Shown: positions 1-27,419 of the stretch, in pieces
How the letters are laid out: every line of letters starts with the position of its first letter
How positions within the stretch are numbered: position 1 is the stretch's first letter
IMG/VR virus record: IMGVR_UViG_3300036785_000996
Location: 1 to 27,419 of that record
Length of the DNA: 27,419 nucleotides
Reading direction: 5' to 3' (one strand)
Source of the DNA: a virus
Program-made: the position numbers and the translations under genes
The notes under the pieces: generated by a model
What the model was told of the DNA's origin: nothing
The model's database searches: none
What the model saw: only the letters and a program-made list of their open reading frames with translations

Positions 1-171
1 TACATGACCTTCGACGAGCGCGCCGGCCACATGTTCGACGGCGTGCAGCGTGGCAGCAAGGAAGACCGCCAAGCCACTCCAGATCTGCGAGGAGGTGCGT
101 TGCTGGATGCCAATCCTGTCCACGCCCTTATCTTTCGACCCAACCCGGACGCGGGGATGCAGCACCACTGA
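1..171 (+). CDS. C-terminal end of an unidentified phage protein (partial)
   Basis: The first reading frame is open from the left edge of the window to TGA at 169-171, giving at least 56 residues of a protein whose start lies outside. The piece is polar, with a short acidic stretch near its beginning and a His-rich end (MQHH). I recognise no domain. It is followed 11 bp later by another small gene on the same strand, and the genes downstream are structural, so it is probably the end of a virion or morphogenesis protein. This is inference from position only. Confidence 0.55.
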   Translation, partial: YMTFDERAGHMFDGVQRGSKEDRQATPDLRGGALLDANPVHALIFRPNPDAGMQHH

Positions 172-182
172 CGGAGAGTGCG

Positions 183-362
183 ATGCCGAGCACGAGCCCA
201 AGACAGAGGCGGTTCATGGCGAAGGCGGCCAACGACCCGAGCTTCGCCCGCGAGACCGGCATTCCCTCGAGCGTCGCGCGCGAATTCCACGCCGCCGATC
301 GTGGCGTGGGTCGCACCAGCGGCCGGAGCAAGCGTCGCAGCCGGCGGGGTCGCCGGTCCTAG
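183..362 (+). CDS. Small basic phage protein, RRFMAKAA type
   Basis: A 59-residue protein starting at ATG 183, preceded by a GGAGAG Shine-Dalgarno sequence about 5 nt upstream. The N-terminal part (SPRQRRFMAKAANDPSFA) resembles a common class of very small phage proteins that begin with a 'S-x-x-Q-R-R-F-M' motif and are found among virion genes. The last 15 residues are almost only Arg, Ser, Gly and Lys, suggesting a nucleic-acid-binding or disordered tail. The function is unknown. An overlapping longer frame that starts at GTG 178 is less likely, because that frame is better explained by the gene starting at 391. Confidence 0.65.
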   Translation: MPSTSPRQRRFMAKAANDPSFARETGIPSSVAREFHAADRGVGRTSGRSKRRSRRGRRS

Positions 363-390
363 TCTGCACCCTCGGCTGTGGAGCCCTGAA

Positions 391-687
391 ATGACCAGCG
401 TCACCAGCGACATTCCCATCCTCACCCAGGTGGCGGTCGGTCTTGCCGATGGCCTGCTCATTCCCGCCAACGCCCAGCGCAAGGGGCTCATTCTCGCCAA
501 CCCCAACGCCACCGCCATCCTCTACCTGGTGCCGCAGCCGGGGAGCGGCACCTTGGCGGCCGCCGCCAACACCGGCATCCAGCTCTCGCCTGGCGGCTTC
601 ATCCAGATGGACAATCTCAAATGTGCCTGCGCCTGGCGGGCGCTGGCCAGCGCGGCCGGGACCTGCACTGTGCTCGAGTGGGTCTAG
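391..687 (+). CDS. Small virion-type beta-rich protein
   Basis: The 98-residue product starts at ATG 391, chosen because GGAG at 380-383 sits 7 nt upstream and the frame upstream of it overlaps another gene. The sequence (IPANAQRKGLILANPNATA and onwards) has alternating hydrophobic residues and many Gly, Asn and Thr, as in small beta-sandwich decoration or fibre-base proteins of phages. No catalytic motif is visible. It lies directly before the probable tail fibre gene, three nucleotides away, which supports a structural role. The exact family is not recognised. Confidence 0.65.
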   Translation: MTSVTSDIPILTQVAVGLADGLLIPANAQRKGLILANPNATAILYLVPQPGSGTLAAAANTGIQLSPGGFIQMDNLKCACAWRALASAAGTCTVLEWV

Positions 688-690
688 TCC

Positions 691-2022
691 ATGTCCTGGC
701 CCAGCCCGCCCTATCCGTTCGGGTCCGCCACCTCGCCGGAGCCCATGTCGAGCCTCGACACGATGTTCAATCAGGTCGGGGCGATGATTGCGATCCCGTG
801 CACCGCCTCTGGCACCAACGCCATCGCGCTTTCTCCCAACGTCAATTGCCCGGCGCTCACTGGCTACAATGAGTTGGGCGGCTATCGCTTTGTGGCCGTC
901 AACACCTCCACTGGCTTAGTCACGGCGCAGTATAACGGGCTCGGCTTTCTGCCGGTCTATCACGGCGATGGCGTCACCCAGGCCGGCACCGCCGACCTGG
1001 TGATCGGCCAGCAGTACGTCTTCCGGTTCCATCAGGCCCTCAACGGCGGTGTCGGCGGGTTCTATTTCGAAAGCCCGTCGCAGCCGGTGCCGGTGTCGAC
1101 TTGGTTCACTCCTGGCGGGCGTTTGACCACCAACGCCGGAGTGCCGGTCAATTTCACCAGCGCTGCTCCCACCGGCACCATTTACTACGCTCCTTACGTC
1201 CATCCGTTCGTTCCGCTGTTCAACGGATCGACGGTGCAGATGTATCAGTTCTCCACCCCGCTCAACGATCATATCGGTCTCACCCTCAACATGAACGGCA
1301 GCGCCAGCTTTCCTTCTGGCGCGGTGTTTGACATTTTCGTCATTCTCAATGCTGGCGTGCTTACGTTGGCCGCGCTGCAATGGACCAACACCACCACCCG
1401 GGCCCTGACCCTGAGCATATTCGGCGGCTTTCTGACCAATTCAGGAGCCACCAACATGCTCATTTCTCCGGCCGGCACCCCCAGCACGGTTGCGGTGGCG
1501 GCCAACCAGGCGACGTTCCTGGGTTCGTTTTACACCAGCGCGAACGGGCTTGTGACTTGGCAGTTTCCCGGCGGCGGCGTGGCTGGAGTGTTTGGTCTCA
1601 GCAACTACTACAATAGCGTGTTGTTCACTGGATTTGTAGTGGACGGCTCCGCTCAATACACTTACTCATCAGGTACTTTCAGGCAGGCAGGTGCAGCAGC
1701 CTATAACCAGATAACCCTGCTGCAAACCAATTCCGAGCGGGCGTTGCAAGCGGTGTATTCCGCTGGAGCCGCACCGGTCGCGGTACCGGCAGCGCAGACA
1801 GGACATGGAATTGGGGTTAATGCAACAACTTCAGCTGCACTTATTTCATACCTCACCAATTTTTCCAGCGGTGTGGCGCCAGGTCAGATAAGTCACACGC
1901 ACTTGTTCCTGTCAGGCACAGGTCTGCTCACCCTCAATGCGGTGGAGCAAGGCGACGGAACGCATGCGAACGTCTTTAACTACTTTTCCAACAACAAACT
2001 TTTATTTGAGGCTTGGCTATGA
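691..2022 (+). CDS. Probable tail fibre or other surface structural protein
   Basis: The protein has 443 residues rich in Gly, Ser, Thr, Asn and aromatic residues, with long stretches of alternating hydrophobic residues and almost no charged ones. This composition is typical of beta-structured phage fibres and appendages. The N-terminal part (about 20-135, including SSLDTMFNQVGAMIAI) looks like a distinct attachment domain; the rest reads as repeated beta-sandwich material ending in an aromatic LLFEAWL. No enzymatic motif is seen. It starts 3 nt after the preceding stop and its stop overlaps the next start as ATGA, so the genes are translationally coupled. The 3' part (about 1620-2000) is less GC-rich than the 5' part, which could reflect exchange of receptor-binding modules. 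A head fibre or baseplate protein is an alternative. Confidence 0.5.
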   Translation: MSWPSPPYPFGSATSPEPMSSLDTMFNQVGAMIAIPCTASGTNAIALSPNVNCPALTGYNELGGYRFVAVNTSTGLVTAQYNGLGFLPVYHGDGVTQAGTADLVIGQQYVFRFHQALNGGVGGFYFESPSQPVPVSTWFTPGGRLTTNAGVPVNFTSAAPTGTIYYAPYVHPFVPLFNGSTVQMYQFSTPLNDHIGLTLNMNGSASFPSGAVFDIFVILNAGVLTLAALQWTNTTTRALTLSIFGGFLTNSGATNMLISPAGTPSTVAVAANQATFLGSFYTSANGLVTWQFPGGGVAGVFGLSNYYNSVLFTGFVVDGSAQYTYSSGTFRQAGAAAYNQITLLQTNSERALQAVYSAGAAPVAVPAAQTGHGIGVNATTSAALISYLTNFSSGVAPGQISHTHLFLSGTGLLTLNAVEQGDGTHANVFNYFSNNKLLFEAWL

Positions 2023-2249
2023 TCAAGAACCTGCAGGCGTTCCACGCTGCCATCGCCGCCGTCGCTCCCATCGACGGCGTGTCGGCCGACGGCAAGACCA
2101 TCTGGTTGCAGGAGAGCGCCACCGAGGCTGAAAAGGCCGCCGCCCATGCGGCCGCCGCCGCGTTCGTCGACAGCACGCCTGAAGGGCCAGTCCTGACGCC
2201 GCCGCCGCTGCAGGAACTGCCGCGCCCCAAGAGCATCCTGGAGCTTTAG
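2019..2249 (+). CDS. Small fibre-associated protein
   Basis: A 76-residue protein starting at ATG 2019 in an ATGA overlap with the preceding fibre gene; a TTG two codons upstream is possible but unnecessary. The pattern GKTIWLQESATEAEKAA followed by an Ala-rich helix resembles the small proteins that often follow tail fibre genes (XkdW-like or chaperone-like), where a short beta hairpin leads into a helix. A Pro-rich tail follows. The role as an assembly helper is inferred from position. Its stop converges with the leftward operon: the 3' ends overlap by 4 bp (2246-2249). Confidence 0.6.
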   Translation: MIKNLQAFHAAIAAVAPIDGVSADGKTIWLQESATEAEKAAAHAAAAAFVDSTPEGPVLTPPPLQELPRPKSILEL

Positions 2250-2497
2250 TTCAGCGCTCCCACGTCGGGTGCGTGCTTGGCGCAACCGTCCTCCTTGCCC
2301 ACCAGAGGAAAATACCCCCTTACGATATGCGCCACCTCGGCCCCCGGCTTGCGCGGGTCGACCAGGGGCGAGGAGGGGGTGATGCCGACAATGAACGGCG
2401 TCGGCGGGTTGAAGATGCAGACGCCCACATTGGCGCCCTGCGGGTTGTGGAAATACCTGCACGTCCCGCACTGCTTGGGGCCGATGGCGTTCTTCAC
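2246..2497 (-). CDS. Small cysteine-containing protein, last gene of leftward operon
   Basis: The 83-residue product has CGTC near the N-terminus (residues 10-13), a further Cys in GVCIF and a late GCAKH, so four or more metal-ligand candidates are spaced like a small zinc or Fe-S knuckle. The GTG start at 2497 overlaps the stop of the upstream HTH gene as GTGA, which decides the start and shows translational coupling. I do not recognise a named family, although small phage proteins with 'C-x-x-C-x-Y-F' starts are common. Its gene ends tail to tail with the rightward structural module. Confidence 0.7.
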   Translation of the reverse strand: MKNAIGPKQCGTCRYFHNPQGANVGVCIFNPPTPFIVGITPSSPLVDPRKPGAEVAHIVRGYFPLVGKEDGCAKHAPDVGALN

Positions 2498-2724
2498 GGT
2501 GCGATCCCCTGCAGGATGTGGTGCACGGACATGCCGACGGCCTTGCCGAAGGCCACCAGGGTGTGCAGATGGATGCGCTGGTTGCCGTTCTCCATCAGCG
2601 ACAGATGGGTGCGGGTGATGCGCATGCGCTTGGAGGTTTCCAACTGCGTCATGCCGGCGAGGCCGCGCAGCTCCTTCATCTGCCGGCCTATCTCGGGATA
2701 GATTTTCTCAATCCTGGTTTTCAC
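2494..2724 (-). CDS. XRE-family helix-turn-helix regulator
   Basis: The product is a 76-residue single-domain DNA-binding protein of the Cro/CI (XRE) fold. Visible elements are helix 1-2 (IGRQMKELRGLAGMTQLE), the recognition region (RMRITRTHLSLMENGNQRI) and the closing LVAFGKAVGMSVHHIL. The start was set at GTG 2724, 17 bp inside the end of the upstream ERF gene, because a GAGGTGG sequence precedes it and the domain begins there. A longer frame to 2820 only adds proline-rich shadow sequence. It lies in the operon of recombination genes, so it may control this operon or the opposing promoter at 5192-5364; this is not shown by the sequence. Confidence 0.75.
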   Translation of the reverse strand: MKTRIEKIYPEIGRQMKELRGLAGMTQLETSKRMRITRTHLSLMENGNQRIHLHTLVAFGKAVGMSVHHILQGIAP

Positions 2725-3622
2725 GCACCACCTCGCCGGTCTCGGGATTGTAAATATCGCCGGCTTCCGCGGCGGCCTCGGCGGCGGCCTCGGCCATGAG
2801 TCTGGCGTCGGCGGCGTCACGTATGGTCGCTAACTCCCTGTTTATGCCTTTCACCACCTGTTGCTCGTTGTAGGTGGCGAGAGTTTTCCAGAACAGCTCG
2901 AGCGCTGACTTGCCTTTGGCCGCTGCCGCGCGCGCTTTCTGCTCCAGCGCCATGACCTGTGGGATGGTGAGGGTGGGGTTTGATGGTGGCGGCTCTGGCT
3001 CCGGTTTGGGCTCCGGCTTAGCCTTGGGCTTCATAACATCCGGTTTTGCCTCCGGCTCCTTGACGGCATTGCTGGCACCGTCGTCATCGTGGGCGGCGGC
3101 CAGCCCGAGCGCGGCCTTGAGCGAATACCGGCTCAGATAGGTGATTGTGCTGCCGATCGCTTGGATGGCATTCTTGGACGCGCTAATGTCTGCTGGCCCC
3201 GACAGGGAGTTGCGGATCGAGTGCCCCAGTTCGTGCGAGATGATGCAGGTGACGGTGATGCGTCCTGGCTCAGTCGTGGTCTCGAACCGGTGCGATAGGC
3301 CGTGCTTGCCGAGCACCGGCGCGATGGCGCTCACCACCTCGGCCAGGTCCTCGTGCTTATAGGATGTAGTGCCAAATTTGACCGCGCGGTTCTTCACCAG
3401 CGCCGGCATTTCGGTCGAGGCCGCGGCCATCGCCTTTTCGAAAGCCTTGCGGGCCTCGTTGGCCTCCCAGCGCTCCTGCAGCACCATGAGCCGTTCCAGC
3501 ACCTCGATGGAAGCGCCGTCGCTGACTGCGCGCGCGAGAATGTCCATCGGATTCGGCGGCAGAGGCTTCAATTCAACCAATCCACTTCCAGGACCGGGAA
3601 TATAGCCATCACTCATCGTCAT
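2708..3622 (-). CDS. erf: ERF-family single-strand DNA annealing protein
   Basis: The 304-residue protein matches the ERF superfamily of phage recombinases, which anneal complementary single strands during recombination-dependent repair and replication. The core runs from about residue 25 to 185 and contains the diagnostic stretch S-x-x-N-A-I-Q-A-I-G-S-x-I-T-Y-L-S-R-Y-S-L (about 148-168) and a DDDG at 179-182. A Pro/Lys/Glu-rich linker (185-215) leads to a helical, Ala-rich C-terminal part. The start at ATG 3622 has GGAGAGG upstream and forms an ATGA overlap with the exonuclease gene. Pairing with the upstream nuclease makes a two-component exonuclease/annealase system like lambda Exo-Bet. 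Confidence 0.9.
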   Translation of the reverse strand: MTMSDGYIPGPGSGLVELKPLPPNPMDILARAVSDGASIEVLERLMVLQERWEANEARKAFEKAMAAASTEMPALVKNRAVKFGTTSYKHEDLAEVVSAIAPVLGKHGLSHRFETTTEPGRITVTCIISHELGHSIRNSLSGPADISASKNAIQAIGSTITYLSRYSLKAALGLAAAHDDDGASNAVKEPEAKPDVMKPKAKPEPKPEPEPPPSNPTLTIPQVMALEQKARAAAAKGKSALELFWKTLATYNEQQVVKGINRELATIRDAADARLMAEAAAEAAAEAGDIYNPETGEVVRENQD

Positions 3623-4413
3623 TTTTCCTCTCCTTCGCGCAATGACAGCCGACCGGCACGATCGCGGGATATTCTCACGCCATAGCCGAAGCAGCGCTTG
3701 GCCTCTGGCGGCACCAAGCTCTTGAGGATTTTCTCGGACTCCTTGGCGGCCTCGGCGGCGCCGTGCGTCTGCAGCCAGCGGTCGGCCTGCGCCGCCCACG
3801 TTCCATTGCCCTTCATGTTTATCTCAGCGAACGGCTCGATCGGCGGTGCGATCGGCGCCAGCTCGACCGGCGGCTTTCGCAAGCCCACGCACATCATGAA
3901 GTAGTCGCCGCGATCGATCATTTGATCGATGTAGGGCTGGTGGCGCTCGATGTATTCGATGATGGGTTCATTGGCGCCCATGATAACGCTCAAGGCGCAC
4001 TTATCGGCGTCCGTCACCATCATCTGCCACTGCATCTGCGGCTGATAGCGATCGATGATAATCTCCAACGGCTCGCGCCCGCCGACGTGTTTTGCCTCAA
4101 AAGGACATTTCAGTTCCGCATCCCATCCGTCCAAGGTAGCCGCCGCCCATGGATATTTCTCCGATACCGCCACGGTGCCGCGCTGGGTCAGCAGGCGCTT
4201 GTTCTTGCGCTCGAACCAATCAAGCGAGAGCTTTTCGGTGGCGGAGCCGAGTTGCACTGGCCAAACATCGTCCAAATTTTCGGGCTCTGCCTCGCCGATC
4301 ATTTCCATGTACAGCCGCAGGATGCCTTCAGCATCACCACGCATCAGCACGGCAACGCGCGAGCCGGTCAACTTACCTTCGCGCTTGGCGATCTGTTCTG
4401 CGGTCAGGCTCAT
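3619..4413 (-). CDS. YqaJ-type (lambda Exo-like) recombination exonuclease
   Basis: This is a 264-residue nuclease of the YqaJ viral recombinase family (PD-(D/E)xK fold), expected to resect double-strand DNA ends 5' to 3'. Visible active-site elements are E60 in LGSATE, D95 in ATLDGWD, the E-x-K of AELKCPF (E100, K102) and the Q-rich helix YQPQMQWQMM (123-132), all in the order usual for lambda Exo relatives. The C-terminal third is a helical extension. It overlaps the downstream ERF gene as ATGA and the upstream cysteine-rich gene by 4 bp, so the resected ends can be handed directly to the annealing protein made next to it. Confidence 0.88.
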   Translation of the reverse strand: MSLTAEQIAKREGKLTGSRVAVLMRGDAEGILRLYMEMIGEAEPENLDDVWPVQLGSATEKLSLDWFERKNKRLLTQRGTVAVSEKYPWAAATLDGWDAELKCPFEAKHVGGREPLEIIIDRYQPQMQWQMMVTDADKCALSVIMGANEPIIEYIERHQPYIDQMIDRGDYFMMCVGLRKPPVELAPIAPPIEPFAEINMKGNGTWAAQADRWLQTHGAAEAAKESEKILKSLVPPEAKRCFGYGVRISRDRAGRLSLREGEEK

Positions 4414-4856
4414 TTTTTCCCCTCCTGGGTCAGCTTACGTATGCCGCTGGCGCATGCGCGCAATTCAGTTCTCCTGCGATTGCAGGCCTCGCAGCGATAC
4501 TTGGTTCGTTTCTTCAGTTTTCTCAATTGATAGCCGCCCCCATAGGCACCGCAGTCAAAGCACCAGCAAAGGTCAGAGTGCGGAAACTTCGAGGTGTAGG
4601 GGCCGCAGGTTCCGTCCCTGCACCACTCTCCGGTGGTAAATCGTTCAAAATGGCCTTTTTCACAGCCGCAGAATTTCCACCAAGAGCCTTCCTCGGGCTC
4701 ATCGCCGCGTTCCTGCGGGTTGCCCTGATTGATGCGCTGGCGCGGATGGGTGCGCTCGTTGTGAGTGATGGTCCATTTGTGAACGTAGTGAACCTCGCAA
4801 CAAAGGTCACAATGGTAGTCGATGCAGCCGTACCACTCGCGGACAAACCAGAGCAC
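4410..4856 (-). CDS. Cysteine-rich putative zinc-binding protein
   Basis: The 148-residue product carries many cysteines in pairs: CDLCCE near residue 16, CGCEKG around 63, a CWCFDC cluster near 100 and CEACNRR near 123. The last three look like a zinc ribbon or treble clef, and the C-terminal segment is very basic, so nucleic-acid binding is plausible. The GTG start at 4856 comes 2 nt after the preceding stop without a clear Shine-Dalgarno, so a later start is possible. It lies directly before the exonuclease gene with a 4-bp overlap. A second open frame on the same strand (4523-4846) is a shadow. Function is not known. Confidence 0.65.
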   Translation of the reverse strand: MLWFVREWYGCIDYHCDLCCEVHYVHKWTITHNERTHPRQRINQGNPQERGDEPEEGSWWKFCGCEKGHFERFTTGEWCRDGTCGPYTSKFPHSDLCWCFDCGAYGGGYQLRKLKKRTKYRCEACNRRRTELRACASGIRKLTQEGKK

Positions 4857-4858
4857 GG

Positions 4859-5191
4859 TCAGACAGCATCATTGCTCTCGGGCAGTGCCACTGGCGACCC
4901 AAGTTCCAGCGGACTGCCGAGATTGGGGTTGACCTTGCCCGGCAGCACGCCGGCGTTCTGCCGCAGGTGGCGATGTACTTCAATCTCCATGCGCACGGTC
5001 TCGACCACGCCGGCGGCCAGCTTGGCGACCGCGTTGGCGCGGGTTGGATTGCTGGTGCCGGCGCGGATGCTGTCAATCTCGTCAAAGATGGCATCGCGCA
5101 GGCCGGCGCTGGTGCGCACGATCGGAACCGATGCCGGCGGGTTCGGCTTTGCCTGTCTTTTCTTGCGCGGCGTTTTGGATGTTTTGGGCAT
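4859..5191 (-). CDS. Conserved-type small phage protein, first gene of leftward operon
   Basis: The 110-residue protein has a very basic N-terminus (PKTSKTPRKKRQAKP) followed by a helical region including GLRDAIFDEIDSIRAGTSNPTRANAVAKL style sequence, which resembles small phage proteins of unknown function found beside recombination genes. ATG 5191 has AAAGGAAA 6 nt upstream. The basic tail suggests binding to DNA or RNA. As first gene after the divergent control region it is probably expressed early. No catalytic motif is seen. Confidence 0.7.
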   Translation of the reverse strand: MPKTSKTPRKKRQAKPNPPASVPIVRTSAGLRDAIFDEIDSIRAGTSNPTRANAVAKLAAGVVETVRMEIEVHRHLRQNAGVLPGKVNPNLGSPLELGSPVALPESNDAV

Positions 5192-5364
5192 GTTTGTTTC
5201 CTTTCAACAGCAAGGCGACGCGGCAGGCCGACCACCGGGGTAGGACGCGTAAGCGTTCGGCTGTTCGGAGTTGTTGGACAAACAACCCTAGCCGCGTCGA
5301 TGGTGACTTGACATTGTCGTGTGTCGTGTGTCAAGTTCTTAATCACAGTTTTCGGGAGTATCCC
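5192..5364. promoter_or_regulatory. Divergent control region with operator-like inverted repeats
   Basis: This gap separates the leftward recombination operon from the rightward HTH operon. It holds a perfect 8-bp inverted repeat, ACTTGACA (5306-5313) and TGTCAAGT (5329-5336), with 15 nt between the arms. Each arm contains TTGACA in one orientation, so each could serve as the -35 box of one of two opposed promoters covered by the same repressor. Convincing -10 boxes are not obvious. Two more small inverted repeats lie at 5270-5286 (GTTGTT-5-AACAAC) and 5245-5256 (ACGC-4-GCGT). This resembles the cro/cI switch layout, but the binding protein is not known. Confidence 0.55.
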
Positions 5365-5628
5365 ATGGAAACACCAAAGAGAGGGCAGGCGCGCGACCGC
5401 GCCTTGGCCGAGCGGCTGCGCGCCATGCGCCAGCGTTGGGGGGAGACGCAATTGACGTTCAGCCGGCATTTTCCTGTTGGGCGGCAGACCTACTGCGGCT
5501 GGGAGCGGTTCGGGGTGCCGCCCGGCCCGACTGCGCTGATGGTCAAGATGGTGCTGGCGAAGCTGGGCGAGATTCTCCACCAGCGGCGGCCGGGCAAGAA
5601 CGGCAAGCGGGAGGCGGTGTCAGAATGA
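5365..5628 (+). CDS. Small XRE/Cro-like DNA-binding protein
   Basis: The 87-residue product shows a helix-turn-helix pattern: RALAERLRAMRQRWGETQ, then FSRHFPVGRQTYCGWERFG as the probable turn and recognition helix, and a hydrophobic closing helix. The WERFG replaces the usual 'WExG' of XRE proteins. The start is ATG 5365, with CGGGAG upstream; the longer frame from 5044 is a shadow through the control region. It is the first gene facing the inverted repeats at 5306-5336 and is therefore the best candidate repressor or Cro-like protein for that switch. The ATGA at 5625 couples it to the next gene. Confidence 0.7.
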   Translation: METPKRGQARDRALAERLRAMRQRWGETQLTFSRHFPVGRQTYCGWERFGVPPGPTALMVKMVLAKLGEILHQRRPGKNGKREAVSE

Positions 5629-5990
5629 GGAAGCCGTTTCCGCCGCAGGTCGAGGCCGCGCGCATCCGTAATGGGGCGATGGGCAGCGCGTGCGATGTTG
5701 GCTATGGCGCCTTCGAATTCACCAACAAGAGCGGCAAGCGCTTGGTCGTCGTCGCGACCGATGGCGATGCTACCGGCTGGGAGCATGTCAGCGTTTCGCT
5801 CAAGCATCGGACGCCGACCTGGGAGGAGATGTGCTTCATCAAGGACCTGTTCTGGGGCCCGGAGGAAGAGGTGGTGCAGTTTCATCCGCCGCGCTCAGAA
5901 TACGTCAACTGCCACCCCCACTGCCTGCACCTGTGGCGGCATGTCGATGGCCACAAGATCCCGCCGTCAATCCTGGTAGGCCCGCGATGA
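5625..5990 (+). CDS. DUF7694-like protein
   Basis: The 121-residue protein has a pattern I associate with the phage DUF7694 family: a strand with KRLVVVATDGD, then GWEHVSVSL, TPTWEEMCFIKDLFW, EEVVQFHPP and a C-terminal YVN-HPHCLHLWR run. The family is widespread in phages and prophages next to early genes; its activity has not been established to my knowledge. The conserved His, Cys and Trp residues near the C-terminus could form a binding site. It starts in an ATGA overlap with the HTH gene and ends in another with the GcrA gene. Confidence 0.7.
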   Translation: MRKPFPPQVEAARIRNGAMGSACDVGYGAFEFTNKSGKRLVVVATDGDATGWEHVSVSLKHRTPTWEEMCFIKDLFWGPEEEVVQFHPPRSEYVNCHPHCLHLWRHVDGHKIPPSILVGPR

Positions 5991-6388
5991 AGCCGCACGG
6001 CAATCAGACCTGGACCGACCAGGAGGATGCGCAGCTCCTCGCCCTCGAGCGCCAGGGGCTCTCCGGCAGCCTGATCGGGCAGCGCCTGGGCAAGAGCAAG
6101 GCCGCGGTCATCGGCCGCTCGCATCGGCTGCGCGGCTACAAGCGCCAGGGGGTGCACACACAGGGAGTTGCGGCCATGCCACGGCAGACCAAGGTCACGG
6201 TGCGCAAGCTGTATCAGCTGGCGCCGAAGCCGGATTCGGGACGGCGCCTGATCGGCATTATTGATCTGGATCAAAATACCTGCCGCTGGCCGTTCGGCGA
6301 GCGAGCGCCGTTCCGGTTCTGCGGCGCACCGCCGGCAAGCGTGCACACGCCCTACTGCGCGCTGCACTTTCGGCTGGGCTTCAAGTGA
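5987..6388 (+). CDS. gcrA: GcrA-type cell-cycle transcription regulator
   Basis: The 133-residue protein has the GcrA architecture. An N-terminal HTH (about 8-50, TWTDQEDAQLLAL to KAAVIGRSHRLRG) is joined by a basic linker to a C-terminal segment with CRWPFG (99-104), FCG (111-113) and YCALH (123-127). In Alphaproteobacteria GcrA binds RNA polymerase sigma70 domain 2 and activates promoters that carry CcrM-methylated GANTC sites. A phage copy could redirect host polymerase or tune phage promoters to the cell cycle. It is translationally coupled (ATGA) to the upstream gene and about equal to or somewhat shorter than bacterial GcrA. Confidence 0.85.
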   Translation: MKPHGNQTWTDQEDAQLLALERQGLSGSLIGQRLGKSKAAVIGRSHRLRGYKRQGVHTQGVAAMPRQTKVTVRKLYQLAPKPDSGRRLIGIIDLDQNTCRWPFGERAPFRFCGAPPASVHTPYCALHFRLGFK

Positions 6389-6415
6389 CACTTTAACTTC
6401 CTCGAAAGGGAAAAC

Positions 6416-7027
6416 ATGAAACATCTCCTAGCTCTATTGTTACTCGTTAGCACGCCGGCTCAGGCAGAACCGAGCCATATCAAGCTCTCGCCCAGCGCCG
6501 GCACCTGGCATGTGCCGGTCGAGGTGGACGGGGCGCTGACGGCGCCGTTCATGGTCGACAGCGGCGCCGCGATCGTGGTGCTGACGGCGGACATGTACGC
6601 GCGCCTGCGCAGCCTAGGGGCGATCCGGGACGAGGACCTGCGGCCGCCGCAGTCGTTCACCATGGCGGACGGTGCGGTGCACCAGTGGCCGACCTTCATG
6701 CTGCGCTCGCTCAAGGTGGGGGGCGTCACCATCGAGAACGTGCACGGCGCCGCCAAGCCCACGTCCATGGGCTCAGCCTTGCTCGGGCAGCCGTTCCTCG
6801 AGCGGCTGAAGGCCTGGCATGTGGACAACAGCGTGCATGAGCTGGTGCTGGAGCCGCGTGAGGTACCACGGGCGGTAGCTGTGGAGCCTTATGTAGTACC
6901 GCGGATGGTGGATGCTCCAGTGGCACCGCCGCCGCCGGTGGTGATGACGGAGCGAATTGTGGTGCAGCGGCAACCGGTCGACTGGATCCCGCCCAGCTTC
7001 CAGGTCCAATTCTGGACCCGCAAATAG
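6416..7027 (+). CDS. Exported retropepsin-like aspartyl protease
   Basis: The 203-residue protein begins with a signal peptide (KHLLALLLLVSTPAQA, likely cut after residue 17). It contains a clan AA aspartic protease domain: the active-site stretch FMVDSGAAIVVLT with D48-S49-G50, a MADG flap-like region near 83-86, and the closing LLGQPFLERLKAW (122-134). Such single-domain proteases act as dimers. A Pro/Val-rich tail of about 60 residues follows. The start at ATG 6416 has a CGAAAGGGAAAA box. A periplasmic protease in a phage early region is unusual; targets may be host envelope proteins or incoming phage, but no substrate can be read from the sequence. Confidence 0.75.
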   Translation: MKHLLALLLLVSTPAQAEPSHIKLSPSAGTWHVPVEVDGALTAPFMVDSGAAIVVLTADMYARLRSLGAIRDEDLRPPQSFTMADGAVHQWPTFMLRSLKVGGVTIENVHGAAKPTSMGSALLGQPFLERLKAWHVDNSVHELVLEPREVPRAVAVEPYVVPRMVDAPVAPPPPVVMTERIVVQRQPVDWIPPSFQVQFWTRK

Positions 7028-7097
7028 TGGCAGCGTCCATGACCCAAGTCTATGGGTGGCGGCTTGACGGCGCCTTGGTCCCTGAGCGAACCTTGTC

Positions 7098-7158
7098 TTG
7101 CGCCGGTCATGCAAGCCGGAATATAAGACCAGTGCCGGGACATCGGTTAGCTACCGAT
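7098..7158 (+). promoter_or_regulatory. Candidate promoter and operator upstream of HTH gene 7212
   Basis: TTGCGC (7098-7103) and TATAAG (7122-7127) are 18 nt apart and could form a sigma70-type promoter. Fifteen nucleotides further on is a perfect inverted repeat ATCGGT-TAGCT-ACCGAT (7142-7158), placed where a repressor would block the start of transcription. The HTH gene at 7212 is the natural candidate for self-regulation. The 184-bp gap (7028-7211) holds no gene. Confidence 0.4.
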
Positions 7159-7211
7159 TGCCTGCCCTGATGGCTCACCGGCTCTTCACCGCCCTAAAGG
7201 GGGGCGTCAAA

Positions 7212-7409
7212 ATGAAAAATCCACAGGATTTTGCGTTATTCTTGCGCCGCGCGCGCGAGCAGAAATGCCTTACTGCGGCTTTGCTGGCTGAGAAGCTCGG
7301 CCTGCATCCTCACATCATCGACGATTGGGAGAAGGGAGTACGCACGCCGCGGCTGGCGTCGGCGATCCGTTGGGCCGATGCCCTCGGGCACCATCTGGAA
7401 TTGCGGTAA
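7212..7409 (+). CDS. Small XRE-family HTH regulator
   Basis: The product is a 65-residue single HTH domain: DFALFLRRAREQKCLTAALL, then EKLGLHPHIIDDWEKGVRTP as turn and recognition helix, and ALGHHLELR at the end. ATG 7212 is preceded by a purine-rich AAAGGGGGGCG; the in-frame extension up to 7098 crosses the promoter and is not used here. It stands directly before the replication gene and after an inverted repeat, so it probably controls the rightward replication operon. This is inference from position. Confidence 0.7.
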   Translation: MKNPQDFALFLRRAREQKCLTAALLAEKLGLHPHIIDDWEKGVRTPRLASAIRWADALGHHLELR

Positions 7410-7425
7410 CCTGGGGGGGCCTCCC

Positions 7426-8130
7426 ATGATCACCATTGCTCTCTTGCGCGCAGCCGGTCTCACCGAGGCTAAGGTCTTGCGTGTGGCCGAGCTGGAGGAG
7501 GCGGCTGACCGCGCCGCCAACGCGGCTCGCCAAGCCCGTTTCCGTGAGCGAAAACGTAACGCAAAAACCGTTACTAGTAACGCAAGTAACGTTGCCAACG
7601 TTACTTCCGTTACGCCTCAAATTATTGAGCAAAATCAACAACCCTGTAACGAAAGTAACGTTACAGGCGTTACGCATGGACGTATAGGAGTCCTTACTTC
7701 TTCTTCTTCTACCAAAGAAAGTAAGAAAGAAAGAAGGAAGAAAGCAAGCACCGCGCGCAAGAGCGCGCTGCTTGCCGGTTGGACCTTGCCCGAGGAAGGG
7801 ATCGCTTTCGCCAGAAGCAAGGGGTGGCCGGAGGATCGAATTTCAACCGAAGCACTGCGGTTTCGGGATCACGCCCACGCCAACGGCCGGCTTCAGGTTG
7901 ATTGGGCGGCCGCTTGGCGTGGTTGGGTCACCTCACCCTACCGGCAATCAAGCAATCAGAACGGAGGACACGTCGATGGTCGCGAGCAAAGACTCCAAGA
8001 CCGCAACCGGCGGATCAACGAATGGGAATCTGCCCTCGCGGACGCCCGCGCCTTCGCTGCCGGATCGGGAAAAGGCGGTGGCGATGGCGGAACGCCTGCT
8101 TTCACAATTTTCCCCCCAAAACGGACTTGA
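7426..8130 (+). CDS. Replication protein, DnaT/helicase-loader-like C-terminal domain
   Basis: The 234-residue protein starts at ATG 7426 behind GGGGGG. The N-terminal 45 residues form an Ala/Arg-rich helix; residues about 44-85 are a low-complexity Asn/Val/Thr/Ser stretch encoded by the iteron-like DNA; then comes a Ser/Lys-rich linker. From about 113 a domain with WTLPEEGIAFARSKGWPED, FRDHAHANGRLQVDWAAAWRGWV resembles the C-terminal DNA-binding domain of DnaT-like primosome proteins and phage replication proteins, where a conserved W-x-x-A-W-R-x-W ends the helix. A role in loading a helicase at the origin inside its own gene, like lambda O, is inferred. Its 3' end overlaps the next gene by 155 bp. 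Confidence 0.6.
   Translation: MITIALLRAAGLTEAKVLRVAELEEAADRAANAARQARFRERKRNAKTVTSNASNVANVTSVTPQIIEQNQQPCNESNVTGVTHGRIGVLTSSSSTKESKKERRKKASTARKSALLAGWTLPEEGIAFARSKGWPEDRISTEALRFRDHAHANGRLQVDWAAAWRGWVTSPYRQSSNQNGGHVDGREQRLQDRNRRINEWESALADARAFAAGSGKGGGDGGTPAFTIFPPKRT
7556..7673. repeat. Iteron-like cluster of GTAACG/CGTTAC, candidate replication origin
   Basis: Ten copies of the hexamer GTAACG or its complement CGTTAC lie within 118 bp: starts at 7556, 7569, 7577, 7586, 7599, 7608, 7646, 7655, 7659 and 7668, with many spacings of 8, 9 or 13 bp. The copies at 7655 and 7659 form the palindrome GTAACGTTAC. An AT-rich segment (7615-7641) splits the array, and a purine tract (about 7711-7745) follows. 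The array lies inside the replication gene in the same way as the lambda origin within O. Alternatively it merely reflects an Asn-Val-Thr coding repeat, but the exclusive use of AAC and GTT codons favours selection on DNA. Confidence 0.6.
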
Positions 8131-8641
8131 CCTGCGCGTCTTCCTCACGGCGATAGCCAGTATCCTGATGCACTATCCGGTTGCCGTCGGCGAGGAGATT
8201 GCGGACCCGTTTTTGGGGCTGCCGTCCAAGCTCAAGTTCCCGCCTACCCCCTATGACGTTAAACAGGCGTGTGATGAGATTGCCGCCCGCGCGCGTCCTG
8301 TTCGCTGTCTGATGGACGATTGGGATGCGCGTTCACGGGCGCAACTTGAGGAGCGCAAGCGGATCGAGGACGCGAGCCGGCGCGACCCCGACAAGGCGGC
8401 CACCGTCCGCAAGTTCGAAGACGAGATGGCCAGTCACGGCATCCACATGGAGGGCTGGAAGAAGCGTCAGCCAACAGCCCACGGCGAAACCTCACAAAGC
8501 GTGCGCAGCAAGCTTGGGCTGACCCAGGAGCAGTGGGACGCGCTGCCGGATGCCAAAATTCCGTGCGGCGCCTTCCAGAGCCTTGGCGAGGCTGTGGGAA
8601 AGGTTGTCGAGCGGACGGTGTCTCAGGAGCCCGACCAATGA
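7976..8641 (+). CDS. Conserved-type replication-region protein
   Basis: The 221-residue protein starts at ATG 7976, with GGAGG at 7963-7967, inside the preceding gene in another frame. After a Ser/Thr/Pro-rich leader comes a helical part (REKAVAMAERLLSQF to ITAIASILMHYPVAVGEEI style), then GLPSKLKFPPTPYDVKQACDE, a motif seen in small phage proteins next to helicase-loader genes. A charged helical stretch (about 125-160, SRAQLEERKRIED) follows. Enzymatic residues are not visible. Its place suggests a replication accessory function. The 155-bp overlap with the upstream gene is long; a start at ATG 8084 would remove part of it but discard the good ribosome site. Confidence 0.65.
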   Translation: MVASKDSKTATGGSTNGNLPSRTPAPSLPDREKAVAMAERLLSQFSPQNGLDLRVFLTAIASILMHYPVAVGEEIADPFLGLPSKLKFPPTPYDVKQACDEIAARARPVRCLMDDWDARSRAQLEERKRIEDASRRDPDKAATVRKFEDEMASHGIHMEGWKKRQPTAHGETSQSVRSKLGLTQEQWDALPDAKIPCGAFQSLGEAVGKVVERTVSQEPDQ

Positions 8642-8925
8642 TCGAGATTGCCGTTTTCCCGTGCTCCCGTAAGCCCGGGGAATTCATCTTCGAGGTTCTG
8701 GGCTGTCTGGTGGCCCGCTCGCGAACGCCGTTCCTTGACGCTGCGCGTCGCGTTCTAGAGGCCTTCCCGGAAAGTTCCGATGATTGGATAGCCATGCGGC
8801 ATGTAAATACCGATTACGTTGCCTTGCGCGCCAAGGTCGGAGTGGCGGCCGGCCTGACCGTCAATGAAGGGAACCATGAGCGACCGAGGTTCGCGCGCTG
8901 GCAGGCGAACGAGCGTTTCACCTGA
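8638..8925 (+). CDS. Small phage protein of unknown function
   Basis: The 95-residue product starts at ATG 8638 in an ATGA overlap with the preceding gene. Residues 1-50 read as alternating strands and a helix (EFIFEVLGCLVARSRTPFLD, then AARRVLEAFPES), like small alpha/beta proteins; the C-terminal half is basic (ERPRFARWQANERF). I do not recognise a family. It is placed between replication genes, so an accessory role there is possible but unproven. Confidence 0.6.
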   Translation: MIEIAVFPCSRKPGEFIFEVLGCLVARSRTPFLDAARRVLEAFPESSDDWIAMRHVNTDYVALRAKVGVAAGLTVNEGNHERPRFARWQANERFT

Positions 8926-8943
8926 ACCGAAAGGAAAACACCC

Positions 8944-9303
8944 ATGACCGACCGTTTCGACCGTTCCTCCCTCAACGATGCGCTGGCCAACATTTCCGAT
9001 GATCGAATGGAGGAGCATCGGCTCACCGTGGTACCATCACCGGATGACAGGCTGGCCGAGCCCAGGCCCGGCAATGGCGCCGCCAAGCTGGCGGAATCCA
9101 TCGTCGCCAAGATCGATGAATCCACCGGCTATACCGCCAATGAACTTGACCAACTCATTGCCGAGATTAGAGAAATTAAGGAGCGCACGATCAAGGAGGC
9201 GGACTTGGTGAAGGCGGCGCTCGAGCAGCATTTCGTCCTCACCGCGGAGGCGCTGGCGTTCCGCGAACGTGTCTCCAAGCGCCTGAACGGGCTCACGAAA
9301 TAA
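8944..9303 (+). CDS. Coiled-coil small phage protein
   Basis: The 119-residue protein begins at ATG 8944 with a strong CGAAAGGAAAA box (8928-8938). Residues 1-45 are polar and probably flexible; from about 46 to the end the sequence (AKLAESIVAKIDES, ELDQLIAEIREIKERTI, ADLVKAALEQHF, ALAFRERVSKRL) is continuous amphipathic helix suitable for a coiled coil. It resembles short helical phage proteins without a known activity. It closes the replication gene group; a 66-bp gap separates it from the next gene. Confidence 0.65.
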   Translation: MTDRFDRSSLNDALANISDDRMEEHRLTVVPSPDDRLAEPRPGNGAAKLAESIVAKIDESTGYTANELDQLIAEIREIKERTIKEADLVKAALEQHFVLTAEALAFRERVSKRLNGLTK

Positions 9304-9369
9304 GCTATTCGACCAGAGCATTTTGCGACCGGGGAGCGGCGGCACCGCCACAACAGGAAAGGCAAGACA

Positions 9370-10065
9370 ATGAGGCAACTTCTGCTCTCGACCGTCGCCC
9401 TCTTGGGTATCGGAATAGGGGCGGCGCAGGCCGACAACTTCACCTATACCTCGTTCGCGGTCGACCCGGGCATCTCCGTCACCCTGACCGACCCCACGCT
9501 GCTGAGCACTCCGTTCACGGCCTCGGTCGGCGAGATCACGCTCACTGGCGCCGGCACCTTCATGGGCCAGCCCATCACCAGCATCGCCGCCTGGTGCGTC
9601 GACATCCTCACCGGCCTCAACCCCACCGGCACCTACAACATCGTTCCGTTCCCGGGCCCTGGCAGTGTCGGTAATGGTAACCCGTCCATTACCGCACTAC
9701 AGGTAACCGAGATCGCGAGCCTCATCGATCATTTCGGTGGTGCATTGGACAATAATCCGGGCGTCACACAGCTGGCGATTTGGCGGTTGGAATATGGTTC
9801 TGGGCTTACGTTTTCCTCCACCAGCACCATAGGTGCTGACGACATTGCTGCGTCGATAACGTTGGCAGCAGATGCCTCGTCGGGTGGGTCCTTGTTCGAC
9901 CCATTCGCCAGTCTCGAACTGTTGGATGTGGTGCCCACCGACCAGATCCTGGCAGTTGCAGTCCCTCCGGTTCCGATCCCCGCTGCCTTGCCGCTGTTCG
10001 CCGGCGGGCTCGGCCTCATGGGCTTCCTATCCCGCCGCCGTAAGCGGAATGTCCTCGGCGCCTAA
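9370..10065 (+). CDS. Secreted PEP-CTERM/VPLPA-CTERM-like surface protein
   Basis: The 231-residue product has a signal peptide (RQLLLSTVALLGIGIGAAQA, cut after residue 21 or so), a Gly/Thr/Ser-rich beta-type middle, and a C-terminal sorting-like tail: VPIPAALPLFAGGLGL (201-216) as proline-led hydrophobic segment, then a cluster of Arg and Lys (SRRRKR). This three-part tail is that of VPLPA/PEP-CTERM proteins, which are recognised by exosortase in bacteria with extracellular polymers. A conserved W-C-V-D near residue 77 resembles other PEP-CTERM proteins of this type. ATG 9370 follows AGGAAAGG. As a phage passenger gene (moron) it could alter the host surface; that is inference. Confidence 0.75.
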   Translation: MRQLLLSTVALLGIGIGAAQADNFTYTSFAVDPGISVTLTDPTLLSTPFTASVGEITLTGAGTFMGQPITSIAAWCVDILTGLNPTGTYNIVPFPGPGSVGNGNPSITALQVTEIASLIDHFGGALDNNPGVTQLAIWRLEYGSGLTFSSTSTIGADDIAASITLAADASSGGSLFDPFASLELLDVVPTDQILAVAVPPVPIPAALPLFAGGLGLMGFLSRRRKRNVLGA

Positions 10066-10415
10066 TGTCGCCAACCAAACCTCCCCTGAGCACGGCGGCG
10101 CGTGTCGCCGTGCTCGACTACATCGCCCAAGCCCGGCGCAGAAACCCGATGCGGGGAGAACACCGATCGCAGGTGGTGGCCTACTATATCGCGGGTCACT
10201 CGCTGCGCGAATGCGCCGAGCACTTCGGCGTCTCGTTCCAGCGCGTGCATCAGGTCATACAAGCCGATGCCCCGCAGGCGATGCGCGTGCGTGACTGGCG
10301 CGCCCCCCACCCCGCGGCAGCAAAGACCACGGCCCCCGAGCGCCCCTCGAGCCCACAAGGGCAACCCCAGGGGCGGTCACCTGCTGCAGAAAACTCGGAC
10401 CCAAAAATTTTGTAA
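10065..10415 (+). CDS. Small HTH (resolvase/sigma-like) protein
   Basis: The 116-residue protein starts at ATG 10065, sharing one base with the preceding TAA (TAATG). The central part RSQVVAYYIAGHSLRECAEHF followed by GVSFQRVHQVIQ is a simple helix-turn-helix of the resolvase or sigma region-4 sort. The last 35 residues are Pro/Ala/Ser-rich and likely disordered. It may regulate late or neighbouring genes, but no target is visible. An alternative is that only the first 80 residues are functional. Confidence 0.6.
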   Translation: MSPTKPPLSTAARVAVLDYIAQARRRNPMRGEHRSQVVAYYIAGHSLRECAEHFGVSFQRVHQVIQADAPQAMRVRDWRAPHPAAAKTTAPERPSSPQGQPQGRSPAAENSDPKIL

Positions 10416-10439
10416 TCCCGGATCCCAAGACCAAAAGCT

Positions 10440-10457
10440 AAAATCCCCGGGGGTTTT
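10440..10457. terminator. Candidate bidirectional terminator between convergent genes
   Basis: An 18-bp near-palindrome of four A, TCCCC, GGGGG and four T can fold as AAAAUCC with a CCGG loop and GGGUUUU, using one G-U pair. It lies 25 bp after the stop of the rightward HTH gene and before the end of the leftward operon. The A and T flanks fit intrinsic termination in both directions, though the T run is short. Confidence 0.45.
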
Positions 10458-10500
10458 GCGCCTGCGGGCCCGCGCTCCCGCGGCCGCACGCAGCGACACT

Positions 10501-10585
10501 CCTAGGGTCAATGCCCGATACCGCATACGGCAAAACCCATAGGGTGAATCCCTGATATGCCATCAGGTAAAACCCCTAGGGTATC
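10501..10585. repeat. Tandem 37-bp repeat, 2.3 copies
   Basis: Units begin at 10501, 10538 and 10575, exactly 37 bp apart. The first two agree at 26 of 36 compared positions, and the third is cut off after about 10 bp. Each unit opens with a CCTAGGGT or CATAGGGT core, and the second contains the perfect inverted repeat CCTGAT-ATGCC-ATCAGG (10551-10567). The array fills the space between two convergent gene ends; the third core includes the TAG stop of the leftward gene. It could be a protein-binding array or a terminator zone. Confidence 0.65.
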
Positions 10586-10803
10586 CTGCGCAGCATGGAG
10601 TCGACGGCTTCCGGCGGCTGCCCGGCCCGATCCATCAGCAGCAGCAGGTCGCAGATGACCGCGACCGACTTGGCCACCTTGCAGCGTCCCGCTAGGCTGT
10701 AGAGGATCTGCCGGCGGTTGATGCCGAGCAGGCGTTCGGTCATAGCGGCGGAATGCGGCAGCCGCAGCTGCCGCAACGCCGCCGCAAACTCTTCCTTGGT
10801 CAT
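10576..10803 (-). CDS. Small HTH-like protein, end of leftward mini-operon
   Basis: The 75-residue product reads as three to four helices: EEFAAALRQLRLPHSAAMTE, then RLLGINRRQILYSLAGRCKV and a hydrophobic closing helix (SVAVICDLLLLMDRAG). The G-x-x-R-R-x-x-x-Y-x-L-x-G pattern in the middle is close to that of the 114-residue protein at 20638-20982, so both probably share a phage HTH fold. The ATG at 10803 overlaps the upstream stop as ATGA. The stop lies inside the 37-bp repeat. Confidence 0.65.
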   Translation of the reverse strand: MTKEEFAAALRQLRLPHSAAMTERLLGINRRQILYSLAGRCKVAKSVAVICDLLLLMDRAGQPPEAVDSMLRRIP

Positions 10804-10994
10804 TGCTGCCCTTCCGCCGCCTCCGCGCGTTCACGATCCAGCCGCTCAAGGTCCGCTATCGCCTCTTCCTCAGTGCGGCCGCAGCCGACATGGTGACGGT
10901 CGGTTTCATCGTTCCACCATGCCATCCAATCGAGATACTCGCCGAGCGACAGCCGCGACACATCGCGCGTGAGCATCTTGCGCTCTTTGCTCAT
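10800..10994 (-). CDS. Small acidic phage protein
   Basis: The 64-residue product starts at ATG 10994, four nucleotides after the stop of the micro-ORF before it. It has a basic start (SKERKMLTRDVSRL), an aromatic centre (GEYLDWMAWWNDETDRHH) and an acidic helix rich in Glu and Arg. No family is recognised. An in-frame start further upstream (11060) exists, but it would overlap the tightly packed micro-ORF. Confidence 0.6.
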   Translation of the reverse strand: MSKERKMLTRDVSRLSLGEYLDWMAWWNDETDRHHVGCGRTEEEAIADLERLDRERAEAAEGQQ

Positions 10995-10998
10995 AGCG

Positions 10999-11073
10999 TC
11001 ACCCGTGCGGCCATTGCCGCTGGCGCAGCACAATGCGGGCAATGGCCACGATGGCGTCATGTTGCGTAATCAT
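10999..11073 (-). CDS. Candidate 24-residue microprotein
   Basis: ATG at 11073-11071 overlaps the preceding stop as ATGA, and the frame MITQHDAIVAIARIVLRQRQ plus WPHG ends at TGA 11001-10999, four bases before the next ATG. The fit between the two neighbours, with no spare bases, is the main support. The peptide would be one amphipathic helix with a basic end. It may be a real small protein or a coupling leader that carries ribosomes to the next gene. Confidence 0.4.
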   Translation of the reverse strand: MITQHDAIVAIARIVLRQRQWPHG

Positions 11074-11171
11074 TGGCGAGCTTCCGCGAGAATACGCTTT
11101 ACCTCATTGCACAACTCGCGGTGCGACGGCTCACGCCCGAGCTTCGCCTTGAGCGCTTGGTAAATAGTCAT
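11070..11171 (-). CDS. 33-residue small protein
   Basis: ATG 11171 has the box CGAAAGGGGAA (complement of 11175-11185) at good distance, shared with other genes of this phage. The product (TIYQALKAKLGREPSHRELC and onward to AEARQ) is a short, mostly helical peptide with the look of a winged-helix or HTH fragment ('G-R-E-P-S-H-R-E-L'). The strong ribosome site supports translation in spite of the length. A longer in-frame extension to 11387 has no such site. Confidence 0.55.
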   Translation of the reverse strand: MTIYQALKAKLGREPSHRELCNEVKRILAEARQ

Positions 11172-11238
11172 GTGTTCCCCTTTCGAAGGAATGGGCAGGA
11201 TCGCCCGATAGGACGCCCGCAGGCGTCCCGTCGCGCAA

Positions 11239-11484
11239 TCAATCCATGTAGCCGTTTGGATACTGAGTTTTGGCGTGGTCGCGGCACGATGGGCACGGCT
11301 CAATATGATTGGGCGAGTAGTAACCGGGCCGTTCCTTGGCAACGCGCTTGGCGCCGGAATAGTTGTCGCCACCCTGCCATTCGTCAAAGCAGTAGAATTG
11401 CGCGGTCTCCTTCGTGAGCCGGCCGAGCGTCAGGCACGGGCCGCAGATGGAAAAGGCGCGGACGATCTTTGATTGGTTGGTCAT
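11239..11484 (-). CDS. Small protein with two CxxC pairs
   Basis: The 81-residue product contains CGPC at residues 14-17 and CPSC at about 64-67, likely four ligands of one zinc site, with an aromatic acidic middle (FYCFDEWQGGDNYSG). ATG 11484 is preceded by CGAAAGGGAA (complement of 11491-11500). It is the second gene of the leftward mini-operon. No family is recognised; a small nucleic-acid- or protein-binding zinc protein is a fair guess. Confidence 0.65.
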   Translation of the reverse strand: MTNQSKIVRAFSICGPCLTLGRLTKETAQFYCFDEWQGGDNYSGAKRVAKERPGYYSPNHIEPCPSCRDHAKTQYPNGYMD

Positions 11485-11550
11485 GGTTGTTTCCCTTTCG
11501 AGGACCGGCGGATTGCCGTTCTGATGCCCCGTGAGGCATCAGGGCCGCAA

Positions 11551-11823
11551 TCAGCTGACGCGAGGAAGCCGACGAATGGTGGAGGGCGAGTTGACGTACT
11601 TGTCTTGTACGCTAGGCATCCGGCCGAATTTCTCCTGGTAGGCCGATAAGAATATTTGAGCGTCGCGGTCTTCCTCGAGGTACAGTGTGTCGAGGTTGCG
11701 ATAAGAGTAGCGGCTTAAGGCACCAATGATCAGGTTGACGGCGTTGCAATCCTCGATCGTGACCTTGAGCCATCCATGCGCCGGATCGGAGATGTGAGTG
11801 AAGATCTTGGTTGCGGTGTTCAT
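11551..11823 (-). CDS. Small phage protein, first gene of leftward mini-operon
   Basis: The 90-residue protein starts at ATG 11823 with CGAAAGGGAA (complement of 11828-11837). It reads as strands followed by a helix: KIFTHISDPAHGWLKVTIED, NLIIGALSRYSYRN, then TLYLEEDRDAQIFLSAYQEK. The pattern resembles small alpha/beta phage proteins of unknown function. The frame continues open far upstream to 12438, but that part crosses the operator region and an opposing gene, so it is not used. It is preceded by twin operators. Confidence 0.65.
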   Translation of the reverse strand: MNTATKIFTHISDPAHGWLKVTIEDCNAVNLIIGALSRYSYRNLDTLYLEEDRDAQIFLSAYQEKFGRMPSVQDKYVNSPSTIRRLPRVS

Positions 11824-12015
11824 GGCGTTCCCTTTCGTTGACCATCCCACCATAGCACACCATGCAAGGATTGCACATGCTATGTTTGCAGTGCTGCCAT
11901 GCAAGGATTGCATATGGGGCTGATCATGGTTCCAGATTCGTTCCGAGGTGTAAGATCGCCTTGGTCGCAATGCGGCCCTATCTATGCTAAAGCCCATCCA
12001 ATTCAGGGTGTTACA
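11824..12015. promoter_or_regulatory. Divergent promoter region with twin 20-bp operators
   Basis: CCATGCAAGGATTGCA followed by CATG (11860-11879) or TATG (11897-11916) occurs twice, 19 of 20 bases identical and 37 bp apart. Each contains the perfect inverted repeat TGCAA-GGA-TTGCA. On the minus strand, TTGCAT in the second copy and TAGCAT 16 nt further could be the -35 and -10 of the leftward operon, so a bound repressor would cover the promoter. On the plus strand TTGGTC (11961-11966) and TATGCT (11983-11988) are a weak promoter candidate for the gene at 12016. A GATTC (GANTC) site lies at 11935. Confidence 0.6.
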
Positions 12016-12264
12016 ATGGCTGGAGCCAAGTGGAATCAGCTCAGTAGACGCGATCACATGCGCCGGCACGGCGTCACCAGCGTTGCCGACGACCGCGAGG
12101 TGATCGCCATGCTGGGACGCAGCACACAGCCTAACCCCAAGGTCCCAAAGGCGGAACTGCGCCGCCAAGCGCAAGAGGCCATAACCGAATGGGCTACCCG
12201 CCAAGGTCATAACAAACCTGAAGACCCCCCGGGGGTACCTGTCCCCATTAAACGAAAACCCTAA
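12016..12264 (+). CDS. Small basic protein
   Basis: The 82-residue product begins at ATG 12016 behind AGGGTG. It has a basic helical N-terminal part (KWNQLSRRDHMRRHGVTSVA), a middle with DDREVIAMLGRS and a helix KAELRRQAQEAITEWATRQG, then a proline-rich tail. The frame upstream to 11899 runs through an operator and is not used. As the only rightward gene facing the twin operators it may encode their regulator, but no clear HTH is visible. Function unknown. Confidence 0.5.
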   Translation: MAGAKWNQLSRRDHMRRHGVTSVADDREVIAMLGRSTQPNPKVPKAELRRQAQEAITEWATRQGHNKPEDPPGVPVPIKRKP

Positions 12265-12504
12265 CCAATCCAAGCCATTGCGAAAGTTGTTGACACATAC
12301 CCCCCTTGAACGCCGAGCCCCACTCTCTATAGGCTTAGAACCTGCCGGAACCCGCGTTAAGTCAGTCGCCCTTAGCCCCTCCCAGCAAGTGGGCTCCGGT
12401 GCTGGATCGATCGCTGGTCGCCCTAGACCAGCGGTCATCCAGCGACAGGCAGTGTCCCCCGCAAACCGAGTGAGCCAATGAGCGATGATCAGAACGCCTC
12501 TGGA

Positions 12505-12537
12505 CTACCGGTATTCGGTACTACCGGTAACCGGTAG
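12505..12537. repeat. CTACCGGTA repeat cluster, operator-like
   Basis: CTACCGGTA occurs at 12505-12513 and 12521-12529, 16 bp apart, and the second copy forms a perfect 7-bp inverted repeat with CCGGTAG (12521-12537, centre TAA). The arrangement is typical of a multi-site binding region for a dimeric protein. No gene starts immediately next to it. Confidence 0.55.
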
Positions 12538-12750
12538 TTCATGCTTTCTCCCTCTGGTGCTGTGATCCTCAGTCACCGATGCAGCGAGGCTAACTCCTTG
12601 ATATGATTGGGTCCTCAGACTTGGTCCTCGAGGGTGGGTAACGCTGGGGTAACAGGTGAGGCAGGGGAGGGACCCCCCCGGGGTGGCCTCCCGGGGCGCG
12701 CAGAGGGCGGCGCGCCAATGGGTCCACCGAGGGAGATGAAGGCCGCCCGG

Positions 12751-12836
12751 TCCCTCGTGCCCCCCAGAAAATTCTGCTTGGAATGTGGCGAGGCGGTGCT
12801 GCGGGGTGCTTGGGGCTGAGCTTGTGGCACGAGGGA
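12751..12836. other. Possible structured RNA element or paired sites
   Basis: TCCCTCGTGCC (12751-12761) and GGCACGAGGGA (12826-12836) are a perfect 11-bp inverted repeat enclosing 64 nt. Inside is a small perfect hairpin, CAGAA-AA-TTCTG (12765-12776), and G-rich sequence able to pair further. The outer helix is long and GC-rich enough to close a stable RNA of 86 nt. No promoter or terminator is identified, so transcription is unproven. Confidence 0.35.
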
Positions 12837-13174
12837 GGGAGAGGCTGCGGTTCGGCTGTTCAGCGGGTGCTTTTGGTGAGGGGTGTGTCTGGTGCGGTCT
12901 AATCCATGAGGGGTTGGGTGTGGGATGAAGGTGTTCGGCTGTGCGATTGAAGTACTTCGATAGTATTGGCTGGTGGTGGATGGCGGGGGATTGGGGCTGG
13001 ACAGGGGTGACTAGATGGTTTTGGATGTGGGGTGAGGCCAGCGGTGTTTTGGGCGTTGGGCGAGGGGGTGGTTCCCCTTGGCTCATGTGGCGGTCCATCC
13101 ACGGGTTTGCGTTGGTTTGCGTGGTTGCCGCTGGTCTCACGCATATAGAGTGTGGGCTATGGGGGTTGTTTCCC

Positions 13175-13516
13175 GTGAAACCGCGTTGCGAGCGACTGCG
13201 CTTGGATGGCCGCGAAGCCATAGCAGCTTGGATGGGCAAGCGCGGCTATGCGACTGGCCACGGCGACACGATCGAGGATTTGCTGGTAGAGCTTGAGGGT
13301 CAGTTGTTGCGGGCACGTGAAACCTTCGGTGACGGCTCGGCGGCCGAGGCGGCGCGGCTGCGGGTGATGCGGCTTTATGCTGCCAGGCTGAAGCGGATCC
13401 AGGATGTGGCGGATCCCAGGCGGGCGGCGCTGTTGCGGGACATGATGTTTCTGGACTCTGCGCGCGGGCGCGAGCTGTGTGCGCTGCTGCTGGCGCAGGA
13501 TGGGGCGGGGACATGA
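13175..13516 (+). CDS. Helical protein of unknown function
   Basis: The 113-residue product is nearly all helix: GREAIAAWMGKRGYATGHGD, IEDLLVELEGQLLRARETFG, then AAEAARLRVMRLYAARLKRI and a C-terminal ALLRDMMFLDSARGRELC. The Leu and Arg spacing suggests a helical bundle or coiled coil. GTG 13175 is proposed as start, since GGGGG lies some 10 nt upstream; ATG 13232 is an alternative. The frame further upstream enters the G/T-skewed region. No family is recognised. It is the first gene after the noncoding stretch. Confidence 0.55.
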   Translation: MKPRCERLRLDGREAIAAWMGKRGYATGHGDTIEDLLVELEGQLLRARETFGDGSAAEAARLRVMRLYAARLKRIQDVADPRRAALLRDMMFLDSARGRELCALLLAQDGAGT

Positions 13517-13529
13517 TGCGGAGCATCCG

Positions 13530-13676
13530 GTGAAGATGAGCGAGGGCGAGCGGTTTCTGCTGTGGGTGCTGTTGTGGGTGGGGTTGGGGATCGCCGGTGG
13601 CGGGCTGATCGGCTGGCTGGCGTTCGCCATTGACGACAACCTCGCCCGGGGTAGGCGCTGGTGGCGGCTGTGGTAG
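13530..13676 (+). CDS. Small single-span membrane protein
   Basis: The 48-residue protein has one long hydrophobic segment (FLLWVLLWVGLGIAGGGLIG), followed by a polar, Arg/Trp-rich C-terminus (ARGRRWWRLW) that probably stays in the cytoplasm. GTG 13530 lies 6 nt after GGAG; ATG 13536, two codons later, is also possible. Small membrane proteins of this type are common in phages and may be involved in lysis, exclusion or membrane anchoring, but there is no specific indication. Confidence 0.55.
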   Translation: MKMSEGERFLLWVLLWVGLGIAGGGLIGWLAFAIDDNLARGRRWWRLW

Positions 13677-13704
13677 AGCCATCCCGTATGGAGGCCTATG
13701 TATA

Positions 13705-13815
13705 ATGAGTGTCAGCAGGCGGCTCTTCCTCGGCCACCTCTTTGCGGCCTGTGCCGCCCCCGCGATCGTGCGGGCGGGTCACCTGATGCCGGTCAAGGCG
13801 CTGGACCTGCCGTGA
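13705..13815 (+). CDS. Tat-signal-like short peptide
   Basis: The 36-residue product starts at ATG 13705, with GGAGG at 13690-13694. It reads as a twin-arginine-like leader with almost no mature part: SRRLFLGHLFAACAAPAIVR followed by AGHLMPVKALDLP. Very short proteins of the type 'RR-x-F/L ... APAIVRA ... LMPV' are frequent in phages of Alphaproteobacteria, with no known function to my knowledge. The stop overlaps the GTG start of the downstream regulator (GTGA), so the two are co-translated. Confidence 0.6.
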   Translation: MSVSRRLFLGHLFAACAAPAIVRAGHLMPVKALDLP

Positions 13816-14108
13816 CCAAGCTCGCCACCTGCCCGTACTGCCACCAGCCCATCCGCGGCGTGCGCCTCGGCATCTATATGTCGCCCCGGCGGGCGGAGAT
13901 ATTCGACATTATCAAGGCGGCGGGGGAGGGCGGGGTGTCGACGGCGGTGCTGGCCGAGCGGCTCTCACTCTCGCGCTATACCGTGCGCTCGCATATCGAG
14001 CAGATCAACGGCCTCCTGCAGGAGACCGACTGGCGCATCAGCAACTTCCCCGGCGGCGGCAGCCGCGACAACGCCTACGAGGTTGTCAGGAGGGGGTCGG
14101 AAGATTAG
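13812..14108 (+). CDS. Zinc-ribbon plus winged-helix regulator
   Basis: The 98-residue product begins at GTG 13812 in a GTGA overlap. The N-terminus has CPYC (residues 7-10) as half of a zinc-knuckle. From about 24 a winged helix is visible: SPRRAEIFDIIKAAGEGGVS, TAVLAERLSLSRYTVRSHIE as recognition helix, and a wing region ending DNAYEVVR. Such domains occur in phage regulators that test DNA by a MarR/DeoR-like fold. It may control the modification genes downstream. Confidence 0.65.
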   Translation: MTKLATCPYCHQPIRGVRLGIYMSPRRAEIFDIIKAAGEGGVSTAVLAERLSLSRYTVRSHIEQINGLLQETDWRISNFPGGGSRDNAYEVVRRGSED

Positions 14109-14230
14109 ACCATGACGGCGGCGCCCTTTCGCCCGGCTCCCCCGGCGGGTCGGGTCCCAAGGTTCCTGGGCGCGCCGTATCTTGTTTAACCCAGGAGCCA
14201 ACGCCGGGGCCTTTCTCGAAAGGAAAGCAA
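14109..14230. promoter_or_regulatory. Gap with inverted repeats before radical SAM gene
   Basis: This 122-bp gap contains TCCTGGG (14164-14170) and CCCAGGA (14190-14196), a perfect 7-bp inverted repeat with a 19-nt loop. The first arm can alternatively pair with CCCAAGG just upstream. Two competing hairpins ahead of a gene could be a terminator/antiterminator, but no U run follows. A CGAAAGGAAA ribosome-site box lies at 14217-14226. No clear promoter boxes are seen. Confidence 0.35.
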
Positions 14231-15052
14231 ATGAGGCTTATCCGCGTATTCCCCCGCCGCACCAAGGCAACCCCGACCGATGCTTTGGCTTATTTCGGGC
14301 CACCAGATTTGTTTGCGGAAGCGGATGAAGTTCATGTCTCGGTGACGTTTACTTACGACAAGCCGACGGCCGAGCAGTTTGCCGAGCAATGGCGCTATGT
14401 GGCTCCCACCAAGGTCGGTGGCGTTGCCTATGGCGATCGCGGTGAGGAGTTTATCCCCGGCCGCTACATCAGGCACGGCTATGGGTTCACCTCGCGTGGG
14501 TGCCCACGCAAGTGCTGGTTCTGCAGTGTTTGGAAACGTGATCCGGTGCCGCGGTTGCTGCCGATTATTGATTGCTGGAACATTCTCGATGATAATCTGC
14601 TGGCGTGTCCACGCCCGCATGTCGAGTCCGTCTTTGCAATGTTGCGGCGGCAGGATCGGAGAATTGAATTTACCGGCGGACTCGAGGCGCGAGCACTGGA
14701 GAATTACCAGGTCGAATTGCTTGCGAGTCTGCGTCCGCGCCCTTCGATGTTCTTTGCGTATGATCCAGGTGATGCCTTCGAGACACTCGAAAGCGCGGCA
14801 TCTCGGCTGCAGGCCGCAGGTTTTTCGGCGTGTTCGCATCGGCTGCGATGTTACGTGCTGGTTGGCCACCCGAAGGATACTTTCGACCTGGCAGAGGCGC
14901 GCCTGCGGCAAATGCTCGGGATTGGTTTCACGCCGATGGCAATGCTGTGGCGACCGGAAACGCCGTCGCAGGAGAAGTACCGTCCCGATGACCGCTGGCG
15001 CGCCTTTCAACGAAGATGGGCGCGGCCGGCTATCATTCATGCAGTGCAATGA
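14231..15052 (+). CDS. Radical SAM enzyme of unknown substrate
   Basis: The 273-residue protein contains the radical SAM cluster motif C91-PRK-C95-WF-C98 (CX3CX2C) in SRGCPRKCWFCSVWKRD. Upstream (31-70) is a short alpha/beta region like a reduced cobalamin-binding-type domain (ADEVHVSVTF). After the cluster come FTGGLEARAL (147-156), a SAM-binding-type Gly-rich strand, FFAYDPGDAFETL and YVLVGHPKDTFDLAEARLRQ, in the order seen in Elp3/MiaB-like proteins. It lacks the TRAM or HAT domain of those enzymes, so it is not an ordinary tRNA enzyme. It starts at ATG 14231 with CGAAAGGAAA and overlaps the next gene as ATGA. Chemistry and target are unknown. Confidence 0.8.
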   Translation: MRLIRVFPRRTKATPTDALAYFGPPDLFAEADEVHVSVTFTYDKPTAEQFAEQWRYVAPTKVGGVAYGDRGEEFIPGRYIRHGYGFTSRGCPRKCWFCSVWKRDPVPRLLPIIDCWNILDDNLLACPRPHVESVFAMLRRQDRRIEFTGGLEARALENYQVELLASLRPRPSMFFAYDPGDAFETLESAASRLQAAGFSACSHRLRCYVLVGHPKDTFDLAEARLRQMLGIGFTPMAMLWRPETPSQEKYRPDDRWRAFQRRWARPAIIHAVQ

Positions 15053-16140
15053 ATCCCATCCTCATCGACAACTTCTTCCCGCCCGAGCTGTACCAGCGCC
15101 TGCGCTCGAGCGTGCGCGCCGCGCCCATGACCTACGGCTCCAAGTCCAACAGGAATACAGATCCGCATGGGCATTGGTCGTGGAAGCCGTTGCACGACTC
15201 GACCTATAACCTGGCCGACATAAGCGACCAGCTGCAAATGTTACGCCTGCAGGGCCATGATCCTGGTTTGTTTGCTGGCTGGAATTTTCTGCGCGATAGT
15301 TCCGGCAAAAGAACAGGAGGATATGGCTTTGACATTGCCAGCATGAAGCTGGTGCGCTGCTACGTCAACGGCTACACCTACGGCACCGATGGATATTTCC
15401 ATACCGACAGCGACCGCGACGGCGATCTGACCGTCATCATCTACATCTGCGGTGATGCGGACGCATCAGGCAACAATGCGTGGCCGCTGGACTGGGCCGG
15501 CGAGACCGTGTGCACCGATGGCAAGACCTACTGGTCGTATCTGCCGCGGGCAAATAGAGTGGTGATACTCCCCTCCAACATGCTGCACGCGGCCAGGGCG
15601 GTGAGCAGGAAGTGCACCGAGCTGCGCACTACGCTGATGTACAAGGCCAGGCCGCGCCGCAACTCATTATTCGAGGTGCAATCCGACTGGCTGCGCGAGC
15701 GCGGCGCTTTGGCGATCAATCATTCGACCGGTTCGTTGCACGACCACCTGATGCGCTGTCATCAGCTCGTATACGACAAGGAGCCGAAGGACTCGTTGAT
15801 GCTGGCCTATGCCGCCGGGCTGCACTCGATCTACGGCACCAATGCCTTCGCCAAGGTGCTGCTCGAGGCCACCGACTCCAACCGCGCCGACGTTGCTCGC
15901 AAGTTCGGCAGAGAGGCCGAGGAACTGGCCTATCTGTTCCATCTGCTCGAGCGGCCGAAGACCCTGGAGGAAGTGAAGATGGGTGAGGGCGATTGCTTCC
16001 TCGAGTACCGGTTCAACAAGTTCGGCTGGCACAATGCGGCCGTGACCAACGCGCTGCGGCTGATAGAATGCGCCAACCTGGCCGACCAGAAGAGCCTGGA
16101 GAAGTGGCCGAATTTGCAGAAGCTCTGGAGCACGACATGA
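15049..16140 (+). CDS. 2OG-Fe(II) oxygenase fused to DUF6817-like domain
   Basis: The 363-residue protein has two parts. Residues 1-200 form a prolyl-4-hydroxylase-like 2-oxoglutarate/iron(II) dioxygenase: H118-T-D120 in GYFHTDSD, distal H180 in NMLHAARAVS and R193 in LRTTL supply iron and 2OG ligands. Residues about 228-345 (LHDHLMRCHQLVYDKE, LAYAAGLHSIYGTNAF) resemble DUF6817, a helical HD-like domain of unknown activity. It is joined by ATGA overlaps to the radical SAM gene before it and to the methyltransferase gene after it. Hydroxylation of a base, nucleotide or peptide is possible; nothing in the sequence decides which. Confidence 0.78.
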   Translation: MNPILIDNFFPPELYQRLRSSVRAAPMTYGSKSNRNTDPHGHWSWKPLHDSTYNLADISDQLQMLRLQGHDPGLFAGWNFLRDSSGKRTGGYGFDIASMKLVRCYVNGYTYGTDGYFHTDSDRDGDLTVIIYICGDADASGNNAWPLDWAGETVCTDGKTYWSYLPRANRVVILPSNMLHAARAVSRKCTELRTTLMYKARPRRNSLFEVQSDWLRERGALAINHSTGSLHDHLMRCHQLVYDKEPKDSLMLAYAAGLHSIYGTNAFAKVLLEATDSNRADVARKFGREAEELAYLFHLLERPKTLEEVKMGEGDCFLEYRFNKFGWHNAAVTNALRLIECANLADQKSLEKWPNLQKLWSTT

Positions 16141-16667
16141 GCGATCTGTTCCAGGAAACCCACCCGCCGCACCAGTCCAAGCTGGTGCCGGATGAGAACA
16201 AGTTTCATGTCGGTAATGGACATGATGGCAAGCACTATTGGATAACGCCGCCCGAATTGTACGCCCATCTCGACGCTGAGTTTGGATTCGACTTCGATCC
16301 GTGCCCGCATCCCTTGCCGGCAGGCTTTGACGGCTTGACGTGTGAATGGGGTCAATCGAACTATGTCAACCCGCCCTTTGGATCAATTATCCATAAGGGC
16401 AGGAAGAAAGGGCCGACTGCCTGGGTGCGTAAGGCTATCATTGAGCAGCAGAAGGGCAAGCGCGTGGTCCTGGTCTATCCGGTCGATAAGTGGGTGCTGA
16501 TGCTGTTGCGAGCCATGGGCACGCAAGTGAGGAATCTCGGCGACGTGCGCTGGCTGGCGGTAGAAGACGGCTCCCAAGGAAAAGGAACAGGCAGGCATAT
16601 TGCTTGCTTCGTGCTCGAAAGAACGGAGATGGCAAATGACCGAGCCGGTGGGCGAGCCGCCCGATGA
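16137..16667 (+). CDS. Dam-like DNA N6-adenine methyltransferase
   Basis: The 176-residue protein resembles the phage Dam family of adenine methyltransferases: YWITPPELYAHLDAEF (34-49), FDFDPCPHP (51-59) and the catalytic N78-P-P-F81 in NYVNPPFGS, followed by a strand VVLVYPVDKWV. The SAM-binding glycine motif is degenerate, as is usual in this small family. ATG 16137 overlaps the oxygenase stop as ATGA. It may methylate adenine to protect phage DNA, or act with the two enzymes before it. The 3' end overlaps the next small gene. Confidence 0.8.
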   Translation: MSDLFQETHPPHQSKLVPDENKFHVGNGHDGKHYWITPPELYAHLDAEFGFDFDPCPHPLPAGFDGLTCEWGQSNYVNPPFGSIIHKGRKKGPTAWVRKAIIEQQKGKRVVLVYPVDKWVLMLLRAMGTQVRNLGDVRWLAVEDGSQGKGTGRHIACFVLERTEMANDRAGGRAAR

Positions 16668-16752
16668 GCTGGCGCTGATCTTCAATGTGCTCCTCGAGGT
16701 GCTGAGCGCCTTGCAGCGCATCGCCAAGGCGCTGGAGAAGCTGGCTGGTTGA
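16636..16752 (+). CDS. 38-residue helical protein
   Basis: ATG 16636 lies inside the end of the methyltransferase gene in another frame, with GGAG at 16625-16628. The product (acidic start TEPVGEPPDE, then LALIFNVLLEVLSALQRIAK and a short ALEKLAG end) is one strongly amphipathic or membrane-seeking helix. It may be a partner peptide of the methyltransferase or an independent membrane-active peptide. Support is the ribosome site and the exact fit to the next gene, 1 nt away. Confidence 0.55.
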   Translation: MTEPVGEPPDELALIFNVLLEVLSALQRIAKALEKLAG

Positions 16753-16753
16753 C

Positions 16754-16984
16754 GTGGAGTATACGGTGCAGCAGCTCAAGAGCCTGCCTGCCGGCGTGCG
16801 CATCTGCTTCTATCGCGGCCCGCCGTTCGAGCACCTGTCGCACCGCCCGTATGAGTACTATCAGATGATGATGGAGCTCAAGGACGCCGTCGGCGAGCTG
16901 GTGGCCTCCGGCCGTATCTCGGTCGAGCGCGTCAAGATGAACAAGCCGCCGTTCGACGCCCGGTACTTCGCCACTGGACTGTGA
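16754..16984 (+). CDS. Small protein of unknown function
   Basis: The 76-residue product starts at GTG 16754, one base after the previous stop, so coupling rather than a separate ribosome site probably drives translation. It shows a strand/helix start (YTVQQLKSLPAGVRICFYRG), an aromatic middle (PYEYYQMMMELKDAVGEL) and a basic strand RISVERVKM. No family is recognised. The stop overlaps the following start. Confidence 0.55.
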   Translation: MEYTVQQLKSLPAGVRICFYRGPPFEHLSHRPYEYYQMMMELKDAVGELVASGRISVERVKMNKPPFDARYFATGL

Positions 16985-17187
16985 TGAAACGAAGATTGAC
17001 CGAAGCAGAGAAGGCCGCAGTCCTGAGCGACTATGCTATCGGCATGAGCGTCCGCAAGATAGCAACCAAACACGGCGTGGCCTTCACCTATCCGTCGAAC
17101 CTGGCTGCCAAGGTTGGCGCGCAAATGCGCTGGCCGATCGAGAAGCGCCGGGAGTACTCCGAGCGGGCGCGAAAGTACGCATTATGA
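16984..17187 (+). CDS. Small resolvase-type HTH protein
   Basis: The 67-residue product has a helix-turn-helix like those at the end of resolvases: LTEAEKAAVLSDYAIGMSVR followed by KIATKHGVAFTYPSNLAAKV. The C-terminal part is basic (RWPIEKRREYSERARKY). ATG 16984 shares a base with the preceding TGA; GTG 16981 is an equal alternative. Its stop overlaps the start of the DpdA-like gene as ATGA. It is likely a DNA-binding protein serving the local genes. Confidence 0.65.
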   Translation: MKRRLTEAEKAAVLSDYAIGMSVRKIATKHGVAFTYPSNLAAKVGAQMRWPIEKRREYSERARKYAL

Positions 17188-17786
17188 TCTATCTGAGCGG
17201 CACCATCCGCCCGAACTTGAGCCATCCCATGCTCGGCTTCATGAAGGCACCGCAGACGGGGTACCAAGTGCCGCTGGGCATAGCATGGGCGGCCGACAAT
17301 GGGCGCTTCAGCGCGCCCGAGAAGTACACCGACGACGGATACCTCGGTTGGCTCGCTCGGCAACCGCTCGAGCATTGCCTGTTCGCGGTCGCCCCAGACG
17401 TGCTGGCGGACCACACCGCGACTATTGCGCTCTCCATGCCGTTATTTTCGCGGCTACGGGCGCTGGGGTACCGGGCTGCCTTCGTGGCCCAGGACGGCTG
17501 GCGCGAGCACGACACCCCCTGGGATGAGTTTGACTGCCTATTTCTCGGCGGTACCACGGCGTTCAAGCTTGGCTGCGGCGCTGCCGCGGTGGCGGCCGCC
17601 CGCGCGCGCGGCAAGTGGACCCACATGGGCCGCGTCAATTCCTACCGCCGGCTGCGGTTGGCGGCGGCCATCGGCTGCCATAGCGCCGACGGCACCTTCC
17701 TCAAGTTCGGGCCCGACGTGAACGCGCCCAGGATGCTGCGCTGGCTGGAGTGGCTGGCGGCCGCCCCTTTACTCAAGTTCTGGTAG
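17184..17786 (+). CDS. Possible TGT/DpdA-like transglycosylase-family protein
   Basis: The 200-residue protein looks like a short TIM-barrel protein. Segments in order are MIYLSGTI, IAWAADNGRFSAPEKYTDD, CLFAVAPDVLADHTAT with D72, RAAFVAQDGW, FDCLFLGGTTAFKLG, GKWTHMGRVNSYRRL and IGCHSADGTFLKFGPD. This order of an Asp after a hydrophobic strand, Q-D-G, G-G-T and a late D-G-T resembles queuine/archaeosine transglycosylases and phage DpdA relatives, which insert 7-deazaguanine into DNA. No deazaguanine synthesis genes (folE, queD, queE, queC) are in this window, and the resemblance is by eye only. It starts in an ATGA overlap with the HTH gene. Confidence 0.45.
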   Translation: MIYLSGTIRPNLSHPMLGFMKAPQTGYQVPLGIAWAADNGRFSAPEKYTDDGYLGWLARQPLEHCLFAVAPDVLADHTATIALSMPLFSRLRALGYRAAFVAQDGWREHDTPWDEFDCLFLGGTTAFKLGCGAAAVAAARARGKWTHMGRVNSYRRLRLAAAIGCHSADGTFLKFGPDVNAPRMLRWLEWLAAAPLLKFW

Positions 17787-17823
17787 TCACTAGGCTGTCG
17801 GCACCCTAGGTGAGGGTATCCCG

Positions 17824-18048
17824 ATGCTGCCGCTTCTGGTCCAGGTCATCATCGCGCTCGTGATCGCCGGCTTCATCGTCTGGGCCGCGCGCCAGCTCAT
17901 CGCGCTGGTGCCGATGGAGGCGATCTACGCCAAGGCCATCAATGTCGTGATAACGATCGTGGCGGTGGCCATCGTCATCTTCTATGTCATCATCCCGCTC
18001 TTAAACCTGCTGGCCGGGGTCCATATCGGCGTCACCACGGTGAAATAA
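17824..18048 (+). CDS. Two-span small membrane protein, holin-like or Thivi_2564-like
   Basis: The 74-residue protein has two hydrophobic segments, LPLLVQVIIALVIAGFIVWA and VVITIVAVAIVIFYVIIPLL, joined by a short loop (PMEAIYAKAI). Size and topology fit a class-II holin, or the small Thivi_2564-type membrane family. No endolysin is next to it, so lysis is not supported by context. ATG 17824 follows GTGAGGG. The stop overlaps the next start (TAATG). Confidence 0.6.
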   Translation: MLPLLVQVIIALVIAGFIVWAARQLIALVPMEAIYAKAINVVITIVAVAIVIFYVIIPLLNLLAGVHIGVTTVK

Positions 18049-18314
18049 TGCGCAAGGGCCCGTTGCTCATTCCCGATGCCGAGGAGGAGGCAACCCAGGC
18101 CGCGCCCGGCGAGCCGGAGCCGGTGCTACTGCCGCCCAAGCATGTGGTCGACGCCGGCATTGCCGAGTTCATGCGGCTCGCCCGCCTGCACTGGCCGGCG
18201 CGCGAGTCCGGCATCAGCATCTCCTTCGACATTAAGAACGAGCGCCAATTGTTCTTGACCATCGGCCTGGTCTACAAGGCAATGCGGGAGGCGGAAGATG
18301 ACCAAGCCGGTTGA
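18048..18314 (+). CDS. Small protein upstream of terminase
   Basis: The 88-residue product has a Pro/Glu-rich start (EATQAAPGEPEPVLLPP), then a compact region HVVDAGIAEFMRLARLHWPA, ISISFDIKNERQLFLTIGLV and a final helix. I do not recognise it. Its position just before the large terminase suggests a role in packaging (such as a diverged small terminase subunit), but length and sequence do not prove that. ATG 18048 shares a base with the previous TAA. Confidence 0.6.
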   Translation: MRKGPLLIPDAEEEATQAAPGEPEPVLLPPKHVVDAGIAEFMRLARLHWPARESGISISFDIKNERQLFLTIGLVYKAMREAEDDQAG

Positions 18315-18453
18315 CCCGATGTGCGTGGAGCTTGCCCGCCACTTCCTCGACGACGTGAAGTTCTCGGATAATACCGACGTGCAGGAGCTGGCGGAGATAA
18401 TCCAGACCGCCTGCGAGCAGTACTGCCATGAGATGGAAGACGACGAGCAATGA
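18298..18453 (+). CDS. 51-residue acidic protein before terminase
   Basis: ATG 18298 has GGGAGGCGG upstream and lies in the end of the preceding gene. The product (KPVDPMCVELARHFLDDVKF, then LAEIIQTACEQYCHEMEDDE and a final Gln) is acidic and helical, with three cysteines. The stop overlaps the terminase start as ATGA, so the terminase is translated by coupling to this gene. Its function is unknown. Confidence 0.65.
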   Translation: MTKPVDPMCVELARHFLDDVKFSDNTDVQELAEIIQTACEQYCHEMEDDEQ

Positions 18454-20303
18454 ACCGGCGCGGACCACCGCTGCCGGTCGCTCCCTTCCCGCGCGAGCGC
18501 TTCCTTGACTTTTGCAGCCGATTGAGAATTCAGACTAAAGATTACGGCATGGTGCCGATGCAGCTATTGGGCACGCAGACATTCGTGCTCGATCAGATCT
18601 GCGCCGCGACCGATAAAGGCGTTACGACATTCCTGATTCTTAAAGCTCGTCAATTAGGAATGACTACATTCTTCATCGCATTGGATCTGTTCTGGGCCTT
18701 TGAACATGACGGCCTCTTGGGTGCCTTCGTCACCCATACCGACCAGGCCAAGGCCCTGTTCAGGAACACGATCAAGATCTTCTTCACCGGCCTGCCGAAG
18801 ACCCACAAGATCAAGTGGGACGCCGAGAACCGCGACATGATCGTGCTCAAGAATGGCTCACTGCTTCAGTACCTGGTTGCGGGGATCAAAGAGAAAGCCA
18901 AGGGCGGCCTTGGCCGCTCGTCGGCGAATAACTTTATCCATGCCACGGAGGTAGCCTTCTGGGGCTCGCCAGACGACCTGAACGAACTCTCGGCCACAAT
19001 GAGCACACATTATCCGCACCGCCTGAAGATTGAGGAAACGACAGCGAATGGGTTTAATTTCTGGGAGGAACGGTGGCGCGAGGGTAAGGACGACCCAACA
19101 ATCTGCTGCATCTTCGTCGGTTGGTGGCGGCATGACGACTATGCCTTCCATGACGACGACGAGCGCTTCCTGCTGTTCATGGCCAAGGGGCACCAGTCGC
19201 AGCTGACCATGCTGGAGCGCCGCCGCGTCAACGAAGTCTACAAGCGCCACGGCGTTACCGTCAACCACAACCAGATCGCCTGGTACCGCTGGAAATTGGA
19301 TACAGAAAATAGTGGCGACCAGAACAAGATGGACGAGATGTTCCCGTGGCTGGAGGACGACGCCTTCGTCGCCACAGGCACCCAGTTCTTCTCCTCCTTG
19401 CATCTGACAGAAGCCGCCAAGAACGGCCGCAACGTCAAGTTCATGCCGTTCAAGTACCAGATGGGCGACACCTGGCGCGATACCACGGTCATCGCCATGC
19501 GCAACCCGCGCTCGGAGCTCAAAGTATGGGAGGAGGCGGATGCCACCGGCCATTATGCAATTGGATGTGATCCTGCCTACGGAAGTGGAGAAGAAGCTGA
19601 CCGAAGCGTTATCAATGTATGTCGATGCTATGCAGATCGACTGGTCCAGGTTGCCGAATTCGTTTCGCCTCTTATCAGTACCTACCAATGTGCCTGGGCG
19701 CTTTGTCACCTTGCGGGTTACTATCGAAACTGCATGGTCAACCTTGAAATAACCGGCCCCGGCGAGGCGGTGTTCAACGAGATGAATCAACTGCGCCGCG
19801 ACGCCGTGCAGATGATGGACCGCACCCCCGACGGCAAGATCGAATATGATTTGAGATATGTCTTCACCATGATGCGGCACTACCTCTACTCGCGCCCAGA
19901 CAGCATGCAGCAGTCGCTGGCCTACCAGTGGAAAACCACCGGCAACAACAAGTTCAGCATGCTCTCATCGTTCAAGGACTCGTTCGAACTGGGACGCTTC
20001 AAGACGTTCTCGCTCTACCTCATCGACGAGATGAAGACCATCGTGGTCGACGGCGGCGCCGTGGGGGCGGAGCCAGGGAAGAAAGACGACCGGGTGATCG
20101 CCGCCGCCTTGGCGCACGAGGCCTGGAGAAGATGGATCAGGCAGCGCCTGGAGGCCAACGGCATCACCTACGCGGCCGCCCAGCGCGAGGCCGAGGGCAA
20201 GGGCCCCGGCGTTGCGGAAAAGGCCGCCATCAACTACCTTCGCGCCGCCGGCGTCATCAACAAGGCGGGAGACTTGCTTGTTGCGGAGCAACGGGGTCAA
20301 TAA
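18450..20303 (+). CDS. terL: Terminase large subunit
   Basis: The 617-residue protein is the DNA-packaging motor. The ATPase part has a Walker A-like KARQLGMT (65-72) preceded by the strand TTFLIL, an adenine-binding-type QTFVLDQI upstream, and a Walker B-like region FIHATEVAFW. The nuclease part shows AIGCDPAYGSGEEADRSV with D374, a middle acidic LEITGPGE and a final D-D-R-V-I-A (D546, D547), as in RNase H-fold terminase nucleases. It starts by ATGA coupling and ends with TAATG to the next gene. It is longer than the common 450-500 residues, as in several phages whose TerL has extra insertions. Confidence 0.9.
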   Translation: MNRRGPPLPVAPFPRERFLDFCSRLRIQTKDYGMVPMQLLGTQTFVLDQICAATDKGVTTFLILKARQLGMTTFFIALDLFWAFEHDGLLGAFVTHTDQAKALFRNTIKIFFTGLPKTHKIKWDAENRDMIVLKNGSLLQYLVAGIKEKAKGGLGRSSANNFIHATEVAFWGSPDDLNELSATMSTHYPHRLKIEETTANGFNFWEERWREGKDDPTICCIFVGWWRHDDYAFHDDDERFLLFMAKGHQSQLTMLERRRVNEVYKRHGVTVNHNQIAWYRWKLDTENSGDQNKMDEMFPWLEDDAFVATGTQFFSSLHLTEAAKNGRNVKFMPFKYQMGDTWRDTTVIAMRNPRSELKVWEEADATGHYAIGCDPAYGSGEEADRSVINVCRCYADRLVQVAEFVSPLISTYQCAWALCHLAGYYRNCMVNLEITGPGEAVFNEMNQLRRDAVQMMDRTPDGKIEYDLRYVFTMMRHYLYSRPDSMQQSLAYQWKTTGNNKFSMLSSFKDSFELGRFKTFSLYLIDEMKTIVVDGGAVGAEPGKKDDRVIAAALAHEAWRRWIRQRLEANGITYAAAQREAEGKGPGVAEKAAINYLRAAGVINKAGDLLVAEQRGQ

Positions 20304-20638
20304 TGTCGGTTCCTGAAGCCATCCGGTTCAAGCCGGAGACCGAGGCCTCGCCGGTCGAGGAGGCGGTCGCCTACGTGTCGCACCAGTGGGTGCAGGTGCT
20401 GACCCCGATCCGCACCCGCTGCTACCGCTGCCACAAGGATAGCCCCATCGTCCACGTCCCCGAAGGCGCCATGGCGTTCGGCAATCCGCGCCTGCTGCGC
20501 AAGGGCCAGCCCAATCAGCACCGGCAGAACTACCGCGACATTACCCGCGATACCATTGCGGCCTTCGGCGCCATCGGCTGGAAGTTCCAGCTCCGAAGGT
20601 CCTATTGCGAGAACTGCAAGGGGCTCGGGAGCGTGTGA
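20303..20638 (+). CDS. Zinc-finger-like small protein
   Basis: The 111-residue product has two widely spaced CxxC pairs, CYRC in RTRCYRCHKD (about 40-43) and CENC near 103, that can form one zinc site bringing N- and C-terminal parts together. Between them lies a polar helical region (NQHRQNYRDITRDTIAAFG). ATG 20303 shares a base with the terminase stop. It may be a DNA- or RNA-binding accessory of packaging, but no family is recognised. Confidence 0.65.
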   Translation: MSVPEAIRFKPETEASPVEEAVAYVSHQWVQVLTPIRTRCYRCHKDSPIVHVPEGAMAFGNPRLLRKGQPNQHRQNYRDITRDTIAAFGAIGWKFQLRRSYCENCKGLGSV

Positions 20639-20982
20639 TGAATCGCGACGAGATTTGTAGATGGTTCCGTCGCTTCCGCTATGACCCGGAGTTCCACGGC
20701 AGCGTGCCCTATACGCAAATCTGCCTCTACGCCGGCGTGCCGCGGCGCAATCTGCACTACATCCTGCGCGGCGAACTGGGCCTGACCGAGAACTATCGGG
20801 TGCGGCTGGAGGCCGCCATCCGCGACATAGAGGCCGGCCTGCGCTGGCACAAGCGCGACCGCCACTGGGAGATGAACCACCCGGAGAGGTTCCAGGCGCT
20901 GCCGCGCTTCGAGCGCCCCAAGCACAGGGAGTACCGGCGTGAACAAGGCAGAAAAGCTGCGCTGCCAGCAGGCCATCGATGA
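20638..20982 (+). CDS. Small HTH-like protein
   Basis: The 114-residue product begins at ATG 20638 (TGATG overlap). Its core VPYTQICLYAGVPRRNLHYI followed by LRGELGLTENYRVRLEAAIR is a helix-turn-helix of the same pattern as the 75-residue protein at 10576-10803 (G-x-x-R-R-x-L-x-Y-x-L-x-G). The C-terminal third is basic with many Arg and His. It may bind phage DNA in packaging or late control. Its 3' end overlaps the next gene. Confidence 0.65.
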   Translation: MNRDEICRWFRRFRYDPEFHGSVPYTQICLYAGVPRRNLHYILRGELGLTENYRVRLEAAIRDIEAGLRWHKRDRHWEMNHPERFQALPRFERPKHREYRREQGRKAALPAGHR

Positions 20983-21145
20983 GGCGGTCGACGCCGCGCT
21001 CGATGCCGCCAGCGACGTGTGTATCAAGATCGATCGCGGGGAGTTTCCCGGCGGGGTCCTGAACAACGGCGCCGCCTGCGCCAAGGCCATCTGGGACCTG
21101 AAGCCGCAATTGCGCCAGGAGATGGCAAGGCGTCATGCTCCATGA
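20939..21145 (+). CDS. Small helical protein
   Basis: The 68-residue product starts at GTG 20939 with GGGAG about 7 nt upstream, inside the end of the HTH gene. It is Ala-rich and helical (QQAIDEAVDAALDAASDVCI, then a Gly-Gly-Val loop and CAKAIWDLKPQLRQEMAR). No family is recognised. The next gene starts in its stop (ATGA). Confidence 0.6.
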   Translation: MNKAEKLRCQQAIDEAVDAALDAASDVCIKIDRGEFPGGVLNNGAACAKAIWDLKPQLRQEMARRHAP

Positions 21146-21264
21146 GGCTGCGCGAGTATATGTTCTTCGATCTGCTGGTGGCGGTGCTGCTGGCTTGGCT
21201 GCTGCTCATCGGTGTAGTGATGGGCGTCTGCCTGCTCTTGTTTTCATTTGCAACCCAACCATAG
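21142..21264 (+). CDS. 40-residue single-span membrane protein
   Basis: ATG 21142 overlaps the previous stop as ATGA. The product has one strongly hydrophobic segment (FFDLLVAVLLAWLLLIGVVM and VCLLLFSF), with a short basic start (RLREY). It resembles the small membrane proteins at 13530 and 21821. Role unknown; membrane targeting during assembly or lysis is conceivable. Confidence 0.55.
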   Translation: MRLREYMFFDLLVAVLLAWLLLIGVVMGVCLLLFSFATQP

Positions 21265-21274
21265 GAGAGATTGC

Positions 21275-21808
21275 ATGCCGTTTGTGAAAGGTTTTCTGGA
21301 GATTGCCGCAGCTCCGCCGGGCGGCGAGAAGCCACCGGGCATCTGGGGCGGTGGCAACGAGCCGTTCCCCACCCCGCCGATCGCCATTGTCATTCCGCCA
21401 GATACCATCGCTCCCGGGGTGCCGACGCACCCGATCTATATCCCGATCTATCCGGCGCACCCGATCGTCATTCCGCCGGGCTGGCTCGGCGGCGGCAAGC
21501 CGGAGCATCCGATCGTGCTGCCGCCCGGCATCTGGGGCGGCGCCGGTGAGCCGTTCCCCACCCATCCGATCGTCATCCCGCCCGATGCGGTGTCGCCGGG
21601 TGTGCCATCACACCCGATCGTCATCCCGCCGCCGCCGCTCGGCATCTGGGGCGGATCCAACGAACCGTTCCCCACTCCGCCCATCTTCCTGCCGCCGGGC
21701 GAGAAGCCGAAGCTGATCGAGTGGACCATCGGCTGGAGCGAGGATACCGGCTGGGTCGTGGTCGGGGTTCCCAATGTTCCGACGCCGACGCCTTCCGCAC
21801 GCAGATAG
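21275..21808 (+). CDS. Proline/glycine repeat protein
   Basis: The 177-residue protein has a short helical start (PFVKGFLEIAAAPPGG), then three imperfect repeats opened by GIWGG (GIWGGGNEPFPTPP, GIWGGAGEPFPTHP, GIWGGSNEPFPTPP), linked by HPIVIPP or HPIYIPI stretches, and a closing beta segment (KLIEWTIGWSEDTGWVVVGV). Such Pro-rich, Trp-containing repeats suggest an extended fibrous or polyproline structure. ATG 21275 has AGGAGAG upstream. It lies between terminase and portal, so it may be a virion component; its function is not known. Confidence 0.65.
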   Translation: MPFVKGFLEIAAAPPGGEKPPGIWGGGNEPFPTPPIAIVIPPDTIAPGVPTHPIYIPIYPAHPIVIPPGWLGGGKPEHPIVLPPGIWGGAGEPFPTHPIVIPPDAVSPGVPSHPIVIPPPPLGIWGGSNEPFPTPPIFLPPGEKPKLIEWTIGWSEDTGWVVVGVPNVPTPTPSARR

Positions 21809-21820
21809 CAAAACCGGGAC

Positions 21821-21919
21821 ATGGGCCTGCGGGACGCGCACGTGCTGTGGACGATTGCCGCCCTCATCTTCATCGTGCTTATCATCCTCGGGCTCATGTC
21901 CTGGCGCCATACCGGGTGA
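21821..21919 (+). CDS. 32-residue single-span membrane peptide
   Basis: ATG 21821 encodes a peptide with one hydrophobic segment (VLWTIAALIFIVLIILGLMS) between short polar ends (GLRDAH and WRHTG). The ribosome site is weak (CCGGGAC), but the peptide fits between its neighbours, 3 nt before the next start, and repeats the small-membrane-protein theme of this module. The call is tentative. Confidence 0.4.
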   Translation: MGLRDAHVLWTIAALIFIVLIILGLMSWRHTG

Positions 21920-21922
21920 ATC

Positions 21923-22417
21923 ATGGTGAACCGCACTTGGTTCTGTAAAAACAAATGGTGCAAGAATGAATTCACGGTGGCCGACGCCGATCATCCGCCC
22001 TGCCCGCGTTGCGGCAACCTGCATGTGAGCTGGGTGCCGAAGCCGGTGGCCATTCGCTCCGCGGCGACCCAGAAGGCGGATGCCACCGTCAAGGCAATGC
22101 AGCAGCAATACGGCGACAAGAACTTCAACTCCCCGCGCATGCACGAGCGCATGGCCCCGCAGGTGAATCCCAGCGTAGTGCCAGGGAGAACCCAGCACTT
22201 CGCCCCGGCCTCGCCGTTGCCCGGCTTCGCCCTCGACGTGCCGGTCGGGCCCTCGGGCGCCATCGAGCAGTGCTATTGCGGCCCCACCGGCGTCAGCTCC
22301 AGGGTGTCGGCCCCGCTCGGCCAGCGCGCCGGCACCACCAAGGTCGGCGGCAAGGGGCTCGGCGTCGGTGGCAGGTTCGAGGCCTCGCATCGACCGCCAG
22401 GGGGAATCCCGAAATGA
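21923..22417 (+). CDS. Zinc-finger-containing protein before portal
   Basis: The 164-residue protein has an N-terminal zinc ribbon (FCKNKWCKNEF at 7-17 and CPRCGN at 27-32), then a polar helix (KADATVKAMQQQYGDKNF) and a Gly/Pro-rich C-terminal half with CYCGP near 118. It is coupled by ATGA to the portal gene. The layout suggests a nucleic-acid or protein adaptor of the head, but there is no recognised family. Confidence 0.65.
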   Translation: MVNRTWFCKNKWCKNEFTVADADHPPCPRCGNLHVSWVPKPVAIRSAATQKADATVKAMQQQYGDKNFNSPRMHERMAPQVNPSVVPGRTQHFAPASPLPGFALDVPVGPSGAIEQCYCGPTGVSSRVSAPLGQRAGTTKVGGKGLGVGGRFEASHRPPGGIPK

Positions 22418-24138
22418 TCATTCCCAAGACCGCCAGGAAGCGCGACGACGCCGTCGACCAGATCGTCCACATCTGCCAGCAGTCGCAGCACAGCCGCGAT
22501 ATGCTCTACACCGCACGCAGGAGATTCTTGGACTACGGCACCAACGATTACACCATCGAGGTGAAATACAATCGGCTCGAGGCCCACTTGGACCTGGTGA
22601 CCAGCTTCCTCTACGCCGCCGACCACTGCAGATTCAACATCGCGGCCCCGCGCAATGCGGATGATGGTCTTATCTCTCAAGTGGAAGCTCTCGAAGACGA
22701 GTGGAACGACTCGTTCCGCGACTGCGGCCTCGCCTACATGTTCTCGGAAGCGGTGTATTGGTCGCTGAGCCTGGATTCGGTGTTCCTCAAGCTGGGCTGG
22801 AATGATTCTCGTAACGATCTATTCGGCAAACTGATCCTGCCGGGGGACTTTTCGGTCTACGACGAGTCGGAGCCGGACCTGGACTCGCAAGAAGCCTTCA
22901 TCCACACCTACTGCCTCAACTGGGACAACGCTGTCTTAAGACTATTGCGCGCCGGCAAGCAGGCCGAGATAAAGAAAATGCGGCAGTACCCCGGGCAGTA
23001 CAACGAGGATCTGCCGCCGATCCTCTCCAACCTCATTATCGACTCCACCTCGGGCCCCAATCTGGGCGGTGCCATGCTGGGACGCGCCTCGGCCGACTTT
23101 CAGCCGCGCCCGACCTACGAGCCGCAGTCGGAAAACCCGATGGTGCGCTTCCACGAGGTGTGGGTGTGGGACGATACCTGCGAGGATTATGCGATTTTCA
23201 CCAAATGCGACGGCGTCGACGGCGTGCTAGCCGACTCCAGGGAGACCATATCGGCCATGCGCAAGGCCGACGAGGAGCGCGCCGCCAAGCTCTATACCGG
23301 CGAGAGCAATATCTTCGGCATCGAGCAGGAGCATCCGTTCGTGCCGGTGGTGCCATACCGGCGGCCGGACTTTTTCTGGGGCAAGGCGCACTCCGACATT
23401 CTGATCCCGCTCCAGATCTGGACCAACGAGCGCCTGCAGCAGATCGCCGACCTTTTAGAGCAGAACGTCGACCCGACCCGGGTGGCCACAGGGTTCTCGG
23501 GGCTCTCTGACGAGAAGGTGGATACCTTGGGCGGGCCCGGATCCTGGGTCTACGACATGGTGCCGGGGGCCAAGCTCGAGCTGCTGCGGCCGCCGGTCAA
23601 TCAGGACCTGTTCAACGAGTTTCGCGAGATTGGCGCCATCTTCCTCGAGGCCTCGGGCCTCACCGAAACCATCATGGGCCGCGGCGCCGAGGGCGTGCGC
23701 GGCGAAAAGCAGGCCAAGCACATGGCCATGACCGGCTCCGGCCGCATCCGCAAGGTCGCGGTCGGGCTCGAGCAGCCGCTGGTGCAGTGCGCCGAGAAGG
23801 GCATCAAGCTCATCCAGCGCAATTCCACCAAGCGCATGCGCACCGACAAGGGCATGGTGCTGCTGCCGAGCCAGGTCGCCGACCCATCGCTCAAAATAAG
23901 AGTGGCCGGCCACTCGCACTCGCCGCTATTCGCTGATGAGAGCAAGGAGCAAGCCGCCGGCCTGTTCAAGAGCCAGGCCATCGATCGCGAGATGCTGGTG
24001 CGCATGCTCAATCCGCCCAATGCCGACGCCATCATCCACCGGCTGCGCAAGCGCGTGATGGCCGAGCAACAGCAAGCGGAAGCCGATCGCAAGGCCGGCC
24101 ATCCGCCCGGCAAGCCGCAGCACCCGAAGGCTGCATAA
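22414..24138 (+). CDS. Portal protein
   Basis: The 574-residue protein is the probable head-tail portal. It begins with a helical region (DDAVDQIVHICQQSQHSRDM), followed by a stretch typical of the portal clip/stem: YDESEPDLDSQEAFIHTY, VRFHEVWVWDDT, FVPVVPYRRPDFFWGKAHSD and PLQIWTNERLQQIADLLEQN, where strands alternate with the long helices. The segment GLTETIMGRGAEGVRGEKQA is usual for large podovirus- or siphovirus-type portals. The Gln/Arg-rich C-terminus is a probable flexible tail. ATG 22414 is set by the ATGA overlap. Position after terminase and before capsid genes agrees. Confidence 0.85.
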   Translation: MIIPKTARKRDDAVDQIVHICQQSQHSRDMLYTARRRFLDYGTNDYTIEVKYNRLEAHLDLVTSFLYAADHCRFNIAAPRNADDGLISQVEALEDEWNDSFRDCGLAYMFSEAVYWSLSLDSVFLKLGWNDSRNDLFGKLILPGDFSVYDESEPDLDSQEAFIHTYCLNWDNAVLRLLRAGKQAEIKKMRQYPGQYNEDLPPILSNLIIDSTSGPNLGGAMLGRASADFQPRPTYEPQSENPMVRFHEVWVWDDTCEDYAIFTKCDGVDGVLADSRETISAMRKADEERAAKLYTGESNIFGIEQEHPFVPVVPYRRPDFFWGKAHSDILIPLQIWTNERLQQIADLLEQNVDPTRVATGFSGLSDEKVDTLGGPGSWVYDMVPGAKLELLRPPVNQDLFNEFREIGAIFLEASGLTETIMGRGAEGVRGEKQAKHMAMTGSGRIRKVAVGLEQPLVQCAEKGIKLIQRNSTKRMRTDKGMVLLPSQVADPSLKIRVAGHSHSPLFADESKEQAAGLFKSQAIDREMLVRMLNPPNADAIIHRLRKRVMAEQQQAEADRKAGHPPGKPQHPKAA

Positions 24139-24647
24139 TGAGACTTGCATACGCCGATCCGCCCTATCCAGGTATGGCGCATCTTTACCAGGACCACCCG
24201 GACTATGCTGGCGAGGTTAACCTTGCCGAGCTTATCGGGCGGCTGGAACGCGAGTACGACGGCTGGGTGCTCCACACCAGCAGCACGGCGATACCGATCG
24301 TTGCTCCCCTCGTGCCTGCTGGTGCGCGCTGGGGTGCCTGGGTCAAATCCTTCGCTTCCTTCAAGAAGGGCGTCAGACCGGCCTATGCCTGGGAACCGAT
24401 CGTGTTCAAGCCAATGCGGCGCATGTCGGAGAATTACAGCGGGTCATTCGTTCAACGGGATTGGATTGAGGCTCCGATAACAATGCGCCGAGGATTCATC
24501 GGAGCCAAGCCGACGGCCGTGTGTCATTGGGCATTCGAGGTTGTGGGCGCTGATCCGAAGGACGAGTTTTTCGATCTGTTTCCGGGCAGTGGCGCGGTTG
24601 GGATTGCCTGGCAAAGCTGGCGCCCGCAGATTGTCATGGCGATTTGA
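24138..24647 (+). CDS. Adenine/cytosine-N DNA methyltransferase, MT-A70-like
   Basis: The 169-residue protein has the catalytic D-P-P-Y (7-10) of amino-methyltransferases in its first ten residues and the SAM-binding F-D-L-F-P-G-S-G-A-V-G (145-155) close to the C-terminus. Such a motif order is that of permuted (beta-type/MT-A70-like) DNA methyltransferases. It has no target-recognition domain of its own at this size. It starts in a TAATG overlap with the portal gene, which is an unusual place for a modification enzyme, and is the second methyltransferase of the window. It may methylate DNA before packaging. Confidence 0.75.
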   Translation: MRLAYADPPYPGMAHLYQDHPDYAGEVNLAELIGRLEREYDGWVLHTSSTAIPIVAPLVPAGARWGAWVKSFASFKKGVRPAYAWEPIVFKPMRRMSENYSGSFVQRDWIEAPITMRRGFIGAKPTAVCHWAFEVVGADPKDEFFDLFPGSGAVGIAWQSWRPQIVMAI

Positions 24648-24889
24648 GCGCCAGGCGGGGCTATCTCGTTCACTGAACGGGACTTATGCTCTCGCCCGCA
24701 ACTGAACCCACCTTGTCCGCGAGGACAAAGGCAATCAAGAGGAGGCTGTCATAGCCAGACGCAGGCGACATAGACGCGGTCGGCGATAGACCGCACTCAT
24801 TATATAGAGCCCCCGGCATGCGACTGGCTGCCCGGGGCTCTTTCATGTGTGACTACCAGATGTTGTGGCTTCGGTGGTAAGCGCGATGC
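24648..24889. other. Structured intergenic stretch
   Basis: This 242-bp gap has four stem-loops in a row: CGTTC-ACT-GAACG (24667-24679), TTGTCC-GCGA-GGACAA with a GNRA loop (24713-24728), GCGGTC-7-GACCGC (24776-24794) and the terminator hairpin at 24806. It contains no gene. It may be the end of the upstream late transcript, a small RNA, or both. Confidence 0.5.
24806..24844 (+). terminator. Rho-independent terminator
   Basis: AGAGCCCC (24806-24813) pairs with GGGGCTCT (24834-24841), extended by an inner GG/CC after one bulged C, and is followed by TTTC. The stem is GC-rich and the loop about 14 nt. It ends the terminase-portal-methyltransferase transcript before the capsid-precursor genes. 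Confidence 0.8.
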
Positions 24890-25375
24890 ATGCCCTTGCC
24901 CGGAAGCACGCCCCCTATGACCATGGGCGGCCCAATGCCACCCGGTCGCCCCTTGCCCAAGTCCCCGTTCGGCGGCCCCGCCGGCCCCGGCGCCACGCCC
25001 GCGCTCTCGCCCGGCGGCGGTGCCGGCAATGAAGCGGCCGCGATCGCCGACATTAAGTCCACCATCCCCATCCTGATGAAAAGCGCCAACGTGTTTCCGG
25101 TCGGCGACAAGCGCCGGCAGGCGCTGTTGCGCTCGGTCATGGCGCTGGAGGCCAACTTCGGCAAGAGCGACACCGACGACCTGACCGCAGCGGCGGCGCA
25201 GCGCATTGGCACCGCGGCCAAGAGCGGCATGGGCCTGCAAGGTCACAACATGCCGCCGCCGGGGATAGCGCTCGGCGGCCCCTCACCGATGCCCGGTATG
25301 GGCGGCGGCGGAGGTGGCGGTGGCGGCGCTGGCGGCGGCATGGCCGCCATGATGGGAGGAATGGGAAATGGCTGA
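24890..25375 (+). CDS. Pro/Gly-rich head-module protein
   Basis: The 161-residue product has a Pro/Gly-rich start, a helical central domain (AIADIKSTIPILMKSANVF, then DKRRQALLRSVMALEANFG and DDLTAAAAQRIGTAA) and a C-terminus made mostly of Gly and Met. The first in-frame ATG (24890) is used; the ribosome site is weak. It may be an internal head or scaffold-associated protein, judged by position before the capsid gene. No family is recognised. Confidence 0.55.
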   Translation: MPLPGSTPPMTMGGPMPPGRPLPKSPFGGPAGPGATPALSPGGGAGNEAAAIADIKSTIPILMKSANVFPVGDKRRQALLRSVMALEANFGKSDTDDLTAAAAQRIGTAAKSGMGLQGHNMPPPGIALGGPSPMPGMGGGGGGGGGAGGGMAAMMGGMGNG

Positions 25376-25565
25376 ATCGAATTACCTCAAGCCTAAAGTC
25401 ACCGCCGGCAAGATGGAAGACCGCAAGAAGAAGAACGGGATGTTCCAGAACGTGTCGTCCTATCCGCAGCTCGGCGGCTTCTCCAGCGCCTCCAAGATCC
25501 CGGAGAGCGACCGCCCGATGGGGCTGGAGAAAGGCGACTTAACCAGAAAAGGTCGTCCAGTCTGA
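25368..25565 (+). CDS. Small lysine-rich head-module protein
   Basis: The 65-residue product starts at ATG 25368 with GGAGGAATGGG upstream, overlapping the previous gene's end. It is polar and basic (YLKPKVTAGKMEDRKKKNGM, then SSYPQLGGFSSASKIPESD), with little predicted structure. It shares a base with the next start (TGATG). The function is unknown; a small structural or assembly protein is likely from position. Confidence 0.6.
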   Translation: MAESNYLKPKVTAGKMEDRKKKNGMFQNVSSYPQLGGFSSASKIPESDRPMGLEKGDLTRKGRPV

Positions 25566-25804
25566 TGGCCGAGAAGAAAGACGTATTCGAAACCACCTCG
25601 CCGTTCGAGGCCGGCGCCAGCAACAAGACATTTGCCGACACCTCGAACGACGTGCACTCGCTGGCGCCGGGGCGTGACTGGACCGCGCGCTTCAATCCCT
25701 CGTTTGACGCCAAGCGCTACAGCAATCCGGCCGGCATGCCGGGCGTGGCCTTGGTGCAGCGTGGCGGCGAGAAGTGCAAGCTGCCCTACAAGGGAGGCAA
25801 GTGA
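25565..25804 (+). CDS. Small head-module protein
   Basis: The 79-residue product (ATG 25565, TGATG overlap) is polar and lacks long helices: KKDVFETTSPFEAGASNKTF, then HSLAPGRDWTARFNPSFDAK and a basic Gly/Lys-rich end. The composition suggests an extended peptide that may dress or link capsid parts. The next start shares its last base. No family is recognised. Confidence 0.55.
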   Translation: MAEKKDVFETTSPFEAGASNKTFADTSNDVHSLAPGRDWTARFNPSFDAKRYSNPAGMPGVALVQRGGEKCKLPYKGGK

Positions 25805-26310
25805 TGGCCGAGCTGCATCCGCAGACCGCCGCCGCCATGGGCCAGTTGCTGCACCGCCTGGCCGGCAATCCCAAGACCCGCGCCCAGACGCTGGGTCTCA
25901 TCAAGGAGATTGACCCGTCCTACCGGCTGCCGGCCGACGTGTCGATCGACAACCTCAAGCGCGAACTGGCCACCAAGTTTGAGAACGACAAGCGCGCCGA
26001 TCAGCAGCAGCGCTACCAGAACCGCCGCGCCAACCAGCGCAAGAAGCTGGTCGATAGCCACGGCGAGGATGTGGTCAAGCAGATCGAGGAGGGGGTGCTG
26101 AAGAAGTACCCGCACCTCGACCTGGAGGACGCCGCCAAGCTCTATGCCGCCGACAATGGCCCGGTCAGTGCTGCGACCAACGCCAAGCCGGCGCGCCACG
26201 GCCAGTACTGGGAGTTTCCCGACATTCCGGGCCTGCTGACCAATCCCGACAAGGCCGCCAGCGACATGGCCTACAGCATGATCGACGAGTTTCGCGGGCG
26301 TCCGCGCTGA
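25804..26310 (+). CDS. Candidate scaffolding or capsid-assembly protein
   Basis: The 168-residue product (ATG 25804) is mostly helical and highly charged: AAMGQLLHRLAGNPKTRAQT, NLKRELATKFENDKRADQQQ, RYQNRRANQRKKLVDSHGED and VVKQIEEGVLKKYPHLDLED. A scaffold that directs the capsid is expected just before the major capsid gene, and this helical, Lys/Glu/Gln-rich protein is the only candidate. Protease or other domains are not seen. The call rests on position and composition. Confidence 0.5.
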   Translation: MAELHPQTAAAMGQLLHRLAGNPKTRAQTLGLIKEIDPSYRLPADVSIDNLKRELATKFENDKRADQQQRYQNRRANQRKKLVDSHGEDVVKQIEEGVLKKYPHLDLEDAAKLYAADNGPVSAATNAKPARHGQYWEFPDIPGLLTNPDKAASDMAYSMIDEFRGRPR

Positions 26311-26326
26311 TTGATAGGAGGCTAAA

Positions 26327-27334
26327 ATTCCGACATTCGGTCAGGGAATCGTTCCCGCACAGGGCGCCATTGCTGCCGAGCTGGCGGCTGTGACGCGTCG
26401 CGCCTTCCTCCCGAAAGTTTTCGTGCAGCTCTGGAAGAGTACCCCGTGGATGGCGGCCATGCTGTCGCATGCGCAGGTCGCCAGCGGTGGGCTATCGCCC
26501 ATCACTGTGCCCCTCCAGGGCAATCCTATGGTGACGATTCAGAATGTTGGCTACGACGGTTCATTCAACCAGCCCACCAACACCCCGGGGCTGCAGAACG
26601 CCGAATTTAATCTCAAGGGCTACCTGACCGCCATTCCGTTCCTTGGCTTTGAGGGTCTGGTGCAGCTCGATTACTCGGTCGTACCACTCATCGAAGCACG
26701 CATGAACGACGCGACGAACGTCACTCTCGACCGTTTCTCGTCCGACATGTACAACAACATCACTAATCTGCAGTCCATGGTCGGTCTGCCGGCAGCGATA
26801 GACGACGGTACATTCTCCGCCAGCTATGGCGGCATCAACCGTCCAAATAATCCGTTCTGGAAAAGCACCTACGTCCATAACGGTTCTCCGGTCACTCCCA
26901 CCCGCAACCTGATGCTGCAGTATATCTCCCAGGTGACCAAGGTCACCGGCGAGATTCCCAAGATGGGTCTGATGGGCTTCGGCACCTGGACCAACCTGGC
27001 GCAGGACTTTACCCCCAATGAGCGCTACGTCGTCACCCCCGGCTCGGCCTTCGGCGAAGGCAAGGTCGAAGCCTTGTTCCGCGCCCTCGACGTTGCCGGT
27101 GTTCCATTCTATCCCGATCCTTACTGTCCGGAGGGTACGTTGTACCTCCTCAATACGGATTATCTCTCACTTTACGTGCATGAACGTGCAAGCTTCTATT
27201 TCACCGGTTTCGAGAGCACCTTGGCCAATGGTCAGTTTGGCTACATTGGAGCCTTGCTGACGTTGCTCGAGATGGTCGACGTGAAGTGCAAGGCGCACGG
27301 CAAGTTCGACAACATCGCCTTCCTGCCGATCTAG
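26327..27334 (+). CDS. Major capsid protein, probable ATT start
   Basis: The protein of about 335 residues (FLPKVFVQLWKSTPWMAAML, GGLSPITVPLQGNPMVTIQN, and later GLMGFGTWTNLAQDFTPNER) has the beta-rich, low-charge sequence of a phage coat protein of HK97 type. The frame is open after TAG 26315-26317 and offers no ATG, GTG or TTG until GTG 26390. AGGAG (26316-26320) lies exactly 6 nt before ATT 26327, which would begin a typical capsid N-terminus (PTFGQGIVPAQGAIAAELAA). The ATT start is therefore proposed; CTG 26381 and GTG 26390 lack a ribosome site. It is the first large gene after the scaffold candidate. Confidence 0.75.
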   Translation: MPTFGQGIVPAQGAIAAELAAVTRRAFLPKVFVQLWKSTPWMAAMLSHAQVASGGLSPITVPLQGNPMVTIQNVGYDGSFNQPTNTPGLQNAEFNLKGYLTAIPFLGFEGLVQLDYSVVPLIEARMNDATNVTLDRFSSDMYNNITNLQSMVGLPAAIDDGTFSASYGGINRPNNPFWKSTYVHNGSPVTPTRNLMLQYISQVTKVTGEIPKMGLMGFGTWTNLAQDFTPNERYVVTPGSAFGEGKVEALFRALDVAGVPFYPDPYCPEGTLYLLNTDYLSLYVHERASFYFTGFESTLANGQFGYIGALLTLLEMVDVKCKAHGKFDNIAFLPI

Positions 27335-27343
27335 GGGGTTCAG

Positions 27344-27419
27344 ATGAGAATTGGTGGAGCGTTTCCGTTCAACCCCGCAGGCTCGTTCCCGATCGCGCTC
27401 GGCGCCGGTGGGTATTGCT
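27344..27419 (+). CDS. Start of another virion gene (partial)
   Basis: ATG 27344, preceded by TAGGGGG, opens a frame with at least 25 residues (RIGGAFPFNPAGSFPIALGA and on) that runs off the right edge. The Gly/Phe/Pro-rich start looks like a small head-surface protein as found after capsid genes. It begins 9 nt after the capsid stop. Confidence 0.6.
   Translation, partial: MRIGGAFPFNPAGSFPIALGAGGYC

Follow-up and report, generated by a model that had tools for sequence, protein, structure and literature searches.

A GTAACG box array inside a phage replication-initiator gene: a probable replication origin with a basic helix as its candidate reader

The window analysed here, a stretch of 27,419 nucleotides (positions 1 to 27,419 of IMG/VR record IMGVR_UViG_3300036785_000996), is a phage fragment with a terminase gene at 18450-20303. 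A GcrA-like cell-cycle regulator gene at 5690-6388 (PF07750, E 1.5e-16) suggests an alphaproteobacterial host. At 14231-16140, an endonuclease V-like gene (phrog_274, E 6e-17) comes after a radical-SAM-like gene (phrog_9298, E 3e-19). The features of the initiator locus are listed in Table 1.

Table 1. Genes and DNA features of the initiator locus, in window coordinates
Feature	Position	Strand	Basis
Small XRE-type HTH regulator gene, 65 aa, upstream	7212..7409	+	PF01381 E 5.1e-9
Replication-initiator gene P0001, 234 aa	7426..8130	+	phrog_1408 E 3.7e-8
Basic motif NAARQARFRERKR, residues 32-44	7519..7557	+	inside predicted helix 14-54; box association
First box group, six boxes	7556..7613	.	7556+, 7569-, 7577+, 7586+, 7599-, 7608-; exact matches; conserved in L003; synonymous-codon test
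AT-rich spacer between the two box groups	7614..7645	.	62.5% AT vs 38% in window
Second box group, four boxes	7646..7673	.	7646+, 7655+, 7659-, 7668-
Purine tract, coding strand	7714..7744	+	31-nt run with one break
C-terminal domain coding sequence (WTLPEEG...RFRDHAHANG...DWAAAWRGW)	7753..7953	+	iterated profile search
Downstream overlapping gene P0002, 221 aa	7976..8641	+	no Pfam or PHROG match

Residues 31-203 of P0001 match positions 116-290 of the 302-position phrog_1408 profile, 'replication initiation protein'. The first 115 positions, the N-terminal third of the profile, are unmatched, and P0001 falls short of the full-length profile. Pfam gives no match to Phage_rep_O, the family of lambda O, and only a sub-threshold tail-assembly match; no winged helix is recognisable in P0001, Foldseek returns nothing significant, and a direct search of P0001 against named phages finds no match. 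An AlphaFold model built with a 15-sequence alignment predicts a short helix, a long helix (14-54), a disordered linker and a C-terminal domain (approximately residues 110-176, pLDDT >90). The linker is the part of the protein encoded by the boxes. The basic motif lies within one predicted helix, in a block with a pLDDT of 80-95, and its last codon, CGT, overlaps the first box. An iterated profile search, for which N- and C-terminal slices of P0001 served as queries, links the C-terminal domain to proteins at eight other loci (L128, L124, L296, L211, L200, L164, L234 and L107); the L107 protein has a sub-threshold match to the Pfam DnaT domain (E 3.6e-4). By tblastn, P0002 matches weakly next to a DUF1376 gene of Microcystis phage Mwe-JY08. 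From its position, P0002 could encode a helicase loader or primosome partner.

The original prediction described ten GTAACG/CGTTAC hexamers in 118 bp with spacings of 8, 9 and 13 bp, an AT-rich spacer and a purine tract after the array. All ten hexamers are present as exact matches, and the spacer and tract were recovered. Neighbouring boxes in the same orientation are 9 bp apart (four times), and those in opposite orientation are 13, 8 and 4 bp apart; the overlapping 4-bp pair, which forms GTAACGTTAC, is additional to the spacings predicted. Only four further copies of GTAACG/CGTTAC occur in the other 27.3 kb of the window, and none of 100 dinucleotide-preserving shuffles attains the total of 14 (mean 5.2). 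The following 87 nt are 56% AT compared with 38% in the window; they and the spacer are candidates for an unwinding region. The suggested check for an origin by GC skew was run: the cumulative skew reaches its minimum at 11148 and its maximum at 17200; it does not turn at the array and is uninformative on a 27-kb fragment. Searches of 7000-8300 against Rfam find no matching RNA element, and a tRNA search finds none.

It was further claimed that protein and DNA signals are overlaid here and that every copy keeps phase with the codons AAC and GTT. All ten window boxes do lie in the phases xGT-AAC-Gxx and xxC-GTT-ACx; as a general rule the phasing fails, being a local feature. The residue before Asn varies between Cys, Ser and Arg, with every codon ending in GT, and the residue before Val varies between Asn, Thr, Ser and Gly, with every codon ending in C. 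When synonymous codons are re-drawn with the gene's own codon usage, the mean is 2.8 boxes and the maximum is 9; ten are reached in 0/20000 draws. The closest relative (L003) is 78% identical in its best segment and keeps 8/10 hexamers intact. It differs from the window at 2/58 positions in the boxes, 7/65 in the rest of the array, 17/127 in the preceding part of the gene and 53/230 in the C-terminal part; at third codon positions there are 1/19 differences in boxes compared with 10/42 in the preceding part of the gene.

Pattern scans of IMG/VR for the array gave a set of 43 stretches with arrays, most of them in coding sequence. Relatives read the hexamer as Val-Thr, xAsn-x, Ala-Leu/Leu-Arg or Arg-Tyr. 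Among 40 array loci found through the motif (see below), each uses 2-5 codon phases and 29 use three or more; in 30 motif-first loci, 132 boxes are observed and 36 are expected from synonymous re-drawing. Three loci have two GTAACG arrays about 200 bp apart (L006:9459-9699, L010:8014-8254 and L007): one lies midway through the N-terminal domain, and the other spans the stop codon, the TAA of a box ending the gene; the straddling array of L006 and L010 is the second of the two. Relatives that keep the Asn-Val-Thr peptide and vary its codons freely had been named as the contrary case. The opposite was found: relatives keep the hexamer and vary peptide and phase, and none was seen that keeps the peptide while losing the hexamers. 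The constraint on the array acts on DNA. Genes of this type in other phages contain these hexamers as well and read them in other phases; the boxes are therefore a DNA-level element, and the repeats behave as DNA signals superimposed on coding sequence.

The motif (N)AERQRR[FY]RER, typically NAERQRR[FY]RER, directly precedes the array in many array-bearing proteins. IMG/VR was also searched with DNA patterns of the motif only, blind to DNA words. In this motif-first search GTAACG is the top hexamer of all in the DNA following the motif, and of the 30 loci whose downstream frame is long, 24 contain at least three boxes. A scan for AERT, with Thr at the fifth residue, finds initiator-like loci with three to nine copies of GTGACG and almost no GTAACG; a further scan that left the fifth residue free added cases. 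Motif loci were clustered at 50% identity, and an array was counted where the 240 nt behind the motif contained three or more boxes. By this measure arrays follow the motif in 39/66 clusters, compared with 10/2058 control stretches of 240 nt taken from elsewhere in those loci (p 9e-56). Purine runs of at least 20 nt are present in 10/40 array loci and in 0/26 motif loci without arrays. Whole-genome searches for the motif in two bacterial classes give only 15 matches. The box word changes when the segment changes, which suggests that a short basic segment of the initiator reads it.

The motif also occurs in other settings. Two loci (L043:2614-3036 and L110:1077-1478) encode proteins of 133-140 aa that start with NAERQRRYRER and are encoded over 17 GTAACG boxes; close to half of each gene is array. 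A small zinc-ribbon-like phage protein with the pattern xAER..RYRERQAGRLPP..C..C...HTG.HG..C..CW (L090, L093, L098, L121, L130, L141, L158, L212 and L246) has the same basic motif at its N-terminus and no array nearby.

Residues of the motif are numbered here from the bZIP-like Asn as position 0. The combination N0+Q4, or M4, goes with GTAACG (18/20 arrays A-dominant) and T4 goes with GTGACG (0/9 A-dominant); this contrast came from separate scans. When V4 is added to the first class and A4 and N4 to the second, the counts are 19/21 and 0/14 (p 5e-8), with the widened classes assigned after seeing the data. Motif and word agree in 38/40 cases overall. GC content was considered as a cause of the choice between GTAACG and GTGACG and was ruled out by a permutation stratified by GC tertiles (p 5e-5); mean GC is 0.60 as against 0.62. 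Among pairs with homologous N-terminal domains, which are not independent of one another, the word differs in 20/25 pairs of different motif class and in 4/19 pairs of the same class; because of these counts, the word is taken to follow the motif rather than the N-terminal domain. The window protein, with N0, Q4 and GTAACG boxes, fits the rule. Q4 without N0 is found with GTGACG or mixed arrays, and there are exceptions to the residue rule at L149 (M4), L089 and L084. Motif residues thus co-vary with box sequence.

Named phages were reached via related initiators, with L296 leading to the annotated relatives. V4 and GTAACG occur together in YdaU of the Rac prophage (E. coli 442/2), in Xanthomonas phage CP2, in Pseudomonas phages VW-6S and PAN70, and in CBW1004C-Prop1, BUCT554, TL-2011b and ST11-OXA245phi3.2; the boxes of V4 initiators usually form two groups. 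Epsilon15 (L316) and phiPSA1 (L318) have K4 and a different repeated word, GCGGAC(A), in two groups, the first in the early part of the gene and the second immediately behind the motif. This grouping resembles that of GTAACG in the relatives of Rac YdaU. Evi, pAEv1818 and phi1 have K4 and the word CGTGAC(A). Initiators lacking the motif (for example in Gifsy-2, mEpX1 and phiES15) have unrelated repeated words; in Cy-LDV1 (S4) and Mwe-JY25 (G4) the motif is a related one and an array is absent. The named-phage genes carry replication-protein annotations, and several are followed by a gene for a DnaC-like loader. The ydaU of E. coli K-12 is not the same as the Rac ydaU of strain 442/2, and it contains no array. 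The known Rac origin is oriJ (PMC3945230).

Arrays are also found away from the motif. By strict regular expression, the motif lies in frame upstream in only 16/43 array-first loci; the loci failing this expression include some variant motifs, peptide repeats, non-coding arrays and a small HTH gene. No motif ORF was found near the non-coding or HTH-gene arrays in the stretches examined. The non-coding GTAACG arrays (L035:3185-3296, L041:10002-10113, L047:9033-9154, L052:7471-7581, L059, L062 and L065) form a family with 9-10 boxes, conserved spacing and no open frame across them. In another group (L005:3961-4183, L009:328-549, L040 and L067), GTAACG boxes lie before and inside a small HTH gene, where they are read as GNDSGNEGNALPALP. 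This gene is possibly small-terminase-like, and its boxes may use the same word for autoregulation or packaging. Bacterial arrays, mainly from Alistipes and other Bacteroidota, occupy ORFs that are short or spurious, often with several arrays on one contig, and they resemble unrelated repeats. Those on the Alistipes contigs L011, L013, L017, L025, L026 and L029 are repeated GTAACG arrays outside phage initiator genes, and are probably an unrelated bacterial repeat family.

The array was originally likened to a lambda-type origin lying inside its initiator gene. In lambda, the iterons bound by the O protein lie midway along gene O, next to an AT-rich tract (PMC7466680). The layout of the window holds up in this comparison: its repeats are inside the coding sequence of a phrog_1408-related initiator, in the linker between N- and C-terminal parts, and are adjoined by AT-rich and purine-rich DNA. 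Binding of the repeats by the initiator, as lambda O binds its iterons, would be the counterpart in the window. Unlike lambda O, the window protein lacks a Phage_rep_O match, and its proposed reader is a basic helix. The boxes are 6 bp long and of mixed orientation, whereas lambda has a few longer iterons, and their word is common to dozens of otherwise different phages. A second comparison is with the initiators and replisome organisers of PHROGs 1408, 2509, 9474, 3729 and 5968 (Rac YdaU type, epsilon15, Phage_rep_org_N), in which an N-terminal domain is followed by the basic motif, a box-coded linker and a C-terminal domain, often with a DnaC-like loader after it. The window protein differs from these in lacking the first third of the profile; its N-terminus is short and leads into the long helix.

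The basic region of eukaryotic bZIP proteins of the Yap1/Pap1 type has the sequence NRAAQRAFRERK. The window motif has the same N-x(7)-R spacing (N32...R40) on the predicted continuous helix, and the motif likewise has Gln at +4, Phe/Tyr at +7 and Arg at +8 and +10. The positions that set specificity in bZIP proteins are the residues that vary with the word here. The Yap1 site is TTACTAA (PMC3865217), and a TTAC/GTAA core is common to Yap1-type sites and GTAACG. The phage motif differs in having Arg instead of Ala at +3 and no leucine zipper after it: the helix ends at about residue 54 in the low-confidence disordered linker, and any coiled part of the protein would precede the motif. Motif peptides have no Pfam match, and a profile of 24 motif sequences finds no bZIP protein in the PDB. 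The resemblance may be convergent or superficial, and the motif would be bZIP-like at most by analogy.

The array is probably the phage's replication origin, placed inside the gene of its own initiator, with its boxes read by the basic helix; we give this reading a probability of roughly 70%. We infer box binding, DNA opening, origin activity, helicase loading and dimerisation by the initiator. Copies of the protein would bind the GTAACG boxes via the basic alpha-helix NAARQARFRERKR encoded immediately upstream, and would crowd on the two inverted box groups, which could hold a multimer. The AT-rich spacer, or the DNA beside the purine tract, would then open, and the C-terminal domain would recruit the helicase-loading machinery. 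The linker peptide SNASNVANVTSVT... would be a disordered filler, its codons set by the boxes. The basic helix is probably the reader, because P0001 has no winged helix, the basic segment is an evident candidate, and motif and word change together.

Two other readings are unlikely, and to a similar degree. The initiator may bind the boxes mainly as an operator, repressing or blocking transcription by binding inside its own gene, with replication starting elsewhere. Covariation of protein and boxes would look identical, and the similar boxes within and just upstream of the small HTH gene in L005 and L009 resemble autoregulation. However, arrays mostly lie in genes for replication initiators, proteins for which origin sites are to be expected; the arrays lie mid-gene, away from promoters; purine tracts follow a quarter of them; and lambda offers a precedent, with its origin in the central part of gene O (PMC7466680). 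The other reading keeps the origin and assigns the boxes to a winged helix, an XRE regulator or a host factor, with the motif hitchhiking or binding non-specifically. Many relatives do have winged-helix N-terminal domains (Phage_rep_org_N in L286), and some arrays have no motif nearby. Yet P0001 carries the same boxes without a recognisable winged helix, different N-terminal families with a common motif have a common word, and homologous N-terminal domains switch word when the motif switches. The XRE-type regulator encoded upstream is not thought to read the array, because in L003, where the array is kept, no HTH ORF immediately precedes the initiator gene; a host factor would leave the correspondence between word and residues in the phage protein unexplained. 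The weakest alternative, in which the DNA repeat is a by-product of a protein-level Asn-Val-Thr-rich linker, can be dismissed: the window boxes use two codon phases and yield a regular peptide, but synonymous re-draws average 2.8 boxes instead of ten, the outer residues vary just so that the DNA is kept (GT before Asn, C before Val), and relatives encode different peptides from the same hexamers in varied phases.

A broader form of the origin reading is evenly balanced between right and wrong. Here many phage initiators would have in common a short bZIP-like basic helix that reads the hexamer boxes encoded behind it by a residue-to-base code and moves with them as a cassette. In the proposed code, residues 0 and +4 would set the third base of GTRACG: N0+Q4, or M4, or V4, would specify A; T4, A4 and N4 would specify G; and K4 would go with different words. 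The helix would move between otherwise unrelated initiators together with its boxes, as a self-contained, evolvable origin.

An origin inside an initiator gene is a known layout; an earlier description of this motif or its boxes was not found in the open-access literature. Lambdoid phages have origins inside their initiator genes, but the usual view assigns every phage iterons of its own. In the loci compared here, a single word with its variants turns up in many phages, and a single short, portable motif apparently reads it. Origins could thus be predicted from sequence in thousands of uncultured phages. If the proposal is true, it would also amount to a naturally occurring code of protein-DNA recognition that has switched many times in parallel, and would show clearly how DNA signals can dictate the codons of a protein linker.
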